Source: Bacteroidales bacterium
Lineage (GTDB): Bacteria; Bacteroidota; Bacteroidia; Bacteroidales; P3
NCBI GenBank assembly: GCA_017480785.1
Contig: JAFURZ010000007.1
Location: 124,001 to 188,000 of the forward strand
DNA: 64,000 nucleotides
Direction: 5' to 3'
Below the pieces are notes generated by a model. It did no database searches. It was not told the DNA's origin and saw only the letters and a list, made by a program, of their open reading frames with translations. Position 1 is the stretch's first letter, and each line of letters starts with the position of its first letter. Positions 1 through 64,000 of this stretch are shown in pieces. The position numbers and the translations under genes are program-made.

Positions 1-1
1 G

Positions 2-664
2 CTGCGGGTCACCCTCCTGAAGCACGACGGCGACCGCGTGGCCAAGGGCGACGTGCTGATGACCGTCGAGGGGCACAGCGGCAGCATCCTCACCGCCGAG
101 CGCACGGCGCTCAACTTCATGCAGCGCCTCTCGGGCATCGCCACCGAGACCCACCGCATGGTGCAGATGCTGGACGGGCTGGAGACCCGGCTGCTCGACA
201 CCCGCAAGACGACCCCCAACATGCGGCTGCTGGAGAAGTATGCCGTGGCCTGCGGCGGCGGCACCAACCACCGCATAGGCCTCTACGACATGGTGATGCT
301 CAAGGACAACCACATCGACTTTGCCGGCGGCATCGAGGCTGCCATCGACCGCACGCACCAGTACCTGAAGGACAAGGGCAAGGCGCTGAAGATTGAAATC
401 GAGGTGCGCGACCTCGACGAGCTGCAGCGCGTGCTGGACCACGGCGGCGTGGACCGCATCATGCTCGACAACTTCGACCTCGCCACCCTCGGCGAGGCCG
501 TGCGCCGCATCAAGGCCTGGCCCGTGCGCTACGAGACCGAGGCCAGCGGCGGCATCACCGACCAGACCCTCCGCCCCTACGCCGAGACGGGGGTCGACTT
601 CATCTCCGTGGGCGCCCTGACCCACCACATCAAGAGCCTCGACATATCGCTCGTGAAGAAGTGA
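2..664 (+). CDS. nadC: nicotinate-nucleotide pyrophosphorylase, 5' end cut by window edge
   Basis: Quinolinate phosphoribosyltransferase makes nicotinic acid mononucleotide from quinolinate and PRPP in de novo NAD synthesis. The frame is open from base 2, so the gene starts before the window; the first in-frame ATG (38) is internal. Visible family signatures are RLLDTRKTTPNMRLLEK, GGGTNHRIGLYDMVMLKDNH and the late SGGI segment followed by DFISVGALTHHIKSLDISL, typical of the NadC C-terminal barrel. About 220 residues are present, so roughly the N-terminal 60-70 are missing. Its stop overlaps the next gene's GTG start (GTGA), which suggests translational coupling. Confidence 0.95.
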   Translation: MRVTLLKHDGDRVAKGDVLMTVEGHSGSILTAERTALNFMQRLSGIATETHRMVQMLDGLETRLLDTRKTTPNMRLLEKYAVACGGGTNHRIGLYDMVMLKDNHIDFAGGIEAAIDRTHQYLKDKGKALKIEIEVRDLDELQRVLDHGGVDRIMLDNFDLATLGEAVRRIKAWPVRYETEASGGITDQTLRPYAETGVDFISVGALTHHIKSLDISLVKK

Positions 665-1731
665 AGAATCTGAAGGCATACGTCCGGCTGGCCCTCGTGA
701 AGCTGAGAGGCTTCCGCCGCAAGGTGCTCTACTGGCGCCCGGTGCGGTCGACGCTCTACTTCCTGCAGCATTTCTCGCTGGCAGGCAGCCAGGGGGTGCC
801 CCTCTACGACGTGCTGCGCTTCTTCCTGCGAAGCATCTTCAACGGCGACATCAACCAGCGGGCCAAGGGGCTGGCCTACAGCTTTATGACCGCGCTGCCC
901 CCGTTGTTGATATTCTTCTTCACTCTGGTGGCTTATTTCCCCGTCGACGGCATACAGGACGAGTTGCTCGGCGAGCTGGGCACCATCGTCCCGGCCAAGG
1001 TGATGGGGCCGCTGTCGAACACCGTCAACGACGTGATGGGTCACCGCCACAGCACGCTGCTGTCGATTGGCTTTGTCTCGTCGGTCATCCTGGCGGCCAA
1101 TGGCCTGATGGGTGTCATCTCGAGCCTCAACTTCGCCAACCGCAGCGTGGAGAAGCGCCCCTACGTGCAACGCTACCTGCTGAGCATCATGCTGGTGTTC
1201 CTCATCTATGTGCTCCTGGTGCTGACGATAGCCCTGATGATGGGGCACAAGCTGCTCCTGCAGCTCATCTACGCCCAGGGGTGGCTCACCTTCAGCAAGG
1301 CCAACACGCTGATGTTCAACCTGGGGCGGTGGCTGCTGATTATCGCGGCCATCCTGACGGTGGTGTCGCTCATCTACTACTGGGCGCCGGTGAAGAAGCA
1401 GCGCGTGGGCTTCTTCTCGGCGGGGAGCGTGCTGGCCACGGCCATGTTCCTTGTGCTCAGCTGGGCGCTGGGCATCTACCTGGGCAACTTCAGCCGCTAC
1501 AACCTGCTCTACGGCTCCATCGGCACCCTGCTGATGGTGATGTTCTGGATTTACTTCAACTGCATCGTGCTGCTGGTGGGCTACGAGCTGAACATCAGCA
1601 TCTACAACGGCACTATCATCAAGAAAAACCACGACTCGCGACGCGAGTTCAAACAAAGAATACAAAACCTGCACAATGATAATACAGAAAGAACACGGGA
1701 AAGTGGTGACGGGGACCCCGTCACCGCGTGA
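661..1731 (+). CDS. YihY/BrkB family inner-membrane protein
   Basis: A 356-residue polytopic membrane protein of the YihY/virulence-factor-BrkB family, whose molecular function is unsettled. Roughly six hydrophobic segments are visible: around residues 78-98 (TALPPLLIFFFTLVAYF), 137-160, 172-195, 222-240, 252-275 and 285-315. The family-typical end YGSIGTLLMVMFWIYF is followed by the conserved GYELN. The start is GTG at 661, overlapping the nadC stop by 4 nt; no better downstream ATG keeps the conserved N-terminal part. The last 56 nt overlap the start of the methyltransferase gene in another frame. Confidence 0.85.
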   Translation: MKNLKAYVRLALVKLRGFRRKVLYWRPVRSTLYFLQHFSLAGSQGVPLYDVLRFFLRSIFNGDINQRAKGLAYSFMTALPPLLIFFFTLVAYFPVDGIQDELLGELGTIVPAKVMGPLSNTVNDVMGHRHSTLLSIGFVSSVILAANGLMGVISSLNFANRSVEKRPYVQRYLLSIMLVFLIYVLLVLTIALMMGHKLLLQLIYAQGWLTFSKANTLMFNLGRWLLIIAAILTVVSLIYYWAPVKKQRVGFFSAGSVLATAMFLVLSWALGIYLGNFSRYNLLYGSIGTLLMVMFWIYFNCIVLLVGYELNISIYNGTIIKKNHDSRREFKQRIQNLHNDNTERTRESGDGDPVTA

Positions 1732-2896
1732 GAAGTTCAAGATGGTGGCCAAGACGATGGTCAACCTCGAGGAGGTGCTGGCCGACGAGCTGACGGCTCT
1801 GGGGGCCGAGAACGTGACGCCGCTCACCCGCGCCGTCGAGTTCGAGGGCGACATGCGCCTGCTCTACCGCGTCAACTACTGCTGCCGCACGGCGCTGGCC
1901 GTCCTCAAGCCCTTCGCCGAATTCGAGGCCAACAACGACCAGGAGCTCTACGACCAGGTGTACAAGATACGGTGGGAGAAGATACTGGACTGCGACGGCA
2001 CCTTTATGATTGACTCCACCACCAGCGGCGAGGTGTTCACCCACTCCTACTATGCCGCCCTCAAGACCAAGGACGCCATCGTCGACCGCTTCCGCCGCAA
2101 CTTCGGCAAGCGCCCCTCCATCGACACCGAGCAACCCGACTACAAGTTCAACCTGCACATCCGCGACAACCACGTCACCCTGCTGATGAACTCCAGCGGC
2201 GACTCGCTCCACAAGCGCGGCTACCGCCAGGGGGTCGGCGTGGCACCCATCAACGAGGTGCTCGCCGCCGGCCTGCTCAAACTGGCCGGCTGGGATTGCA
2301 CCACCAACTTCTACGACCCCATGTGCGGCTCAGGCACCCTCCTCATCGAGGCCGCCATGATGGCCAACTGCATCCCCGCCCAGTACTACCGGGGCAACAA
2401 CTTCGGTTTCATGCGTTGGAAAGAGTTCAACCTGGGCGAGTGGAAGAGCGTCAAGGCCGAAGAGGACCGCAAGATAGGCAGCATCGACTTCGAGGGCGAG
2501 ATATGGGGCAACGACATCGACGAGCAAGTCATCCAGCAGTGCGAGAAGAATCTGGAGTACACCAAGCTGCACCACGACGTGATGCTCCACATCGGCGACT
2601 TCGCCGACCAGGAGCCGCCCGAGGGGCGCACCCTCATCGTCACCAACCCACCCTACGGCGAGCGCATCAAGGTGGAGGACCTCAACGCCATGTACGAGAA
2701 GCTGGGCGACACCTTCAAGCAGCGCTACGGTAAAGACTGCGAGGTGTGGCTCATCACCAGCGACTTCGAGGCCATGAAGCACATCGGCCTCCACCCCTCG
2801 AAGAAAATACCCGTGCAGAACGGCTCCCTCGACTGCCGCTTCCTCAAATTCGAGCTCTACGAAGGCTCGAAGAAAGCGAAGTACAACGGCGAATAA
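1676..2896 (+). CDS. rlmL: THUMP-domain class I SAM-dependent rRNA methyltransferase (RlmL-like)
   Basis: Predicted N2-guanine methyltransferase acting on 23S rRNA. The N-terminal half (to about residue 160) matches a ferredoxin-like plus THUMP RNA-binding module. The C-terminal half carries the Rossmann MTase motifs: DPMCGSGTLLIEAAMMA (SAM binding, about residues 220-236) and the catalytic NPPYGER near 325. At 406 residues it fits the shorter Bacteroidota form, which lacks the RlmK half found in E. coli. The ATG at 1676 overlaps the upstream gene by 56 nt; family proteins usually begin close to the EKFKMVAKT segment, so the true start could be an internal GTG (1703 or 1706). Its stop codon sits inside a partial copy of the repeat that follows. 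Confidence 0.85.
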   Translation: MIIQKEHGKVVTGTPSPREKFKMVAKTMVNLEEVLADELTALGAENVTPLTRAVEFEGDMRLLYRVNYCCRTALAVLKPFAEFEANNDQELYDQVYKIRWEKILDCDGTFMIDSTTSGEVFTHSYYAALKTKDAIVDRFRRNFGKRPSIDTEQPDYKFNLHIRDNHVTLLMNSSGDSLHKRGYRQGVGVAPINEVLAAGLLKLAGWDCTTNFYDPMCGSGTLLIEAAMMANCIPAQYYRGNNFGFMRWKEFNLGEWKSVKAEEDRKIGSIDFEGEIWGNDIDEQVIQQCEKNLEYTKLHHDVMLHIGDFADQEPPEGRTLIVTNPPYGERIKVEDLNAMYEKLGDTFKQRYGKDCEVWLITSDFEAMKHIGLHPSKKIPVQNGSLDCRFLKFELYEGSKKAKYNGE

Positions 2897-2903
2897 CCTG
2901 TAA

Positions 2904-3042
2904 TAACGGCGAATTACTCGAATTAAACGAATTGCTTGCGCAAAACAAATAAGAGCCAATAACTCGAATTGCTGCGCCAGCTTCGAGTAATTCGCCTTAA
3001 ATTGACCTGCGTAGCTTCGTAAAATTAGAATAATTCGCCGTT
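2904..3042. repeat. nested palindromic intergenic repeat, copy 1
   Basis: A 139-bp element whose outer ends are inverted: TAACGGCGAATTACTCGAAT on the left and a degenerate GAATAATTCGCCGTTA on the right. An inner inverted pair (AACTCGAATT / TTCGAGTAATTCGCC) and a shared GCGTAGCTTCG are also present. A related element of nearly the same length lies at 4524-4663. It fills the gap between the rlmL and queG-like genes. It looks like a REP/MITE-type repeat; no coding is visible. Confidence 0.7.
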
Positions 3043-3052
3043 ACTAAAAACA

Positions 3053-3817
3053 ATGCTTAGCCTCGACGACATAAAGCAGGCCGCCCTGGCCGTGGGATTC
3101 GACGACTGCAGCGTGGCCCGCGCCGACGCCCTCACCGACGACGAGTACCCCCTGCGCGAGTGGCTCCGCCAAGGCTGGCACGGCGACCTCGGCTACATGG
3201 AACGCAACGTGGAGATGCGGCTCGACCCCCGCCTCCTCGTCCCCGGCGCCAAGAGTGTCATCTGCTGCGTCAGCGCCTACGGGCCGCCCGACCCGCAGCG
3301 GACCGACGGCGTGGCCGCCTACGCCCAGCACCGCGAGTACCACTCCGTGGTCAAGGCCATGCTCTTCGCCCTCCGCGAACGGCTGGGCATCGACGGCAAG
3401 GTGTGTTGCGACACCGTCCCCATCAGCGACAAGCATTGGGCCGCCCGCGCGGGCCTCGGCTGGATAGGTCGCCACACGCTCCTCATCACCCCCCGCTGGG
3501 GCACGTGGGTCAACCTGGGCGAGATAGTCACCACCGAGGAAGTGGAGAGTGAAGAACGGAGAATGGAGAACGGAGAACGGAGGACGGAGGTCGGTGACCG
3601 CTGCACCCGCTGCCACCGCTGCGTCGACGCCTGTCCCAACCATGCCCTCGCCCCCGACGGGCCTCCCATGCTCGACGTGCGCCGCTGCACGGCCTACTAC
3701 ACCACCCACCAACAGCGCCCCCTGCCACCCGACGTCGACACCCGCGGCTACACCCAGGGCTGCGACCTCTGCCAGCTCGCCTGCCCGTTCAACGGAATTG
3801 TAAAAATCCACCATTGA
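3053..3817 (+). CDS. queG: QueG-like epoxyqueuosine reductase, shortened and with a repeat insertion
   Basis: QueG reduces epoxyqueuosine to queuosine in tRNA wobble positions using cobalamin and two [4Fe-4S] clusters. This 254-residue protein has the N-terminal DUF1730 part, the active-site segment CCDTVPISDKHWAARAGLGW, and both cluster motifs: CTRCHRCVDACP (about 184-195) and CDLCQLACPF (about 240-249). Two oddities stand out. Residues about 164-181 (EEVESEERRMENGERRTEV) are encoded by a purine-rich repeat and have no QueG counterpart. The protein also stops just after the second cluster motif, without the 60 or more C-terminal residues usual in the family, and the common CPWN is CPFN. It may be a decaying or divergent QueG. 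Confidence 0.75.
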   Translation: MLSLDDIKQAALAVGFDDCSVARADALTDDEYPLREWLRQGWHGDLGYMERNVEMRLDPRLLVPGAKSVICCVSAYGPPDPQRTDGVAAYAQHREYHSVVKAMLFALRERLGIDGKVCCDTVPISDKHWAARAGLGWIGRHTLLITPRWGTWVNLGEIVTTEEVESEERRMENGERRTEVGDRCTRCHRCVDACPNHALAPDGPPMLDVRRCTAYYTTHQQRPLPPDVDTRGYTQGCDLCQLACPFNGIVKIHH

Positions 3818-3835
3818 TTTACAATGATTTAACCC

Positions 3836-3893
3836 TTGTTCTTTTACTTTTCTAAAAGAACAGTAAAAGAACGGCAGGAAAACAGCAAACGAA
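3836..3893. terminator. 3'-end inverted repeat of the GTTCTTTTAC family, copy 1
   Basis: Downstream of the queG-like stop, GTTCTTTTACT is followed by AGTAAAAGAAC, able to form a hairpin, then GGCAGGAAAACAGC. Closely related sequence recurs after dacB (about 11729-11785) and after rfbB (about 34119-34176). In all three cases it lies just beyond a plus-strand gene, so a transcript-end role is inferred. Confidence 0.5.
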
Positions 3894-3932
3894 CACCCAC
3901 CAGAAAAGAGGGGGGGCTGAGTGAAAAAATAT

Positions 3933-3963
3933 TTTGCCAGTTTCAGAAATAGTTGTATCTTTG
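3933..3963 (+). promoter_or_regulatory. Bacteroidota promoter for rpmE (L31)
   Basis: TTTG at 3933-3936, 19 nt spacer, TATCTTTG at 3956-3963. This matches the Bacteroidota -33/-7 consensus and lies about 73 nt before the L31 start. Confidence 0.8.
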
Positions 3964-4036
3964 CAGCACGAAAATAATCAACGGAATATAAACAATCGTC
4001 TAACAATAAACGGGTTAGACGGCAAAAACACAGAAA

Positions 4037-4300
4037 ATGAAAAAAGGAATCCATCCCGAAAACTACCGCCTCGTGGTGTTCAAAGACATGTCGAACGACA
4101 ATATGATCCTCACCAAGAGCTGTGCCAACACCAAAGAGACCGTCATCTATACCGATGGCAAGGAGTACCCCGTGGTGAAACTCGAAATCTCGAACACCTC
4201 GCACCCCTTCTTCACCGGCAAGCTGAAACTGGTTGACACCGCCGGTCGCGTCGACAAGTTCATGTCGAAGTACAAGAAGTACGCCAAGAAGGCCGAGTAA
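4037..4300 (+). CDS. rpmE: 50S ribosomal protein L31, type B
   Basis: An 87-residue ribosomal protein L31. It is the type B (zinc-free) form: it starts MKKGIHPENYRLVVFKDMSN, lacks the CxxC pair of zinc-binding L31, and contains the SNTSHPFFTGK motif and the basic tail. It is a monocistronic gene with its own promoter upstream, and a palindrome plus a strong hairpin terminator downstream. The final 18 nt of the gene, including the stop, are repeated a short way downstream (about 4329-4346). Confidence 0.95.
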   Translation: MKKGIHPENYRLVVFKDMSNDNMILTKSCANTKETVIYTDGKEYPVVKLEISNTSHPFFTGKLKLVDTAGRVDKFMSKYKKYAKKAE

Positions 4301-4328
4301 ATCGGGCTGCTTGAAGTACCCGGAGGGC

Positions 4329-4417
4329 CAAGAAGGCCGAGTAAGGTTTACCTCCCGCCTGCGGCGTAATCCATAAATCCAGTGCAATGGATTTCCGGAT
4401 TACCGCGAAGCGGGGAG
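4329..4417. repeat. duplicated rpmE tail and a long imperfect hairpin
   Basis: GCCAAGAAGGCCGAGTAA, identical to the last codons and stop of rpmE, recurs at about 4328-4345. Directly after it, about 4352-4416 forms an imperfect hairpin. CTCCCGCCTGCGGCGTAATCC pairs with GGATTACCGCGAAGCGGGGAG (a few mismatches), and the inner arms AAATCCA and TGGATTT also pair. Confidence 0.6.
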
Positions 4418-4465
4418 AAAGAAAAAGAGAAAAAAAGGTAATTTGTTTTAGATTTTTAGATCTAG

Positions 4466-4500
4466 AAACCCCGCCCAATCGGGCGGGGTTTTCTACTTTT
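4466..4500 (+). terminator. intrinsic terminator after rpmE
   Basis: A perfect 11-bp stem, AAACCCCGCCC (4466-4476), loop AATC, GGGCGGGGTTT (4481-4491), followed by TTCTACTTTTT. This is a classical rho-independent structure. Confidence 0.85.
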
Positions 4501-4523
4501 TGTCACGGCATGAACGCTGTTTT

Positions 4524-4663
4524 TAACGGCGAATTAGTCGAATTTTCCGAAGTTACGCAAGCATAATAACAAGCGAATTACTCGAATTGTATCGGTGTGT
4601 ACATTCGAGTAATTCGCCTAAAATGATTTGCGTAGCTTCGAGAATTTCGAGTAATTCGCCGTT
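4524..4663. repeat. nested palindromic intergenic repeat, copy 2
   Basis: A 140-bp element sharing with 2904-3042 the left end TAACGGCGAATTA, an inner GAATTACTCGAATT ... TTCGAGTAATTCGCC pair, GCGTAGCTTCG, and the right end GAGTAATTCGCCGTT. It abuts the stop codon of the minus-strand peroxidase gene (4665). Confidence 0.7.
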
Positions 4664-4664
4664 C

Positions 4665-5306
4665 TTACAATAGTGCTGACACTGCTTCGGCCACGGCGGC
4701 CATCGGGTCGGTGGGCTCGAAGCGGCGGACGACGTTGCCCTGGCGGTCGACAAGGAACTTGGTGAAGTTCCACTTGATGTCGGGGTTCTGGTCGTAGAGG
4801 CTGTCTTGAGCGCGGAACATGCGGTCGAGGTAGGCACCGCGCGGGTCGGTGGTGTCGAAGCCGCCGAAGGGGGCCTGCGCCTTGAGCCAGGAGAAGATGG
4901 CGGCGGCGCTGTCGCCGTTCACGTCGATTTTGTTCATCTGTGGGAAGGCCACGTCGTAGGTGCCGGTGCAGAAGGCGTGGATTTCCTCATTGCTGCCGGG
5001 GGCCTGGGCGCCGAACTGGTTGCAGGGGAAGTCGAGGATTTCCAGGCCACGGACGTGGTAGCGGTCGTAGAGGGCCTGCAGTTCCTCATACTGCGGGGTG
5101 AAGCCGCACTCGGTGGCGGTGTTGACCACCAGCAGCACCTTGCCGTGGTAGTCGGCGAGGTTGACGGGATTGAGACTGCCGTCGAGGACGGTGAACTGGT
5201 AGATGTTGTCGGTGTCCTGCTCCACGGGAGCCTCGGTCTTCTGCTTGCAGGCGCCGAAGAGCATCAATGCCGCGGCGGCCAGCATAAGGATTTTAAAATG
5301 TTTCAT
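4665..5306 (-). CDS. glutathione peroxidase family lipoprotein, paralogue 1
   Basis: A thioredoxin-fold peroxidase of the GPx family, predicted to reduce peroxides in the periplasm, probably with thioredoxin-like donors. The 213 residues open with a lipoprotein signal (MKHFKILMLAAAALMLFGACK), so Cys20 is likely acylated. The peroxidatic Cys lies in VVNTATECGFTPQYEEL, followed by LDFPCNQFGAQAPG and the WNFTKFLVDRQGNVVRRF signature. It is encoded with cysteine, not selenocysteine. An extra segment (GGFDTTDPRGAYLDRM) distinguishes it from the paralogue 34 nt upstream, with which it probably forms one transcript. Confidence 0.9.
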   Translation of the reverse strand: MKHFKILMLAAAALMLFGACKQKTEAPVEQDTDNIYQFTVLDGSLNPVNLADYHGKVLLVVNTATECGFTPQYEELQALYDRYHVRGLEILDFPCNQFGAQAPGSNEEIHAFCTGTYDVAFPQMNKIDVNGDSAAAIFSWLKAQAPFGGFDTTDPRGAYLDRMFRAQDSLYDQNPDIKWNFTKFLVDRQGNVVRRFEPTDPMAAVAEAVSALL

Positions 5307-5340
5307 CTGTATTTATGTATTGATAAATTTTTCTTTTGCA

Positions 5341-5916
5341 TCAAAGCTGGTTGCGGATGGCGTTTTCCATGGCCGTCATGTTGGAATTGGGCTCGAAGCG
5401 GCTCACCACGTTGCCCTCGCGGTCGATGAGGAACTTGGTGAAGTTCCACTGTATGTCGCCGGGCTTCTTTTCCTTGAGCCACACGTAGAGGGGCGAGGCG
5501 TTGGCGCCGTTGACATTGAGTTTGGCAAACTGGGGGAAGGTGATATGGTAGTTGTCGGTGCAGTAGTCGTGAATCTGGTCGTAGGAGCCCGGAGCCTGTC
5601 CGTTGAACTGGTTGCAGGGAAAGTCGAGGATGGTGAAGCCTTGGTCGCGATAGGTCTCATAGATGCGCTCAAGGTCATCATACTGAGGTGTGTAGCCGCA
5701 CTGGGTGGCGGTGTTGACCACCAGCAGCACCTGTCCCTCGTACAACGAAAGCGACACGCTGTCGCCCTGCCCGTCGAGCACTTTGAACTGGTAGATGTTG
5801 TCGGCTGGCTCTTCCACGGTGGGTGTGGTGTCGTTTAGAGGGGTGTCGTCCGGCTTGCCACAAGAGAAGAACAATAGCGCCATGGCAGCTGCCATAAGGG
5901 TTTTGCAATGTTTCAT
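5341..5916 (-). CDS. glutathione peroxidase family lipoprotein, paralogue 2
   Basis: The first gene of a tandem peroxidase pair, 191 residues from the ATG at 5916. That start gives a lipoprotein signal (MKHCKTLMAAAMALLFFSCGK); the longer open frame upstream overlaps the promoter and is not used. Active-site motifs: TATQCGYTPQYDDL (peroxidatic Cys), FPCNQFNGQAPG and WNFTKFLIDREGN. It resembles the downstream gene closely along its length, so the pair probably arose by tandem duplication. It is the shorter version, close to bacterial BtuE/GPx length plus signal peptide. Confidence 0.9.
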   Translation of the reverse strand: MKHCKTLMAAAMALLFFSCGKPDDTPLNDTTPTVEEPADNIYQFKVLDGQGDSVSLSLYEGQVLLVVNTATQCGYTPQYDDLERIYETYRDQGFTILDFPCNQFNGQAPGSYDQIHDYCTDNYHITFPQFAKLNVNGANASPLYVWLKEKKPGDIQWNFTKFLIDREGNVVSRFEPNSNMTAMENAIRNQL

Positions 5917-5945
5917 ATCGTACAATATTAATGTTGTTTCGGCGG

Positions 5946-5953
5946 CAAAAATA
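5946..5953 (-). promoter_or_regulatory. -7 box for the peroxidase pair
   Basis: CAAAAATA on the plus strand reads TATTTTTG on the minus strand, a match to TAnnTTTG, about 30 nt before the start at 5916. It is back-to-back with the divergent promoter at 5986-5993. Confidence 0.55.
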
Positions 5954-5985
5954 CACATATTTTCCAATATGTCAGAAAAAAATCG

Positions 5986-5993
5986 TATCTTTG
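5986..5993 (+). promoter_or_regulatory. -7 box (TATCTTTG) for the C1B peptidase
   Basis: TATCTTTGCA lies about 33 nt before the ATG at 6027. A matching -33 TTTG is not obvious. Confidence 0.65.
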
Positions 5994-6026
5994 CACCGCG
6001 AAAGACGCAAAAAATTACAACACGAT

Positions 6027-7451
6027 ATGAAGACAAGATACATAGCATTAGCCCTCGGCGCCCTGCTGGTATGCGGCGGCGCCATGGCTCAGAAGAGACA
6101 GCCTGCACAGCAGGATAACGGCGGCATCAGCACCGAGATGCTGCAACAGATGAAGGGCTCGTTTGGCGGCTCGGCCTCGGACAAGGCGTTGCGTAACATC
6201 CTCGTCACCCAAAGCCCCACCAAACTGGCCATGAACTACGAGAACGCCACCAAGTTCGACTCTCACTTCTCACACCGCGTGGTCAGCAAGGCCGTCACCG
6301 ACCAGAAGAGCAGCGGCCGCTGCTGGATGTTCACCGGCATGAACGTGCTCCGCAACCAGGCTATCCGCAAGCACAACCTGCCCGCCGACTTCCAGTTCTC
6401 GCAGGCCTACCTCTTCTTCTACGACCAGCTGGAAAAAAGCAACCTCTTCCTGCAGGCTGTGATAGACACCTACAAGAAGCCCATGAACGACCAAGAGGTA
6501 GAATGGCTCTTCAAGAACCCCATCGGCGACGGTGGCCAGTTCACCGGCGTGGCCAACCTCATCGACAAATATGGTCTTGTGCCGGCCGACGTGATGCCTG
6601 AGACCTACAACACCAACAACACCTCGGCCATCAGCAACCTCATCGCCCTCAAGCTGCGCGAGGACGGTCTGCAACTGCGCGAGATGGCCGCCCAGAAGGG
6701 CATGACCCCGCAGAAACTCCAGGCCAAGAAGACCGAGATGCTCGGCACCATCTACCGCATGCTGGCCCTCACCATGGGTGAGCCTCCCGCGCAGTTCACC
6801 TGGCAGCAGAAGGACACCAAGGGCGAGATTGTGGAGACCGCCACCTACACCCCCAAGGAGTTCTACGAGAAATTCGCCAAGACCGACTTCTCGAAGTACT
6901 ACATGGTGATGAACGACCCCACGCGCGAGTACTACAAAGTGTACGAAATCCAGTACGACCGCCACGTCTACGACGGCCAGAACTGGCGCTACCTGAACCT
7001 GCCCATGGAGGACATCGCCCCGATGTGTATCGCCTCCATCAAGGACAGCACGATGATGTACTTCAGCTGCGACGTGGGCAAGTTTCTCAACCGCGACAAC
7101 GGTCTGATGGATATGAACAACTATGACTACGAGAGCCTGATGGGCACCACCTTCGGCATGAATAAGAAACAGCGTGTGAGCACCTTCGCCAGCGGTTCGA
7201 GCCATGCCATGACCCTCTGCGCCGTCGACCTCGACAAGGACGGCAAGCCACTGAAATGGATGGTCGAGAACAGCTGGGGTCCCAACTACGGCTGGCAGGG
7301 CAACCTGATTATGACCAACGACTGGTTCAACGAGTACATGTTCCGCGTGGTTCTGGAGGAGAAATACATCCCCGCCAACATCCGCGCCATGATGGACCAG
7401 AAACCCGTCATGCTCCCCGCCTGGGACCCCATGTTCGCCCCGGAGGAGTAA
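6027..7451 (+). CDS. exported C1B (bleomycin hydrolase/PepC-type) cysteine aminopeptidase
   Basis: A papain-fold aminopeptidase of family C1B, 474 residues from the ATG at 6027. This start gives a clean signal peptide (MKTRYIALALGALLVCGGAMAQ), so the enzyme is likely periplasmic; classical PepC/bleomycin hydrolase is cytosolic. The catalytic triad motifs are all present: Cys in SSGRCWMFTGMNVLR (about residue 95), His in SSHAMTLCAVDL (about 392) and Asn in VENSWGPNYGW (about 415). The insert typical of C1B enzymes between Cys and His is kept. A divergent promoter separates it from the peroxidase genes, and a strong terminator follows. Confidence 0.9.
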   Translation: MKTRYIALALGALLVCGGAMAQKRQPAQQDNGGISTEMLQQMKGSFGGSASDKALRNILVTQSPTKLAMNYENATKFDSHFSHRVVSKAVTDQKSSGRCWMFTGMNVLRNQAIRKHNLPADFQFSQAYLFFYDQLEKSNLFLQAVIDTYKKPMNDQEVEWLFKNPIGDGGQFTGVANLIDKYGLVPADVMPETYNTNNTSAISNLIALKLREDGLQLREMAAQKGMTPQKLQAKKTEMLGTIYRMLALTMGEPPAQFTWQQKDTKGEIVETATYTPKEFYEKFAKTDFSKYYMVMNDPTREYYKVYEIQYDRHVYDGQNWRYLNLPMEDIAPMCIASIKDSTMMYFSCDVGKFLNRDNGLMDMNNYDYESLMGTTFGMNKKQRVSTFASGSSHAMTLCAVDLDKDGKPLKWMVENSWGPNYGWQGNLIMTNDWFNEYMFRVVLEEKYIPANIRAMMDQKPVMLPAWDPMFAPEE

Positions 7452-7471
7452 TCCCACAAAGACAAAGTTCC

Positions 7472-7507
7472 AATCCGGGAGGGGATTCAAATTCCCCTCC
7501 CGGATTT
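7472..7507 (+). terminator. intrinsic terminator after the C1B peptidase
   Basis: A 14-bp stem, AATCCGGGAGGGGA (7472-7485) pairing with TCCCCTCCCGGATT, loop of about 7 nt, then TTTT. Confidence 0.85.
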
Positions 7508-7569
7508 TTACAACAGACGGGTGTTGATATTATTGATAAATAAGTTAGGCGCATATGCGAATAATTATG

Positions 7570-7577
7570 TATCTTTG
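7570..7577 (+). promoter_or_regulatory. -7 box for the glsA-glsB-engB-dacB operon
   Basis: TATCTTTGCA at 7570 lies about 23 nt before the first ATG (7600). No clear -33 TTTG was found. Confidence 0.65.
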
Positions 7578-7599
7578 CAGTCGGAAAAACTGATGGACT

Positions 7600-8475
7600 A
7601 TGGATGCGAGAAGCGAAGCCATTGGCGAGAAATTCATTGATTTAGAGAAGATACTGGCCTCAAAGAAGGTAAAAGTCCCCCGATTGATTGTCAAGCTGGC
7701 AGAGCGCCTGCTGCACATTCCGGAGATTAACCAAGGCATATACTGCAACCGCGAGTACTTCGGGTTGGATTTCGTACACAAGTTCATGGAGGGCAACGAC
7801 CCGCAGGACTTGAACGTCACCGTGCGCAGCGTCGGCGAAGAGAATATCCCCACCGAGGGCTACCCCATGGTGGTGGGCAACCACCCGTTGGGCGGTCCCG
7901 ACGGGTTGGCGCTGATGGGTGCCGTGGGACGTGTACGCAAGGACATCCGCTTCCCCGTGAACGACTTCCTGCTCTACCTGCCGGGCCTGCGGGAGCTGTT
8001 CTACCCCATCGACAAAGTGAACAAGACCAAGGCGCTGGCAAGCCTGGAAGAGGCATTTGCCGGCGAGAACACGCTGCTCTACTTCCCGGCGGGGCTCTGT
8101 TCACGCCTGCAGCGCGTGGCGGCTCCGGGCAAAGGACGCGAAATAAAGGACCTCGAATGGAAGGCCACCTTTATCAAGAAAGCCGTGCGCTACAAGCGCG
8201 ATGTGGTGCCCGTGTACACCGATGCACGCAACCGCATGCGTTTCTATCGGCTTGCAAACCTACGCAAATGGCTGGGCATCAAATTCAATTTCGAGATGGC
8301 GCTGCTTCCCTCCGAGATGTATGCCCAACGAGGCAAGACATTCACCATCACCTTCGGACACGCCATCCCCTGGCAAACCTTCGACCAGCGCCACACCGCC
8401 GCCGAATGGGCCCAGCTGGTGAAGGAACACGTATATCAACTGAAAGACAACCCAGAAGCCGTTTTTGAAGCATGA
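7600..8475 (+). CDS. glsA: PlsC-like O-acyltransferase, probable glycine-lipid synthase GlsA
   Basis: A membrane-associated acyltransferase of the LPLAT/PlsC family, 291 residues. The acceptor motif is NHPLGGPDG near residue 93 (one residue longer than the canonical NHx4D), and FPAGLCSR corresponds to the FPEGTRSR block. In Bacteroides, GlsA O-acylates the N-acyl-glycine made by GlsB to give glycine lipids, and the two genes are adjacent. Here the next gene is a GlsB-like GNAT enzyme overlapping by 4 nt (ATGA), which supports this assignment over a generic lysophosphatidate acyltransferase. Confidence 0.75.
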   Translation: MDARSEAIGEKFIDLEKILASKKVKVPRLIVKLAERLLHIPEINQGIYCNREYFGLDFVHKFMEGNDPQDLNVTVRSVGEENIPTEGYPMVVGNHPLGGPDGLALMGAVGRVRKDIRFPVNDFLLYLPGLRELFYPIDKVNKTKALASLEEAFAGENTLLYFPAGLCSRLQRVAAPGKGREIKDLEWKATFIKKAVRYKRDVVPVYTDARNRMRFYRLANLRKWLGIKFNFEMALLPSEMYAQRGKTFTITFGHAIPWQTFDQRHTAAEWAQLVKEHVYQLKDNPEAVFEA

Positions 8476-9635
8476 CCGACTTAAGTTACATTGCCCCGCC
8501 CGTCGACAGGGAACTTATCAAGAAAGAGCTGAAGCAAAAACACTTCCTGCGCAAGACCAACCGCGGGAACAAAGAGATATACATCACCACGGCTCACCTC
8601 TCGCCCAACATCATGCGCGAGATAGGCCGCCTGCGCGAACTGAGCTTTGCCACCGACGGGGGCGGCACAGGCAAGGAAGTGGATATCGATGAATACGACA
8701 CCCTCCCCGACCCCTACTGCTGCAAGCAGCTCTTCGTGTGGAACACGGAGGACGAGGAAATCATGGGAGGCTACCGTTTCAACCACGGGAGCACCATGAT
8801 GGAACGACCCGACGGGAGCTTTATGACCCCCACGGCCGAGCACTACCAGTTCAGCCAGGAGTTCCTCGACAACTACCTGCCTTACACCGTCGAGCTCGGA
8901 CGCGCCTTCGTGCAACCAGCCTACCAGCCGAGCAACGACGTTCACAAAGGGCTCTATTCGCTCGACAACCTGTGGGACGGCATCGGCGCCTTGGTGCTGG
9001 AGATACCGGAGACACGCTATTTCCTGGGCAAAATCACCATCTACGACTCGATGGACAGCGAGGCACGCGACCTGATGCTATTCTTCTACAAGAAGTACTT
9101 CCCCGACCCCGACGGGCTGATGTGGCCGTTCCACCCCACTCGTATCCAGATGGACTACAACCACCTGGAGAAAATCTTCGTCGGGCGCAACTACAAGGAG
9201 GACTACCAGATACTGCTGCATGCCGTGCGGGAGCGCGGATGCACGGTGCCGCCTCTGGTGAACGCCTATATGAACCTCAGCAACACCATGCGCTACTTCG
9301 GCACCTGTCCCGACCACGGGCTGCCGGGCACCAACGGCATAGGCATCCTCATCACCCTCAAGGACATCAACGCCGACAAGCGCGTGCGCCACATCGAGAG
9401 CTACAAGGAAAAGAACTTCAAACTGGACCGCAAACGCCTGTTCCACGTCAACATGCGCCGTCTTCCCTGGTGGCACAAAAGCAGCGAGGAAGAGAACGCC
9501 GAACTGCGCGAGCTGAGCGCCCTGAAGAACCTGCAGCGCCAGCGCGAAGAGCTGCGCGAGAAGGCCCGCAAACTCAAGAAGGAGATAAAGAGCATCAAGA
9601 AGAACTCGTCGCCACGTCAACCTCGGGAACAATGA
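8472..9635 (+). CDS. glsB: GNAT/hemolysin-like N-acyltransferase, probable GlsB
   Basis: A 387-residue protein of the OlsB/hemolysin-type acyl-ACP N-acyltransferase group. In Bacteroides, GlsB attaches a 3-hydroxy fatty acid to glycine, the first step of glycine-lipid synthesis. Visible family segments are IGRLRELSFATDGGGTGKEVDIDEYD, FVWNTEDEEIMGGYRF, YTVELGRAFVQPAYQ and ALVLEIPETRYFLGKITIYD. Residues from about 335 to the end form a charged helix (RQREELREKARKLKKEIK), likely a coiled coil, ending in a basic tail. ATGA overlaps join it to glsA upstream and engB downstream. Confidence 0.75.
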   Translation: MTDLSYIAPPVDRELIKKELKQKHFLRKTNRGNKEIYITTAHLSPNIMREIGRLRELSFATDGGGTGKEVDIDEYDTLPDPYCCKQLFVWNTEDEEIMGGYRFNHGSTMMERPDGSFMTPTAEHYQFSQEFLDNYLPYTVELGRAFVQPAYQPSNDVHKGLYSLDNLWDGIGALVLEIPETRYFLGKITIYDSMDSEARDLMLFFYKKYFPDPDGLMWPFHPTRIQMDYNHLEKIFVGRNYKEDYQILLHAVRERGCTVPPLVNAYMNLSNTMRYFGTCPDHGLPGTNGIGILITLKDINADKRVRHIESYKEKNFKLDRKRLFHVNMRRLPWWHKSSEEENAELRELSALKNLQRQREELREKARKLKKEIKSIKKNSSPRQPREQ

Positions 9636-10234
9636 TTATCAAAAACGCCCAATTTGCCATCAGCAGCCCCAACTGGCGCAAATGCCCGCAGGACGGGCGT
9701 CCGGAGTACGCCTTCATCGGTCGCAGCAATGTGGGCAAATCGTCGCTTATCAACATGCTCACCGGCGTCAAAGGACTGGCCAAGACCAGTGGACGCCCCG
9801 GCAAGACGCAGCTGATTAATCACTTCCTCATCAACGAGGAATGGTATCTGGTCGACTTGCCGGGCTACGGCTATGCCCGCACCTCGAAGAGCGCCCGCGA
9901 GGGATTCAGCCAGATGATTCGCGACTACTTCCTGCACCGCGAGGCACTCATCAACACCTACGTACTCATCGACAGCCGCATCCCACCCCAGCGCATCGAC
10001 CTGGAATTCATCAATTTCCTTGGCCAGAACGGAGTGCCGCTGACCCTCGTCTATACCAAAATCGACAAGGAGAAGCAGCGCGAGGTGATGGGCAACGTCA
10101 AACTGATGAAGCAGGAACTGGGCAAGCTGTGGGAGGAGCTGCCGCCGATACTGCTCACCTCGTCGCTCACCGGCTATGGCCGCGACGCCTTGCTCGACCA
10201 AATCGACACCATCAACCAAAGCCTCGACCGATGA
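9632..10234 (+). CDS. engB: ribosome biogenesis GTPase EngB (YsxC/YihA)
   Basis: A 200-residue GTPase needed for 50S subunit maturation. The G motifs are clear: G1 GRSNVGKSSL (about 30-39), the SGRPGKTQ switch region, G3 DLPGYGYA, G4 YTKIDKEK (usually TKxD) and G5 SSLTGYG. The start is the ATG at 9632, overlapping the glsB stop by 4 nt; the long upstream open frame is out-of-frame glsB sequence. Its own stop overlaps the dacB ATG. Placement of a housekeeping GTPase between glycine-lipid and cell-wall genes implies co-expression. Confidence 0.95.
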   Translation: MIIKNAQFAISSPNWRKCPQDGRPEYAFIGRSNVGKSSLINMLTGVKGLAKTSGRPGKTQLINHFLINEEWYLVDLPGYGYARTSKSAREGFSQMIRDYFLHREALINTYVLIDSRIPPQRIDLEFINFLGQNGVPLTLVYTKIDKEKQREVMGNVKLMKQELGKLWEELPPILLTSSLTGYGRDALLDQIDTINQSLDR

Positions 10235-11679
10235 GACACCTGCCAGCAGCCCTCCTTCTCCTCTGCCTCCTTCCGCTCGCCGTCGGAGCCCAACCGACCG
10301 CCGAAGTGGACCGCATAGTGCGTCAGGTGGCACAGGAGACGGGCATGAAACATGCCACGCTGAGCGTGAGCATCTATAGCGCCAGCACCGGCCAACGGCT
10401 GTATGGCTACGACGACCAACGGTCGGTGACGCCCGCCTCGGTGGAGAAACTGCTCACCACCGGAGCAGGCTTCGCCCTGCTGGGGACCGACTTCCGGTTC
10501 ACCACCCGGCTGACCATGCGCGGCGAGGTGGACCGCGACGGGGTGCTGCACGGCGACCTCTACATCACCGGCGGCGGCGACCCGCTGCTGGGCTCCTACC
10601 GCTACCGCCAGACCACCCTCGACACCCTCTTCGCCCAGTGGACCTCGGCCCTGCGCAAACGCGGTGTGCGCCGCATCGACGGAGGCATCTGCTACCACAC
10701 CCGCATCTTCGACGACCAACGGCTGCACGACAGCTGGCAGTGGGGCGACGTGGGCAACTACTACGGGGCCGGCGTGAGCGGACTGAACTTCCACGAGAAC
10801 ATGTACTTCGTGCACTTCACCCCCGGGGCGCAGGTAGGCCGGGCGGCGACCGTGGCCCGCACAACCCCGAAAGCTCTCGAGCTGATGGAGACCTGCACCG
10901 TGACCACGGGGGCCGCCGGCTCGGGCGACAACGTCATCGTCTATGGGGCTCCCGACAGTCCCCAGAGGCTCTACACCGGCACCGTGCCGATGGGCAAGAA
11001 GGAATTCAGCGTGCGCGCCGCCTTGCCAAACCCCGCCCGCACCTGTGCCGACCTCTTTGCTTCCTACCTTCGCACCCGCGGCATCAGCGTCAGCCTGGGC
11101 GCTCGCGAAATAAGCGCCATGCCCGACAGCCTGCGCGCCGTCATGGACTTCAACAGCATCCCCTACGCCACCCTTGCACAGTACACCAACCGCACCTCGA
11201 ACAACATCTATGCCGAGAGCATCTTCAAGTACCTCGGCTACAAGCAATACCACCTGGGAACCTTCGACAACGGTGCCAAAGCGGTGATGGACTACCTGAC
11301 CGGCAAAGGGCTGTCCACCGACGGCATCCGCATTGCCGACGGAAGCGGGCTCTCGCGCCTGAACCGCGTGACGACCGACTTCCTATGCCGCTACCTGACG
11401 GCCGTCAGCAAGGAGCCTTTCTTCGAGAGCTTCCTGGCCACCCTCGCTCAAGCAGGCGAGAACGGCACCGCCAGGAACCTGCTGCCGGCATTGCCCGCCG
11501 GGGTCGCCGTCTATGTCAAGTCGGGCACTATGGACGGCGTGAAGGCCTACGCCGGATACATCGTCACCGGCGGCGAGACGCTCACCTTCGCCATCGTCAG
11601 CAACGGGCACTCGTGCAGCGGCCAGGAGGCCTCCACCCTGCTGACCCGCATCCTGCAGGCCATCGTCTCCAACTATTAG
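10231..11679 (+). CDS. dacB: D-alanyl-D-alanine carboxypeptidase/endopeptidase (PBP4, DacB)
   Basis: A family S13 penicillin-binding protein that trims or cleaves peptidoglycan cross-links in the periplasm. It has 482 residues, with a signal peptide (MRHLPAALLLLCLLPLAVGAQ). Active-site motifs are in order: SVEK (SxxK, in TPASVEKLLTT, about residue 70), SNN (SxN, in NRTSNNIYAES, about 325) and KSG (KTG equivalent, in VYVKSGTMDGVKAYAGY, about 430). The start at 10231 overlaps the engB stop (ATGA). It is the last gene of the glsA operon, followed by a GTTCTTTTAC-type repeat and a bidirectional hairpin. Confidence 0.92.
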   Translation: MRHLPAALLLLCLLPLAVGAQPTAEVDRIVRQVAQETGMKHATLSVSIYSASTGQRLYGYDDQRSVTPASVEKLLTTGAGFALLGTDFRFTTRLTMRGEVDRDGVLHGDLYITGGGDPLLGSYRYRQTTLDTLFAQWTSALRKRGVRRIDGGICYHTRIFDDQRLHDSWQWGDVGNYYGAGVSGLNFHENMYFVHFTPGAQVGRAATVARTTPKALELMETCTVTTGAAGSGDNVIVYGAPDSPQRLYTGTVPMGKKEFSVRAALPNPARTCADLFASYLRTRGISVSLGAREISAMPDSLRAVMDFNSIPYATLAQYTNRTSNNIYAESIFKYLGYKQYHLGTFDNGAKAVMDYLTGKGLSTDGIRIADGSGLSRLNRVTTDFLCRYLTAVSKEPFFESFLATLAQAGENGTARNLLPALPAGVAVYVKSGTMDGVKAYAGYIVTGGETLTFAIVSNGHSCSGQEASTLLTRILQAIVSNY

Positions 11680-11728
11680 CCCCTCGCCAACCATCCATAT
11701 CCCACTCATATACAAACAATTCACCTCC

Positions 11729-11785
11729 TGTTCTTTTAGAAAAGTAAAAGAACAGTAAAAGAACAGCAGAAAAACAGGGGGATAA
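11729..11785. terminator. 3'-end inverted repeat of the GTTCTTTTAC family, copy 2
   Basis: GTTCTTTTAGAAAAGTAAAAGAACAG and a second TAAAAGAACAGCAG, with hairpin potential, lie 50 nt after the dacB stop. They share sequence with 3836-3893 and 34119-34176. Confidence 0.5.
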
Positions 11786-11811
11786 AACCCGACCGCTTCT
11801 GGCCTATGATT

Positions 11812-11854
11812 AAAGGTTATAGGGCTGTGCATCAACGCCAACCCTATAACCTTT
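11812..11854. terminator. bidirectional terminator between dacB and mreB
   Basis: A perfect 13-bp stem, AAAGGTTATAGGG (11812-11824) and CCCTATAACCTTT (11842-11854), with a 17-nt loop, between convergent genes. Confidence 0.7.
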
Positions 11855-11877
11855 TACCTTTCAACCCTCGACTTCCC

Positions 11878-12900
11878 CTAGCGAATGAGGAAGGAGAACT
11901 TGTTGAAGTTCTTCAGGGCGATGCCCGTGCCGCGGGCCACGGCGCGCAGGGGGTCGTCGGCAATGTGCACCTGCAGCTTGGTCTTGCTGCTAACACGCTG
12001 GTCCAGGCCGCGAAGCAATGCGCCGCCGCCGGCCAGATAGATGCCGGTCTTGTAGATATCGGCGGCCAGTTCGGGAGGCGTGGCGGCCAGGGTGTCGAGG
12101 ATGGCCTGCTCGATGCTGGCGATACTCTTGTCGAGAGCATGGGCAATCTCCTTGTAGTTGACGCTTATCTCCTTGGGCAGACCGGTGAGCAGGTCGCGGC
12201 CCGTGGTGCGGTAGTCCTCGGGCGGGTCGGCCAGTTCGCTCACGGCGGCACCCACGTGAATCTTCACCTGCTCGGCAGTGCGCACACCGATAATCATGTT
12301 GTGCTGGCGCTTCATGTAGTCCACCACATTGTCGTTGAACACGTCGCCGGCGATGCGGATGGAGTTGTTGCACACGATACCGCCCAGCGAGATGACGGCT
12401 ATCTCGGCCGTACCGCCTCCGATGTCGACCACCATGTGGCCCTCGGGCTGCAGCACGTCGATGCCGATACCGATGGCGGCGGCCATGGGCTCGTGAATCA
12501 TGCGTATCTCCTTGGCCCCGGCCTGTTCGGCGCTTTCGCGCACGGCACGCTCCTCCACGTTGGTGATGCCGCTGGGGATGCAGATGACCATGCGCAGCGA
12601 CGGCGGCAGGAACGAGCGGTTGACGCTGGTCATGCCGATGAGCTCGCGGATGAGGTGCTGCGCCATCTCGAAGTCGGCGATGACGCCACCGCGCAGCGGG
12701 CGGATGGTCTCCACGTTGCGGTCGGTCTTGCCGTCCATCAGCTGGGCCTTCTTGCCCACAGCAATAATCTTGTTGTTGTTGCGGTCGTAGGCAACAATGG
12801 AAGGCTCGTCGATGACGACCTGGTCGTTATATATGACAATGGAGTTAGCGGTGCCGAGGTCCATTGCCACCTCGCGGTTGAAGAATGATAAGAGTCCCAT
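11878..12900 (-). CDS. mreB: rod shape-determining protein MreB
   Basis: An actin-like ATPase that guides lateral wall synthesis. The 340 residues begin MGLLSFFNREVAMDLGTANS, with phosphate-1 motif DLGTANSIVI, the phosphate-2 region MVVDIGGGTAEIAVIS and the adenosine motif IYLAGGGALLRG. It lies 5 nt after purH, as in many Bacteroidota. Unusually, mreC, mreD, the PBP2 gene and rodA do not follow; the neighbouring gene is convergent dacB, so the elongasome operon is split here. Confidence 0.95.
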   Translation of the reverse strand: MGLLSFFNREVAMDLGTANSIVIYNDQVVIDEPSIVAYDRNNNKIIAVGKKAQLMDGKTDRNVETIRPLRGGVIADFEMAQHLIRELIGMTSVNRSFLPPSLRMVICIPSGITNVEERAVRESAEQAGAKEIRMIHEPMAAAIGIGIDVLQPEGHMVVDIGGGTAEIAVISLGGIVCNNSIRIAGDVFNDNVVDYMKRQHNMIIGVRTAEQVKIHVGAAVSELADPPEDYRTTGRDLLTGLPKEISVNYKEIAHALDKSIASIEQAILDTLAATPPELAADIYKTGIYLAGGGALLRGLDQRVSSKTKLQVHIADDPLRAVARGTGIALKNFNKFSFLIR

Positions 12901-12905
12901 ATTGC

Positions 12906-14396
12906 TTAGTGTTTAAAATGACGTTTCCCCGTGATGGCCATACCCATGTGGTGCTGTTCGCAGTAGTCGATGCTGTCCTGGTCGTGGATGGAGCCACCCG
13001 GATGGGCCACGGCCACGATGCCGGCCTCGTGGGCTATCTCCACGCAGTCGGGGAAGGGGAAGAAAGCGTCGCTGGCCATGACGGCACCGTTGAGGTCGAA
13101 GCCGAAGCTCTTGGCCTTGGCAATGGCTTGGCGCAGGGCGTCCACACGGCTGGTCTGGCCCGTGCCGCTGGCGTAGAGCTGACGGTCCTTGGCCAGCACG
13201 ATGGCGTTGCTCTTGGTGTGTTTCACCAGTATGGTGGCGAAGGCCAGGTCCTCGGCCTGCGAGGGGGTGATGGGTGTCGAGGTGACGCTCTTCTGCATCT
13301 CCTCGGCCGTGGGCACCACTGTGTCGCGGTCCTGCACCAGCACGCCGTTGAGAACGGTACGCATCATCGGGTCAGCCATCTTGAAGGCCTTGCGCCGCAG
13401 GATGATACGGTTCTTCTTGCCACGCAGCACCTCGAGGGCGTCGGCGTCGTAATCGGGGGCTATGCAGACCTCGAAGAATATCTTGTGCATCTCGTCGGCC
13501 ACCTCCTTGGTCACCTTCTGGTTGGTGATGAGCACCCCGCCGAAGGCACTGACCGGGTCGCCGGCCAGGGCGTCCTTCCAGGCCTCGAGCAGCGTGGGCC
13601 GTATGGCGGTGCCGCAGGCGTTGTTATGCTTGAGGATGGCGAAAGCCGTCTGGCCGTGGAAGTCGTCGATGAGGGCGCAGGCGGCGTCGATGTCGCCCAG
13701 GTTGTTGTAGCTGATTTCCTTGCCGTTCAGCTTGTCGAAGCAGCCCTCCAGGTCACCATAGAAGACACCCTTCTGGTGAGGGTTCTCGCCATAGCGCAGC
13801 GAGTAGGTGCCGTTGAAGTGGTTGTAGATAGCCGTGTCGTAGTGGCTACTCACCTTGAAGGCGTAGGAGGCGAAGCGACGGCGCTGCTCCAGGGTGGTGC
13901 TGCCGTCCTGGGCACGGTAGAGGTCGAGGAACTCACGGTAGTAGTCGACGGCGGGCACGATGACCACGTCGTTATAGTTCTTGGCGGCGCCACGGATGAG
14001 GCTGATGCCGCCGATGTCTATCTTCTCGATGATGTCTTCCTCCGACGCGCCGCTGGCCACGGTCTGCTCGAAGGGATAGAGGTCGACGATGACCAGGTCT
14101 ATCTCCGGTATCTCGTACTGCGCCAGCTGGGCCTTGTCGCCCTCGTTTTCGCGGCGGGCCAGTATGCCGCCAAACACCTTGGGGTGCAGTGTCTTCACGC
14201 GGCCGCCAAGGATAGAGGGATAGCCCGTGAGGCTCTCCACCGCCACAGGCTTGATGCCGAGGCCTTCGATGAACTTCTGTGTGCCGCCCGTCGAGTAGAT
14301 GGTGACCCCCTGGGCGTCGAGGGCGCGAACGATGTCCTCCAGGCCGTCCTTATAGAAGACCGACACGAGGGCTGATTTTATCTTTTTGGATTCCAT
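12906..14396 (-). CDS. purH: bifunctional AICAR formyltransferase / IMP cyclohydrolase
   Basis: Catalyses the last two steps of IMP synthesis. The 496 residues are only slightly shorter than the usual 505-530. The N-terminal cyclohydrolase part has ALVSVFYKDG, IYSTGGTQKFIE and GRVKTLHPKVFGGILARR. The C-terminal transformylase part has LRYGENPHQKG, ILKHNNACGTA and DAFFPFPDCVE near the end. It is transcribed toward mreB with a 5-nt gap, and its own promoter is visible upstream. Confidence 0.96.
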   Translation of the reverse strand: MESKKIKSALVSVFYKDGLEDIVRALDAQGVTIYSTGGTQKFIEGLGIKPVAVESLTGYPSILGGRVKTLHPKVFGGILARRENEGDKAQLAQYEIPEIDLVIVDLYPFEQTVASGASEEDIIEKIDIGGISLIRGAAKNYNDVVIVPAVDYYREFLDLYRAQDGSTTLEQRRRFASYAFKVSSHYDTAIYNHFNGTYSLRYGENPHQKGVFYGDLEGCFDKLNGKEISYNNLGDIDAACALIDDFHGQTAFAILKHNNACGTAIRPTLLEAWKDALAGDPVSAFGGVLITNQKVTKEVADEMHKIFFEVCIAPDYDADALEVLRGKKNRIILRRKAFKMADPMMRTVLNGVLVQDRDTVVPTAEEMQKSVTSTPITPSQAEDLAFATILVKHTKSNAIVLAKDRQLYASGTGQTSRVDALRQAIAKAKSFGFDLNGAVMASDAFFPFPDCVEIAHEAGIVAVAHPGGSIHDQDSIDYCEQHHMGMAITGKRHFKH

Positions 14397-14471
14397 TTGT
14401 TATATTATATATGCTTCAATCATTTGGCATCTTGTCGATTGTGCACCGTATGCCACCCGATGCACAGGATG

Positions 14472-14503
14472 CAAATATACACCTTTTTTGCTTTCGCGGC
14501 AAA
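14472..14503 (-). promoter_or_regulatory. promoter for purH-mreB
   Basis: On the minus strand, TTTG (14503-14500), 20 nt, TATATTTG (14479-14472), about 75 nt before the purH ATG. The sequence near the -33 also forms a small hairpin (AAAGTTT/AAACTTT, 14508-14524) that may end pfkA transcription. Confidence 0.75.
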
Positions 14504-14526
14504 TAAAGTTTAATAAAACTTTACGG

Positions 14527-15627
14527 TCAGTCGCCGAACTCGATGCCGACGCCCTTGGCGGTGTGCACAAGACGGCTGTCGGGAGCCACTAGATTCTGCT
14601 CGCGCACAGCCTCCTCGAGGCTCACCCCGACGATGTCGGGATGATGGTAGGCCACCATCTGGCCGAAGCGGCCCTCCATGACAAACTCCATGGCACGCAC
14701 GCCGAACTCGGTGGCCAGCACGCGGTCGAAGGCAATCGGGGTGCCGCCGCGCTGCAGGTGGCCGAGGATGGTGTAGCGTATGTCGTGCTCCACACCCGCG
14801 GCCTTCAAGTCGGCTGCCAGCTGCTCGCCCACGCCGCCCAACTTCACATGTTGGTAACCCACTTCACCTGTCTCGGTACCGGTCACGCTGCCGCCTTTCG
14901 GCATCGCCCCTTCGGCCACCACGATGATGCAGTAGCCGTGACGCTTGTTGTAGCGCTGCTCGACTTTGGCCTTGACCTTCTGTATGTCGTAAGGTATCTC
15001 GGGGATGAGGCACACGTCGGCCCCGCCGGCGATGGCGCTGTGGAGGGCTATCCAACCCGCGTCGCGCCCCATCACCTCGAGGATGAACACGCGGTTGTGC
15101 GAGGCCGCCGTGGTCACCAGCTTGTCGATGGCGTCGGTGCATATCTGCACGGCCGTCTGGAAGCCGAAGGTGTAGTCGGTCATCGACAGGTCGTTGTCGA
15201 TGGTCTTGGGCACCCCGACGATATTGAGACCCTTCTTGGCAAGCCCCAGGGAGATGCGCTGGCTGCCGTCGCCACCGATGTTGATTACCGCATCGACACC
15301 CATATACTGCAGCTTGCGCAGCATCTCGTCCGAGCGGTCCACCGTGGTCCACGTGCCGTCCGACTGCTTCACCGGCCAGGCAAAGGGGCCACCCTTGTTG
15401 GTGGTACCCAGTATGGTGCCGCCTTGAATTTGAAGACCTTCGACCGTCTTCTCCGTAAGTTCCACAATCTCGGTGGGCTCATGCAACACACCGTTGAACG
15501 ACTCGACGCATCCGATGACCTCCCAGTCCGGTGTCTGCGCGGCACGCTTCACGATGCCGCGAATCACCGCATTGAGGCCCGGACAGTCGCCTCCGCCGGT
15601 CAATACCATCACTCTTTTCAGTGCCAT
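14527..15627 (-). CDS. pfkA: 6-phosphofructokinase
   Basis: Phosphorylates fructose-6-phosphate in glycolysis. The 366 residues start MALKRVMVLTGGGDCPGLNA. Catalytic TIDND (D144) and substrate motifs MGRDAGW and HLQRGGTP are present. The two residues that track phosphoryl-donor choice are mixed: GGDGS (Gly121, equivalent to E. coli Gly104, ATP type) and PKTIDND (Lys141, equivalent to position 124, which is Gly in ATP-PFK and Lys in PPi-PFK). Such Gly/Lys enzymes are known in the group III PFK lineage. The ATP versus PPi preference is therefore inferred, not certain. Confidence 0.92.
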   Translation of the reverse strand: MALKRVMVLTGGGDCPGLNAVIRGIVKRAAQTPDWEVIGCVESFNGVLHEPTEIVELTEKTVEGLQIQGGTILGTTNKGGPFAWPVKQSDGTWTTVDRSDEMLRKLQYMGVDAVINIGGDGSQRISLGLAKKGLNIVGVPKTIDNDLSMTDYTFGFQTAVQICTDAIDKLVTTAASHNRVFILEVMGRDAGWIALHSAIAGGADVCLIPEIPYDIQKVKAKVEQRYNKRHGYCIIVVAEGAMPKGGSVTGTETGEVGYQHVKLGGVGEQLAADLKAAGVEHDIRYTILGHLQRGGTPIAFDRVLATEFGVRAMEFVMEGRFGQMVAYHHPDIVGVSLEEAVREQNLVAPDSRLVHTAKGVGIEFGD

Positions 15628-15688
15628 TATTCTTTCTTTTTCTGGTTTTCAACTATTTGCATTCACGCCACCCCTCGGCAGCGCACCA

Positions 15689-15696
15689 CAAAGATA
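15689..15696 (-). promoter_or_regulatory. -7 box for pfkA
   Basis: CAAAGATA on the plus strand reads TATCTTTG on the minus strand, about 62 nt before the pfkA ATG. Confidence 0.65.
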
Positions 15697-15770
15697 CGAA
15701 ATAATCCGCACATGCCGCCACAGATTCCGAAAAATATTTTCCCCTCTCCATCGGCCATCACCATCCCACT

Positions 15771-15881
15771 TCCTCCGCCATTTTAACGGTAGTATTACGC
15801 TAGTATTACGGTAGTATTACGCTTTAAAAGCGTAATACTACCGTAATACTAGCGTAATACTACCGTTAAAATGGTAGAGGA
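15771..15881. repeat. TAGTATTACG palindrome, copy A
   Basis: A perfect 45-bp inverted repeat: left arm 15781-15825, one spacer base, right arm 15827-15871. It extends outward with two mismatches through TCCTCCGCCA / TGGTAGAGGA. Each arm holds three tandem 11-bp units with core TAGTATTACG. It lies in the 435-bp gap between divergent pfkA and the decarboxylase gene. Apart from this element, the two promoters and a small 5' UTR hairpin, I see nothing else in the gap. Confidence 0.9.
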
Positions 15882-15968
15882 TGTCGGGAGCCGGTCGGGA
15901 GAATTCCGGAGGCGGCCGAGGGGCGCTCCGGGACAAAACCGCATCAAAATCCAAAAAATTCAATATTT

Positions 15969-16001
15969 TTTGCCGATGTAATCAAATTAGTTGTATATTT
16001 G
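15969..16001 (+). promoter_or_regulatory. promoter for the PLP decarboxylase
   Basis: TTTG at 15969-15972, 21-nt spacer, TATATTTG at 15994-16001. The leader that follows contains a hairpin (CAATCCG / CGGATTG, about 16009-16029). Confidence 0.75.
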
Positions 16002-16062
16002 CAGCCGCAATCCGGATGAGTCGGATTGGCAAAATATTTGTAAATTAAACAATTTAGTTGAT

Positions 16063-17463
16063 ATGAAAAACAAATATTACGACCTGATTGACCAGACCTT
16101 CGACTTTCCGCAGGACGAATTCCGCACTGAGGACGGCGAGCTGTACTTCCACGACATTCCCTTGATGGAAATCATCAAGCAGTACGGCACCCCGTTGAAA
16201 ATCACCTACCTGCCAAAAATCAGCTCGCAGATACAGCGCGCGAAACGTCTGTTCAATGTGGCCATTGCCAAAACGGACTACAAGGGGTCGTACAACTACT
16301 GCTACTGCACCAAGAGCAACCACTTCTCGTTTGTGCTGGAAGAGGCCCTGAAGAACGACATCAACCTCGAGACTTCGTCGGCATTCGACATCAACCTCAT
16401 CCAGGAATTGCACTCGCAAGGCCTCATCGAGAAGGACAAAACCATCGTGTGCAACGGCTTCAAGAAGGAGCAGTACATACAGAATATTGTCGACATCTTC
16501 AACGACGGATTCCGTCATGTGATACCCATCCTGGACAACAAGAACGAGTTCTACACGCTGAACCAGACGCTCGCGGAGTGCCCGGAACCCATGCTGCTGG
16601 GCATCCGCATCGCCGCCGAAGAGGAGCCCAAGTTCGACTTCTACACCTCGCGCCTGGGCATCCGCTACCACGACATCGTGTCGTTCTACGAGAAGGAAAT
16701 CAAGCCCAACCCGAAGTTCCGCTTCAAGATGCTCCACTTCTTCATCAATACCGGCATCCGCGACACGGCCTACTACTGGAACGAGCTGGCGAAGTGCGTG
16801 AACGTGTACTGCGACTTGAAGCGTGTGTGTCCCGACCTGGACTCGCTGAACATCGGCGGCGGCTTCCCGTCGAAGGTCAGCCTGGCGTCGAACTACGACT
16901 ACGAGTACATGGCTGAGGAGATACTGGCCCAGATAAAGAACATCTGCGCGCAACGCGGAGTGGAGGAGCCGGACATATACACGGAGTTCGGCTCGTTCAC
17001 CGTGGGCGAGAGCGGTGCCACCCTCTACAGCATCCTGGACCAGAAGCAGCAGAACGACCGCGAGCTGTGGTACATGATTGACTCGAGTTTCATCACCACC
17101 CTGCCCGACACCTGGGGCATCAACCAGCGTTTCATCATGCTGCCCATCAACCACTGGGACTGCGAGTACCAGCGAGTGTTCCTCGGCGGCCTGACGTGCG
17201 ACTCGGAGGACTACTACAATGCCGACAGCCACGCCAACGCCATTTTCCTGCCCAAGCTACAGAAAGACGACCCGCTGTATATAGGCTTTTTCCACACGGG
17301 CGCCTATCAGGAGAGCATCGGCGGCTACGGCGGCATCCAGCACTGCCTCATCCCCGCCCCGAAGCATGTCATCATCGACAAAGACGAGAACGGGGAATAT
17401 GTCACCAAGCTCTTCGCCAAGGAGCAGAGCTACAAGTCGATGCTGAAGATATTGGGCTACTAG
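16063..17463 (+). CDS. PLP-dependent arginine/diaminopimelate-type decarboxylase (group IV, alanine-racemase fold)
   Basis: A 466-residue fold-type III PLP enzyme. The PLP-lysine is in YCYCTKSNH (about residue 86). A glycine-rich phosphate site, LNIGGGFPSK, the segment TEFGSFTVGESG and the C-terminal active-site motif LTCDSEDYY (Cys at the position used by DAPDC/ODC) are present. HFFINTGI replaces the HxHIGS of typical LysA. Homologues in Bacteroidota are usually called arginine decarboxylase, so polyamine synthesis is the best guess. The start at 16063 leaves a 60-nt leader after the promoter. A hairpin element abuts its stop. Confidence 0.75.
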   Translation: MKNKYYDLIDQTFDFPQDEFRTEDGELYFHDIPLMEIIKQYGTPLKITYLPKISSQIQRAKRLFNVAIAKTDYKGSYNYCYCTKSNHFSFVLEEALKNDINLETSSAFDINLIQELHSQGLIEKDKTIVCNGFKKEQYIQNIVDIFNDGFRHVIPILDNKNEFYTLNQTLAECPEPMLLGIRIAAEEEPKFDFYTSRLGIRYHDIVSFYEKEIKPNPKFRFKMLHFFINTGIRDTAYYWNELAKCVNVYCDLKRVCPDLDSLNIGGGFPSKVSLASNYDYEYMAEEILAQIKNICAQRGVEEPDIYTEFGSFTVGESGATLYSILDQKQQNDRELWYMIDSSFITTLPDTWGINQRFIMLPINHWDCEYQRVFLGGLTCDSEDYYNADSHANAIFLPKLQKDDPLYIGFFHTGAYQESIGGYGGIQHCLIPAPKHVIIDKDENGEYVTKLFAKEQSYKSMLKILGY

Positions 17464-17464
17464 A

Positions 17465-17502
17465 AAGCCTCACCCCGGCCCCTCTCCGATTGGAGAGGGG
17501 TG
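17465..17502. terminator. stop-abutting hairpin repeat (CCTCACCCC family), copy 1
   Basis: AGCCTCACCCC directly after the stop, then a perfect 9-bp stem, CCCCTCTCC (17479-17487) and GGAGAGGGG (17492-17500), loop GATT. The same element in the same relation to a stop codon is at 25998-26033. It lies between convergent genes. Confidence 0.7.
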
Positions 17503-17507
17503 ACTTG

Positions 17508-19862
17508 TCACTTGACGACAAGTTTCTTGACACTGGTGCCCTCGGCGGTCCGGATGCGGAGCAGGTAGAGGCCGGCAGGGATGCCCTGCAGGTCGAGGGT
17601 GCAACGGTCACCCTGAGCGGCGACGGTCTGCAACTGCTGACCCACCATATTCAGTACGGCCACACTCTTCAAGCCGGCGCCTCTCACCTCGGCCACCCGG
17701 CTGGCGGGATTGGGGCTGACGGAGATTGTCTTGGCCTCGGCGACCTGGGGGATGGCCACGAGGTCGCTCGTGCAAGGATGGAGGTAGGGCTTGTAGCCCT
17801 GGGCAGTGATGCTGAGGGTGTAGGTGGCGTCGAGGCCAGTTGCCGGGGCCGATAGGACAGCCACGCCGCTGGCGTCGGCAAAGGCTGACGAGACGAGGTC
17901 GTGATTGTCGCCCTGCACCAAGGCCACATAGGCATAGGGGACGGCAGTGACGGTGAGCTCGCCGGCCACATTGACGGCCGAGGCGGTGAGGTCCTGAGCC
18001 GTGCCGTTCCAAGGCAGGAGGCTCGGGTCGCCCATGAGTTCGTATATCTCCCAATAGTATTCCGCCACGGCGGTAGACCAGGCAGAGCCGACTGCCCGCT
18101 GCACGGACATGTTGCCTCCGTTGAGTACCTGTCCGGCGGTGTAGGCATGCTCGCTGAAGGCTTCGCCGTGGGTGTGGAACAGGCGGTCGTACATGCCCTT
18201 GCGGTTGGAGTCATAGTTGGGTGTCATAAAATGGGATACATTGCTGCGCACGCCGACGCTCCAGTAGAAGTCTTCGTCCCAGAAAGTGGAGTTGGTGGCA
18301 CCGACATAGCCGATTGCGCCGGCCCGGTTGCCCCTGCGGAGGAGGGCTTCGCCGAGGCAGACACCCTTGTCGAACTTGTTGCTCAGGCAGCAGCTGCCAA
18401 TCATAAAGGAGGGCTTGTCGGTGTTGCTCATCTGGTTAGCATGCGAGATGGAGAGCGAAGGCTTGTACCAGCCGTCCCAGTCGCCGTGGGCGCTGTAGTT
18501 TATCCAACCGAGACCGCTATTGTAGCGGGTGCGGAGGGTGGAGGCGGCGGTCGACGACTGGCTGTTGCCCGTCACCGTGACGCCGTCAGGTGCCGTGCTG
18601 GGGTCATTCTTATAGTAATACACGGTGTTGTAGCCGTTGTCGGCATTGACATAGTAATAGGCGATATAGTCCATCGTGGGGTCGGCGCAACGCCAGGCGT
18701 TGTCGTAGTTGTCTGTGTTGTAACCGTTGTCGTAGCCTGAAACCAAGGCGGCACGGCCCAGGTAGCTGTCATCGGGGAACTGGTAGCGCTCGTAGAACAG
18801 GGTCTTCTCAATAATGCCGCGCAGGGTGCTGGTATCGGTGGCCGAGAAACGACCCTGATAGCAGTCGGGCAACTTGTCGCCCGAAGTCCATGAGGCAAAA
18901 TACAGGTCGGTGACATGGTCGGCATCAAGGCCTGCATAATTGCGCAGCGCATTAACCGTCGACGAGGTGAGACTGGACTGGAACGGAGGCAACTGCGCTA
19001 TGTCGCCCACGAGGAGCAGGTAGGTGGGGGCGGGAGCGGCGTTGCTGGCCTCGTCATACATCTGCTGCAGGGTGGCAGCGGTGGTGGCTGCGGCAGTGCC
19101 ATTGGCTTGATAGATGAGGTCGACCAACATGCCCTGCTGGCGCTTCCAGTCGGCAAACTCGTCGAGGGCGGCGCACCGGAGGCTCTGTGAGGCCATGATG
19201 ACCATGCGGATGGGGGCCGTGGTACGGATGGACTTGGCACCGACAAGGCTATTGAGCGTCGGCCCGGCGGAGAAGGCTGGCGTGTAGTAGCGCTCGAAGT
19301 GCTTGAGGGTGGCGCCGGCATCGCTTCCTAGATAATGCACAGTGACATCGGCACTGCGGCAGACAACCATTTTGCCACTGACGGGATTGATGCTGACGGG
19401 CGACCAGGTGAGGACGGCATAGTTGCGGTCGCGTCCGATGCCGAGGGGCGTCACACTGGCCAGCGGGCGCGAGTAGAACGCATCGGAGGTATAGACGGAC
19501 TCGTCGATAATCATCTGCGGCTCGCGGGTGTCACTCTTGCTGCGCGAAGGTTGCAGGGGCATCACCCGTCCGGAGGGGAGCACGAGGGTGTCGTAGACAG
19601 CATTGGTCACCTCCACAGTCATCCCGTCGCAGAAAGGCACCGACAGCAGGCTGTTGCTCACAGGGAGCGCCGGGGCGCCCAACTCGCCGCCGGAGATGTA
19701 CTCATCGGCCGAGAGACGCAGGTATTCTCCTTCGGTGACCTTGACGGCAGGTGTAATGTAATGCACCTTGAGTTCATCGAAGTTGTCGGTCATCACACGC
19801 TGAGCCACTGCCGGGGTGGCCAGTAGCAGAAGCGTTGACAGAACGGATATTGTCTTTTTCAT
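17508..19862 (-). CDS. gingipain-like family C25 peptidase with T9SS type A sorting domain
   Basis: A 784-residue secreted cysteine protease. Layout: signal peptide (MKKTISVLSTLLLLATPAVAQ); an N-terminal prodomain-like region to about 210; a C25 catalytic domain about 215-630, with catalytic His in NYSAHGDWDGW (about 457) and Cys in GSCCLSNKFD (about 489); an Ig-like domain about 635-700; and a C-terminal T9SS type A domain (SVSPNPASRVAEV ... GLYLLRIRTAEGTSVKKLVVK). It is predicted to be exported by type IX secretion and anchored or released at the surface. The start overlaps the RluA-family gene stop by 4 nt, so it ends a long housekeeping operon. Substrate specificity cannot be read from sequence. 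Confidence 0.9.
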   Translation of the reverse strand: MKKTISVLSTLLLLATPAVAQRVMTDNFDELKVHYITPAVKVTEGEYLRLSADEYISGGELGAPALPVSNSLLSVPFCDGMTVEVTNAVYDTLVLPSGRVMPLQPSRSKSDTREPQMIIDESVYTSDAFYSRPLASVTPLGIGRDRNYAVLTWSPVSINPVSGKMVVCRSADVTVHYLGSDAGATLKHFERYYTPAFSAGPTLNSLVGAKSIRTTAPIRMVIMASQSLRCAALDEFADWKRQQGMLVDLIYQANGTAAATTAATLQQMYDEASNAAPAPTYLLLVGDIAQLPPFQSSLTSSTVNALRNYAGLDADHVTDLYFASWTSGDKLPDCYQGRFSATDTSTLRGIIEKTLFYERYQFPDDSYLGRAALVSGYDNGYNTDNYDNAWRCADPTMDYIAYYYVNADNGYNTVYYYKNDPSTAPDGVTVTGNSQSSTAASTLRTRYNSGLGWINYSAHGDWDGWYKPSLSISHANQMSNTDKPSFMIGSCCLSNKFDKGVCLGEALLRRGNRAGAIGYVGATNSTFWDEDFYWSVGVRSNVSHFMTPNYDSNRKGMYDRLFHTHGEAFSEHAYTAGQVLNGGNMSVQRAVGSAWSTAVAEYYWEIYELMGDPSLLPWNGTAQDLTASAVNVAGELTVTAVPYAYVALVQGDNHDLVSSAFADASGVAVLSAPATGLDATYTLSITAQGYKPYLHPCTSDLVAIPQVAEAKTISVSPNPASRVAEVRGAGLKSVAVLNMVGQQLQTVAAQGDRCTLDLQGIPAGLYLLRIRTAEGTSVKKLVVK

Positions 19863-20536
19863 ATATTGAACATTTTACTTATTTCGTCGTTGGGGGCCGT
19901 AACGGTTATCATCTCATGTCTGACGGGATGCTCGAAGGTGACGCTGTAGGCATGCAGAGAGATGCTTCCGTCGGGGTTGCTGCGCTCGGCACCATACTTG
20001 AGGTCGCCCTTGATGGGACAGCCGATGTTGGCCAGTTGGCAGCGTATCTGGTGGTGGCGGCCGGTGTGGAGGTTGATGTCGAGCAGATGGTAGCCACCCT
20101 CGCTGACGGCCACTTCCCTATACTCCAGACGGGCCAGCTTGGCGTTGGGTCGTGCGGCAGAGAAGACATAGCTCTTGTTACGCTCCTCGTTCTTGACCAG
20201 CCAGTTCTCCAATGCTCCGACAGGCCGGGGTGGTGCATTCTTGACCACCGCCCAATAATGTTTCTCGAACTCGCGGGTACGCACCTTCTCGACCATGCGG
20301 CTGAGGGCCTTGGAAGTCTTGGCCAGCAGGACCACCCCGCTGACAGGACGGTCGAGACGGTGGATGACACCACAGTAGACCTGGCCCGGCTTATGGTCGC
20401 GCTCTTTGAGGAATGCCTTGGCAATGTCGGCCAGACAGGGGTCGCCGGTCTTGTCGCCCTGCGTTATCTGCCCAGCCATCTTATTGATGGCCAGCAGATG
20501 GTTGTCCTCGTAGAGTATCTGGTCGGCAAAGGTCAT
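19859..20536 (-). CDS. RluA-family pseudouridine synthase
   Basis: A 225-residue RNA pseudouridine synthase with the catalytic HRLDRPVSG motif (Asp62 nucleophile region), INKMAGQITQ at the start and LHTGRHHQIR, all typical of RluA/RluD. It has no S4 domain, so it is closer to the RluA/TruC-like short forms. Whether it targets rRNA or tRNA is not determined. ATGA overlaps connect it to cdsA upstream and to the C25 protease downstream. Confidence 0.9.
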   Translation of the reverse strand: MTFADQILYEDNHLLAINKMAGQITQGDKTGDPCLADIAKAFLKERDHKPGQVYCGVIHRLDRPVSGVVLLAKTSKALSRMVEKVRTREFEKHYWAVVKNAPPRPVGALENWLVKNEERNKSYVFSAARPNAKLARLEYREVAVSEGGYHLLDINLHTGRHHQIRCQLANIGCPIKGDLKYGAERSNPDGSISLHAYSVTFEHPVRHEMITVTAPNDEISKMFNI

Positions 20537-21381
20537 AGCTGGACGAAGAATGTTAGATAGACATAAACGAAGGGTGTGGCGATGAGGAGGCTGTCGAAAC
20601 GGTCGAGGAAACCGCCGTGGCCCGGCATAATACTGCCGCTGTCTTTCATGCCGACAGAACGTTTGAGCATGCTTTCCACCAAGTCACCCAGAGTGTCGAT
20701 AACGCTACAGATGAGCCCCATGACCAACCAGTGATACCACGCAATCTCCTTGTTGAACAGCGGTCCCACGAAGTAAGCCACCAAGAGAGTGACGACCACT
20801 CCGATAATGGTGCCCTCCCAAGTCTTGCCCGGCGAGTGGCGGGACCACATCTTATGCTTGCCGATAAGGGAACCTCCCATGTAGGCGCCGTTGTCGTTCA
20901 TCCACACCATGATGAGCACCATCACGAGGGCATTGTAGTTGAAGTGGAGCCACGGCATCAGGCCCAGCGGGATGGCGGCATACAGCATCGGCACCAGCGT
21001 GTAGGCTGCATCACGGAAGGGCTGCTCGCTATGGTACCACAGCTGTGCCACGGCAGCCACGGCAAAGAACAACGGCACAAACGTATAGAACACCCATACG
21101 AAAGTGAAGCCATAGGCTGCACTCACCATCGGGACGAGGGCAAACATCAACAGCGCAGCCACAGCCAACACATATCCCAGCGGACGGCACGGCGTAGCAC
21201 CCTGCTTGGCGACTATGCGGAAGAACTCGAACGTGCAGCCCACCGTCACAAAGAGCAGGAACGCCGTAAAGATGATGGCACCCGCCAACTTGTTACCCAG
21301 AAGAGCTCCACTATAGATGCTACCCAGGAAGAGCAGCACGTAAACTATCGCACTGACTGTACGTGTCCAAAAGTTCTTCAT
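20533..21381 (-). CDS. cdsA: phosphatidate cytidylyltransferase
   Basis: An integral membrane enzyme making CDP-diacylglycerol, the precursor of all phospholipids. The 282 residues have multiple hydrophobic segments, and the CDS signature is at the C-terminal end: SMLKRSVGMKDSGSIMPGHG followed by GFLDRFDS. Overlaps of 4 nt with ftsH and the RluA-family gene indicate coupling. Its product would supply the CDP-alcohol phosphatidyltransferase encoded at 41142-41834. Confidence 0.95.
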   Translation of the reverse strand: MKNFWTRTVSAIVYVLLFLGSIYSGALLGNKLAGAIIFTAFLLFVTVGCTFEFFRIVAKQGATPCRPLGYVLAVAALLMFALVPMVSAAYGFTFVWVFYTFVPLFFAVAAVAQLWYHSEQPFRDAAYTLVPMLYAAIPLGLMPWLHFNYNALVMVLIMVWMNDNGAYMGGSLIGKHKMWSRHSPGKTWEGTIIGVVVTLLVAYFVGPLFNKEIAWYHWLVMGLICSVIDTLGDLVESMLKRSVGMKDSGSIMPGHGGFLDRFDSLLIATPFVYVYLTFFVQL

Positions 21382-23450
21382 ACCTCTTCAAAGTCTTGTT
21401 TGTCGTTGTCAGTCTGATTGGCATCATCGTCCGTATCGGGCTCGTCAGTCGGGTCCTCCTGTTCTTCGACGGTCGTGTTCTCCCACGGACGCGGGCCATA
21501 AATGCGCTCCAAGTCTTCGCGGAAGAGGACCTCCTTGTCGTAGAGTTGTGCGGCCAGTTCATCCAACTGGGCACGGTGACTGAGCAGCAACTCCTTGGCC
21601 TTGGCATAGGCCTCCTCCACCATGCGCTTCACCTCGCGGTCGATGGTCTCGGCAGTCTTCTCGCTGAAGGGCTTGGAGAAAGAGTATTCACTCTGGCCCG
21701 TGGAGTCGTAGAAGCTGATGTTACCCACCTCGGGACTCATGCCGTAGTAGGTCACCAAGGCATGCGCCATCTTAGTGGCGCGTTCGATGTCGTTCAAAGC
21801 GCCGGTGCTTATCTTTCCGTAGACTATCTCCTCCGAGGCACGCCCTGCCATGAGTGAGGTCATCTCGTCGAACATCTGCTCATAGGTAGTAATCTGTCGC
21901 TCCTCGGGCAGGTACCACGCCGCACCGAGGGCTTTGCCGCGCGGCACGATGGTGACCTTGACCAGCGGGTTGGCCCAACGCAGCAGCCAACTGACCGAAG
22001 CGTGGCCCGACTCATGATAGGCGATGGTGTGCTTCTCCTGGTCGGTAAGCACCTTGGTGCGTTTCTCCAAGCCTCCGACAATGCGGTCGACAGCATCCAG
22101 GAAGTCCTGCTTGTCTATCTGCTTCTTGTTCTTGCGGGCGGCACAGAGGGCAGCCTCGTTGCACACATTGGCAATGTCGGCCCCGCTGAAGCCCGGCGTC
22201 TGCTTGGCTAGGAAAGCACGGTCGACATACTCCTCGCTGTTCTTGTCTTTATTGAGCTTGAGTTTCTTCATGTGAACGGCAAAGATAGCCTTACGCTCCT
22301 CCAGGTCGGGCAGTTCCACATAAATCTGACGGTCGAAGCGTCCGGCACGCAGCAACGCCTTGTCGAGCACGTCGGCTCGGTTGGTGGCCGCCATGACGAT
22401 GATATTGGTGTTACTCGAGAAGCCGTCCATCTCGGTCAGCAGCTGGTTCAGCGTGCTCTCACGCTCGTCGTTGCCACCGGTGATGGCCTTGCCGCGGGCA
22501 CGTCCCACGGCATCAATCTCGTCGATGAACACGATGCAGGGAGCCTTCTTCTTGGCTTCATCGAAAAGGCCACGCACACGCGAGGCACCCACGCCGACGA
22601 ACATCTCGACGAACTCGGAGCCGCTCATGGAGAAGAACGGCACACCTGCCTCGCCGGCCACTGCCCTGGCCAGCAGGGTCTTGCCGGTACCCGGAGGGCC
22701 TACCAGCAGCACGCCCTTGGGTATCTTGCCACCCAGCTCGGTATAATGCTGCGGGTTCTTCAGGAAGTCGACCACCTCCATCACCTCCTCCTTGGCACCG
22801 GCCAGGCCGGCCACATCCCTGAAGGTGACATTATTCTGCTTGGTGGCATCATATTGCTTGGCAGTGCTGCGGCCGAAGCCGAAAAGGCTGAAGCCTCCGC
22901 CACCGCCGTCGCCACCCATTTGCCGGCGGCTGATGGCGCCCATAATCCAGAAGAAGAACAGCAACATCAGCAGCGGGCCGAACCAGACCAACAGCTCACG
23001 CCAGGCATTGCTACGCTTCTCAATCCTGTAGCTGATATGCTTGCCGGTACGCTCCTCGACGATGGAAAGCTCACGGTCGAAGTGGTCGAGATTACCGATG
23101 CTGTAAATGTAGTAGCCCAGTGGTCCGTTGGCGCCGGTGATGTTCTTGGTGATAATGTCACGGAAGGTGACGGTGTCGCGCCGTGCCACCTCGGGCTTGA
23201 TGCGTATCTGCGCCACCTCTTCGTTGATGACCGTAATGCTCTCGTAGTCGCCCCTCTCGAGGATTGGTTCCAGTCGCTCCCACGTTATCTCGTGTTTGGT
23301 CGACGAGCTGCCGCTGCCACCGAAGAGCGACCACACCAGCAGAAGCATGATGACGCCGTAGATGATGTACATGATGCGGCTGCCCTTGGGGCGGTTGCCA
23401 CGGTTGCGGTTGGGCTGTTGCTGAGGTTGTCTGTTGGGTTGTTCAGCCAT
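21378..23450 (-). CDS. ftsH: ATP-dependent zinc metalloprotease FtsH
   Basis: A membrane-anchored AAA protease for quality control of membrane proteins. It has 690 residues: a Gln/Asn-rich cytoplasmic start, TM1 (about 27-45), a periplasmic domain, TM2 (about 155-172), and an AAA domain with Walker A GPPGTGKT (about 248) and Walker [11 protein letters not shown]. The protease domain has zinc motif HESGH (about 481), and the C-terminus is acidic. It is preceded 5 nt away by rsfS and overlaps cdsA by 4 nt; the same neighbourhood (rsfS-ftsH-cdsA) is common in Bacteroidota. Confidence 0.97.
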
Positions 23451-23455
23451 AGTTG

Positions 23456-23827
23456 TTATGCTTTAGTCGTTATCGGGACCTCTTCGCCGTCGCTCCACAG
23501 CTCGTCGAGACGGTAGAAGGCCCGCTTGTCCTTCAGGAAGATATGCACCACCACGTCGAAGTAGTCCATCAGTATCCACTCCGCATTGTTGTAGCCTTCC
23601 ACCTTGTGGGGGTTGAGGCCGGTAGCTTTCTTGACGGTTTCAAACACCGCGTCGCTCAGCGCGCTGACGTGCGACGGCACATTGCCCGTGGCGATGACGA
23701 AATACTCCGCCGGGGCGCCATGCACCTTGCGCAGGTCGAGGATGCGCACCTCCTCGGCTTTCTTTTCATCCATTGTCTGTGCGGCCAGCCGTGCCAGCAC
23801 CTCCGATTCTTTCTCTCTATTGTTCAT
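23456..23827 (-). CDS. rsfS: ribosomal silencing factor RsfS (Iojap)
   Basis: Binds L14 on the 50S subunit to block subunit joining under nutrient limitation. It has 123 residues with the Iojap-domain segments DLRKVHGAPAEYFVIATGN, VEGYNNAEWILMDYFDVVVHIF and FYRLDELWSD. The start overlaps the tsaE stop by 4 nt. Confidence 0.95.
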   Translation of the reverse strand: MNNREKESEVLARLAAQTMDEKKAEEVRILDLRKVHGAPAEYFVIATGNVPSHVSALSDAVFETVKKATGLNPHKVEGYNNAEWILMDYFDVVVHIFLKDKRAFYRLDELWSDGEEVPITTKA

Positions 23828-24246
23828 TCTGTTATTACGTTCGCTTTCAGTATTCTTTTACCCTCGCATTCCTCCATTTCCACCCTTACGTAGCGCTCCG
23901 GCAGCAACTCCTCCACCTTCTCCGTCCACTCCGTGAAACAGTAGCACCCGCTGTAGAAGTACTCCTCATAGCCTATGTCGTAGGCCTCGGCCACCGACTT
24001 CAGGCGGTAGAAGTCGAAGTGGTAGACCGGCTCGTCGAACGCCGTGGAGTACTCGTTGACGATGGCGAAAGTCGGGCTGCACACCACATCCACCACCCCC
24101 AGCACGTCGCACAGCTTCTTAATCAGCGTGGTCTTCCCCACCCCCATCTTGCCGAAGAAGGCGAAGAAGCGCTCCTCCTTAAATGTGGCAAGCAAATTCC
24201 GTGCCACTTCGTGGAGCTCCGCAAGACCCTGTATCTCAACAACCAT
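23824..24246 (-). CDS. tsaE: tRNA threonylcarbamoyladenosine biosynthesis ATPase TsaE
   Basis: An ATPase partner of TsaD/TsaB in t6A37 synthesis. It has 140 residues, with P-loop GKMGVGKTTLIKKLC (about 35-49), the conserved SPTFAIVNEY and the Walker-B-like YHFDFYRL, ending with FTEWTEKVEELLP. It lies 3 nt after the DUF4293 gene. Confidence 0.94.
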   Translation of the reverse strand: MVVEIQGLAELHEVARNLLATFKEERFFAFFGKMGVGKTTLIKKLCDVLGVVDVVCSPTFAIVNEYSTAFDEPVYHFDFYRLKSVAEAYDIGYEEYFYSGCYCFTEWTEKVEELLPERYVRVEMEECEGKRILKANVITE

Positions 24247-24249
24247 GGC

Positions 24250-24792
24250 TTATCTCAGTCTGTCGGCTGCCCTCACTTTGGCTTCGTCCCTCTTGATGCC
24301 GCGATGGGCCAGCACCAGGAACAGGAGCGACACGATGGGGGCATAGGCTCCCACAAACCAAGTCACCTGCAGGTCAGCCCCTTGCATAGCCCTAAGCACC
24401 GTCTTGCCGTAGGCGTCGACTGCCCAGAAGAAGAGCAGGAACACATAGGCGACGTTGAACAAGAAGCCCACCGCCACCACGCGCATCTGCCGCACACGGT
24501 TTTTGAAGAGGAAGATACTCACCAACGCGATAAGCGCCGTCGCGATGGCCACTGCTATGAGCGGCCAGGTCTGGAACCCGCTGGCCCGCTGGCTGTAGAC
24601 CACCACCGGGTCGAGGTTGGCTATCTGGCTCAGCATGTCGGGACTGTCCTTGGCCAAGAGGTTGAACTCGGCCTCCACCTTCTGCCCCGTCGAGGGCACC
24701 GTAAGCTGGTACTCGGCCACCGGCACCAGGAATGTCAGCACTATGCAGCACATAGCCAGCACCAGCCAGAACGATTGAATTCTTTGTATCAT
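24250..24792 (-). CDS. DUF4293 family membrane protein
   Basis: A 180-residue protein of a Bacteroidota-restricted family. It starts MIQRIQSFWLVLAMCCIVL and shows four hydrophobic stretches (about 8-27, 75-95, 105-125, 140-160) with a periplasmic-looking loop after the first, which matches DUF4293. Function is unknown. It sits in the operon upstream of tsaE with a 3-nt gap. Confidence 0.85.
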   Translation of the reverse strand: MIQRIQSFWLVLAMCCIVLTFLVPVAEYQLTVPSTGQKVEAEFNLLAKDSPDMLSQIANLDPVVVYSQRASGFQTWPLIAVAIATALIALVSIFLFKNRVRQMRVVAVGFLFNVAYVFLLFFWAVDAYGKTVLRAMQGADLQVTWFVGAYAPIVSLLFLVLAHRGIKRDEAKVRAADRLR

Positions 24793-24830
24793 AATTCTTA
24801 GCAGATAATTGTAACCTTAAACCCTAAACC

Positions 24831-25961
24831 TTACTTAATCCTCAACTCCCCTATCTTGCGGCCCTTGTCGACCACCACGGCATCCTTCACATACATGAAT
24901 CCCGGGTTGCCGCGCATCATCGTCTCGATGGCCGTGGCGTCGGCAAAGAGGTAGTCCAGACCGTCTATCCTGTTTCCATACATCCACGACTGCACCTCCT
25001 CGGGCAGCGCCGACGTGAGCATCACGATGCGGATGCCGTTCTCCTCGGCCATGGCCAAGGCGCGTGCCACCTCGGCCACCCCTTTCTTGTCGACATCCTG
25101 CAGATGGTGCACCGTGACGATAATCATGCCGTCCTCGGCCGGCAGCAGGTCGGTGGCACGGTCCTCGCCCTCGAGGTCCATCATGGAGAAGCCCGGGGCC
25201 GCAATCTCGCGCGGGTCCACCACGCGGCTGCTCTCCCACTCCCACTGCTCAGCCCACTGCGGGTCGTTCATCTTCTCCATCAGCAGCGCCGACTCGAACT
25301 CCTCCGTCGCGCCGGTCTCCACGTTGCGATAGGTGACATAGCTCTTCAGGCCTTCCACGTTGTCGGTATCCATCATCTTGTTGCCTATCTTCCACGGACG
25401 GAAGTCGATGACGGGCTCGTGCTTGATGTTGTACATCTCGAAGATGAGCATCAGGGCCACCGCCATGATGAAGACGATGCCGTCGCGCTCAAAGCGGCGC
25501 TTGCGGCGCAGGTTGCGCGTGAGGAAAATCCACACCGTCGGCACGTCAAGCACCACGTTCTTCCAGAAAGTCTGCCAGTTGGTCAGCTTCACGGCGTCGC
25601 CGAAGCAGCCGCAGTCGGTCACCTTGTTGGTCAGCGCATCGACCAGCGTGGTGCAGGTGAAGAAGAGCATCATCAGCACCAGCAGCCAGGCCGACAGGCG
25701 GCGGTAGGCGTTGAATATCAGCAGCACACCCACCAGGAACTCGGCACAGATGAGGCCCACCGACAGCAGGCCCGCCAGCGGCAGGGCCCACTCGAAGGTC
25801 ATACCGCCGATGCTCCAGGCGGTCATGTACTCCTGCACCTTGAACGTCGTCCCCATCGGGTCCACCCCCTTGGTGAACGACGAGAACAAAAACACCAGCC
25901 CCACAAACCAGCGGGCCACCACATTCAACGTGTAATTCAGTTTCGTATCCTTTATCTTCAT
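24831..25961 (-). CDS. BT_3928-like DoxX/MauE-family membrane protein with thioredoxin-like tail
   Basis: A 376-residue protein from the ATG at 25961 (a TTG at 25982 is the only upstream alternative). The N-terminal 160 residues have four to five TM helices of DoxX/MauE type (VARWFVGLVFLFSSFTKGVDPMGT) and a conserved CGCFGD motif. The C-terminal half is soluble and resembles a thioredoxin-like fold without an obvious CxxC. A role in periplasmic redox or electron supply is plausible from the MauE relation, but unproven. It is flanked by DUF1599 and DUF4293 genes, an arrangement seen in Bacteroidales. Confidence 0.75.
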   Translation of the reverse strand: MKIKDTKLNYTLNVVARWFVGLVFLFSSFTKGVDPMGTTFKVQEYMTAWSIGGMTFEWALPLAGLLSVGLICAEFLVGVLLIFNAYRRLSAWLLVLMMLFFTCTTLVDALTNKVTDCGCFGDAVKLTNWQTFWKNVVLDVPTVWIFLTRNLRRKRRFERDGIVFIMAVALMLIFEMYNIKHEPVIDFRPWKIGNKMMDTDNVEGLKSYVTYRNVETGATEEFESALLMEKMNDPQWAEQWEWESSRVVDPREIAAPGFSMMDLEGEDRATDLLPAEDGMIIVTVHHLQDVDKKGVAEVARALAMAEENGIRIVMLTSALPEEVQSWMYGNRIDGLDYLFADATAIETMMRGNPGFMYVKDAVVVDKGRKIGELRIK

Positions 25962-25997
25962 AACTCGTTTTGTATATTTCAATTTTAACTATCCACA

Positions 25998-26033
25998 CCC
26001 CTCTCCAATCGGAGAGGGGTCGGGGGTGAGGCT
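25998..26033. terminator. stop-abutting hairpin repeat (CCTCACCCC family), copy 2
   Basis: Reverse orientation of the element at 17465-17502. On the minus strand AGCCTCACCCCC directly follows the DUF1599 stop, then CCCCTCTCC and GGAGAGGGG with a GATT loop. Confidence 0.7.
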
Positions 26034-26609
26034 CTATTTTTCCTCCTCCGTCAGCCTTACCAGGCAGAAGAGCGAGTAGTTGACAATGTCCATATATCCC
26101 CCTTCGACCCCCTCGCTGACGAGCGTAACGCCCTCATTGTCTTCAATCTGCTTGATGCGGCGCAACTTCATCAGTATCAGGTCGACCATCGAGCCGACGC
26201 GCATCTGGCGCCAGGCCTCGCCATAGTCGTGGTTCTTCGACATCATCAGGTCGATAGTCCTCCCCAGGTGCTTGTCATAGAGCGCCATAGCCTCCTCCAG
26301 CGGCAACTCCAGCGGTGCCTTTTCACCTTGCCTTCCATCCAGCTCCTTCTGCACAAGGGCCATGATGGCATAGTTCACCATCGCCACGAACTCGCCCCGC
26401 AGATCGTCGCCCACCAGGTTCTCGCCGCTTTCCTGTACACTCCTGATTCTATTGGCTTTGATAAATATCTGGTCGGTCAGCGACGGCAGGCGCAAGATGC
26501 GCCACGAGGTGCCGTAGTCGTGCGTTTTCTTCTCGAAAAGCGCCCTGCAGCATGCCGCCTCGCGGTCTATCTCCTGCCGTGTAGTCATCATTGTGTCGTT
26601 CTTAGTCAT
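26034..26609 (-). CDS. DUF1599 protein, two-repeat MazG-like
   Basis: A 191-residue protein made of two homologous halves: KKTHDYGTSWRILRLPSL with FIKANRIRSVQESGEN, and SKNHDYGEAWRQMRVGSM with LMKLRRIKQIEDNEG. DUF1599 is thought to relate to MazG-type nucleotide pyrophosphohydrolases; activity is not established. It is the first gene of the minus-strand series reaching the C25 protease. Three Met codons (MTKNDTMMTTRQ) make the start uncertain by up to 7 residues. No consensus promoter is visible upstream. Confidence 0.8.
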   Translation of the reverse strand: MTKNDTMMTTRQEIDREAACCRALFEKKTHDYGTSWRILRLPSLTDQIFIKANRIRSVQESGENLVGDDLRGEFVAMVNYAIMALVQKELDGRQGEKAPLELPLEEAMALYDKHLGRTIDLMMSKNHDYGEAWRQMRVGSMVDLILMKLRRIKQIEDNEGVTLVSEGVEGGYMDIVNYSLFCLVRLTEEEK

Positions 26610-26756
26610 AACTGAGTGATAACGGCGGCACCACCATATTATTGTATAATAAGAAAACTTTTCTCGCTTTTTTTCTCTCCGGCGGGACGAATTTCACCCA
26701 ATATATGCGATTTTCGCCAAAAATACCCCCTCCATTCCCCCTGTTTCCTCTACCAT

Positions 26757-26845
26757 TTTTACGGTAGTATTACGCTAGTATTACGGTAGTATTACGCTTT
26801 TAAACCGTAATACTACCGTAATACTAGCGTAATACTACCGTAAAA
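26757..26845. repeat. TAGTATTACG palindrome, copy B
   Basis: Two 44-bp arms (26757-26800 and 26802-26845) around one base, with a single C/C clash at the inner ACGS position. Each arm has three TAGTATTACG units. The left flank CCTCTACCA matches the outer arm of the other copies. It sits in the 303-bp gap between divergent DUF1599 and folP; I see no other feature in that gap. Confidence 0.9.
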
Positions 26846-26912
26846 CAGGGGGAGGCGACCCGGGCGAGGGCGGGACGGGCGAGGGCGACGACGAGGAGGC
26901 ACACAATAAAAA

Positions 26913-27782
26913 ATGAAAAGCGGCGTTACGGAGGGTATGAATTATATCGAATTCCGACCTTTCAGCATCGTGGCGCACGGGCAACTCATTGAATACATGC
27001 GCCCTGCGGTGATGGGCATCCTCAACGTCACCGCCGACTCGTTCTACGACGGCGGGCGCCATGCCGACCCGGAGCAGATGCTGGCCCATGCCCGTTGGCT
27101 GCTGTCCGAAGGGGCCGACATCATCGACGTAGGGGTAGTGAGCTCGCGGCCCGGCGCCACACTGCTGCCACCCGACGAGGAGGCCCGGCGGCTCGCCGGT
27201 GCCGTGCGCCTGCTGCGCAAGGAGCTGCCCGACGCCGTGCTCTCGGTCGACACCTGCTACAGCCTCCCCGCCCGCGCCGCCGTCGAGGCCGGGGCCGACC
27301 TGGTGAACGACATCGGCGGAGGGCAGCTCGACGAGCAGATGTTCCAGACTGTGAGCGAACTGCAGGTGCCCTACATACTGATGCACGGCGGCGGCGAGAT
27401 GCACGGCACCGCACCCCGGGGCGAGGCCGACGTCATCGACCGCCTGACGCACTTCTTCTCGGAACGTATAGACCGCCTATATACTCTTGGTATCAAGGAC
27501 TTATGGATTGACCCAGGCTTCGGTTTCGCCAAGCCGGTGGCCGAGAACCACGAGCTGCTGCGCCGCCTCGACGAGCTGACCACGCTCTTCCGCGAGCCTC
27601 TGGTGGCCGCCCTCAGCCGCAAGAGCATGATATACAAGCCGCTGGGCATCACCCCCGACGAGGCGCTGACGGGCACCGTCGTCCTCGACGCACTGGCACT
27701 GGAGCGTGGCGCCCGCATCGTGCGCGTGCACGACCCGAGGCCCGCCGTGGAGACAATAAAACTCATGCTATCAAAATATTAA
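26913..27782 (+). CDS. folP: dihydropteroate synthase
   Basis: Condenses DHPPP with p-aminobenzoate in folate synthesis; target of sulfonamides. It has 289 residues from 26913, or 281 from the ATG at 26937. TIM-barrel signatures: VMGILNVTADSFYDGGRH (usually NVTPDSF, here Ala for Pro), DVGVVSSRPGA, LSVDTCYS, LVNDIGGG, DPGFGFAKPVAENHELL and the final RVHDPRPAVETIKL. Residues usually touching sulfonamides are only partly assignable by eye. It is followed 12 nt later by cdaA, a conserved Bacteroidota pair. Confidence 0.93.
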   Translation: MKSGVTEGMNYIEFRPFSIVAHGQLIEYMRPAVMGILNVTADSFYDGGRHADPEQMLAHARWLLSEGADIIDVGVVSSRPGATLLPPDEEARRLAGAVRLLRKELPDAVLSVDTCYSLPARAAVEAGADLVNDIGGGQLDEQMFQTVSELQVPYILMHGGGEMHGTAPRGEADVIDRLTHFFSERIDRLYTLGIKDLWIDPGFGFAKPVAENHELLRRLDELTTLFREPLVAALSRKSMIYKPLGITPDEALTGTVVLDALALERGARIVRVHDPRPAVETIKLMLSKY

Positions 27783-27794
27783 ACCATACATAAC

Positions 27795-28589
27795 ATGTTA
27801 CCTCTCGCCTTTCTGGGTATGCCGACGCTCCGCGTCATCGACATTTTCGACATCGTCATCGTGGCGGTGCTGGTGTACTACATCTACCGCATGGTGCGCG
27901 GCACCAACGTGATGCTCATCTTCTGGGCGCTGCTGATACTGCTGGTGGCCTGGCGTGTGGCCGACAGCCTTGGAATGAGGCTGTTAGGAGCCATCCTGAG
28001 TGCCATCGCCAGCGTGGGCCTCATCGCGCTGGTGGTCATCTTCCAGCCCGAGATACGCAAGTTCCTGCTCTTCCTCGGCACCAAGACACAGCTCAACGAG
28101 AGCCTGTGGAAGCGGATGCAGTTCTGGCGCCGCCAACAGCAACGGGTCCAGGGCATCAACTACGAAGCCTATATCAACGCCTGCATGCACATGTCGCAGT
28201 CGAAGACGGGGGCCCTGATAGTGTTCAAGCGGAGCAACGAGGTGGAGGAACTCATCGCCACGGGCGAGCGCATCGACGCCCTGGCTTCGAGCGCCCTCAT
28301 CGAGGCCCTCTTCTTCAAGAACTCGCCCCTGCACGACGGCGCCGTCATCGCCCACGGCAACAGTCTCCTGGCCGCCCGCTGCATCCTGCCCGTCACGTCG
28401 CGGCTGGATATCGACCCCAACCTGGGCCTGCGCCACCGCAGTGCCATCGGCGTCACCGAACAGCTTGATGTTCTGAGCGTTATTGTCAGCGAGGAGACCG
28501 GAGCCATCAGCTACGCCATCGGGGGCGTCATACATCACGATGTGACGCCTGTGGAACTGCGTCAGGCGCTGGAAAAGTACGAGTGCTAA
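27795..28589 (+). CDS. cdaA: diadenylate cyclase CdaA
   Basis: Makes c-di-AMP from two ATP at the inner membrane. The 264 residues have three N-terminal hydrophobic helices (about 15-100), then the DAC domain with the two catalytic motifs, LHDGAVIA (DGA) and GLRHRSAIG (RHR). Pairing with folP is usual in this phylum. No potassium-transport or c-di-AMP phosphodiesterase gene is in the window. Confidence 0.94.
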   Translation: MLPLAFLGMPTLRVIDIFDIVIVAVLVYYIYRMVRGTNVMLIFWALLILLVAWRVADSLGMRLLGAILSAIASVGLIALVVIFQPEIRKFLLFLGTKTQLNESLWKRMQFWRRQQQRVQGINYEAYINACMHMSQSKTGALIVFKRSNEVEELIATGERIDALASSALIEALFFKNSPLHDGAVIAHGNSLLAARCILPVTSRLDIDPNLGLRHRSAIGVTEQLDVLSVIVSEETGAISYAIGGVIHHDVTPVELRQALEKYEC

Positions 28590-28624
28590 CCGGCTGGTTG
28601 TCCGTTTTTTGAAAAATAATTTAT

Positions 28625-28652
28625 AAAGATACAAAATAATTTTGTATCTTTG
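28625..28652 (+). promoter_or_regulatory. palindromic promoter of the M16 peptidase gene
   Basis: -7 box TATCTTTG at 28645-28652 lies inside a perfect 13-bp inverted repeat, AAAGATACAAAAT (28625-28637) and ATTTTGTATCTTT (28639-28651), with one central base. A second small hairpin, TTTTGTGA / TCACAAAA, is at 28660-28684 in the leader. Confidence 0.6.
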
Positions 28653-28761
28653 CAATCCATTTTGTGAGATTTTTTTTCACAAAAAGTGTAAGATTTCGCA
28701 CCCCGGTGCGTCATTATGGAAGAACGACAATAAACAACAAACAATAAAAACGACACACAAC

Positions 28762-31632
28762 ATGAAAAAAACAATCTGGATTCTGCTGCTGACCATGGTG
28801 TTCAGCGGTATCTCCTATGCCCAGCTGCCCGGCTCGGACAAGAAGGAGAAGAAAAGCGACCTCAGCGCCCAAGTGCCCCTCGACAAGAAGGTGCGCTACG
28901 GCAAGCTCGACAACGGATTCACCTACTACATCCGCGCCAACAAGAAGCCCGAGAACATGATTCAGTACCGCCTGGTATCGAACGCCGGTTCCATCCTCGA
29001 GCGCGACGACCAGCAGGGCCTGGCCCACTTCTGCGAGCACATGGCCTTCAACGGCATCAAGGGATATCCCCACAACGAGATGATTGACAAGCTGCAGAAG
29101 CACGGCGTGGAGTTCGGACGCGACATCAACGCCTACACCTCGTTCGACCAGACGGTCTACTATGTCAACATGCCCGCCGACGACCCCGAGATGGTGAAGA
29201 TGGGTATCGAGATTCTTGACGGCTGGGCCGGCAACATCCTCTTCGACGAGAAGGAAATCGAGGAAGAGCGCGGCGTCATCCACGAGGAGTGGCGCGGTGG
29301 CGTGGGTCACGGCGACCGTCTGCGCCAGAAGACCTGGCCCATCATGCTCAAAGGCTCGCTCTACGCCAACCGCCTGCCCATCGGCAAGGAGGAGGTCATT
29401 ATGAACTTCAAGCGCCAGGCCATCGTCGACTTCTTCAACGACTGGTACCGTCCCGACCTGCAGGCCATCGTCATCGTGGGCGACATTGCCGACGTGAACG
29501 CCCTCGAGAATCAGGTGAAGGAAGTCTTCGGCAGCCACGCCAAGACCCAGAACCCCAAGGAGCGCAAGAGCTTCGAGATTCCCAACAACGTGGAGCCCCT
29601 CATCTGCATTGCCCAGGACAAAGAGGCCACCAACGCCTCCCTGCAGCTGATGTGGAAACACAAGAAAGCCCACAACGGCACCGTCGGCGACTACCGTGCC
29701 ATGATTGTGCGCAACCTGATTGACATGATGATTAACGAGCGCTTCAGCGACCTCGCCCACAAGCCCACCGCCCCGATGATGTATGCCGGTGGCGGCTACG
29801 GCGGCTTCCTGGGCCGCGAGATTGACGCCTTCACCCTCGCCGCCGCCCCCAAGGAGGGTCGCATCAACGAGACCGCCGAGCTGCTGCTCCGCGTGGCAAA
29901 ACAGATTGACGACCACGGCTTCCTCCAGGCCGAACTCGACCGCCAGAAAGAGGACCTCCTCAGCACCTACGCCAAACTGGCCAAAGAGGTCAACAAGACC
30001 CAGAGCAACAGCCTGGCCGACGAGTACACCAACCACTTCCTCGAGAACGAACCCTGCCCCGGCATCGTCCAGGAATGGAAATACGCCAAGGAGTTCATCC
30101 CCGAAATCACCGTCGAGGAGTGCAACGCCATCGTGAAGAGCTGGTTCACCGAGGAGAACATGATATTCTACCTCACCGCCCCCGAACAGGAAGGCTACAA
30201 GGTGCCGACCGAGCAGGAGGCTACCAACATCCTGAAGAACTACAAGAACATCAAGACCGAGCCGTGGGTCGACACCTACAAGGACGAGCCCCTCTTCAGC
30301 GAGGACGTGCCCGCCTGCGACTACACCGTCACCAAGTACAACAGCGCTCTCGGATACTTCGAGTACACCCTGCCCAACGGCATCCGCTTCATCGTGAAGC
30401 AGACCGACCTCAAGGCTGACGAAATCCAGATTTCGAGCTATGGTCTCGGCGGCACCTCGCTCTATGAGGACAAAGACGCCTACGAGGCCCAGAATGCAGC
30501 CAACTTCATCGATGCCGGCGGCATCGCCAACTTCAGCGCCACCGACCTCAGCAAGAAGCTCAAAGGCATGAACCTTAGCATCAGTCCCTACATCAGCGGC
30601 GAGACCCAGGGCTTCAGCGGCAACTGCTCGCCCAAGGACCTCGAGACCACCCTGCAGCTCATCAACCTCTACTACACCGCCCCCCGCAAGGACCAGGAAG
30701 CCTACGAGCGCAACATCGAGAACACCATCCAGCAGATTAAGTTCATCCGCGAGAACCCGCAGGTGGCCTTCATCGAGAAATACTACAAGACGTCCTACCC
30801 CAACGACAAGCGCACGGTGCTCATCGCCACCGAAGAGCAGGTGCGTGGCCTCAACCTGGACCGCATGATGAACATCTACCGCAACCGCTTTGCCGATGCC
30901 TCGAACCAGACCTTCTTCTTCGTGGGTAACGTCAGCGACAAGGACATCGACCTCATTGCCCGCTACCTGAACCACCTGCCCGTCAACGGCCGCCAGCGCA
31001 ACGACATGTTCGTCAACCGCAACGCCAAGTTTGCCGAAGGCATCCAGCACGCCGAGGCCGTCAAGGGCATCGAGCGCCAGGGCATGCTCATTATCGCCGG
31101 CCAAATGGATGTCGAGGCCAGCGAGCTCACCCCGCAGACCCGCATCGCCATCCAGGAGCTCAGCGAAGCCCTCGGCATCACGGTAACCCAGATTATCCGC
31201 GAGAAGAACGGCGACGCCTACAGTCCCTCGGCAGGCTTTAACTACGAGCTCTCGCCCGTCGGACAGGTCAGCTGGCAGTTCTACATCGGCTGCGACCCCG
31301 AGAAAGCCGCCAAGATTGAGAAGGACTGCATCGAGATACTGAAGAACTACACCAAGAAGGGCTGCGACAACGAGACCCTCAACAAGGTGAAAGAGCAGAT
31401 GCTCGTCAACCGTGGCAAGGCCAAACAGAACAACAACTTCTGGATGGGCCAGATTCAGGGCAGCTACCGCTACCACGAGAGCCGCGACTACCAGGTGAAC
31501 GACTACGAGAACATGGTGCGCAAGGTCACGACCAAGGACATCCGCAACATTGCCAAGAAGTACACGAACCTGAACAACTACGTCGTCGTCACCCTGCGTC
31601 CGGAGAACCCCGACGCCGGCAGCGCCGAGTAA
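28762..31632 (+). CDS. M16 (insulinase/pitrilysin) family exported zinc peptidase
   Basis: A 956-residue two-domain M16 protease. The ATG at 28762 gives a signal peptide (MKKTIWILLLTMVFSGISYAQ). The inverted zinc motif HFCEH is at about 90-94, with the distal Glu in EEERGVIHEEW. A second, inactive M16 half starts near residue 540 (LGYFEYTLPNGIRFIVKQTD). The length fits the large single-chain M16B-like enzymes common in Bacteroidota, presumed periplasmic peptide degraders. It is monocistronic, with its own promoter and a 15-bp terminator. Confidence 0.93.
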   Translation: MKKTIWILLLTMVFSGISYAQLPGSDKKEKKSDLSAQVPLDKKVRYGKLDNGFTYYIRANKKPENMIQYRLVSNAGSILERDDQQGLAHFCEHMAFNGIKGYPHNEMIDKLQKHGVEFGRDINAYTSFDQTVYYVNMPADDPEMVKMGIEILDGWAGNILFDEKEIEEERGVIHEEWRGGVGHGDRLRQKTWPIMLKGSLYANRLPIGKEEVIMNFKRQAIVDFFNDWYRPDLQAIVIVGDIADVNALENQVKEVFGSHAKTQNPKERKSFEIPNNVEPLICIAQDKEATNASLQLMWKHKKAHNGTVGDYRAMIVRNLIDMMINERFSDLAHKPTAPMMYAGGGYGGFLGREIDAFTLAAAPKEGRINETAELLLRVAKQIDDHGFLQAELDRQKEDLLSTYAKLAKEVNKTQSNSLADEYTNHFLENEPCPGIVQEWKYAKEFIPEITVEECNAIVKSWFTEENMIFYLTAPEQEGYKVPTEQEATNILKNYKNIKTEPWVDTYKDEPLFSEDVPACDYTVTKYNSALGYFEYTLPNGIRFIVKQTDLKADEIQISSYGLGGTSLYEDKDAYEAQNAANFIDAGGIANFSATDLSKKLKGMNLSISPYISGETQGFSGNCSPKDLETTLQLINLYYTAPRKDQEAYERNIENTIQQIKFIRENPQVAFIEKYYKTSYPNDKRTVLIATEEQVRGLNLDRMMNIYRNRFADASNQTFFFVGNVSDKDIDLIARYLNHLPVNGRQRNDMFVNRNAKFAEGIQHAEAVKGIERQGMLIIAGQMDVEASELTPQTRIAIQELSEALGITVTQIIREKNGDAYSPSAGFNYELSPVGQVSWQFYIGCDPEKAAKIEKDCIEILKNYTKKGCDNETLNKVKEQMLVNRGKAKQNNNFWMGQIQGSYRYHESRDYQVNDYENMVRKVTTKDIRNIAKKYTNLNNYVVVTLRPENPDAGSAE

Positions 31633-31656
31633 ACGAGACAACGAGTCTTCGAGACC

Positions 31657-31697
31657 ACAAGCCAACGGGCATGAATGCCCGTTGGCTTGTTTTTTAT
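31657..31697 (+). terminator. intrinsic terminator after the M16 peptidase
   Basis: A perfect 15-bp stem, ACAAGCCAACGGGCA (31657-31671), loop TGAA, TGCCCGTTGGCTTGT (31676-31690), then TTTTT. Confidence 0.9.
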
Positions 31698-31741
31698 TCA
31701 TGAGGAACAATAAAATGTCCCGACTAACGTTATAAAACATT

Positions 31742-32566
31742 ATGAGGAATCCAGAGACAACAAAGTACGACTACGGCCACGGCCTGCTCATTGCGGGCTC
31801 CTACGGCCGTATGGGCTGCGCCATACTGGCCGCCCGCGCCGCCCTGCGCTCCGGCTGTGGACTCATCACCGTCCACCTGCCATCGCGGTGCGTCGACCCC
31901 ATGCAGGCGGCCTTCCCCGAAGCCATGGTCGACATTGACGCCAACAGCAAGCTGTTCACCACCATCCCCATCCACATGGAGCGCTACAACGCCATTGCCG
32001 TGGGGCCAGGCATCGGCACCAACGAGCTGACACGCCTGATACTGCTGCACCTGATTGCCGAACGGCCCGCCAACACTCCGCTCATTCTCGACGCCGACGC
32101 ACTGAACTGCATTGCCCAAACCCCTGACTTCTGGGACGACGAGCCCTTCGGAGCCCGTCTGCCGGCCATCATCACGCCCCACGCCGCCGAGTACGGACGC
32201 CTCTTCGGCGATGCCGACCCCGCCGAAATGGCGCGCCGCCACAACCTCATCATCGTCAAGAAAGCCCACCGCACCCTTGTCTACAGCCCCGACGGACGCA
32301 TCTACGAGAACCGCACCGGCAATGCCGGTATGGCCACCGCCGGCAGCGGCGACGTGCTGACCGGCATGATTCTCGGACTCGCCGCACAGACCGACCCCTC
32401 CCTCGAGAACCTCGTGCGACTCACCTGCGGATGTGTCAAACTACATGGCCAAATTGGCGATTTTGCCATCCAACACCAGTCAGAATCATCACTGATAGCC
32501 TCCGATTTGGTAACCATGCTCAAGCGTGTAACCATATACAAACCAAGTACTAAGAACGACGACTGA
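31742..32566 (+). CDS. nnrD: NAD(P)H-hydrate dehydratase, stand-alone NnrD
   Basis: A ribokinase-fold enzyme repairing hydrated NAD(P)H with ADP or ATP. It has 274 residues with YGHGLLIAGSYGRMG, GPGIG, LDADALN, ITPHAAEYGRLFG and the catalytic NAGMATAGSGDVLTG. The N-terminal epimerase domain (NnrE), usually fused in bacteria, is absent and not next door. The upstream M16 gene has its own terminator, so nnrD likely uses a promoter in the short gap that I could not identify. Confidence 0.88.
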   Translation: MRNPETTKYDYGHGLLIAGSYGRMGCAILAARAALRSGCGLITVHLPSRCVDPMQAAFPEAMVDIDANSKLFTTIPIHMERYNAIAVGPGIGTNELTRLILLHLIAERPANTPLILDADALNCIAQTPDFWDDEPFGARLPAIITPHAAEYGRLFGDADPAEMARRHNLIIVKKAHRTLVYSPDGRIYENRTGNAGMATAGSGDVLTGMILGLAAQTDPSLENLVRLTCGCVKLHGQIGDFAIQHQSESSLIASDLVTMLKRVTIYKPSTKNDD

Positions 32567-32584
32567 AAAATATTTCAAAAAAAA

Positions 32585-32616
32585 TTTGGCCAGTATCCAA
32601 AAAGTTAGTACTTTTG
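32585..32616 (+). promoter_or_regulatory. promoter for tRNA-Asn
   Basis: TTTG at 32585-32588, 20 nt, TACTTTTG at 32609-32616, followed by about 48 nt of leader. Confidence 0.75.
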
Positions 32617-32664
32617 CACCCGCTTTCGAGAGAGAAAGCACCTTTTAAAACAAAAGGAAATCAT

Positions 32665-32738
32665 TCCTCCTTAGCTCAGTTGGTTAGAGCACCTGACTGT
32701 TAATCAGGGGGTCGAAGGTTCAAGTCCTTCAGGGGGAG
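32665..32738 (+). tRNA. tRNA-Asn (anticodon GTT)
   Basis: A 74-nt cloverleaf: acceptor TCCTCCT / AGGGGGA (one G-T pair), D-stem GCTC/GAGC, anticodon stem CCTGA/TCAGG with loop CTGTTAA (anticodon GTT at 32699-32701), T-arm GAAGG TTCAAGT CCTTC and discriminator G. CCA is not encoded. Confidence 0.96.
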
Positions 32739-32742
32739 CAAC

Positions 32743-32776
32743 GAGAGCACCGAAAGAACGGCGCTCTCTTTTTTTT
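32743..32776 (+). terminator. terminator after tRNA-Asn
   Basis: GAGAGC (32743-32748) pairs with GCTCTC (32763-32768), with inner CCG/CGG pairing, followed by eight T. Confidence 0.8.
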
Positions 32777-32848
32777 CGGCTTTTTTGGGCTGGAGGGCAA
32801 TAATATGCCAATACATGCGTTATCAACCAAAAATAAAGTACAATCCTT

Positions 32849-33979
32849 ATGAACATCATCATCACCGGCGGAGCCGGATTTATCGGAAGCCATGTGGTAC
32901 GGCTCTTCGTCAACAAGTACCCACAGTACAAAATCATCAATCTCGACAAGCTGACCTATGCCGGCAACCTGGCCAACCTCAAGGACATCGAGGACAAGCC
33001 GAACTACAAGTTCGTGCGCATGGATATCTGCGACTTCGACGGTGTATATAAGCTGATGCAGGACGAGCACGTGGATGGCATCATCCACCTGGCCGCCGAG
33101 AGCCATGTGGACCGCAGCATCAAAGACCCCTTCACCTTCGCACAGACCAACGTCATGGGCACCCTCAGCCTGCTGCAGGCCGCCAAGTGCTACTGGGAGA
33201 CCCTGCCGGAGAAGTACGAGGGCAAGCGCTTCTACCACATCTCGACCGACGAGGTGTACGGCGCCCTGCAGATGACCCACCCCGAGGGCATCAAGCCCCC
33301 GTTCTCGACGAAGGCCTCCTCGGGTGAACACCATCTGGCCTACGGCGAGAAGTTCTTCACCGAAGACCTCAAGTACCAGCCACACAGCCCCTACAGCGCC
33401 GCCAAGGCCAGCAGCGACCACTTCGTGCGCGCCTTCCACGACACCTATGGCCTGCCCACCATTGTCACCAACTGCTCGAACAACTACGGCCCCTACCAGT
33501 TCCCCGAGAAGCTGATACCGCTCTTCATCAACAACATACGTCACCGCAAGCCGCTGCCCGTCTACGGCAAAGGCGAGAATGTGCGCGACTGGCTCTACGT
33601 CGAAGACCACGCCCGCGCCATCGACCTCATCTTCCACAAGGGCACCGTGGCCGAGACCTACAACATCGGCGGCTTCAACGAGTGGAAGAACATCGACATC
33701 ATCAAGGTACTTATCAACACCGTCGACCGCCTGCTGGGCCGTCCCGAGGGGCAGGACATGGACCTCATCACCTATGTCACCGACCGTGCGGGCCACGACC
33801 TGCGCTACGCCATCGACAGCAGCAAGCTGCAGCGCGAGCTGGGCTGGGAACCCTCTCTGCAGTTCGAGGAGGGCATCGAGAAGACCGTCCGCTGGTACCT
33901 CGACAACCAGGAGTGGATGGACAACATCACCCGCGGCGACTACATGAAGTACTACGAAGACATGTACGCCAACCGCTAG
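32849..33979 (+). CDS. rfbB: dTDP-glucose 4,6-dehydratase
   Basis: An extended SDR enzyme making dTDP-4-keto-6-deoxyglucose for O-antigen or capsule sugars. It has 376 residues, with NAD motif GGAGFIGSH, HLAAESHVDRS, the ISTDEVYG segment, catalytic YSAAK and NNYGPYQFPEKLIPL. Slightly longer than E. coli RfbB because of an insertion after STDEVYGAL. The usual partners rfbA, rfbC and rfbD are not adjacent. It follows the tRNA terminator with a 70-nt gap and no clear promoter. Confidence 0.95.
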   Translation: MNIIITGGAGFIGSHVVRLFVNKYPQYKIINLDKLTYAGNLANLKDIEDKPNYKFVRMDICDFDGVYKLMQDEHVDGIIHLAAESHVDRSIKDPFTFAQTNVMGTLSLLQAAKCYWETLPEKYEGKRFYHISTDEVYGALQMTHPEGIKPPFSTKASSGEHHLAYGEKFFTEDLKYQPHSPYSAAKASSDHFVRAFHDTYGLPTIVTNCSNNYGPYQFPEKLIPLFINNIRHRKPLPVYGKGENVRDWLYVEDHARAIDLIFHKGTVAETYNIGGFNEWKNIDIIKVLINTVDRLLGRPEGQDMDLITYVTDRAGHDLRYAIDSSKLQRELGWEPSLQFEEGIEKTVRWYLDNQEWMDNITRGDYMKYYEDMYANR

Positions 33980-34118
33980 CACGACATGACACCATCAAAC
34001 CTGAGGGCCGACGCAGCCACAACCGCGCCGACCCTCTCTTTTTCAGTCCCTTCGTCCTCCCTCGGGCCAATGGCAAAACGGCAAAATACTTTTCCCGCAG
34101 AAAGTCAGCCTGTTCGCC

Positions 34119-34176
34119 ACCTGTTCTTTTACTGTTCTTTTACTGTTCTTTACAAAATCGTAAAGAACTGGTATAA
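34119..34176. terminator. 3'-end inverted repeat of the GTTCTTTTAC family, copy 3
   Basis: GTTCTTTTACT occurs in tandem, then GTTCTTTAC ... GTAAAGAAC forms a hairpin with a short AAAATC loop. It lies about 140 nt after the rfbB stop and before the HAD gene. Confidence 0.5.
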
Positions 34177-34247
34177 AACATACTGAAAACAAGCGAAATA
34201 CAGACCAATAGAACCTGCAGCACAATAAAACCCACAGACTCTCCGTT

Positions 34248-34847
34248 ATGGATAGCACTATGAAAAACATCATCTTCGACTTCGGCAACGTGCTGGTGGA
34301 GTGGCACCCCGAACGGGTCTATGGCGAATACTTCGGCGACGAGGCCAAGGCGTGGTGGTTTCTGCGACACGTGACCGACCTCGACTGGCGGCAACGCATC
34401 GACTCCGGAGAAAGCCAGGACGCCTGCATCGCAGAGCTGCAGGGGCGTTTCCCCGACTACCACGACGCCATCGCCCTCTACCGCGACCGCTGGCGCGAGA
34501 TGCTGACCGGCGAGATGCCCGGCATGCGGGAACTGATTGGCGACCTAAAGGATGCGGGCTACGGCATCTACGGCCTGACCAACTGGAGCATGGAGACCTT
34601 CCCCGAAGCCCGCCGCATGTTCAGCATCCTGCAACTGATTGACCACTACGTGGTCTCGGCCGCCGAGGGCCTGGTGAAGCCCGCCCCGCGACTGTTCCAG
34701 GTACTCCTCGACCGCTACCACCTGCTTGCCGACGAGTGCATCTTCGTCGACGACAACCCCGACAACGTGGCCGCGGCCCGCGGCATGGGCATGGCGGGCA
34801 TTGTGTTCGGCGGGGCCGAGGCACTGAGAAACGAACTGAAACTATGA
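34248..34847 (+). CDS. HAD-superfamily (subfamily IA, YihX-like) phosphatase
   Basis: A 199-residue haloacid-dehalogenase-type hydrolase. Motif I is FDFGNVLVEW (the second Asp of DxD is replaced by Asn, as in YihX-type sugar-phosphatases), motif II is in GLTNWS, the motif III Lys is in AEGLVKPAP and motif IV is FVDDNPDNV. The cap is a small alpha-helical domain (about 15-85). Substrate unknown; YihX likeness suggests a hexose phosphate. An alternative start, ATGAAA at 34260, is possible. It lies 7 nt before a barrel protein gene. Confidence 0.85.
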   Translation: MDSTMKNIIFDFGNVLVEWHPERVYGEYFGDEAKAWWFLRHVTDLDWRQRIDSGESQDACIAELQGRFPDYHDAIALYRDRWREMLTGEMPGMRELIGDLKDAGYGIYGLTNWSMETFPEARRMFSILQLIDHYVVSAAEGLVKPAPRLFQVLLDRYHLLADECIFVDDNPDNVAAARGMGMAGIVFGGAEALRNELKL

Positions 34848-34854
34848 TACAACC

Positions 34855-35475
34855 ATGAGAAAAAGTACGATTATCTGCACGATGATGCTCCTGTGCTCGC
34901 TGGGAGTCAGCGCACAGCAACGCTTCGATGCCAGCGCCTTCTTCGGCGCCAACTTCAGCCAGATTGACGGCGACGGCGACGGCAGCTACAGCCACCTGGG
35001 ACTGCGTGGAGGCGTGGGCACCAGCTTCTACCTGGGCGAGGACGCAAACAGCCCGTGGCGCGTGGTGGTCGAGCTGGCCTTCACCCAGAAGGGGTCGAAC
35101 ATCAACAACGAACTGCTCGAGCGCACCATCACACTGAACTATGTGGAGATGCCGCTGATGATGAGCTACACCCTGCTCGACGGCACGCTGCGCCTGGCCG
35201 CCGGTGTGGCGCCGGCAGTGCAAGTGGGTGCACGGGTGAGCGACGGCGGCGAGGAGAATGTGGCGCAGGAGGAGAACTTCCGCCGCTTCGACTGGTGCCC
35301 CCTGACGGTGTCTGCCCGCTACCTTTTCTCCTACTCCATCGCCGTGGAGGCCCGATTCCAGACATCGATGCTCAGTGTGGTGGACCAGGCCGCCAGCGGC
35401 ACCTACCGTCTCTTCCGCGACAACCGGGGCGCCTTCAATCGCACTGTCTCTATCGGCCTCAGCTATTGCTTCTGA
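34855..35475 (+). CDS. PorT-like outer-membrane beta-barrel protein
   Basis: 206 residues with a signal peptide (MRKSTIICTMMLLCSLGVSAQ) followed by alternating hydrophobic/polar strands ending in an aromatic C-terminal residue (IGLSYCF), as expected for BAM-inserted barrels. It matches the PorT/OMP_b-brl_2 style of 8-strand barrel. No specific function can be assigned. It is between the HAD and thioesterase genes with gaps of 7 and 1 nt. Confidence 0.75.
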   Translation: MRKSTIICTMMLLCSLGVSAQQRFDASAFFGANFSQIDGDGDGSYSHLGLRGGVGTSFYLGEDANSPWRVVVELAFTQKGSNINNELLERTITLNYVEMPLMMSYTLLDGTLRLAAGVAPAVQVGARVSDGGEENVAQEENFRRFDWCPLTVSARYLFSYSIAVEARFQTSMLSVVDQAASGTYRLFRDNRGAFNRTVSIGLSYCF

Positions 35476-35476
35476 C

Positions 35477-35875
35477 ATGGACCCCTTGACCGAAAAAGCC
35501 CGCGAGGTATTTGCCAGCGACCGCTATGCCGCCCTCACGGGTATTGTGATTGATGCCGTCGGTACGGATGAAGCCACCTGCTCGCTGACCCTCGACGAGC
35601 GCCACCTCAATGCACGGGGCGTAGCCATGGGTGGCGTGCTGTTCACACTGGCCGATTTCGCCGCCGCCGTGGCGGCAAACAGGGAGCTGTGCTGGGTGTC
35701 GCTCGACAGCAGCATCCACTTCCTGGCTCCTGCTACAGGCAACGGGCTGACGGCCCACTGCATCGCATTGAAGAAAGGGCGCACCACTGCCCTCTTCCAG
35801 ACCACGATTACACGCTCCGACAACGGCAAGACCGTGGCCATCGCGGAGACCACGATGATAAAAGCTAGTTCCTGA
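35477..35875 (+). CDS. PaaI-family hotdog thioesterase
   Basis: 132 residues from the ATG at 35477, 1 nt after the barrel gene's stop. Hotdog-fold features are LNARGVAMGGVLFTLADFAAAVAAN (HGG-type helix region with the His replaced by Ala-Met) and VSLDSSIHFLAPA. It is predicted to hydrolyse acyl-CoA thioesters; substrate not known. Its last 11 nt overlap the 3' end of convergent lpxA. Confidence 0.82.
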   Translation: MDPLTEKAREVFASDRYAALTGIVIDAVGTDEATCSLTLDERHLNARGVAMGGVLFTLADFAAAVAANRELCWVSLDSSIHFLAPATGNGLTAHCIALKKGRTTALFQTTITRSDNGKTVAIAETTMIKASS

Positions 35876-36647
35876 CGCTCTTGAAGCCGCTCAGGATGCC
35901 TGTATTGGCATTGCCGATGAAAGCGAGCACCTGCTTACCCTCGTCGGTGTGTCCGTAGCGCTCCTTGACGAGTTCGAGGGCGTCGGGCAACGGAATGCCC
36001 TTGACGAAGATGTAGCGATAGATGTCGGAGATGGTGTTGATACTCTCACGCGAGAAGCCGCGGCGCTGCAGGCCGAGGCTGTTGACGCCGCAGTACTGGA
36101 TGGGGTAGCGAGCCGCCTTGATGAAGGGGGGGACATCCTTGTCAATCAGGGAGCCGCCCTGCGTGATAACGTGCGACCCGATATGGATAAACTGCAGGCA
36201 GGCCGTCTTGCCGCCAAGGATGACATAGTCTCCAAGAATGATGTGCCCGGCAAGGGTGGCGTTGTTGGCCAGCACACAGTTGTCGCCCACCACACAGTCG
36301 TGGGCCACATGCACGTAAGCCATCAGAAGGTTGCCATTGCCGATGACGGTCTTGCCACTGGCAGCGGTGCCACGATTGATTGTGCAGCACTCGCGGATGA
36401 CGTTATTGTCGCCAATCTCGACCGTAGTGTACTCGCCGGCGAACTTCAGGTCCTGCGGCACAGCGGCAATGACGGCCCCGGGAAATATCTTGCAGTTGCG
36501 GCCGATACGGGCACCCGGGAATATGGTGACGTTGGGGCCAATCCAGGTGCCGTCGCCTATCTCCACGTCGTCATAGATGGTGGTGAAGCTGCTTATCGTG
36601 ACATCCTTGCCTATCTTGGCATTGGGGCTGAGGTCGTATAATACCAT
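35865..36647 (-). CDS. lpxA: UDP-N-acetylglucosamine acyltransferase LpxA
   Basis: First lipid A step: transfers a 3-hydroxyacyl chain from ACP to UDP-GlcNAc. The 260 residues have a left-handed beta-helix of hexapeptide repeats (IGKDVTISSFTTIYDDVEIG and onward), the catalytic His in YVHVAHDCVVG, and the C-terminal helical domain. It lies 7 nt after lpxC. The 3' end overlaps the convergent thioesterase gene. Confidence 0.95.
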   Translation of the reverse strand: MVLYDLSPNAKIGKDVTISSFTTIYDDVEIGDGTWIGPNVTIFPGARIGRNCKIFPGAVIAAVPQDLKFAGEYTTVEIGDNNVIRECCTINRGTAASGKTVIGNGNLLMAYVHVAHDCVVGDNCVLANNATLAGHIILGDYVILGGKTACLQFIHIGSHVITQGGSLIDKDVPPFIKAARYPIQYCGVNSLGLQRRGFSRESINTISDIYRYIFVKGIPLPDALELVKERYGHTDEGKQVLAFIGNANTGILSGFKSVRN

Positions 36648-36654
36648 TACTTGC

Positions 36655-37581
36655 TTATTGTTTATCTGTATTATTAAAGTGTTTCACTAAATAACGCGCA
36701 AAAGCGTTGTTGGCCTTGTGGCCGGGGCGGCTGATGGAGAACTTGCCGTTAATCATGCTGCCCACCAGGCGGATGTCGCCCACGAAATCGAGCAACTTGT
36801 GGCGCGCCGGCTCGTTGGGGAAATAGGGGTCGGTGGTGTTGAGCACTCCATCGTGCACCTTGAAGTGGCTGACGTCCTTATGGAAAGTCTTGGCCAGGCG
36901 TTTGAGTTGCTTGGAGGTGAGTTCCCGATTGACAAAAACGAGCGCATTGTCGAGCGACCCGCCCTTGATGAGGTTCAGGTGCAGCAGCGGCTCAATCTCG
37001 TGCAGGAAGACAAAGGTGCGGCAGGGAGCTATACTGGCGGCATACTCGCTGAAGTTGGACATGTCGGCCTGCTGACGGCCGATGACGGTATCTTTGAAGT
37101 CGATTTCACAATGCACGGCAAAGTGGTCGCAAGGCTCCACGTCGAACACCGAACCGGTCGGAGCAAACTCGAAGTGAAGCGGCTCTGCAATGGAAAGCAC
37201 CTTACGCTCGGCCTGTTGCTGACGCACACCGACACGGACCAACTGAAGCAGCCACGGGCGCGACGAGCCGTCGAGGATAGGCACCTCACCGCCATCGAGT
37301 TCCACCAGTGCATTGTCGATTTTCATGCCATGAAGCGCCGACATGAGGTGTTCGATAGTGGCGATGGAATGCCGGCCACTGCCCAAGGTGGTGCCACGCG
37401 AGGTCTCGCCCACCTTGTCGGCCATGGCATGTTGGGTGATGATATTCGTACGGTCGGTACGACGGAAGGCAATGCCGAAGTTCTCGGGAGCGGGTTTGAC
37501 GGTAACGGTCACCGTGCGGCCTGTGTGCAGGCCGGGGCCGGTCAGACGAAACTCCTTATTGATTGTGTTTTGATATTCCAT
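36655..37581 (-). CDS. lpxC: UDP-3-O-acyl-N-acetylglucosamine deacetylase LpxC, not fused to FabZ
   Basis: A zinc deacetylase, the committed step of lipid A synthesis. It has 308 residues: zinc ligands in IEHLMSALHG and in RHKLLDFVGD, plus GPGLHTGRTVTV at the start and SISRPGHKANNAFAR at the end. In most Bacteroidota LpxC carries a C-terminal FabZ dehydratase domain (about 460 residues total). Here the frame ends after the LpxC part and lpxA follows in 7 nt, so fabZ is missing from this locus. The start shares one base with the upstream gene's stop (TAATG). Confidence 0.94.
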   Translation of the reverse strand: MEYQNTINKEFRLTGPGLHTGRTVTVTVKPAPENFGIAFRRTDRTNIITQHAMADKVGETSRGTTLGSGRHSIATIEHLMSALHGMKIDNALVELDGGEVPILDGSSRPWLLQLVRVGVRQQQAERKVLSIAEPLHFEFAPTGSVFDVEPCDHFAVHCEIDFKDTVIGRQQADMSNFSEYAASIAPCRTFVFLHEIEPLLHLNLIKGGSLDNALVFVNRELTSKQLKRLAKTFHKDVSHFKVHDGVLNTTDPYFPNEPARHKLLDFVGDIRLVGSMINGKFSISRPGHKANNAFARYLVKHFNNTDKQ

Positions 37582-39083
37582 TACTTGAATAGGGCTTTGA
37601 TGAAGCGGAGGTCCTCGAGGCGGTAGAGCTGGGCCTTGTCGTTCTCCAGTCCGGCGCCGCTACGACCCAGGTGCAGGGGTTGCACCAGTGCAGGCAAACT
37701 GTTGCCCGGCGTGCGCCAGAAGTCACTGTTTCGACGGGCCAGCCCATTGCCTATGTAGAGCATCAGGTCGTAGGCCGTGGCAGCCAGCTGCGAGGTGGGC
37801 TCCGAGCCGAAACGGGTACGGAAGGCCTGCAGGAACTGCACGTGTACGTCGTTGGTCATATCCCAGGCGAGGCTGTAGGTGTGATAGCCGAGCAGTTGCA
37901 ACTGGGAGAAGTCGATGTCGCTGTACTCACGAGTCCAGTCGGTGAGGGTATAGAGCGTGGGGCTATCCTTCTTGATGCTCGCCAACCGGTTGAGGAGATT
38001 GATGCTGAAGACACGGTTATTGTCCTTCCCCTGGTCATAAATGCTCAGCACATTGCACTTGGGTGTTGCCTTCAGCACCGATGCCAACCTGGCGCTCTGA
38101 CTCCAGTTGAAGATGGTGTATTTGATGTCGCCACGCTCGGCGAGCTGACGCTTCAGTTCCTCCAGGGCCGGCTTTTCGGCTGCGCTGTTGGAGTGGATGA
38201 TGTAGAGATGCCCGTCGGGCCGCTCGAACTTCATATTGGCCAAGGTAAGGGCTATCATACCCGACAACGAGGGCTGTATCTTGACCATATAGGGATTGTC
38301 CGCGCAGAGTTCACTGCGGGTAGCCATAGGGTTGACGATATATACCCCTGCCTGCTGTGCCAGTTCGGCCGCTTTGTCGAAACAATCGCGCAGAAGCAAT
38401 GCCACCACGAAATCGCACTGTCCCATCTGATGGCTCGTGAAGGCCTGCTCAACCTGGGCGGGGGTGTTACCGCTGACGTCGGCCACGTTGAGCTCGACGC
38501 CGATGCCCTGCTCGGCAAGCTTGTCAAGTGCCAGCAGCAGGCCCTCATAGAACTCGATGAACTCGAACTGCCGGTAGCTCTTCTTGCCGCGCTGCTCCAC
38601 GTCGAACTTCGACGTGCTGATTTGCTCCATCTGGTCCAGATGCAGCGGCATCATCAGACCCACCTTGAGTGTCTTGCCCACACGGCGGACCTCGGGAAGC
38701 TGGGTGGAAGGCTGGCTGCCACTCCCGGAAGCACTGGATGGGCTGGGAGTACTGGCCGCATTAGTCGGACTCGCCGGACTGGTCGGGCTCGTCGGGCTGG
38801 CGTTCCCGCTCTCGGCAAACTGTCCTCGCACGGGCAACCACACGGTGTCGCCCTGGTGCAGGAAGTGGATGTCGACATGCGTCACCGCATCGTAGCTCTC
38901 CACCTTGTATGCCCGCGAGATAGAGTAGACCGTCTGTCCCGTCTTGACAATATGCACATAGTACTTGCGCCCGTGGAGCATCTGGGTCTCATGGCTCACC
39001 TCCACCGGTGTCGTCCCAGGAGCCTGCCCCCATGCTGTCAGGCCCACAATAAGCAGTATAAAAACAGATAGTATTTGTTTCAT
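37581..39083 (-). CDS. LysM domain plus periplasmic-binding-fold (YraM/LpoA-like) protein
   Basis: An exported protein of about 500 residues: signal peptide (MKQILSVFILLIVGLTAWGQ), a LysM module (about 40-85: YVHIVKTGQTVYSISRAYKV ... GDTVWLPV), a low-complexity Ser/Thr/Pro linker (SPTSPTSPASPTN), and a type 1 periplasmic-binding-like domain (about 135-500, VGLMMPLHLD to the C-terminus). This pairing resembles LpoA/YraM-type activators of peptidoglycan synthases; that role is inferred. ATGs at 39095, 39089 and 39083 are all possible; 39089 would give an ATGA overlap with guaA. Confidence 0.8.
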   Translation of the reverse strand: MKQILSVFILLIVGLTAWGQAPGTTPVEVSHETQMLHGRKYYVHIVKTGQTVYSISRAYKVESYDAVTHVDIHFLHQGDTVWLPVRGQFAESGNASPTSPTSPASPTNAASTPSPSSASGSGSQPSTQLPEVRRVGKTLKVGLMMPLHLDQMEQISTSKFDVEQRGKKSYRQFEFIEFYEGLLLALDKLAEQGIGVELNVADVSGNTPAQVEQAFTSHQMGQCDFVVALLLRDCFDKAAELAQQAGVYIVNPMATRSELCADNPYMVKIQPSLSGMIALTLANMKFERPDGHLYIIHSNSAAEKPALEELKRQLAERGDIKYTIFNWSQSARLASVLKATPKCNVLSIYDQGKDNNRVFSINLLNRLASIKKDSPTLYTLTDWTREYSDIDFSQLQLLGYHTYSLAWDMTNDVHVQFLQAFRTRFGSEPTSQLAATAYDLMLYIGNGLARRNSDFWRTPGNSLPALVQPLHLGRSGAGLENDKAQLYRLEDLRFIKALFK

Positions 39084-39085
39084 AA

Positions 39086-40612
39086 TCATTCCCACTCGAT
39101 GGTTGCGGGCGGCTTGGAGCTGATGTCGTACACCACTCGGTTGACGCCCTTCACGCGGTTGATGATTTCGTTCGACACACGGGCCATGAAGTCGTAGGGC
39201 AGATGGCTCCAGTCGGCCGTCATGCCATCGACGCTCTCCACGGCGCGCAGCGCCACGACGCTCTCATAGGTGCGTTCGTCGCCCATCACGCCCACGCTCT
39301 GCACCGGCAGCAGCATGGCGCCGGCCTGCCACACCTTGTCGTAGAGGTCGGCGTCGCGCAGCCCTTGGATAAAGATGTCGTCCACCTCCTGCAGGATGCG
39401 CACCTTCTCGGGCGTCACATCGCTGAGGATGCGGATGGCCAGACCGGGACCCGGGAAGGGGTGGCGGCCGATGAGGGAGTCTTTGATACCCAACTGCCGA
39501 CCCACGCGGCGCACCTCGTCCTTGAACAGGCTGCGCAGCGGTTCGACCAGCTGCAGCTTCATGTAGTCGGGCAGGCCGCCCACATTGTGGTGGCTCTTGA
39601 TGGTCTGGCTGGGACCCTTGACACTGCTCGACTCGATGACGTCGGGGTAGATGGTGCCCTGTCCGAGCCACTTGGCGTCGGTAATCAGCTTGGCCTCGGC
39701 ATCGAAGACGTCGATGAAGGTCTTGCCGATGCCCTTACGCTTCTTCTCGGGGTCGGTCACGCCGGCCAACACGTCGTAGAAGCGTTGCTTCGCATCGACA
39801 CCTTTCACATTGAGACCCATGTCCCTGTAGCTCTCCAGCACGCTCTCGAACTCGTTCTTGCGCAGCAGGCCGTTGTCGACGAAGATGCAGTGCAGCTGAT
39901 GGCCTATGGCACGGTTGAGCAGCACGGCGGCCACCGTCGAATCGACGCCGCCGCTGAGACCCAGCACCACCTTGTCGGTGCCCACCTTGGCCTTGAGCTC
40001 GGCCACAGTGGTTTCGATAAACGACTCGGGCGTCCACTCCTGACGGCAGCCGCAGATGTCGACCACAAAGTTGCGCAGCAACTGCACGCCGTCGACCGAG
40101 TGGTGCACCTCGGGATGGAATTGAATGGCGTAGGTCTGCTCGCCCTCGATTTGATAGCCGGCATAGCGCACATTCTCGGTCGAGCAGATGGTGCGGTAGC
40201 CTTCGGGCAGCACCTCGATGGTGTCGCCGTGGCTCATCCACACCTGCGAGCCCATGGGGATGCCTTTCATCAGCGGATTGGTGCTATCGATGTAGTTGAG
40301 GTTGGCACGGCCATACTCGCGTATCTTGCTCTGCTGCACACGTCCGCCGCCCCACTTGGCCAGGTATTGGGCACCATAGCACACCGCCAGCAACGGCAGG
40401 CGGCCCTTGATGTTGCCCATCTCCGGCACCGGCGCATCGGGTGCATTGCAGCTGTAGGGGCTGCCCGAAAAAACAACACCCTTCACGTCAGACGTGAGGG
40501 CGGGGACTTTATCGAAAGGATGGATTTCGCAATATACGTTCAGTTCGCGTATCTTGCGGGCGATTAGCTGAGTGTATTGAGAGCCAAAGTCTAAGATAAT
40601 AATTGTATCCAT
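39086..40612 (-). CDS. guaA: GMP synthase (glutamine-hydrolysing)
   Basis: Converts XMP to GMP. The 508 residues include a class I amidotransferase domain with Cys in LLAVCYGAQ and the His-Glu pair in [10 protein letters not shown], a PPi-loop ATP pyrophosphatase motif [12 protein letters not shown] (about 228-239), and a C-terminal dimerisation domain ending in [10 protein letters not shown]. It is the first gene of guaA-LysM-lpxC-lpxA, all closely spaced. Confidence 0.97.
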
Positions 40613-40635
40613 ATTGCAGCAACTATTTTAAAATG

Positions 40636-40643
40636 CAAATATA
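40636..40643 (-). promoter_or_regulatory. -7 box for the guaA operon
   Basis: Minus-strand TATATTTG about 25 nt before the guaA ATG. Confidence 0.6.
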
Positions 40644-40696
40644 CGACTTTTTTTCGACAAAGAAATATTTTTTCGACATTCCCTACAACATGATAC

Positions 40697-41128
40697 TCAT
40701 TGCCGTTGCTTTATTTCACAGAAAATGACACGGTCATTTATCATGTAATTGATTATCCCAGAGAGTGAAAGTGAGATTATTTCACACCAAACAACAGGTA
40801 GGTGCCAAAGCATACCGATAACCTGTATTACAACCATGCGCATAAAATAGACTCCCGTGGCCGATACATTGTACCCTAACAATCGAATAAGATACCCCTT
40901 CATCCCAACGCCTTTAATCCTGTCGTACCATAGACATCGAGAGTAGAGCACAAAGTTAGTGACCACCGCACACTCGAACGCGATAACTGGAGACACCACA
41001 TACTGCCCCACATACCCATGGAACAAATACTCCGAACACACCCACACAACCGCAAGTTCCAAGAGTGTTCCCGGTGTATTGCACAACATGAAACCCAAAA
41101 ACCTGAATACATGTCCTTTCTTTGCCAT
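40697..41128 (-). CDS. GtrA-like small membrane protein
   Basis: 143 residues from the ATG at 41128 (MAKKGHVFRFLGFMLCN). Four hydrophobic helices in the GtrA pattern: about 10-35, 40-62, 80-105 and 110-135, ending NDRVIFCEIKQRQ. GtrA proteins are thought to help move lipid-linked sugars across the inner membrane. Base composition is clearly lower in GC than guaA next door (about 35-47% in three 60-base rows I counted, against 70% in one guaA row). It is the last gene of a five-gene minus-strand cluster. Confidence 0.75.
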   Translation of the reverse strand: MAKKGHVFRFLGFMLCNTPGTLLELAVVWVCSEYLFHGYVGQYVVSPVIAFECAVVTNFVLYSRCLWYDRIKGVGMKGYLIRLLGYNVSATGVYFMRMVVIQVIGMLWHLPVVWCEIISLSLSGIINYMINDRVIFCEIKQRQ

Positions 41129-41141
41129 GATACAATCAGTG

Positions 41142-41834
41142 TCACTTCCTTTTTGGTGGGTCAATAGAGGCGTATTTGCGCAAGTCGACAACAAATGTTG
41201 CGAGAAGGATTATCGCCATGATTCCCACAATTACCACGGCCACATAGTCAAGTACACTTAGGTGCACACAGACCCCCATCAGCATAATGACACCTTCATG
41301 CTCCCGCAAAGCGGGCAGTGCAATGAGCATCGTGTTCATCAGTATGACAATCAACCTGTATTCAGTGGGGCCCATTTTAATAAACGTGAGCCTGAACTCT
41401 CCCTTCAGGTGGGCATTTATACTCACATTAACAGTCAGTGCCAGATAGAGCGCATAGGCCATTACGGCTATGTCAAGCCTAAGGAAGGGCGATAGTCCTG
41501 CTCCGACGAACATGGCGGCCTCATTGAAGCAGTCGATCATATGGTCAAGGTAATAACCGTAGACAGGCCGCTGACAGTCGCGGACACGCGCCAACGTTCC
41601 GTCGAGAGAGTCGCCATACCAGTTGACTATCATTCCCAACGAAGACAACCACAGCCAGTCAATTCCTTTGTTTGACAACACAAAACCGGTAGCCACCATC
41701 AATGCACCTAACACGCCCACGGCGGTGAGCATATCCGACGTCACCCACTGGGGCTGTCGCCTCGCCAGCCATCCGAGAGCCTTCCTCTCGAGACCGTTGA
41801 TTATCGATTTCTGTATCCTCTGTGCTTGTTTCAC
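41142..41834 (-). CDS. CDP-alcohol phosphatidyltransferase family protein
   Basis: A membrane enzyme joining a CDP-activated lipid to an alcohol. Its signature D-x2-DG-x2-AR-x8-9-G-x3-D-x3-D is seen as DSLDGTLARVRDCQRPVYG then YYLDHMID. About six hydrophobic helices are visible. I choose the GTG at 41834, one base after the phosphoesterase stop; it gives a 230-residue protein, whereas the ATG at 41909 would overlap that gene by 74 nt. The alcohol (inositol phosphate, glycerol phosphate or other) cannot be read from sequence. Neighbouring GtrA and phosphoesterase genes suggest a headgroup-modification route. Confidence 0.82.
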   Translation of the reverse strand: MKQAQRIQKSIINGLERKALGWLARRQPQWVTSDMLTAVGVLGALMVATGFVLSNKGIDWLWLSSLGMIVNWYGDSLDGTLARVRDCQRPVYGYYLDHMIDCFNEAAMFVGAGLSPFLRLDIAVMAYALYLALTVNVSINAHLKGEFRLTFIKMGPTEYRLIVILMNTMLIALPALREHEGVIMLMGVCVHLSVLDYVAVVIVGIMAIILLATFVVDLRKYASIDPPKRK

Positions 41835-41835
41835 T

Positions 41836-42693
41836 CTACTGTTCTTTAAAGTCACACAACAAACGGTCACCCACTTCAAGCACCAAATACGACGCATTGT
41901 CGGTGCCATCCTTCAGACAGTCGAGTGTCAGATACCTGACACCGCCGAACACAACGTCCTCACGATGATGGTCGTGGCCCTGCAGTACCAAGCTCACACC
42001 ATTCTCCGACAGCAGTTCCATCAGCTGGTACGTCTCTTCCAGCGGCAAGTTGCCCGACACAAACTGCGACAAGTCAGTACGGAAAAGGTTGACGTGTGTG
42101 CAAACCACACAGTGCCTGTAGTCGCCACGCCGTCGGAGCAAGGTCTTCAGCCAATCCATCTGGCGCCGGCCATGACACCCTCCACCCGAATCGAGCATTA
42201 TATAGAGGTCGCTGAAGCCGGGCGTGCTGACAGTAAAGCAATATGTGGAAGAACCGAAGTACCGCTTGAAGTCGTCCCACTGTCCGAAGAACAGGTCGTG
42301 ATTGCCAACAATAGCCATCAACGGAGCGCCGTTCCCCGTGGCAGCCGTCGTGTCGGCCACAGCGGCGGCGATGCCTAAACTGCCTTTTCGGTTGGCAATA
42401 TCACCGAGCAGCAAGCCCCCGACCGCCTGCCCGTCGGAACGCATGCTCCGCACGAAGGCCTCGAACCGGTGCGGGTATTCATCGGTATGTATATCAGTGC
42501 AGATATACATCCGGTAGCCGTTGGCCGGTGCTGTCAGCACCCTCGGACCGGATGCCTCAAACATCGAAATCGACTCCCCGACACGCGCCTCGACATCAGC
42601 GCTGGCCGGGGCCACCAGCCCGACCATATCGAACCTGTCGCACGCCGCCGCCAGAGCCGCAACCACGAAACCGATAACAATTCTTCTCACCAT
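41836..42693 (-). CDS. lipoprotein metallophosphoesterase (calcineurin-like)
   Basis: 285 residues from the ATG at 42693, overlapping the upstream stop by 7 nt. The N-terminus is a lipoprotein signal (MVRRIVIGFVVAALAAACDR). Metallophosphatase blocks: CTDIHTD, GDIANRKG, VGNHD, THVN and GHDHH, complete for a di-metal site. It is predicted to act in the periplasm on a phosphomonoester or diester. Co-location with a CDP-alcohol phosphatidyltransferase makes a lipid phosphate a possible substrate (inference). Confidence 0.85.
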   Translation of the reverse strand: MVRRIVIGFVVAALAAACDRFDMVGLVAPASADVEARVGESISMFEASGPRVLTAPANGYRMYICTDIHTDEYPHRFEAFVRSMRSDGQAVGGLLLGDIANRKGSLGIAAAVADTTAATGNGAPLMAIVGNHDLFFGQWDDFKRYFGSSTYCFTVSTPGFSDLYIMLDSGGGCHGRRQMDWLKTLLRRRGDYRHCVVCTHVNLFRTDLSQFVSGNLPLEETYQLMELLSENGVSLVLQGHDHHREDVVFGGVRYLTLDCLKDGTDNASYLVLEVGDRLLCDFKEQ

Positions 42694-43397
42694 TTTAGTA
42701 TCATTTGAATATTGAACCACGCCTCATAGTAATTTGCGCTCAAGGAAAGCATCCCCGTCGGGTGCAGCACAGCACGTGCCGCCAGCTCAACCTTTTCCGA
42801 CACAAGCCATCCAGCCGAGCAACTGAAGAGCGGCTGGTAGGCACGGTCGATGACGAAGTCGTCATAGTTGGCAACCGCCAGTTCACCAAGCCACCGCCGC
42901 CTCGTGCCAAACCACGCCTTGTAGCGCAATTCGTACATCAGGTTGAACGGTTCGGAGAGCCAGCCCGTACGCTCATCGAGCCACGCCGTCCTGCTGTCTG
43001 CCATCATGCGGCTGGCCAGCCCGACGTGCACATCCCAACCTCGCCAACCTATGCCGATGGCGACCAGGCCGCTAAACTCGTCAATGTGCCACCCGGCAAA
43101 CCGTCGCCAAAGACCCTTGCTGACCAGTTGAAGCTTCACACTGCCAAGGCGCATCGCCGCAGTCCAGTCGGCCGTGTAAGCCATGACGGCACCCGTGCCG
43201 CACTGCACCCCGAATCGCACGGCCACTGCCGAATCGGGCCGATAGCAACCAAGGGCACCAACGGAGGCGTAGCCACCCTGGGCGTAATTGTGACCCGCCG
43301 TGGTGCGCAAGTCCAGCGACAATCGCTGGGCTTGCGCAGCGGGGAGCAGAAACGCCAGCACCGACAACACTATCGATGCACGCTTGCGTACCATCAC
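42687..43397 (-). CDS. exported protein, probable outer-membrane barrel
   Basis: 236 residues with a signal peptide (MMVRKRASIVLSVLAFLLPAAQA) and many short amphipathic strands (LSLDLRTTAGHNYAQGGYAS, WDVHVGLASRMM, VELAARAVLHP, LSANYYEAWFNIQM). I do not recognise the family. It lies 4 nt after another barrel gene and overlaps the phosphoesterase gene by 7 nt. Confidence 0.6.
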   Translation of the reverse strand: MMVRKRASIVLSVLAFLLPAAQAQRLSLDLRTTAGHNYAQGGYASVGALGCYRPDSAVAVRFGVQCGTGAVMAYTADWTAAMRLGSVKLQLVSKGLWRRFAGWHIDEFSGLVAIGIGWRGWDVHVGLASRMMADSRTAWLDERTGWLSEPFNLMYELRYKAWFGTRRRWLGELAVANYDDFVIDRAYQPLFSCSAGWLVSEKVELAARAVLHPTGMLSLSANYYEAWFNIQMILKW

Positions 43398-43401
43398 GGC
43401 A

Positions 43402-44154
43402 TCAGAACATTATGCCCAAGCGGAGCAACAAGAGTGTCGGGGCGATCTTGCCTGCCTTGATGTTCTCGGTGTCCCTATCCGTATAGCCTCCTTCATATTC
43501 GTATTCTTCGAGCTCGCCTTTCACCTTGCTGGAACCCAACGCATAATAGTCGAGACTCAGGGAATACTTGTTTTTAATGGTTATACCGGCACCCACACGA
43601 AACGCAAACGAAACCGCCGCGTCATACTTAACCGACTCTTTATATTCGTAGCTGCGTCCGGAACCTTCCATAGTCAACGGAGTGATAAGGCGCAAGTTGG
43701 CGCCGGCCCCGGCACCTGCAAAAGCCGACAGATTGTCGGTCAGCCCGTAGCTGTAGTTTACTCCGAGCATCAGCGGAACATTGATAAACTTCGGAGTAGC
43801 AAGAGAAGACTCGCTAAACTCGTCGTCCAATTCGTCCTGAAAATCCTCAAAAAAGTCGTTAAGGTCATCGTTGAGGCCATTGTAGATGGCATCGAGACTG
43901 AGCGTGACTCCCAACCCGTCGACACTTGAGACAGCCCAGCGGTTCTCCAGGCCAAGCGAGAACCCCAAACCTGCACCGCCCTTGTCCGAGTTGTCCATCA
44001 AGACCCAGCGGTCGATGTCGCCACCGCTGACTCTTGCTTCGCCGAAATCGCCCATCGGGAAAGCGCCGCCAAGTTTGATACTCATCTGGCTCTGAGAATT
44101 TGCGATGCCTGCCACAGCAAACACCAGTCCTAAGAACATCATTGTCTTTTTCAT
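43402..44154 (-). CDS. outer-membrane beta-barrel protein
   Basis: 250 residues from the ATG at 44154, which gives the signal peptide MKKTMMFLGLVFAVAGIANS. It has repeated amphipathic strands and ends LLLLRLGIMF (aromatic last residue), typical of Bacteroidota 8-strand barrels. An acidic segment (DDLNDFFEDFQDELDDEF) forms one loop. It is the first gene of the cluster ending in gtrA. No promoter is seen directly upstream; the nearest candidate lies beyond an internal terminator (44250-44295). Confidence 0.75.
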   Translation of the reverse strand: MKKTMMFLGLVFAVAGIANSQSQMSIKLGGAFPMGDFGEARVSGGDIDRWVLMDNSDKGGAGLGFSLGLENRWAVSSVDGLGVTLSLDAIYNGLNDDLNDFFEDFQDELDDEFSESSLATPKFINVPLMLGVNYSYGLTDNLSAFAGAGAGANLRLITPLTMEGSGRSYEYKESVKYDAAVSFAFRVGAGITIKNKYSLSLDYYALGSSKVKGELEEYEYEGGYTDRDTENIKAGKIAPTLLLLRLGIMF

Positions 44155-44249
44155 TTTCCATGCCCTGCATACGTCAATCGGGCGCAACTTCTGTCGGTGC
44201 GTTCCCGTCGACACCATGTTTTTTTGTTGGATTATTAATGAAAGGCATA

Positions 44250-44295
44250 AAAAAAGAAGCGCGGGAACCAACTAACTTGCTTATCCCGCTGCTTT
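44250..44295 (-). terminator. intrinsic terminator upstream of the barrel/phospholipid cluster
   Basis: Minus strand: AAGC plus GCGGGA, 17-nt loop, TCCCGC plus GCTT, then CTTTTTTT. It would end a minus-strand transcript about 95 nt before the gene at 44154. Confidence 0.7.
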
Positions 44296-44521
44296 GGCCT
44301 TCGCATTGCCCGATCATACAAGAATAAGCAATGCCAATGCCCACGCTGATGGTGATGGTACCATATCACGCACCAAGCCAATGGACGAGGACTAATTGCT
44401 TTATCGCGGTATGATCTGGAAGTTGCGAAGTTCAAGCAGCCGCAGATAAAACGTAGTACACGTCTTTTCTATTATGTCTTTGTCTCCCACCCACTTACCC
44501 AATCGGGCACTGGTTGGTTGA
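44250..44521 (-). ncRNA. candidate small RNA or attenuated leader
   Basis: A minus-strand unit of about 270 nt runs from a TATTTTTG -7 box (44534-44527) to the terminator at 44250-44295. Its ends show possible long-range pairing (AACCAAC and TGCCC near the 5' end; GGGCA and GTTGGTT near the 3' end). No known RNA family was recognised: it lacks the hallmarks of RNase P, tmRNA and SRP RNA. It could instead be a terminated leader controlling the 44154-40697 cluster. Within it, a frame without a start codon reads GTITISVGIGIAYS, which may be chance. Confidence 0.35.
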
Positions 44522-44604
44522 CGCTGCAAAAATAATAAAAAAAACTGACATGGGAAAAAACTTTTTTCCAGCCCGGGCAAATGCATCGGAAAAAACCTCT
44601 TTCC

Positions 44605-44735
44605 GGACCCCACATCCTCCGTCACTTTTACGGTAGTATTACGCTAGTATTACGGTAGTATTACGGTTTAAAAGCGTAATACTACCGTAATACTACCGTA
44701 ATACTAGCGTTAAAATGGCAGAGGATGTGGGGTGG
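44605..44735. repeat. TAGTATTACG palindrome, copy C
   Basis: Core arms about 44625-44669 and 44671-44716 contain three TAGTATTACG units each. Mismatches between the arms are G/C swaps at the base after ACG, plus one or two outer bases. The outer arms extend further than in the other copies: CCCCACATCCTC on the left against GAGGATGTGGGG on the right. It lies between divergent barrel and bamD genes. Confidence 0.88.
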
Positions 44736-44781
44736 CGGTGGGGAGGATACTGGGAGGGAATGGCGAAGGGTTGGAAACTTT

Positions 44782-44815
44782 TTTGCGCGTAATTCAAAAA
44801 AAAGTTGTATCTTTG
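44782..44815 (+). promoter_or_regulatory. promoter for bamD-rpoZ-coaBC
   Basis: TTTG at 44782-44785, 22 nt, TATCTTTG at 44808-44815, only 6 nt before the bamD ATG, so the leader is very short. Confidence 0.7.
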
Positions 44816-44821
44816 CACGCT

Positions 44822-45637
44822 ATGAATAAGGCGAAAAATATAATAAGCATCTGTGCAATATGCTTAGCGCTAAGCGCTTGCGGAGGCTACGAGAAGCTGC
44901 TCAACAGCAACGATTACGAAGGAAAGTACCAAGCGGCCATGCGCTACTATAACGACAACAGCTGGTCGAAAGCCATCCAGCTGTTCGAGAACCTGACGCT
45001 CCACTACCGCGGCAAGGAACATGCCGAGGACATTGCCTGGTACTATGCCGAGAGTCTTTTCAAGGAGAAGGACTACATCACCGCCAGCTACCAGTACCAG
45101 CGCTTTGCGCGCCAGTTCCCGTACAGCGAGCGCACCGAGAAGGCCGCCTGGCTGTCGGCCTACTGCAAGTACATCGACTCGCCCGACTACTCGCTCGACC
45201 AGAAGCGCACCAAAGAGGCCATCGAGGAGATGGAGTCGTTCGCCGAACGCTGGCCCCGCAGCGTGTACATCCCCGAACTGAACCGCTGCCTGGACGATAT
45301 GCGGGCCAAGCTGATAAAGAAAGACTACGAGATAGCCTACAACTATTATTTCACCGAGGAGTACAACGCCGCCTACGAGTCGTTCAAGCGCTTCCTGAAC
45401 TACTACCCCGAAGCCGACGAGCGCGAAGAGGCCATGTACTACCAGCTCGACGCCGGCTACCGCTACGCCATCGGCAGCCGCGAGGACAAGCAGAAGGAGC
45501 GCCTGCAGCAGGTGCTGAACGACTTCGAGAACTTCAGCAGCAGCTTCGCCGGCTCCAAGCGGCTCAGCGCCGCCCAGAACATCTACAGCAAGGCCCGCGC
45601 CGCACTGACCAACCTGGAAACGCAGAAAAAAGACTGA
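44822..45637 (+). CDS. bamD: outer-membrane assembly lipoprotein BamD
   Basis: A TPR-containing lipoprotein of the BAM complex that inserts beta-barrels. It has 271 residues from the ATG at 44822, with lipoprotein signal MNKAKNIISICAICLALSACGG. TPR-like helices span about 38-255 (YQAAMRYYNDNSWSKAIQLF, AWYYAESLFKEKDYITASYQ). It is followed by rpoZ and coaBC, the usual Bacteroidales order. The -7 box sits almost on the start codon. Confidence 0.93.
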   Translation: MNKAKNIISICAICLALSACGGYEKLLNSNDYEGKYQAAMRYYNDNSWSKAIQLFENLTLHYRGKEHAEDIAWYYAESLFKEKDYITASYQYQRFARQFPYSERTEKAAWLSAYCKYIDSPDYSLDQKRTKEAIEEMESFAERWPRSVYIPELNRCLDDMRAKLIKKDYEIAYNYYFTEEYNAAYESFKRFLNYYPEADEREEAMYYQLDAGYRYAIGSREDKQKERLQQVLNDFENFSSSFAGSKRLSAAQNIYSKARAALTNLETQKKD

Positions 45638-45663
45638 AAACAGACAAACAAGACATACACACC

Positions 45664-46038
45664 ATGGAAGAAAAGAAAAAGAAGGTAATCAACACCACCA
45701 TCACGCGCAACACCGCCGACTTCAACCAGATGACCGAGAACATCTACGAGACGGTGGCCGTGCTCACCAAACGCGCCAACCAGATAGCCGCCGAGGAGAA
45801 GAAAGAGCTGCACAGCAAAATCGACGACTTCAAGAGCAATAACGACAGCGTGGACGAAATCTTCGAGAACCGCGAGCAGGTGGAGATAGTGCGCCGCTAC
45901 GAGCAGCAGCCCAAGCCGTCGCTCGAGGCCACCGAGGAATACCTCGAAGGCAACATCTACTACCGCAACCCCGCCAAGGAAGACCAACAGAAACGGCGCC
46001 TGGAAGAGCTCGAGGAGCAGGTGATTAAAGAAATGTAA
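45664..46038 (+). CDS. rpoZ: RNA polymerase omega subunit-like protein
   Basis: 124 residues. Omega-like N-terminal helices: NTTITRNTADFNQMTENIYE then TVAVLTKRANQIAAEEKKEL, followed by an acidic/charged C-terminal extension. The match is to the Bacteroidota RpoZ family, defined as much by its place between bamD and coaBC as by sequence. The gap to coaBC is 6 nt. Confidence 0.8.
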   Translation: MEEKKKKVINTTITRNTADFNQMTENIYETVAVLTKRANQIAAEEKKELHSKIDDFKSNNDSVDEIFENREQVEIVRRYEQQPKPSLEATEEYLEGNIYYRNPAKEDQQKRRLEELEEQVIKEM

Positions 46039-46044
46039 GCGGGG

Positions 46045-47220
46045 ATGAGGATTGTCGTCGGCATCACGGGAGGCATCGCGGCCTACAAAGCGCCGGAGCT
46101 GGTGCGCCTGCTGGTCAAAGCAGGCTACGAGGTGCGTTGCGCCGCCACTGAGCATGCGCTGGAGTTCGTCACGAGGGTCACCCTCGAGACGGTCAGCGGC
46201 GCTCCGCTCTACCACGACCTCTTCGCCTCCGGCGGCACCGAGCACATCTCGCTCAAAGACTGGGGCGACATGCTGGTGGTGGCTCCCGCCACGGCCAACA
46301 TCATCGGCAAGGTGGCTTCGGGCATCGCCGACGACGCCTTGAGCACCCTGCTGCTGGCCTTCTCGGGCAAGCCGGTCGTCATGGCTCCGGCCATGAACAG
46401 CCTCATGTGGGCGCACCCCGCCGTGCAACGTAACATTGCCACCCTGAAAAGCTGGGGTATCCGCATGGTGGGTCCCGCCGAGGGCGAGCTGGCCTGCGGC
46501 ACATCGGGTGTGGGACGCATGGCTGAACCCGAGGAAATCGTCAGGTCTGTTGCAACATTGTTGCAACACACAGGAACCCTGGCAGGGCAACGCTGGCTCG
46601 TCACTGCGGGTCCCACCTACGAGCGCATCGACTCGGTGCGCTTCATCGGCAACTATTCGTCGGGCAAGATGGGCTTCGCCCTGGCCGAAGCCTTGGCAGA
46701 GGCAGGCGCCGAAGTGGCGCTGGTTTCCGGCCCCACTTCGCTGACTATCGACCATCCGCGGGTGACACTGACCCGCGTGGAGAGCGCCCGCGAGATGTAT
46801 GCCGCCGCCACCTCGCTATTCCCGCAGTGCCGGGGCGCCATTCTCTCGGCCGCCGTTGCCGACTACCGGCCCGCCACGGCAGCCGACCACAAGCTCAAGA
46901 AGCAGGGCGACGAGGGCATGACGCTACAGCTGGTGCAGAACCCCGACATACTGGCCACCCTCGGTGGCATGAAGCAGGCGGGGCAGACCCTCGTGGGCTT
47001 CGCCCTCGAAACCGACCACGAGCTGGAGAATGCCCAAGGCAAGCTTCAGCGGAAGAACCTCGACTACATCGTCCTCAACTCGCTGCGCGACAAGGGCGCC
47101 GGCTTCGGCGTCGACACCAACAAGGTGACCATCCTCGCCCGCGACGGCCGTCGTGAAGAGAGCCCCCTGATGAGCAAGCGGGAGGTGGCCGAACTGATAG
47201 TGAAGACTGTAGCCCCGTAG
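46045..47220 (+). CDS. coaBC: bifunctional phosphopantothenoylcysteine decarboxylase/synthase
   Basis: Two steps of coenzyme A synthesis. It has 391 residues: an N-terminal flavoprotein CoaC domain (GITGGIAAYKAPELVRLL, catalytic His region, PAMNSLMW, active Cys in ACGTSGVGRMAEP), and a C-terminal CoaB domain (VTAGPTYERIDSVRFIGNYS, SAAVADYRP, KKQGDE). The stop codon TAG is the centre of a palindrome (GCCCCGTAGGGGC, 47212-47224) that belongs to a repeat following the gene. Confidence 0.95.
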   Translation: MRIVVGITGGIAAYKAPELVRLLVKAGYEVRCAATEHALEFVTRVTLETVSGAPLYHDLFASGGTEHISLKDWGDMLVVAPATANIIGKVASGIADDALSTLLLAFSGKPVVMAPAMNSLMWAHPAVQRNIATLKSWGIRMVGPAEGELACGTSGVGRMAEPEEIVRSVATLLQHTGTLAGQRWLVTAGPTYERIDSVRFIGNYSSGKMGFALAEALAEAGAEVALVSGPTSLTIDHPRVTLTRVESAREMYAAATSLFPQCRGAILSAAVADYRPATAADHKLKKQGDEGMTLQLVQNPDILATLGGMKQAGQTLVGFALETDHELENAQGKLQRKNLDYIVLNSLRDKGAGFGVDTNKVTILARDGRREESPLMSKREVAELIVKTVAP

Positions 47221-47291
47221 GGGCGACAGATATTAGCCGTGGGTGAAACCCACGGTAGACAACAATAAGGTAATTCAAGCCCCGTAGGGGC
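47212..47291. repeat. GCCCCGTAGGGGC repeat pair with central hairpin
   Basis: GCCCCGTAGGGGC at 47212-47224 and again at 47279-47291. Between them CCGTGGGT GAA ACCCACGG (47237-47255) forms a hairpin. The first copy contains the coaBC stop codon. Confidence 0.75.
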
Positions 47292-47304
47292 GGCAGAAAA
47301 CAAC

Positions 47305-48278
47305 ATGAAGAGATTATCCATCATCGCCATCATACTGGCCTCCGTGGCTATCGCCGGCGAGGCCTTTATTTTCGCCTCGCGCAAGGAGGAGAGCGAGGAG
47401 ATGCACACCCGCGCCATCCGCGCCGACTACCGCATCTATGCTCCCTCCATCCCCGACACTCTGACGTTCTGCGGCGAGCGCGTACCGCTCAACCTATTCT
47501 ACGTCCGCGAGAGCCTCGACCGCGAGCTGGTCTCCAACATGTACTACCAAAGCAGCACCCTCTTCAACATCAAGCGGGCCACCCGCGTATTCCCCACCAT
47601 CGAGCGCATACTGAAAGAGGAGGGCGTGCCGCAGGACATGAAGTACCTCTGCGTCATCGAGAGCGGCCTGCAGAACGCCACCTCACCCGCCGGGGCACAG
47701 GGCTACTGGCAGTTTATGAAGACCACCGGCCAGAAGTACGGTCTGGAGGTGAGCGACGAGATAGACATGCGCAACGACCTGGAGGCCTCGACGCGCGCCG
47801 CCTGCCGCTACCTGAAAGACCTGAAGAGGCGCTTCGGTGGCTGGACCGAAGCGGCGGCGGCCTACAACTGCGGCGAAGGCGGCCTTGGCAAGCGGCTGGC
47901 CAACCAGCAGCAGGTGAGCTACTACGAACTGCTGCTCAACCAAGAGACCCAGCGCTACGTCTACCGCATACTCGCCTTGAAAATCATCATGCAGCACCCG
48001 CAGGACTACGGCTTCTATGTGCGCCGCTGCGACACCTACCCCGAGCTGCCCTCCGAGGAGGTGAAACTCGAGGGGCAGAACGTCGACCTTGTCGATTTCG
48101 CTATCAGCCACGGCACCACCTACAAGATGCTGCGCACCTACAATCCCTGGCTCACCTCCAGCACACTCAAAAACAAAGGCTCGAAGACCTACACCGTGAG
48201 AGTCCCCTCCAAGAAAGGCACCGAATACAACACCATTGTGAAGGGCAAGCATGACACTACGATAATCGAAAGCATCTG

Positions 48279-48279
<1 letters not shown>
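47305..48279 (+). CDS. membrane-bound lytic murein transglycosylase, MltD-like
   Basis: Cleaves peptidoglycan glycan strands. It has 324 residues: an N-terminal signal/anchor ([21 protein letters not shown]), and an SLT domain about 95-225 with the catalytic Glu in [19 protein letters not shown], followed by GYWQFM and [10 protein letters not shown]. The C-terminal part (about 255-324) resembles the LysM-like tail of MltD but is degenerate. Its stop shares one base with the uvrA start (TGATG). Confidence 0.87.
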
Positions 48280-51128
<2,849 letters not shown>

Positions 51129-51155
51129 TCATCCGCATCGTATCTCCTTCGTGTC

Positions 51156-51188
51156 TCCTTCGTGTAAGCTTCGTGCACGGACGAAGGA
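51156..51188. terminator. hairpin between convergent uvrA and thioesterase genes
   Basis: TCCTTCGT (51156-51163) pairs with ACGAAGGA (51181-51188), which abuts the minus-strand stop at 51189. TCTCCTTCGTG is also tandemly repeated just before it. Confidence 0.45.
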
Positions 51189-51575
51189 CTAACGAGCCAG
51201 CCACTGGCGTACCTCGTCGGGAATAACCTCGGAGGAAGAGGTGCTGCGGCGATAACCTGCCATCACCGTGCGACACTCGACACAGACGTCACCGCTTTCG
51301 CTATCCACCACGCGCTGCAGCATGGTGAGGCTTTTGTTGCCGAAGCGCTCGATGCCGCTCTCCACATGGATGCGGTCGTGATAGTGTATCTGCCTGCGGA
51401 AGTCGACGTCGTAGTGTACCACCATGACGGTGAAGTCGCTCTTGACAGGCGAAAGGCCGTGGGAGGAGAAGAAGGCATCCTTGCCGAGGTCGAGGTACTC
51501 CATGATGACGGCGTTGTTGACGTGCCCCATCTGGTCCACGTCGTTGAAACGTATCTGTATTGGTGTTGTATGCAT
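51189..51575 (-). CDS. YbgC/4HBT-type acyl-CoA thioesterase
   Basis: 128 residues, hotdog fold. The catalytic Asp region is FNDVDQMGHVNNAVIMEYLD near the start, followed by VVHYDVDFRRQIHYHDRIHV. Substrate not assigned. It lies 3 nt after the histidine kinase gene, so it probably belongs to the same transcript. Confidence 0.85.
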   Translation of the reverse strand: MHTTPIQIRFNDVDQMGHVNNAVIMEYLDLGKDAFFSSHGLSPVKSDFTVMVVHYDVDFRRQIHYHDRIHVESGIERFGNKSLTMLQRVVDSESGDVCVECRTVMAGYRRSTSSSEVIPDEVRQWLAR

Positions 51576-51578
51576 GGG

Positions 51579-52442
51579 TTATTGTTTTTTCAAAGAAAGA
51601 AAGTATTCCAAGCCCGAGAGGCGGTTGTCGGCTGAGCCGACACCTCCTCGGTTGCGGGCGTATATCTCGCCCCCGTGGAAGAGGACGGCGTGCTTGACGA
51701 TGCTGAGTCCGAGGCCGGTGCCGCCATTCTGGCGCGAGCGGCCCTCGTCTATGCGCACAAAACGGTCGAAGAGGCGGCTCAGGTACTCGTCGGCCACGCC
51801 CTTACCGGTGTCGTAATAATGTATGAAATAGTGGTCGGGGCTCTCCTTGTAGGACTCCAATACAATATTAATATTGCGGCCGGCGTAGGCGATGCTGTTT
51901 TCGATGAGGTTGCGGAAGATGCTGTAGAGCAGTTCGCGATTGCCCATGAGCGGCATGGGTGGCAGTTGGTTGCTGACACTGATGTCGGCGGCTGCCGCCT
52001 TGTCGGCGAGGTCGCTGACAGCCTCGGCGGCCACCTCGCAAGCATCGACCTTGGTGCGCGGGAAGAGGTCGGCGCTCTCCTCCAGCTTGTTGATGATGGA
52101 GACATCCTGGATGAGGTCGGAGAGGCGCAGCGTCTGGCTGTAGCTGCGCTCCAGGTAGCGGCGGCGACGCTCGTCGTCGACGGGCTTGTCGCCCAGCAGT
52201 ATCTCCAGGTAGCCGCGAATGGAACTCACCGGCGTCTTCAGCTCGTGGGCTATGTTCGAGGTCATTTCCTGTTTCAGCTGACGGTTGCGCACCTCGGCCT
52301 CCGATGCCTCGCGCCGCAGACGGTTAGCCTCGTCGGCCATCTGCTGTAGGCGCACGTTCTTGCGCATCAGACGGACAAGCAGTACAGCTACTACCATCAA
52401 GGCCCCCAGAGCCACCCATACCGCCCAATCAGACCAGTCCAT
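51579..52442 (-). CDS. sensor histidine kinase without a periplasmic sensor domain
   Basis: 287 residues: one N-terminal TM helix (about 7-24), a short coiled coil, HisKA with H-box IAHELKTPVSSIRGYLE, and HATPase with N-box NLIENSIAYAG, G1 DTGKGV and G2 GGTGLGLSI. There is no room for an extracytoplasmic sensor, so the input must come through the membrane helix, a partner protein or the cytoplasm. It overlaps the response regulator gene by 14 nt. Phosphorylates the adjacent regulator (inference). Confidence 0.92.
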   Translation of the reverse strand: MDWSDWAVWVALGALMVVAVLLVRLMRKNVRLQQMADEANRLRREASEAEVRNRQLKQEMTSNIAHELKTPVSSIRGYLEILLGDKPVDDERRRRYLERSYSQTLRLSDLIQDVSIINKLEESADLFPRTKVDACEVAAEAVSDLADKAAAADISVSNQLPPMPLMGNRELLYSIFRNLIENSIAYAGRNINIVLESYKESPDHYFIHYYDTGKGVADEYLSRLFDRFVRIDEGRSRQNGGTGLGLSIVKHAVLFHGGEIYARNRGGVGSADNRLSGLEYFLSLKKQ

Positions 52443-53043
52443 AGCCGAAACCTGTTTTGTTTACAATGCGAGAGCCTTCGGGGCCGAGTTTCTTGCGCAG
52501 ACGGGCGACATGGACGTCCACGGAGCGCTCGCCGACAAACGTGTCGCCGGGCCATACGGCAGAGAGTATCTCTTCGCGGGAAAAGAAATGCCCGGGGTGA
52601 GTGCTGAAAAGTTGGAGTATGAGGTGCTCTCGCTTGGTCAGGCAGGAAGGGGCGGTTATGCCGGCTGTGTTCGAGGCGCCAGTGCGGCGGAGGACAGCCT
52701 TGATGCGGGCGAGCACGGTGTCGAAGGAGAAGGGTTTGGTAATATAGTCATCGGCTCCCACACTGAAACCGTGGAGCTGGTCGTGGTGCGAGTCGCGGGC
52801 GGTAAGAAAGATGACTGGGGTTTGGTCACCCTGCGAGCGCAAGGTCTCGGCGAGTTCATAGCCCGACATGCGTTCCATCATCACATCGAACAGGTAGAGA
52901 CTATAGCCGAAACGGGGTTGCGCCAGCACCTCTTCGGCACTATGGGCGATGTCGACGACGAACTCTTCTGCCTCAAGGTTGAAGCGGAGTATCTCGCAGA
53001 GGTCTTCCTCGTCGTCTACGACAAGTATCTTTGGGTTTGCCAT
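52429..53043 (-). CDS. OmpR/PhoB-type response regulator
   Basis: 204 residues: a receiver domain about 1-118 (VVDDEEDL acidic pair, phospho-acceptor Asp in LYLFDVMM, Thr in FLTARD, Lys in YITKPF), and a C-terminal winged helix about 130-204 (LTKREHLILQLF ... VDVHVARLRKKLG). The linker and the N-terminal strands of the DNA-binding domain are shorter than in typical 225-240-residue members. The gene starts 6 nt after the stop of the giant T9SS-cargo gene. Confidence 0.92.
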   Translation of the reverse strand: MANPKILVVDDEEDLCEILRFNLEAEEFVVDIAHSAEEVLAQPRFGYSLYLFDVMMERMSGYELAETLRSQGDQTPVIFLTARDSHHDQLHGFSVGADDYITKPFSFDTVLARIKAVLRRTGASNTAGITAPSCLTKREHLILQLFSTHPGHFFSREEILSAVWPGDTFVGERSVDVHVARLRKKLGPEGSRIVNKTGFGYGLV

Positions 53044-53049
53044 AGTTTG

Positions 53050-56000
53050 CTAGCGTAATACCTCTATGAGGCCGTTGCGTTTGACTAGTCCGAACTCACC
53101 CTTGGCGGTGAAGCGGTAGTAGTAGGTACCGTCAGGGCTGTGGGTTTCATTGGGGTCCCAGAACTGCTCCTCACGGCGTATGTTCTTCATGTGGTAGACC
53201 AAGGCGCCGGTGCGGTCGTATATCCAGAGCTCGTTCATGGAGTAGTTGCCAAACTCGATGAGGTTCTTTATTCGCCAAGTGTCGTTGCTTCCGTCGGCAT
53301 TGGGTGTAACGAGGTTGGGGAATTGGAGGTAGTCGTTGGTAATAGTGACAATATGTTCAATGGAATCGACACAGGTGTGGGTGAACGTCTCGTAAATCAT
53401 GTAGTTATGGAGTGAGGTGTCGACCCACTGGATAGTGTCGACCTTGAACGGGTCAATGGTATGATACCAGGATACGATGAGGCGGACGGTGTAGTCGCCA
53501 ACCATGTTGTCGCCCTCCTGCCCCCAATGGTAGAAGGGATTGAAGAGTGTGGAGGTATCGAAGGAACCGCCGGCCTGGTTTTGTATGCGCCAAAGGTAGG
53601 CGAGGGAGTCGCTGGCGAACGCGGGATCAAGCCAAGTGGTATTTTCAAACTGCACCTCGGGGTTATGCATGGCTGGCAGGTCGGGTTGCCATTGGAAGTC
53701 GGGGACAGTGCTCCTGAAGACGAAGAGGGGCCATCCGACAGTGTCGTAGCATCCGAGGGTATCGGTAACAATGAGATTGATGTATGCCATAATGGAGTTT
53801 TGGCCAGTGTCAACCTGGAAAGTGATTGTGGAGTCGGTGTAGTTCAACACGGTGTCGGCCATAAAGATTGACCAGTTCCATGCAGCGGCACCCGCTGTGC
53901 TGTCGCGCATTTCAAGCAGGGTGGGGTCGCAGGCACGGAGGATGCTGTCGGGCATCTGCCAATCGGCGCTGTCGAAACGGAAGAGCGGAAGCACTTGGTA
54001 GTTGCTGTCACGTGCAAGCAGCGTGACGTGGACGAGGCTGTCGCAACGGTGGACGGTGTTGAACATGGCGTCGAAGGCAGTAGGACCACCATAATCGACA
54101 CCCGTGTAGAGGAAGGGATAGCCAGGACAGATATAGATGCTGTCGTTGACCTCCTGAGAGTAATTGACGGTAAGGTGAAGTCGGAGTATGCTGTCGCACC
54201 CGACCGTATTGAGGCCTACAGGTGTGGTGAGGCTGTCGTCGGATTGAGTGTAGGTGACGCCATGCCAACGCATGCTGTCACAGGCTATGGCGACAGTATC
54301 CATATGAGAGGTGGGTCGGACGTCGAGGAATAGCACGTTGATACTGTCACAGTGGTGGGTGGGGATGGGAATGTGATGGTAGTAAGTGCCCGGAAGATTA
54401 TAGAATGAATTGTAGTAGGCATACCACTGGTTGTCGCAGATGGACGCAATGGTAGTGTCGCTTGGAGCCATTCCGGGCGGAAGGTCGAGGACCAGGGTCA
54501 TCTCAGTGGTGTCTTGGCATTCATCCAACGCAATGCCACTGATGAGCCTGACGGTGTAGGTGCCGGGCTGGTCATAGACAGCATATCCATGGAAATTGAT
54601 TGATGTAGTACCGTTGCCATAGTCCCAATAGGCAGACTCGCAGTGCTCGCCCGGAACGAGATTGATTCCGTCATTGCTGATGCCACTGGTATTGGTGAAG
54701 GTCACAAAGAACCGGCAACTATCGACAAAAACAGAGGTGTCGAAAGAGGCCACGGGATAACGTGTGCCGCCGTAGGCACTGATGAGGAAATGACAGGCAG
54801 GGTTATCGAGCTTCGAGACGTCGCAATAGTAGGTGATATCCTGAGAGGGAACAGTGATGCTCTGGGCAGTGCTGATGGTGGCAGGGGACTGGGAGTTGTA
54901 CCAGCGATAGTGGAAGCCTTCGGGAGCACTGAGGGTATTGCTGTCTACATCACCGCAGGACACCGTATTCATGTTCTTGCGCATGCATTCGAGGGTGAAG
55001 TAGGCATAACCATAGTGGGAGCCTTCGTTACAATCGTAGGTTGTGAGGCGGAAGTAGACCTGCTGGCCGGCATGACTGGATAGGTCGATACCGACGGCAG
55101 TCCAGTCTTTCCATAGTACCCCGTCGGCAGCGGAGTGCCATCCGAGGTTCTGGTCGGCGATAAAGTCGGCACTGGTACAGGCGGAGTCAATAATGTTATA
55201 GTTGGTGTCGAGCAGTTCCATACGGAAGCGGGGTTGGTCAGAGGCGGCGTGCTGCGGGTCCTGCAGGACGGCGGCATAGCGGAGGAGGAGGAGTTCAAAG
55301 CTAGAGGTATCGACCAGGAGGCTGTAGATAACACCTTCGGCCTCGGGGGTGTAATAGTTGGAGCTCCAGTTGCCCAAGCGCACGCTACTGGTGTAACCCT
55401 CCGGTATGGTGCGCAACTGATTACCAGTGCGTGGGTCACGCTGGGCGGTGTCGTAGCAGACGGTGTGGCGGCTGTCGGGGTGGAAGGAGCCGTAGTTGAC
55501 GGCACCAGCCTGTGAGTAGGGATTGCGATAGGAACCTGTAAAAAAGACAGCCTGGGGGGATGCGAGGTCGGTGGGGTTGACACAACCGGTACCAGGGGCA
55601 GGAGTGACAACAGAAAGGCTATCGGAATAGTTGGTCGAGCAGAAACCGGTGTCGCTGCTGTTACACGAACTGTTGAACCGGAATGTGTAGTAGTGCAGCA
55701 TGTCGAGGGGTTCGATGTGCAGCGGAGGTGTCACGTTGCTGTAGGAGGCTTGTTCGACTCCATCGTCTATAACAGTAACTGTGATGTTGGGGCTACCGAG
55801 ATGACTCCATGTGAGGTCAATGCTGTTATTGGTGAGTCTTTGCACAGTGAAGTCGAAGGCAGCACAGTTGGTGACATAGATGTCGTCAACATAGATATTG
55901 CGACCACCGCCCTGTCTGTTGCTGCGGGCTCGGAGTGCTATGAAATGCGACTCGGTGGGAGCATGGCTGAACTCCACCATGCCGTGCTGCCATACGCCTG

Positions 56001-59000
56001 TTTCGGCGGGTGCAAGCGTGCGTACCGGGAAGAAGGTGGATAGGTCGGCGGGGTCACTCATCACACCTACCACCAAACGGTCGGAGAGGTCCTCCACCTT
56101 ATACCACAGACTGAGAGCCACTTTCTGTATCGAGTCGACGTTGATGTCGGGGGTGATGACATAGGAGTTGGAGGCCACAGGCATTACCAAACTATTGGTG
56201 CCTGAATTGGCTTGGGCAGACGAGACTCCGATATCCGGATTGCGCCGCTGCCAGTTGCGGGGGATTAACGTGGCAGCCACCGTGTCAAAGTCGACACATG
56301 TGGGCAGTTCCATCGGTGCCGCCAGAGTGGTCACTTGCTGTTTGGGAACACATGAATAGCCAAGACTGTCGCAACGGAAATAGAAGTCGTAACGCGTCTC
56401 CGGGTCAAGGGTGAGGATGACAGGGAGGGTATCAATACGCAGGATGGTGTTGCCACCGCTTCCTTGTCCGCTACCGGAATAGCCATACTCGACATAGAAC
56501 GGCACCTTCTCGCCGTCTATCTTCACACGGTTCCATCGGCTAAGCGTGGCCGTTGCCGCCAAGGAGCCGGGGCAAGCATCGACATAAACGTAGCGCACGT
56601 CGAACCATTGCGCATTGGCATTGTACAGGTGATGCAAGGCAATCCAACGGCCGTCGCCGGCATAGTTGGAGAAGTCGACAAAGGCAGTCTGGATGCTATC
56701 GTCGATTCGGGTATAATACAGCGTATCCACCGGGGTGAACGAGATGGTGTCATAAGCGTCAGTCATCACACCCACCACCATCGTATCGAACTGTGACCCC
56801 GCATCGAAGCGCAGCCGCATGCCGGCATGTTTCAACGAGTCAATGTCACTGTCAGGAAATACCAACCAGGACGACGAATTGCCGTAGAAGCGGTAAGCGC
56901 GCCGGTTGTCATTGTCACGGACAATATAATTGACGCCCGACTGACCATTGCCCTGATAAAAGAAAGAAGCAAAGCCACCCCACGCCATATCATGGCACCA
57001 TGGAAGGGTCTGTCTGTGCGACAGATAGTATTGGTTGGAATTCTCACATGTATAGCCTGTCGAGTCGACTTGGTCAATATTCACATAGCTAGTGTAATTG
57101 GCAAAAGGATGGTTGATTAGGAAGGCGGTTGTATCAACATAGTACATCGTGTCACGGCTGCCATAATAGTAATGCAACCAATACGGCCCTTCATACTCCG
57201 TCGTAAGCATGATACGATTGGCTGCCACCAGCGACACTTTGGGCAATGGATAGCCATAGATATGGACCTTGCGGAGATATATTTGATTGCGGACACGGAG
57301 TGCCACCCGCTTGTTGGTATGACCCGACAATTCGGCCTCCAGCCAATTCCAGCCAGTACGCGTCGAGGTACCAAGCGGGATGAACGATGCCGTGTCGGTA
57401 GCATTGTTCATCACACCTATCTGCAAGGCGCCTTCATTCCACGCATGGAAGTAAACATGCATGGAGAGGGCCGAATCGACATCCAGGTCCGGCATCACGA
57501 CATACATCCACCTGTTGCTATAATAGGGCTGCAAGTTCAAAGACGGGCCATCGGTCACCAAGTTGACATAGTCGTTATTGTTACCCTTGATAAAGGTCCA
57601 CGTGGGCGGTACGGTCATGGTGCCTCCGGTCGTCGCGTCGAAGTCCTCGCAGTAGGGCACGGGCACACGGCCACCGGTGCGTATAATAACGGTTGGGCGG
57701 CAAGCAGTCTCGCTGTAAGGACAATGCCACGAAAGGTCGTAGCGCATGCCGAGTTGCAGACCCGTGATGCGGAACGGACTGCTCTCCACATACATCACAC
57801 GGTGGTCGGTTCCGGCACTGTCGTCGAGCGTCAGGTAGTAGTTGGTCAGCTGGTCGTTGTCGAGGGTACAGACAATGCTGTTGCCATCCTCCTCAAAATG
57901 TACGATGGGGCAATTGGTTATCTCCACTTCGTCCAAGTCGACGGTGTCGTTTCCTGCCCGGAAGGTGAGGCGCACAAGTCCGGACAGCGACGAGGGCAGC
58001 CGCAGCATATAGTACTCCCAGTCCGTCGTCAGCACGAAGGTGTCTATGGGCGAGAAGTAGGCTATCTGGGGGCCGAAGTGGGTCGAGTCGACCGAAATGC
58101 TGTCGCCCGGAATACTACCCAGCAACAATGTATCGCCAGGAGTATGGCTGCGGGCACGGAACATGAAACTCCTGTCGTCCACGCCAGCCGTCGGGTGCAT
58201 GGCCACCGAGCCGTGGGGCTTCAGTTGCAGATAGTCGCCCGTGGTGATAAGTGTAGCGCTGTCGGCAGCCCAACGGTAGGGCAACTCATAGCTCAACTCA
58301 TAACTGAAGGGGAAGCAGCTTCCGTAGCCACCCACCCCTATGCTGGGAGTGACAACATACCCGGCAAAGGAGTTGCACGCCACACCCAAGGGGCGCACAT
58401 AGCACAGGTACATCGTCCCGGTGTCGAGTCCACCGAAGCCGAAACTGTGTATGTCAGACAGCAGTATGGTGTCGGTGAAGGTATTTCCGCCGCCGACAAG
58501 CGTAATGACCACGCTGTCGGCATCGTCCAGCGACGTCAGGTTGAATGCCGCCGTGTCATAACTGGTGTAGGTATTCTGCAACGTGCCGTAGCTGGCATGT
58601 TGAAACTGAAGCTCGTCGATGTAGCAGTTGTAATAGGAATACTGATAAGGATGGCGGTACAGCAGCACCATGCGGTTGTTGAAGAGGGTGTCGCTCGGCC
58701 GTAGGGTGTAATTGTAGTGCACCCGTCGGTTGTAGGCATTGATATGGATGGAGTCGAGTACCACGAAATAATTCTGAGGAGATTCGTTGTTCTCCGGAAC
58801 CACGCCGACGACTATCGTCGACTGCGGGGCCTGGTCGTAAATGTAGAAGCTGAGCACCGTGTTGCTGTCCACCTCCACGTCGGGCAGTTCAACCTGCGAG
58901 TAGTATCCATAGCTGAAACCCCATGATGACAGCGTCATGGCCCGTCCAGCAAGACTGTAGTAGGGGTGCCCGTCGAATGACGGCCGTCCATTGGTGGTAT

Positions 59001-61230
59001 AGAGCTTACGCCAGTCACCATAATTGTTGTAATCCCACGCATTACTGTAGAGCGTGGCAAAGTCTTCGCAATACGGCAGCGGATAGTCCTGTGTGGCGGT
59101 ACGGAGTGTGTAGCGCATGTCCTCACAGGGAGTCTGGCAGGGACGGTAGATGAAGAGGTCGTAGTTGGTACTTGGCGTAAGGCCTGTAATGGTGCCGCGG
59201 CGGACATTGTAGAACGTGTCGATAGTGCCGCCGCCAAGGGTGAACCCCTGCACCCCATACTGCACCAACACGGTATCGTAAGGCTGAGCCCAGCTGATGA
59301 CCATCGACGTACCACGGCGGTGTTCCACCACCGCCTCTTCCACGGCACAGTTGGTACACGTGACAGAGTGTATTTGGAAAGACACATACCAACCCTGGCT
59401 CTTCATGCGCAAAGCGATGTGGCGCCCCGTCGACGTGGCGGGCACCGTAGCCACCAGGGTGTGGCGTCCGCCGTCGGAAAAGACAGTGTCGAGAGGCACG
59501 AATGTCGTGGGGTCGTCAGGGTACACCATCGTACCCAATATCAGCATGGCATTATTGTCGCTTCCGCTGTAGGTGACAGCCACCTGGTGTCCGGGCAGGC
59601 CCGTCAGCCGCTCGCTGGCCATGATGGCTTCGCTGCCGCTGCATCCGTCGTAATAATTCACGCTTCTGTTCCCCTTGGAGAAATGGCCTCCGCAGTAGGT
59701 GTTCATCACCGTATAGGTCCACTCCGTCGGGAGGTCCAGACTCTGGCTGAAGTTTGAGCAGTAGCCGCTGGCGGCTGTGGGCATGGGCGACGTGCGCACC
59801 TCGACGCCACGGCTGACGTTGAGCGAGCCGACACAGGTGGGATACACCGTAATGGTGTAGCGGGTGTCGGCACTGAGTCCGGTGATGGTCAAGGGGGAGG
59901 TGGCATTGGGGAAGGAGAGCATGTCGGTCAAAGCTCCTTCCTGTCTCACACCCACATTGCAGGTGGGATTGCCATAGGTGCCCCACCGGAGCTCCAGTCG
60001 GTCGAACTCCACATGTACCGCCCGCACCGAGTCGACACCGCAGTTCTCGATGCCCATGTCGTCGATGTACAGGCGGCGCGCCACGCCGTTCTGTTGCTGC
60101 TGCGTCATGCGCAGCGCCAGCCGGCGGCCGTTGCTGGCGGCATTCCAGGTGAAGCGGTATTCCTGCCACTCGCTGGTATTGTCGACATAGAACGACTGCA
60201 CCGGTGTGAAACCATACTGGTTGTATTCCGTTCCCGCACTGTCGCAGGTGCCGAACTCCACACGCAAGCCGCTGTGGCTGGCACGCATCATCAGGCGCAC
60301 CGTGTGCGAGCCCACCCCCTCGAGCGGCGGCGTGGCCACGAGCCCAAAGTGGCCTGCACTCTCCGAGTTGCCACAACTGAGCAGCAACGACCGCGAGCCG
60401 CTGCTGTGCTGGGCCGACACCACCTGCGGCAGGTAGTCCTCGTCGTCGAAGTTGGTCACCTGAAGCCAGCAGCTGGGGAAGCTGCCTTCGCTCATACCCT
60501 CGAAGCCTTCGCTGTAGGGCAACGTCGAGTTGCCACAAGAAGTGCGGACGATTATCCGGTCGGCGCAACAACGGTTGCCGACCGCCAAAGCGTCGACCAC
60601 GCTGATTTCATAGGTAGTGCTGGCATTAAGCCCCGTAAGGGTATAGCTGGTGGAGGTGATACCGGTAAAGACCTGGTCGCCGCAGACCACGGTGAAGGGG
60701 CCGGCGGCGTTGGTGGCGGTCCACGACAGGCCAATGCTGTTGGTCGTGACCGCAGTGGTGTCGAGCCCGCTGACGGGGTTGGAACAGACGTCGGAGATAC
60801 CGCTGACGGTCCAGTCGAGCACAAACCCACTGCCGAGGACTGAGCCGTCGGAATGGAAGCGTATCAGCAGCTGCCCCGTGGTGGATGAGACATTGACCGT
60901 GCCGGTGCCGCCCGCCTCGTCGAGGAGGGTCGTCGTGCCGTCCTGGATAGTCAACTTGTCGCAGCACGACTCGGTCGAGTAGCTGCCGGTGACCGTTATC
61001 GTCAGTCCCGCCGAGCCCTGGATGAGCACATAGCCGTCGAAATTGTTGCTATAGTCGCCCATCGGGCCCCCATCGTCATAGATAGTGCCGGAACCCAGCA
61101 CACAGGCGTCAAGCACGATGCTGTCCTGATTAATCATGTTCACCACCGATTGGCCATGGGCGGCGGTGGTCGTAAAGCAAGTGACTGTAGCCAAGAGTAA
61201 AGCAGCCAGCAATTGTTTATGTCGTTTCAT
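53050..61230 (-). CDS. giant T9SS-secreted multi-domain adhesin-like protein with gliding-type (type B) C-terminal domain
   Basis: About 2,726 residues from the ATG at 61230; ATGs at 61233 and 61248 are also possible. Layout: signal peptide (MKRHKQLLAALLLATVTCFT...); a CUB-like domain about 35-150; an Fn3 domain about 155-235; then about seven repeating modules of 200-250 residues, each opening with an LPYCEDF-type motif (near residues 243, 494, 722, 974, 1196, 1413 and 1645). These resemble choice-of-anchor-J/MAM-like adhesin modules alternating with Fn3. A further lectin-like region follows about 1880-2110, a PKD-like domain about 2150-2260, Cys-containing repeats (HHCDSINV, VGCDSILRL, HRCDSLVHV), and the C-terminal gliding-associated domain (FPNLVTPNADGSNDTWRIKN ... 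GLIEVLR). It is predicted to be surface-attached through type IX secretion. Ligand unknown. Confidence 0.9.
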   Translation of the reverse strand: MKRHKQLLAALLLATVTCFTTTAAHGQSVVNMINQDSIVLDACVLGSGTIYDDGGPMGDYSNNFDGYVLIQGSAGLTITVTGSYSTESCCDKLTIQDGTTTLLDEAGGTGTVNVSSTTGQLLIRFHSDGSVLGSGFVLDWTVSGISDVCSNPVSGLDTTAVTTNSIGLSWTATNAAGPFTVVCGDQVFTGITSTSYTLTGLNASTTYEISVVDALAVGNRCCADRIIVRTSCGNSTLPYSEGFEGMSEGSFPSCWLQVTNFDDEDYLPQVVSAQHSSGSRSLLLSCGNSESAGHFGLVATPPLEGVGSHTVRLMMRASHSGLRVEFGTCDSAGTEYNQYGFTPVQSFYVDNTSEWQEYRFTWNAASNGRRLALRMTQQQQNGVARRLYIDDMGIENCGVDSVRAVHVEFDRLELRWGTYGNPTCNVGVRQEGALTDMLSFPNATSPLTITGLSADTRYTITVYPTCVGSLNVSRGVEVRTSPMPTAASGYCSNFSQSLDLPTEWTYTVMNTYCGGHFSKGNRSVNYYDGCSGSEAIMASERLTGLPGHQVAVTYSGSDNNAMLILGTMVYPDDPTTFVPLDTVFSDGGRHTLVATVPATSTGRHIALRMKSQGWYVSFQIHSVTCTNCAVEEAVVEHRRGTSMVISWAQPYDTVLVQYGVQGFTLGGGTIDTFYNVRRGTITGLTPSTNYDLFIYRPCQTPCEDMRYTLRTATQDYPLPYCEDFATLYSNAWDYNNYGDWRKLYTTNGRPSFDGHPYYSLAGRAMTLSSWGFSYGYYSQVELPDVEVDSNTVLSFYIYDQAPQSTIVVGVVPENNESPQNYFVVLDSIHINAYNRRVHYNYTLRPSDTLFNNRMVLLYRHPYQYSYYNCYIDELQFQHASYGTLQNTYTSYDTAAFNLTSLDDADSVVITLVGGGNTFTDTILLSDIHSFGFGGLDTGTMYLCYVRPLGVACNSFAGYVVTPSIGVGGYGSCFPFSYELSYELPYRWAADSATLITTGDYLQLKPHGSVAMHPTAGVDDRSFMFRARSHTPGDTLLLGSIPGDSISVDSTHFGPQIAYFSPIDTFVLTTDWEYYMLRLPSSLSGLVRLTFRAGNDTVDLDEVEITNCPIVHFEEDGNSIVCTLDNDQLTNYYLTLDDSAGTDHRVMYVESSPFRITGLQLGMRYDLSWHCPYSETACRPTVIIRTGGRVPVPYCEDFDATTGGTMTVPPTWTFIKGNNNDYVNLVTDGPSLNLQPYYSNRWMYVVMPDLDVDSALSMHVYFHAWNEGALQIGVMNNATDTASFIPLGTSTRTGWNWLEAELSGHTNKRVALRVRNQIYLRKVHIYGYPLPKVSLVAANRIMLTTEYEGPYWLHYYYGSRDTMYYVDTTAFLINHPFANYTSYVNIDQVDSTGYTCENSNQYYLSHRQTLPWCHDMAWGGFASFFYQGNGQSGVNYIVRDNDNRRAYRFYGNSSSWLVFPDSDIDSLKHAGMRLRFDAGSQFDTMVVGVMTDAYDTISFTPVDTLYYTRIDDSIQTAFVDFSNYAGDGRWIALHHLYNANAQWFDVRYVYVDACPGSLAATATLSRWNRVKIDGEKVPFYVEYGYSGSGQGSGGNTILRIDTLPVILTLDPETRYDFYFRCDSLGYSCVPKQQVTTLAAPMELPTCVDFDTVAATLIPRNWQRRNPDIGVSSAQANSGTNSLVMPVASNSYVITPDINVDSIQKVALSLWYKVEDLSDRLVVGVMSDPADLSTFFPVRTLAPAETGVWQHGMVEFSHAPTESHFIALRARSNRQGGGRNIYVDDIYVTNCAAFDFTVQRLTNNSIDLTWSHLGSPNITVTVIDDGVEQASYSNVTPPLHIEPLDMLHYYTFRFNSSCNSSDTGFCSTNYSDSLSVVTPAPGTGCVNPTDLASPQAVFFTGSYRNPYSQAGAVNYGSFHPDSRHTVCYDTAQRDPRTGNQLRTIPEGYTSSVRLGNWSSNYYTPEAEGVIYSLLVDTSSFELLLLRYAAVLQDPQHAASDQPRFRMELLDTNYNIIDSACTSADFIADQNLGWHSAADGVLWKDWTAVGIDLSSHAGQQVYFRLTTYDCNEGSHYGYAYFTLECMRKNMNTVSCGDVDSNTLSAPEGFHYRWYNSQSPATISTAQSITVPSQDITYYCDVSKLDNPACHFLISAYGGTRYPVASFDTSVFVDSCRFFVTFTNTSGISNDGINLVPGEHCESAYWDYGNGTTSINFHGYAVYDQPGTYTVRLISGIALDECQDTTEMTLVLDLPPGMAPSDTTIASICDNQWYAYYNSFYNLPGTYYHHIPIPTHHCDSINVLFLDVRPTSHMDTVAIACDSMRWHGVTYTQSDDSLTTPVGLNTVGCDSILRLHLTVNYSQEVNDSIYICPGYPFLYTGVDYGGPTAFDAMFNTVHRCDSLVHVTLLARDSNYQVLPLFRFDSADWQMPDSILRACDPTLLEMRDSTAGAAAWNWSIFMADTVLNYTDSTITFQVDTGQNSIMAYINLIVTDTLGCYDTVGWPLFVFRSTVPDFQWQPDLPAMHNPEVQFENTTWLDPAFASDSLAYLWRIQNQAGGSFDTSTLFNPFYHWGQEGDNMVGDYTVRLIVSWYHTIDPFKVDTIQWVDTSLHNYMIYETFTHTCVDSIEHIVTITNDYLQFPNLVTPNADGSNDTWRIKNLIEFGNYSMNELWIYDRTGALVYHMKNIRREEQFWDPNETHSPDGTYYYRFTAKGEFGLVKRNGLIEVLR

Positions 61231-61337
61231 CATTGTCATTTCATTCAATATTTACACCTCCCCCTCCTGTCGCACAGTCATTCTACGGCACACTCATTCA
61301 ACCCCTTGTCTGCACAACAGGAAAGAAAACAACGGTG

Positions 61338-61369
61338 CAAATATACTGAATGTTTTTAAATTGAACAAA
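61338..61369 (-). promoter_or_regulatory. promoter for the giant gene and two-component operon
   Basis: On the minus strand: TTTG (61369-61366), 20 nt, TATATTTG (61345-61338), about 108 nt before the ATG at 61230. Confidence 0.75.
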
Positions 61370-61370
61370 T

Positions 61371-61914
61371 ATATTATTGTCCGACCCGCTTTTCCCTTTC
61401 CACCAGCGCCCGTACAGCTCCAGAACCTGCAGGAGCAAAAGCGAAAATTTCAATTCAAACCGTCAGTTAACATCTATTAAGAATTCCCGATTCCATCCCA
61501 CCTTCGGCCCGGAACGCACAGGAACGCCGCCCCACCCTATTGTTAATTTCTCTTAACGAACCCCTGACCAAAGACTACTCAACTCTTACAAAACTAAGAC
61601 ATTAGTAGGAGTTGAGTAGGAGAAGAGTAAGAGGGGAGTAAGAGGGGAGTAAGAGGGGGTGGCAATCAAGTACTGGGTATCAATGGATTGTGCCGATGGT
61701 CGACTTGTGATTATGTTAAATAGGATGGCGGCTTGATGGCAAGTCGGCAGGCATCTTCGGGCGAGGAAAATGTGGAAACGGCATGTTGACAATACTGCCG
61801 TATTTAACATTTATTTACTGCATAAACCGTATTTTCCGGTCCGAAAGGACTCCGTTTTCGGCAGGCGGCAGCGACGGCGTCAGGAGAGAAAAAGGAGGAC
61901 GAGGAGAGATTTTT
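61371..61914. other. intergenic region with an inverted repeat and purine-rich tandem repeats
   Basis: Between divergent promoters. Contains CTACTCAACTC (61575-61585) inverted at 61609-61619, then a purine-rich stretch (61609-61658) with the 11-bp period GAGTAAGAGGG repeated. The rest shows no gene or known element. Confidence 0.6.
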
Positions 61915-61944
61915 TTTGTTTACGAAAAAATTTTTGTATCTTTG
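61915..61944 (+). promoter_or_regulatory. promoter for the barrel protein / HerA-like genes
   Basis: TTTG at 61915-61918, 18 nt, TATCTTTG at 61937-61944, about 26 nt before the ATG at 61970. Confidence 0.75.
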
Positions 61945-61969
61945 CACTTTGTAAACAATGATAAAAACA

Positions 61970-62761
61970 ATGAAGAAAATCGCATTTCTCCTTGCCGCAG
62001 TGGCATTTATGGCAGCGGCTAACGCTCAGGTGGTGATAGGCATTCAGGGTGGCTATCACTGGCAGAAGAACACACAAACTTTCGATACCGAGAACTATAC
62101 CCAGTCGGACAACTGGCTTGGTGGCCTCCAGCTGGGCTACATGGTGACGCCGAGGCTGTATGTGGGTGTGGCCGGCAACTATCAGAACTTCAGTGCCGAC
62201 ACGTTCTACCTGCACAGCGCCCTTGTGTTCGAGGGAATGCCGCGCGTGGTCGACAACCGTCAGCTCCTGATGCATCAGACGGGTTGGACGGTGGCGCCGC
62301 AGGTGAAATGGGAGTTCCTGAAGTATGGAAACATGCACTTCCACCTGTTGCTGCAGGGAAATGTGACGTCGATGGGCTACCGCTACCTCGACGAGAGCTT
62401 CAACACCCCGTTCCGCAACAATGGCGAGTACCTGGAGATGCCTCAGACCAACGACAGCATCAAGTCGTTCTCCTGGGGTGTGAGCCTGCGTCCGACGCTG
62501 ACCTATGAGTTCTCGCGCCACCTGAGCGCCGAGCTGAGCCTCGACTTCCTGAGCATAGGCTATATCGACGCCAAGACGACCGATGACCACCTGACGCCGC
62601 ACTACGACAACGAAGGTGCATTGGAATATGAGGACGGTAACATCGTGATGCTCCCGACAACCCGGCGGGTGCGCACCATCTATGCCGGCCTGAACACCCT
62701 GATGGAGACCCTCCGCTGGGAGAGCCCCATGCTGCGTCTGGGATTTAACTGGACTTTCTAA
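61970..62761 (+). CDS. outer-membrane beta-barrel protein
   Basis: 263 residues from the ATG at 61970 (an ATG at 61958 adds MIKT). Signal peptide MKKIAFLLAAVAFMAAANAQ, then a barrel pattern of alternating residues (VVIGIQGGYHW, GGLQLGYMVTPRLYVGVAGNYQ) and an aromatic end (LRLGFNWTF). It fits small Bacteroidota porin-like barrels (OMP_b-brl). It is followed 3 nt later by the HerA-like ATPase gene. Confidence 0.78.
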   Translation: MKKIAFLLAAVAFMAAANAQVVIGIQGGYHWQKNTQTFDTENYTQSDNWLGGLQLGYMVTPRLYVGVAGNYQNFSADTFYLHSALVFEGMPRVVDNRQLLMHQTGWTVAPQVKWEFLKYGNMHFHLLLQGNVTSMGYRYLDESFNTPFRNNGEYLEMPQTNDSIKSFSWGVSLRPTLTYEFSRHLSAELSLDFLSIGYIDAKTTDDHLTPHYDNEGALEYEDGNIVMLPTTRRVRTIYAGLNTLMETLRWESPMLRLGFNWTF

Positions 62762-62764
62762 GCC

Positions 62765-64000
62765 ATGTACACCGATACCGAAGGGCTGTACATAGCCCAT
62801 TGCGAGGAGGGGGCATTGTCTCTCGTAGGGAAAATGGCCAACCGTCACGGCTTGATTGCCGGTGCGACGGGTACGGGCAAGACGGTCACGCTGCAGGTGA
62901 TGGCCGAGACCTTCTGCCAGGCGGGCGTGCCCTGCTTCATGGCCGACATGAAGGGCGACCTGAGCGGCATCAGCCAGGCCGGCCAGATGAGCGGCTTCAT
63001 CGAGAAGCGCAAGGACGAGTTCGGGGTGCCGCACCCCGAGTTCCAAGCCTGCCCCGTCAGGTTCTTCGACGTGCTGGGTGAGCAGGGACACCCCATCCGT
63101 GCCACCGTGAGCCAGATGGGTCCGCAGCTGCTCAGCCGCCTGCTGGGCCTGAACGAGACTCAGGACGGGGTGCTGAACATCGTGTTCCGCATCGCCGACG
63201 AGCGCGGCCTGCTGATTCTTGACATGAAGGACCTGCGCGCGATGCTCGACTATGTGGCAAAGCACGCCAAAGAATACACGACACAGTACGGCAACATATC
63301 GACCGCCACGGTGGGTGCTATCCAGCGCGCCCTGTTGCAGCTTGACGCCCAAGGGGCCGACCGTTTCTTCGGTGAGCCGAGCTTTGACATCTACGACCTG
63401 CTGCAGACCGAGGGGGGCAAGGGCATCATGAATGTGCTTGCCGCCGACAAGCTGATGCTGCAGCCCAAGCTCTATTCCACCTTCCTGCTGTGGCTCCTCT
63501 CGGAGCTCTACTCCACCCTGCCCGAAGTGGGCGACCAGGAGCTCCCGCGGCTGGTCTTCTTCTTCGACGAAGCCCACATGCTTTTCGAGGACACCTCGAA
63601 GGCGCTGGTCGACAAGATTGAGCAGGTGATACGGCTGATTCGCTCGAAGGGGGTGGGCATATACTTCGTGACCCAAAGCCCGACCGATATTCCCGAGAAC
63701 ATACTGGGCCAGTTGGGCAACCGTGTGCAGCATGCGCTGCGGGCCTATACGCCCAAGGACCAGAAGGCCGTGCGGGCTGCCGCCGAGACCTTCCGGCCCA
63801 ACCCTGCTTTCAAGACCGACGAGGCCATCATGGCCCTCGAGACCGGCGAGGCATTGGTGAGCCTGCTCGACGAGAAAGGGGCTCCCGGCATGGTGCAACG
63901 CGCCAAGGTGCTTTTCCCGCTGAGCCAGATAGGAGCCATCACTGAAAGCCAACGGGCCGACATCATCCGCAGCAGCCGCCTCTACGGGAAATACGACAAG
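62765..64000 (+). CDS. HerA-like (DUF853) ATPase, 3' end cut by window edge
   Basis: 412 codons are open to the window end without a stop. Walker A is [12 protein letters not shown] (about residues 33-44), preceded by [18 protein letters not shown] and a Walker B/DEAH-like [12 protein letters not shown] (about 262) follow, with [20 protein letters not shown]. This matches the DUF853 branch of HerA/FtsK-type helicase-like ATPases. Role unknown; usually presumed in DNA or macromolecule translocation. The family is around 500 residues, so roughly 80-100 residues are missing. Confidence 0.88.

Follow-up and report, generated by a model that had tools for sequence, protein, structure and literature searches.

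An 11-base rhythm that is kept while its letters change, and in one genome is in step with promoters, suggests a possible undescribed kind of DNA control site in a Bacteroidales genus

The stretch of DNA analysed here, referred to as the window, comprises 64,000 nucleotides from a Bacteroidales bacterium (GCA_017480785.1, contig JAFURZ010000007.1, positions 124,001 to 188,000) and contains three palindromes of about 90 bp, each with three tandem 11-bp units per arm. The unit is TAGTATTACGS with the core TAGTATTACG, and we call these arrays family A (Table 1). The original prediction placed the palindromes correctly, and the 18 cores that it took to be identical correspond to 18 exact TAGTATTACGS units, three per arm and all within the three palindromes, with variation among the copies confined, as claimed, to the G or C after ACG and a few bases at the ends. 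Scanning the window for the unit with up to two mismatches gave 31 matches against a mean of 11.6 in shuffled sequence, and none of 100 shuffles reached 31. Folded as single strands with DNA parameters, palindrome 1 forms 44 base pairs and palindromes 2 and 3 form 40 each, with several mismatches in the third, and in each case none of 200 shuffles was as stable; an Rfam search of the palindromes returned no match. All three window copies do lie in divergent gaps. The proposed identities of the flanking genes stand for PFK, Orn_Arg_deC_N, DUF1599, Pterin_bind and YfiO, which score above the Pfam cut-offs; the barrel-like gene scores below (25.5 bits vs a cut-off of 28.7). Elsewhere in the window, positions 47211-47255 on the minus strand match the Rfam Acido-Lenti-1 RNA (RF01687, 45.3 bits vs a gathering score of 37).

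Table 1. Coordinates of the 11-bp-unit arrays in the window.
Feature	Extent	Palindrome	Units and arms	Flanking genes (strand)
A-family array, copy 1	15767..15874	15781-15871	outer degenerate units beside the palindrome	pfkA (-) / PLP-dependent decarboxylase gene (+)
A-family array, copy 2	26744..26859	26757-26845		DUF1599 (-) / folP (+)
A-family array, copy 3	44611..44729	~44625-44716		barrel-like gene (-) / bamD (+)
B-family palindrome	3838..3872		units GTTCTTTTAC	
B-family array	11729..11766		one unit left, two right	
B-family array	34122..34171		three units left, short right arm	
Another 11-bp array	61576..61671		units like GTAGGAGTTGA and GTAAGAGGGGA; short left arm, ~five units right	

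The host genome amounts to 2.25 Mb in 19 contigs, of which about 29% was read directly and the remainder through pattern searches. The inner hairpin pattern (16 set bases) occurs in it 45 times without mismatch and never with one or two mismatches, and a one-armed copy is found in addition to the 45 palindromes (contig C7, position 114245). Three exact units make up 87 of the 90 arms; the other 3 have fewer, the unit-number variants being arms with two units or one. Outer arms that lack the full A core pointed to mosaics in which A is combined with further 11-bp units, B (GTTCTTTTACT) and C (AGTTCGACTTG), and inside such mosaic palindromes A units are also present at one or two per arm. We compared the S bases of one arm with those of the other in the 42 six-unit copies. 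The outermost S is identical in 41 copies (expectation 37.3), the second in 38 (expectation 21.1) and the third, an invariant position, in all 42, whereas agreement at the innermost S base is not beyond chance (26, with 29.0 expected); the A/T at the arm base is the same on both arms in 37 of 44 copies. The agreement at the S positions thus indicates that the arms are kept alike, except beside the loop. Identity among the copies is 1.00 in the core and fades about 45-65 bp from the centre with no clean edge, and the flanks carry C-tracts every 11 bp, in unchanged register, out to about 100 bp from the centre. None of 2000 rotations matched this phasing in the intervals 56-111, 67-111 and 78-111 bp, where the other letters are near random.

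Family A is confined to the host among the 120 genomes of the genus. A search with up to one mismatch matched 2 of them, the host and one other genome, in which the match sits at a single place, has a different spacer and is at the level of the reversed-pattern control. No exact A dimer occurs in the genome_contigs collection, which may be without records close to the host genome; by folP, the named relatives closest to the host are two MAG records from Bacteroidales (68% protein identity), and the nearest relative, about 83% identical at folP, has a gap that is not alignable. Two IMG/VR contigs of related phages (L347 12807-13067 and L346 1259-1493) carry two tandem A-type 11-bp units each, neighboured by an 11-bp-unit array in which full identity is reached at period 22; beside the arrays stand genes for terminase, portal and head (found in L347). 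A phage origin of the arrays was considered and rejected: the exact A dimer is present in these two related viral contigs, but five patterns for other units gave no viral match.

The copy number and its restriction to one genome bring in the main rival to the explanation that we propose below, namely that the arrays are satellite-like selfish or neutral repeats. The 11-bp units would multiply at the palindrome centre via hairpin-templated or slippage synthesis, the arms would be kept alike by template switching, families would spread from gap to gap by conversion or transposition, and copies would survive only where they are harmless, upstream of promoters and after stops. The 45 exact-hairpin copies in the host with none in other genomes of the genus, the mosaics of A, B and C units and the outward decay of the A copies all favour this account, which we hold to be possible although doubtful as the whole explanation for reasons that emerge from the promoters and the relatives.

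Gene context was assigned with a home-made, crude codon-usage caller that missed some neighbours. None of the 46 A sites (the 45 palindromes and the one-armed copy) lies inside a called gene; 26 are in divergent, 16 in co-directional and 3 in convergent gaps, and 1 is at a contig edge. The claim that the element is always divergent and never at a gene end is therefore wrong genome-wide, while enrichment is right: divergent gaps account for about 30% of intergenic bases, copy-bearing gaps included, yet hold 26 of 45 copies, an approximately two-fold excess over chance (p of 1e-4 and 2e-4). Counting only copy-free gaps lowers the divergent share to 8% (p 4e-17), in a sample that is biased by the choice of regions. 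Copies in 24 divergent gaps lie more centrally than chance would place them (P 2e-4 when 60 bp at each end are left out), and in 15 co-directional gaps the copy is at a median of 41 bp from the stop codon and 190 bp from the next start, the distance to the start codon being similar in divergent gaps (median 181 bp). We saw no functional theme among 20 neighbouring proteins, a point in favour of selfish repeats and one that counts against a regulatory platform.

The -7 promoter motif of the Bacteroidota is TAnnTTTG. It is present on the gene strand in 43 of the 65 sides that run from an A copy to a start codon, compared with 3 for the antisense, 12 for the reversed and 5 for the complemented motif, at a minimum of 34 bp and a median of 106 bp from the arm edge. 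Its distance from the palindrome centre is non-random modulo 11, with 23 of 43 at residues 4-5 when gene calls are used (p 2e-5 at period 11.0), although this and the following p-values are somewhat optimistic since the register was spotted in the motif list and tested afterwards. The register holds for the 37 motifs beyond 110 bp (p 8e-5), with p 0.02 for the 25 beyond 140 bp. Made independently of gene calls, the test takes in 45 of 90 sides and gives p 9e-6, with 11.1 as the best period; beyond 140 bp the register is weak (p 0.015 and 0.07). The longer motif TAnnTTTGC gave p 3e-6 for 39 sides and p 4e-5 for the 34 sides beyond 110 bp. Counting tied distances once gave p 0.002. In 13 pairs with equal distances the DNA from copy to motif is 0.33-0.65 identical, so the intervening DNA is no duplicated block. 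Among the control strings tried beyond 110 bp, neither CAAA (p 0.30) nor any TTTG that lies outside the motif (p 0.63) is phased; TTG (p 0.006) and AAAA (p 7e-5) are phased too, in runs that overlap and are non-independent, and the phase may thus be general to A/T-rich promoter DNA. Start codons show no register with the A palindromes.

The register was not found in arrays of the relatives (27 arrays, 32 of 54 sides, p 0.67), among their within-genome pairs (17 pairs, mean cosine -0.08, P 0.69) or in their two-sided arrays (n=9, P 0.18), nor in the host's own B, C and D arrays (7 of 26 sides, p 0.25) or in the host's own loci with identical-centre copies collapsed (10 arrays, 11 sides, p 0.70); the numbers in these tests are small, and the families differ in a reference phase that is itself uncertain. 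We accordingly restrict the register claim to family A. Negative supercoiling is held to show itself in periods of 10.7-11 bp (PMC10128011), and in bacterial reporters the looping of enhancers rises and falls with a period of about 10-11 bp (PMC4740811). Before the start codons of folP and its divergent neighbour, ACAATAA ... CGTTA is seen in the window (26600-27000) and at the corresponding loci of relatives (L162-L190); by eye, it replaces TAnnTTTG there in many relatives.

A register with the -7 motif could also result from targeted integration at set promoter distances, after which gain or loss of 11-bp units would shift the distances in steps of 11, and the arms with two units or one are variants of the kind that such a process would leave. 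We find this improbable, given that arms of three units in 87 of 90 cases mean that gain and loss of core units cannot yield the range of distances, and that no integrase was identified. A search for the Y1 transposase (PF01797) found 3 genes in the host and none in 7 of 11 array-bearing relatives, three of these being at least 93% complete, which speaks against targeted integration and led us to reject Y1/RAYT mobilisation as a general cause.

The position of the -7 motifs bears equally on the suggestion that the palindromes work as RNA hairpins, that is as a terminator, attenuator or mRNA stabiliser. Stems of 40-44 pairs (folded with DNA parameters) and the co-directional copies close behind stop codons are what it would call for; copies in divergent gaps, however, lie upstream of both -7 motifs where these were found, the stem is followed by AAAATGG or similar with no T-run, and 19 of 44 arrays of relatives are not palindromic beyond 60 shuffles, so that we think an RNA role very unlikely. 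An intrinsic terminator in particular was rejected, the sequence after the stem in 45 A copies being AAA and then mostly ATGG, and no terminator-like site being present in 44400-44950, the one gap scanned.

Family A has company in the host genome. The B and C units have many copies of their own, and a fourth 11-bp unit, CAACTCCGACA, was met in stretches picked irrespective of arrays. Arrays of the CAACTCCGACA type with common flanks, ending near TTAGGTCGTGCGCGACCTAA, are seen at L271 200-290, L273 60-150 and L274 60-150; they stand at the starts of contigs C15, C18 and C12, and the family may consequently belong to a longer repeat at which the assembly breaks. A separate host repeat with CCCCTCTCCGATTGGAGAGGGG hairpins occurs at L042 7191-7286, L046 4532-4599, L055 5124-5227, L068 3261-3354 and other places.

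We scanned for tandem periodicity with periods of 5 to 24, a 44-bp window and an identity of 0.70. In 160 kb of the host's own DNA free of A copies we counted 11 period-11 and 5 period-7 arrays; the 387 kb from 20 relatives gave 25 and 23, respectively, with one each at seven other periods, and 10 further stretches from relatives (113 kb) gave 3 and 3 with 4 others. The corresponding counts for 20 genomes of 11 other genera (343 kb) are 0 at period 11, 1 at period 7, 2 at period 22 and 19 at others. Extrapolation from the scan gives about 160-200 arrays per genome. Among hairpins, 10 of 14 in the 20 relatives have 11 as their best period vs 0 of 7 in the other genera. Among 80 named loci (888 kb) there are 4 period-11 arrays, two of them in loci with arrays of the host genus, one in a Dysgonamonadaceae genome and one that is weak and A/T-rich. 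The Dysgonamonadaceae MAG carries a long GTTCTTTCTCC-like 11-bp array with an inverted end upstream of folP (L096 138-457), and the period-11 class may on this ground extend past the genus. A single motif common to all units was looked for and rejected, the signal over 27 units being weak (5.27 bits vs 4.58 ± 0.16, none of 200 shuffles as high) and the units partly related by descent. Tandem Repeats Finder reported nothing above threshold on locus L257, and for the single C-family array seen in the nearest relative no orthologue was found in the examined part of the host genome. Family A is thus one of several intergenic families of 11-bp units across one uncultured Bacteroidales genus, often just upstream of promoters.

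Arrays of period 7, such as AAGGTGA, are also frequent in the genus (L191-L210 and L269-L276, e.g. L206 2395-2503; window 3531-3611), as the counts of 23 in 387 kb of relatives vs 1 in 343 kb of other genera show. Of the placed period-7 arrays of relatives 13 of 16 are in co-directional gaps, and their contrast in gap type with period-11 arrays has a Fisher p of 0.001, or 0.08 when folP gaps are left out.

For each of the three window gaps we examined the orthologous loci of the nearest relatives, one genome per species and mostly MAGs, counting as upstream whatever lay within 1.5 kb. A period-11 array lies upstream in 42 of 88 orthologous loci, in letters other than those of the host (folP 14 of 29, pfkA 13 of 30, bamD 15 of 29); downstream there are 0, 1 and 0 at folP, pfkA and bamD, and other periods appear upstream in one or two regions each. 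As a control, the last 1.5 kb of the loci, which overlaps other parts in loci cut by contig ends, had period 11 at 3 and period 7 at 5 of the 88 loci, and none of 440 shuffles of the upstream regions gave an array. The figure of 42 in 88 does not make the three window gaps special, because arrays are present in other gaps too. In 20-kb loci of the relatives period-11 arrays occupy 14 of the 27 gaps that are divergent, 8 of the 248 that are co-directional and 0 of the 19 that are convergent, these loci being chosen round folP, with 9 of the 14 divergent matches in the folP gap and three end-of-locus arrays unplaced. The host's own 224 kb gave 5 of 16 divergent, 7 of 128 co-directional and 2 of 16 convergent gaps, with three arrays at contig starts unplaced.

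The units at orthologous gaps differ among genomes, some clades having one in common, and it is the genome that the letters follow. Sharing of 8-mers between gaps of the same genome averages 0.216 (27 pairs), compared with 0.019 for the same gap across genomes (343 pairs) and 0.016 for other pairs (709), and none of 2000 permutations of genome labels reached the within-genome value; the exceptions, with next to no sharing, are pairs in G014, G037, G043 and G108 and the pfkA array of G091. Palindromy beyond all 60 shuffles was found for 25 of the 44 arrays at orthologous gaps. Across 70 bp from the centre of 26 distinct palindromic arrays of relatives, arm pairing declines from 0.84 to 0.43 and lag-11 identity from 0.77 to 0.44, a profile whose inmost bins are favoured by the choice of palindromic arrays. 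Both this outward decay and the letters common to gaps within genomes add to the case for selfish repeats.

Selfish repeats alone, however, do not explain why units of unlike letters have one period, why C-tracts stay phased in degenerate flanks, or why unrelated genes have their promoters in register with the A arrays. We propose, at about even confidence, that the arrays are concertedly evolving DNA-binding platforms upstream of promoters. Four observations suggest a function at the level of DNA: the period is fixed although the letters are not, the arrays stand upstream of promoters, degenerate flanks remain phased, and family A is in register with -7 motifs. In this model a protein, single or as an oligomer, would contact a few bases per helical turn of the array, its subunits would line up along one face of the DNA, and the bound platform would act on the flanking promoters, either as shared upstream regulation or as insulation of two divergent promoters. 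Conservation would act on the 11-bp phase and on a small number of bases in each unit rather than on the full sequence. The letters of the unit would turn over by concerted evolution, which would tend to give each species or clade a unit of its own at several gaps. Whereas anatomy, copy number, period, place, within-genome sharing of letters and the -7 register of family A are observed, the protein of such a platform, its mode of contact and its effect on transcription are what we infer. The original suggestion of an operator array or insulator is upheld in part, as the 11-bp period, the place upstream of -7 motifs and the register of family A fit it, but the divergent-only link (26 of 46) does not.

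Evidence against the platform includes, besides the neighbours, that the register is seen in family A alone, and that a single sequence-reading protein would not easily account for a genome with several families of unlike units. Family A in a single genome, within-genome sharing and decay from the centre do point to satellite-like dynamics, which are compatible with a platform: its sequence would be renewed by amplification. The 11-base rhythm that is kept while letters change, with promoters in step in the host genome, suggests a kind of DNA control site that has not been described. More speculatively, and with less confidence than in the platform itself, this could be a new kind of cis-acting site in which mainly helical phase is conserved, one contact per 11 bp and near the turn of DNA in vivo, while the letters drift in concert genome-wide, a parallel to fast-evolving satellite platforms but in register with housekeeping promoters across the genus. 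If so, promoters throughout a genus would be controlled or insulated by sites invisible to ordinary cross-species motif searches, since it is period and place, and not letters, that are preserved, and the arrays would offer a natural test of helical-phase reading in vivo and of genome-wide concerted change of letters. Even if selfish, they form a repeat class of fixed period with a clear, checkable signature.

We found no description of such 11-bp arrays in the part of the literature that is openly accessible. Like MITEs, the arrays are short, non-coding, multicopy inverted repeats; they differ in a fixed period across unlike sequences. A MITE-like element, as originally suggested, is one possible reading of family A, its inverted repeat agreeing with this while its identity fades without a clean end. 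REP/REPIN elements are likewise many intergenic palindromes in families, some of them species-specific (PMC3733652). REPs, however, are 20-40 bp long with GTAG or CGTC tags and are found mostly in unidirectional or convergent gaps, downstream of genes (PMC3733652), whereas A palindromes are about 90 bp of 11-bp units, their GTAG is inside the repeat at the unit junction and is no unpaired end tag, and 26 of 46 sites are divergent. The heptameric G-rich repeats of Xanthomonas and Nostoc are also tandem units of fixed length in non-coding DNA, but with a unit of 7, GGGNATC, that is under-represented between divergent genes (PMC4692102), as against 11 here; the period-7 arrays of the host genus are a kind separate from its period-11 arrays. 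PINSR of Prevotella intermedia and P. nigrescens, from the same bacterial order, is intergenic and lineage-specific with 177-184 copies, and differs in being a 188-bp repeat without terminal inverted repeats, for which the accessible description gives no 11-bp unit (PMC4755523). Tandem 11-bp repeats are known as the operators of CarH, PhoP (PHO boxes) and SARP/AfsR (PMC9304148, PMC2605767, PMC10936776), and the present arrays resemble these in having tandem 11-bp units at promoters, with few bases specified per unit in CarH operators (nnnnTnnACAn; PMC9304148, PMC2605767, PMC10936776). The operators described there have two to four repeats, overlap promoter elements and serve few target genes. 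The present arrays differ from them in their extrapolated number per genome, in often being inverted about a centre and in letters that vary by species and family, and A arrays do not overlap the -35/-10 elements, the arm edge being at least 34 bp from the -7 motif. The arrays join known kinds, intergenic palindromic repeat families and operators of 11-bp repeats, while differing from REPs and from intrinsic terminators, and a CarH-type geometry clear of the core promoter sets them apart from the known 11-bp operators as these are described.
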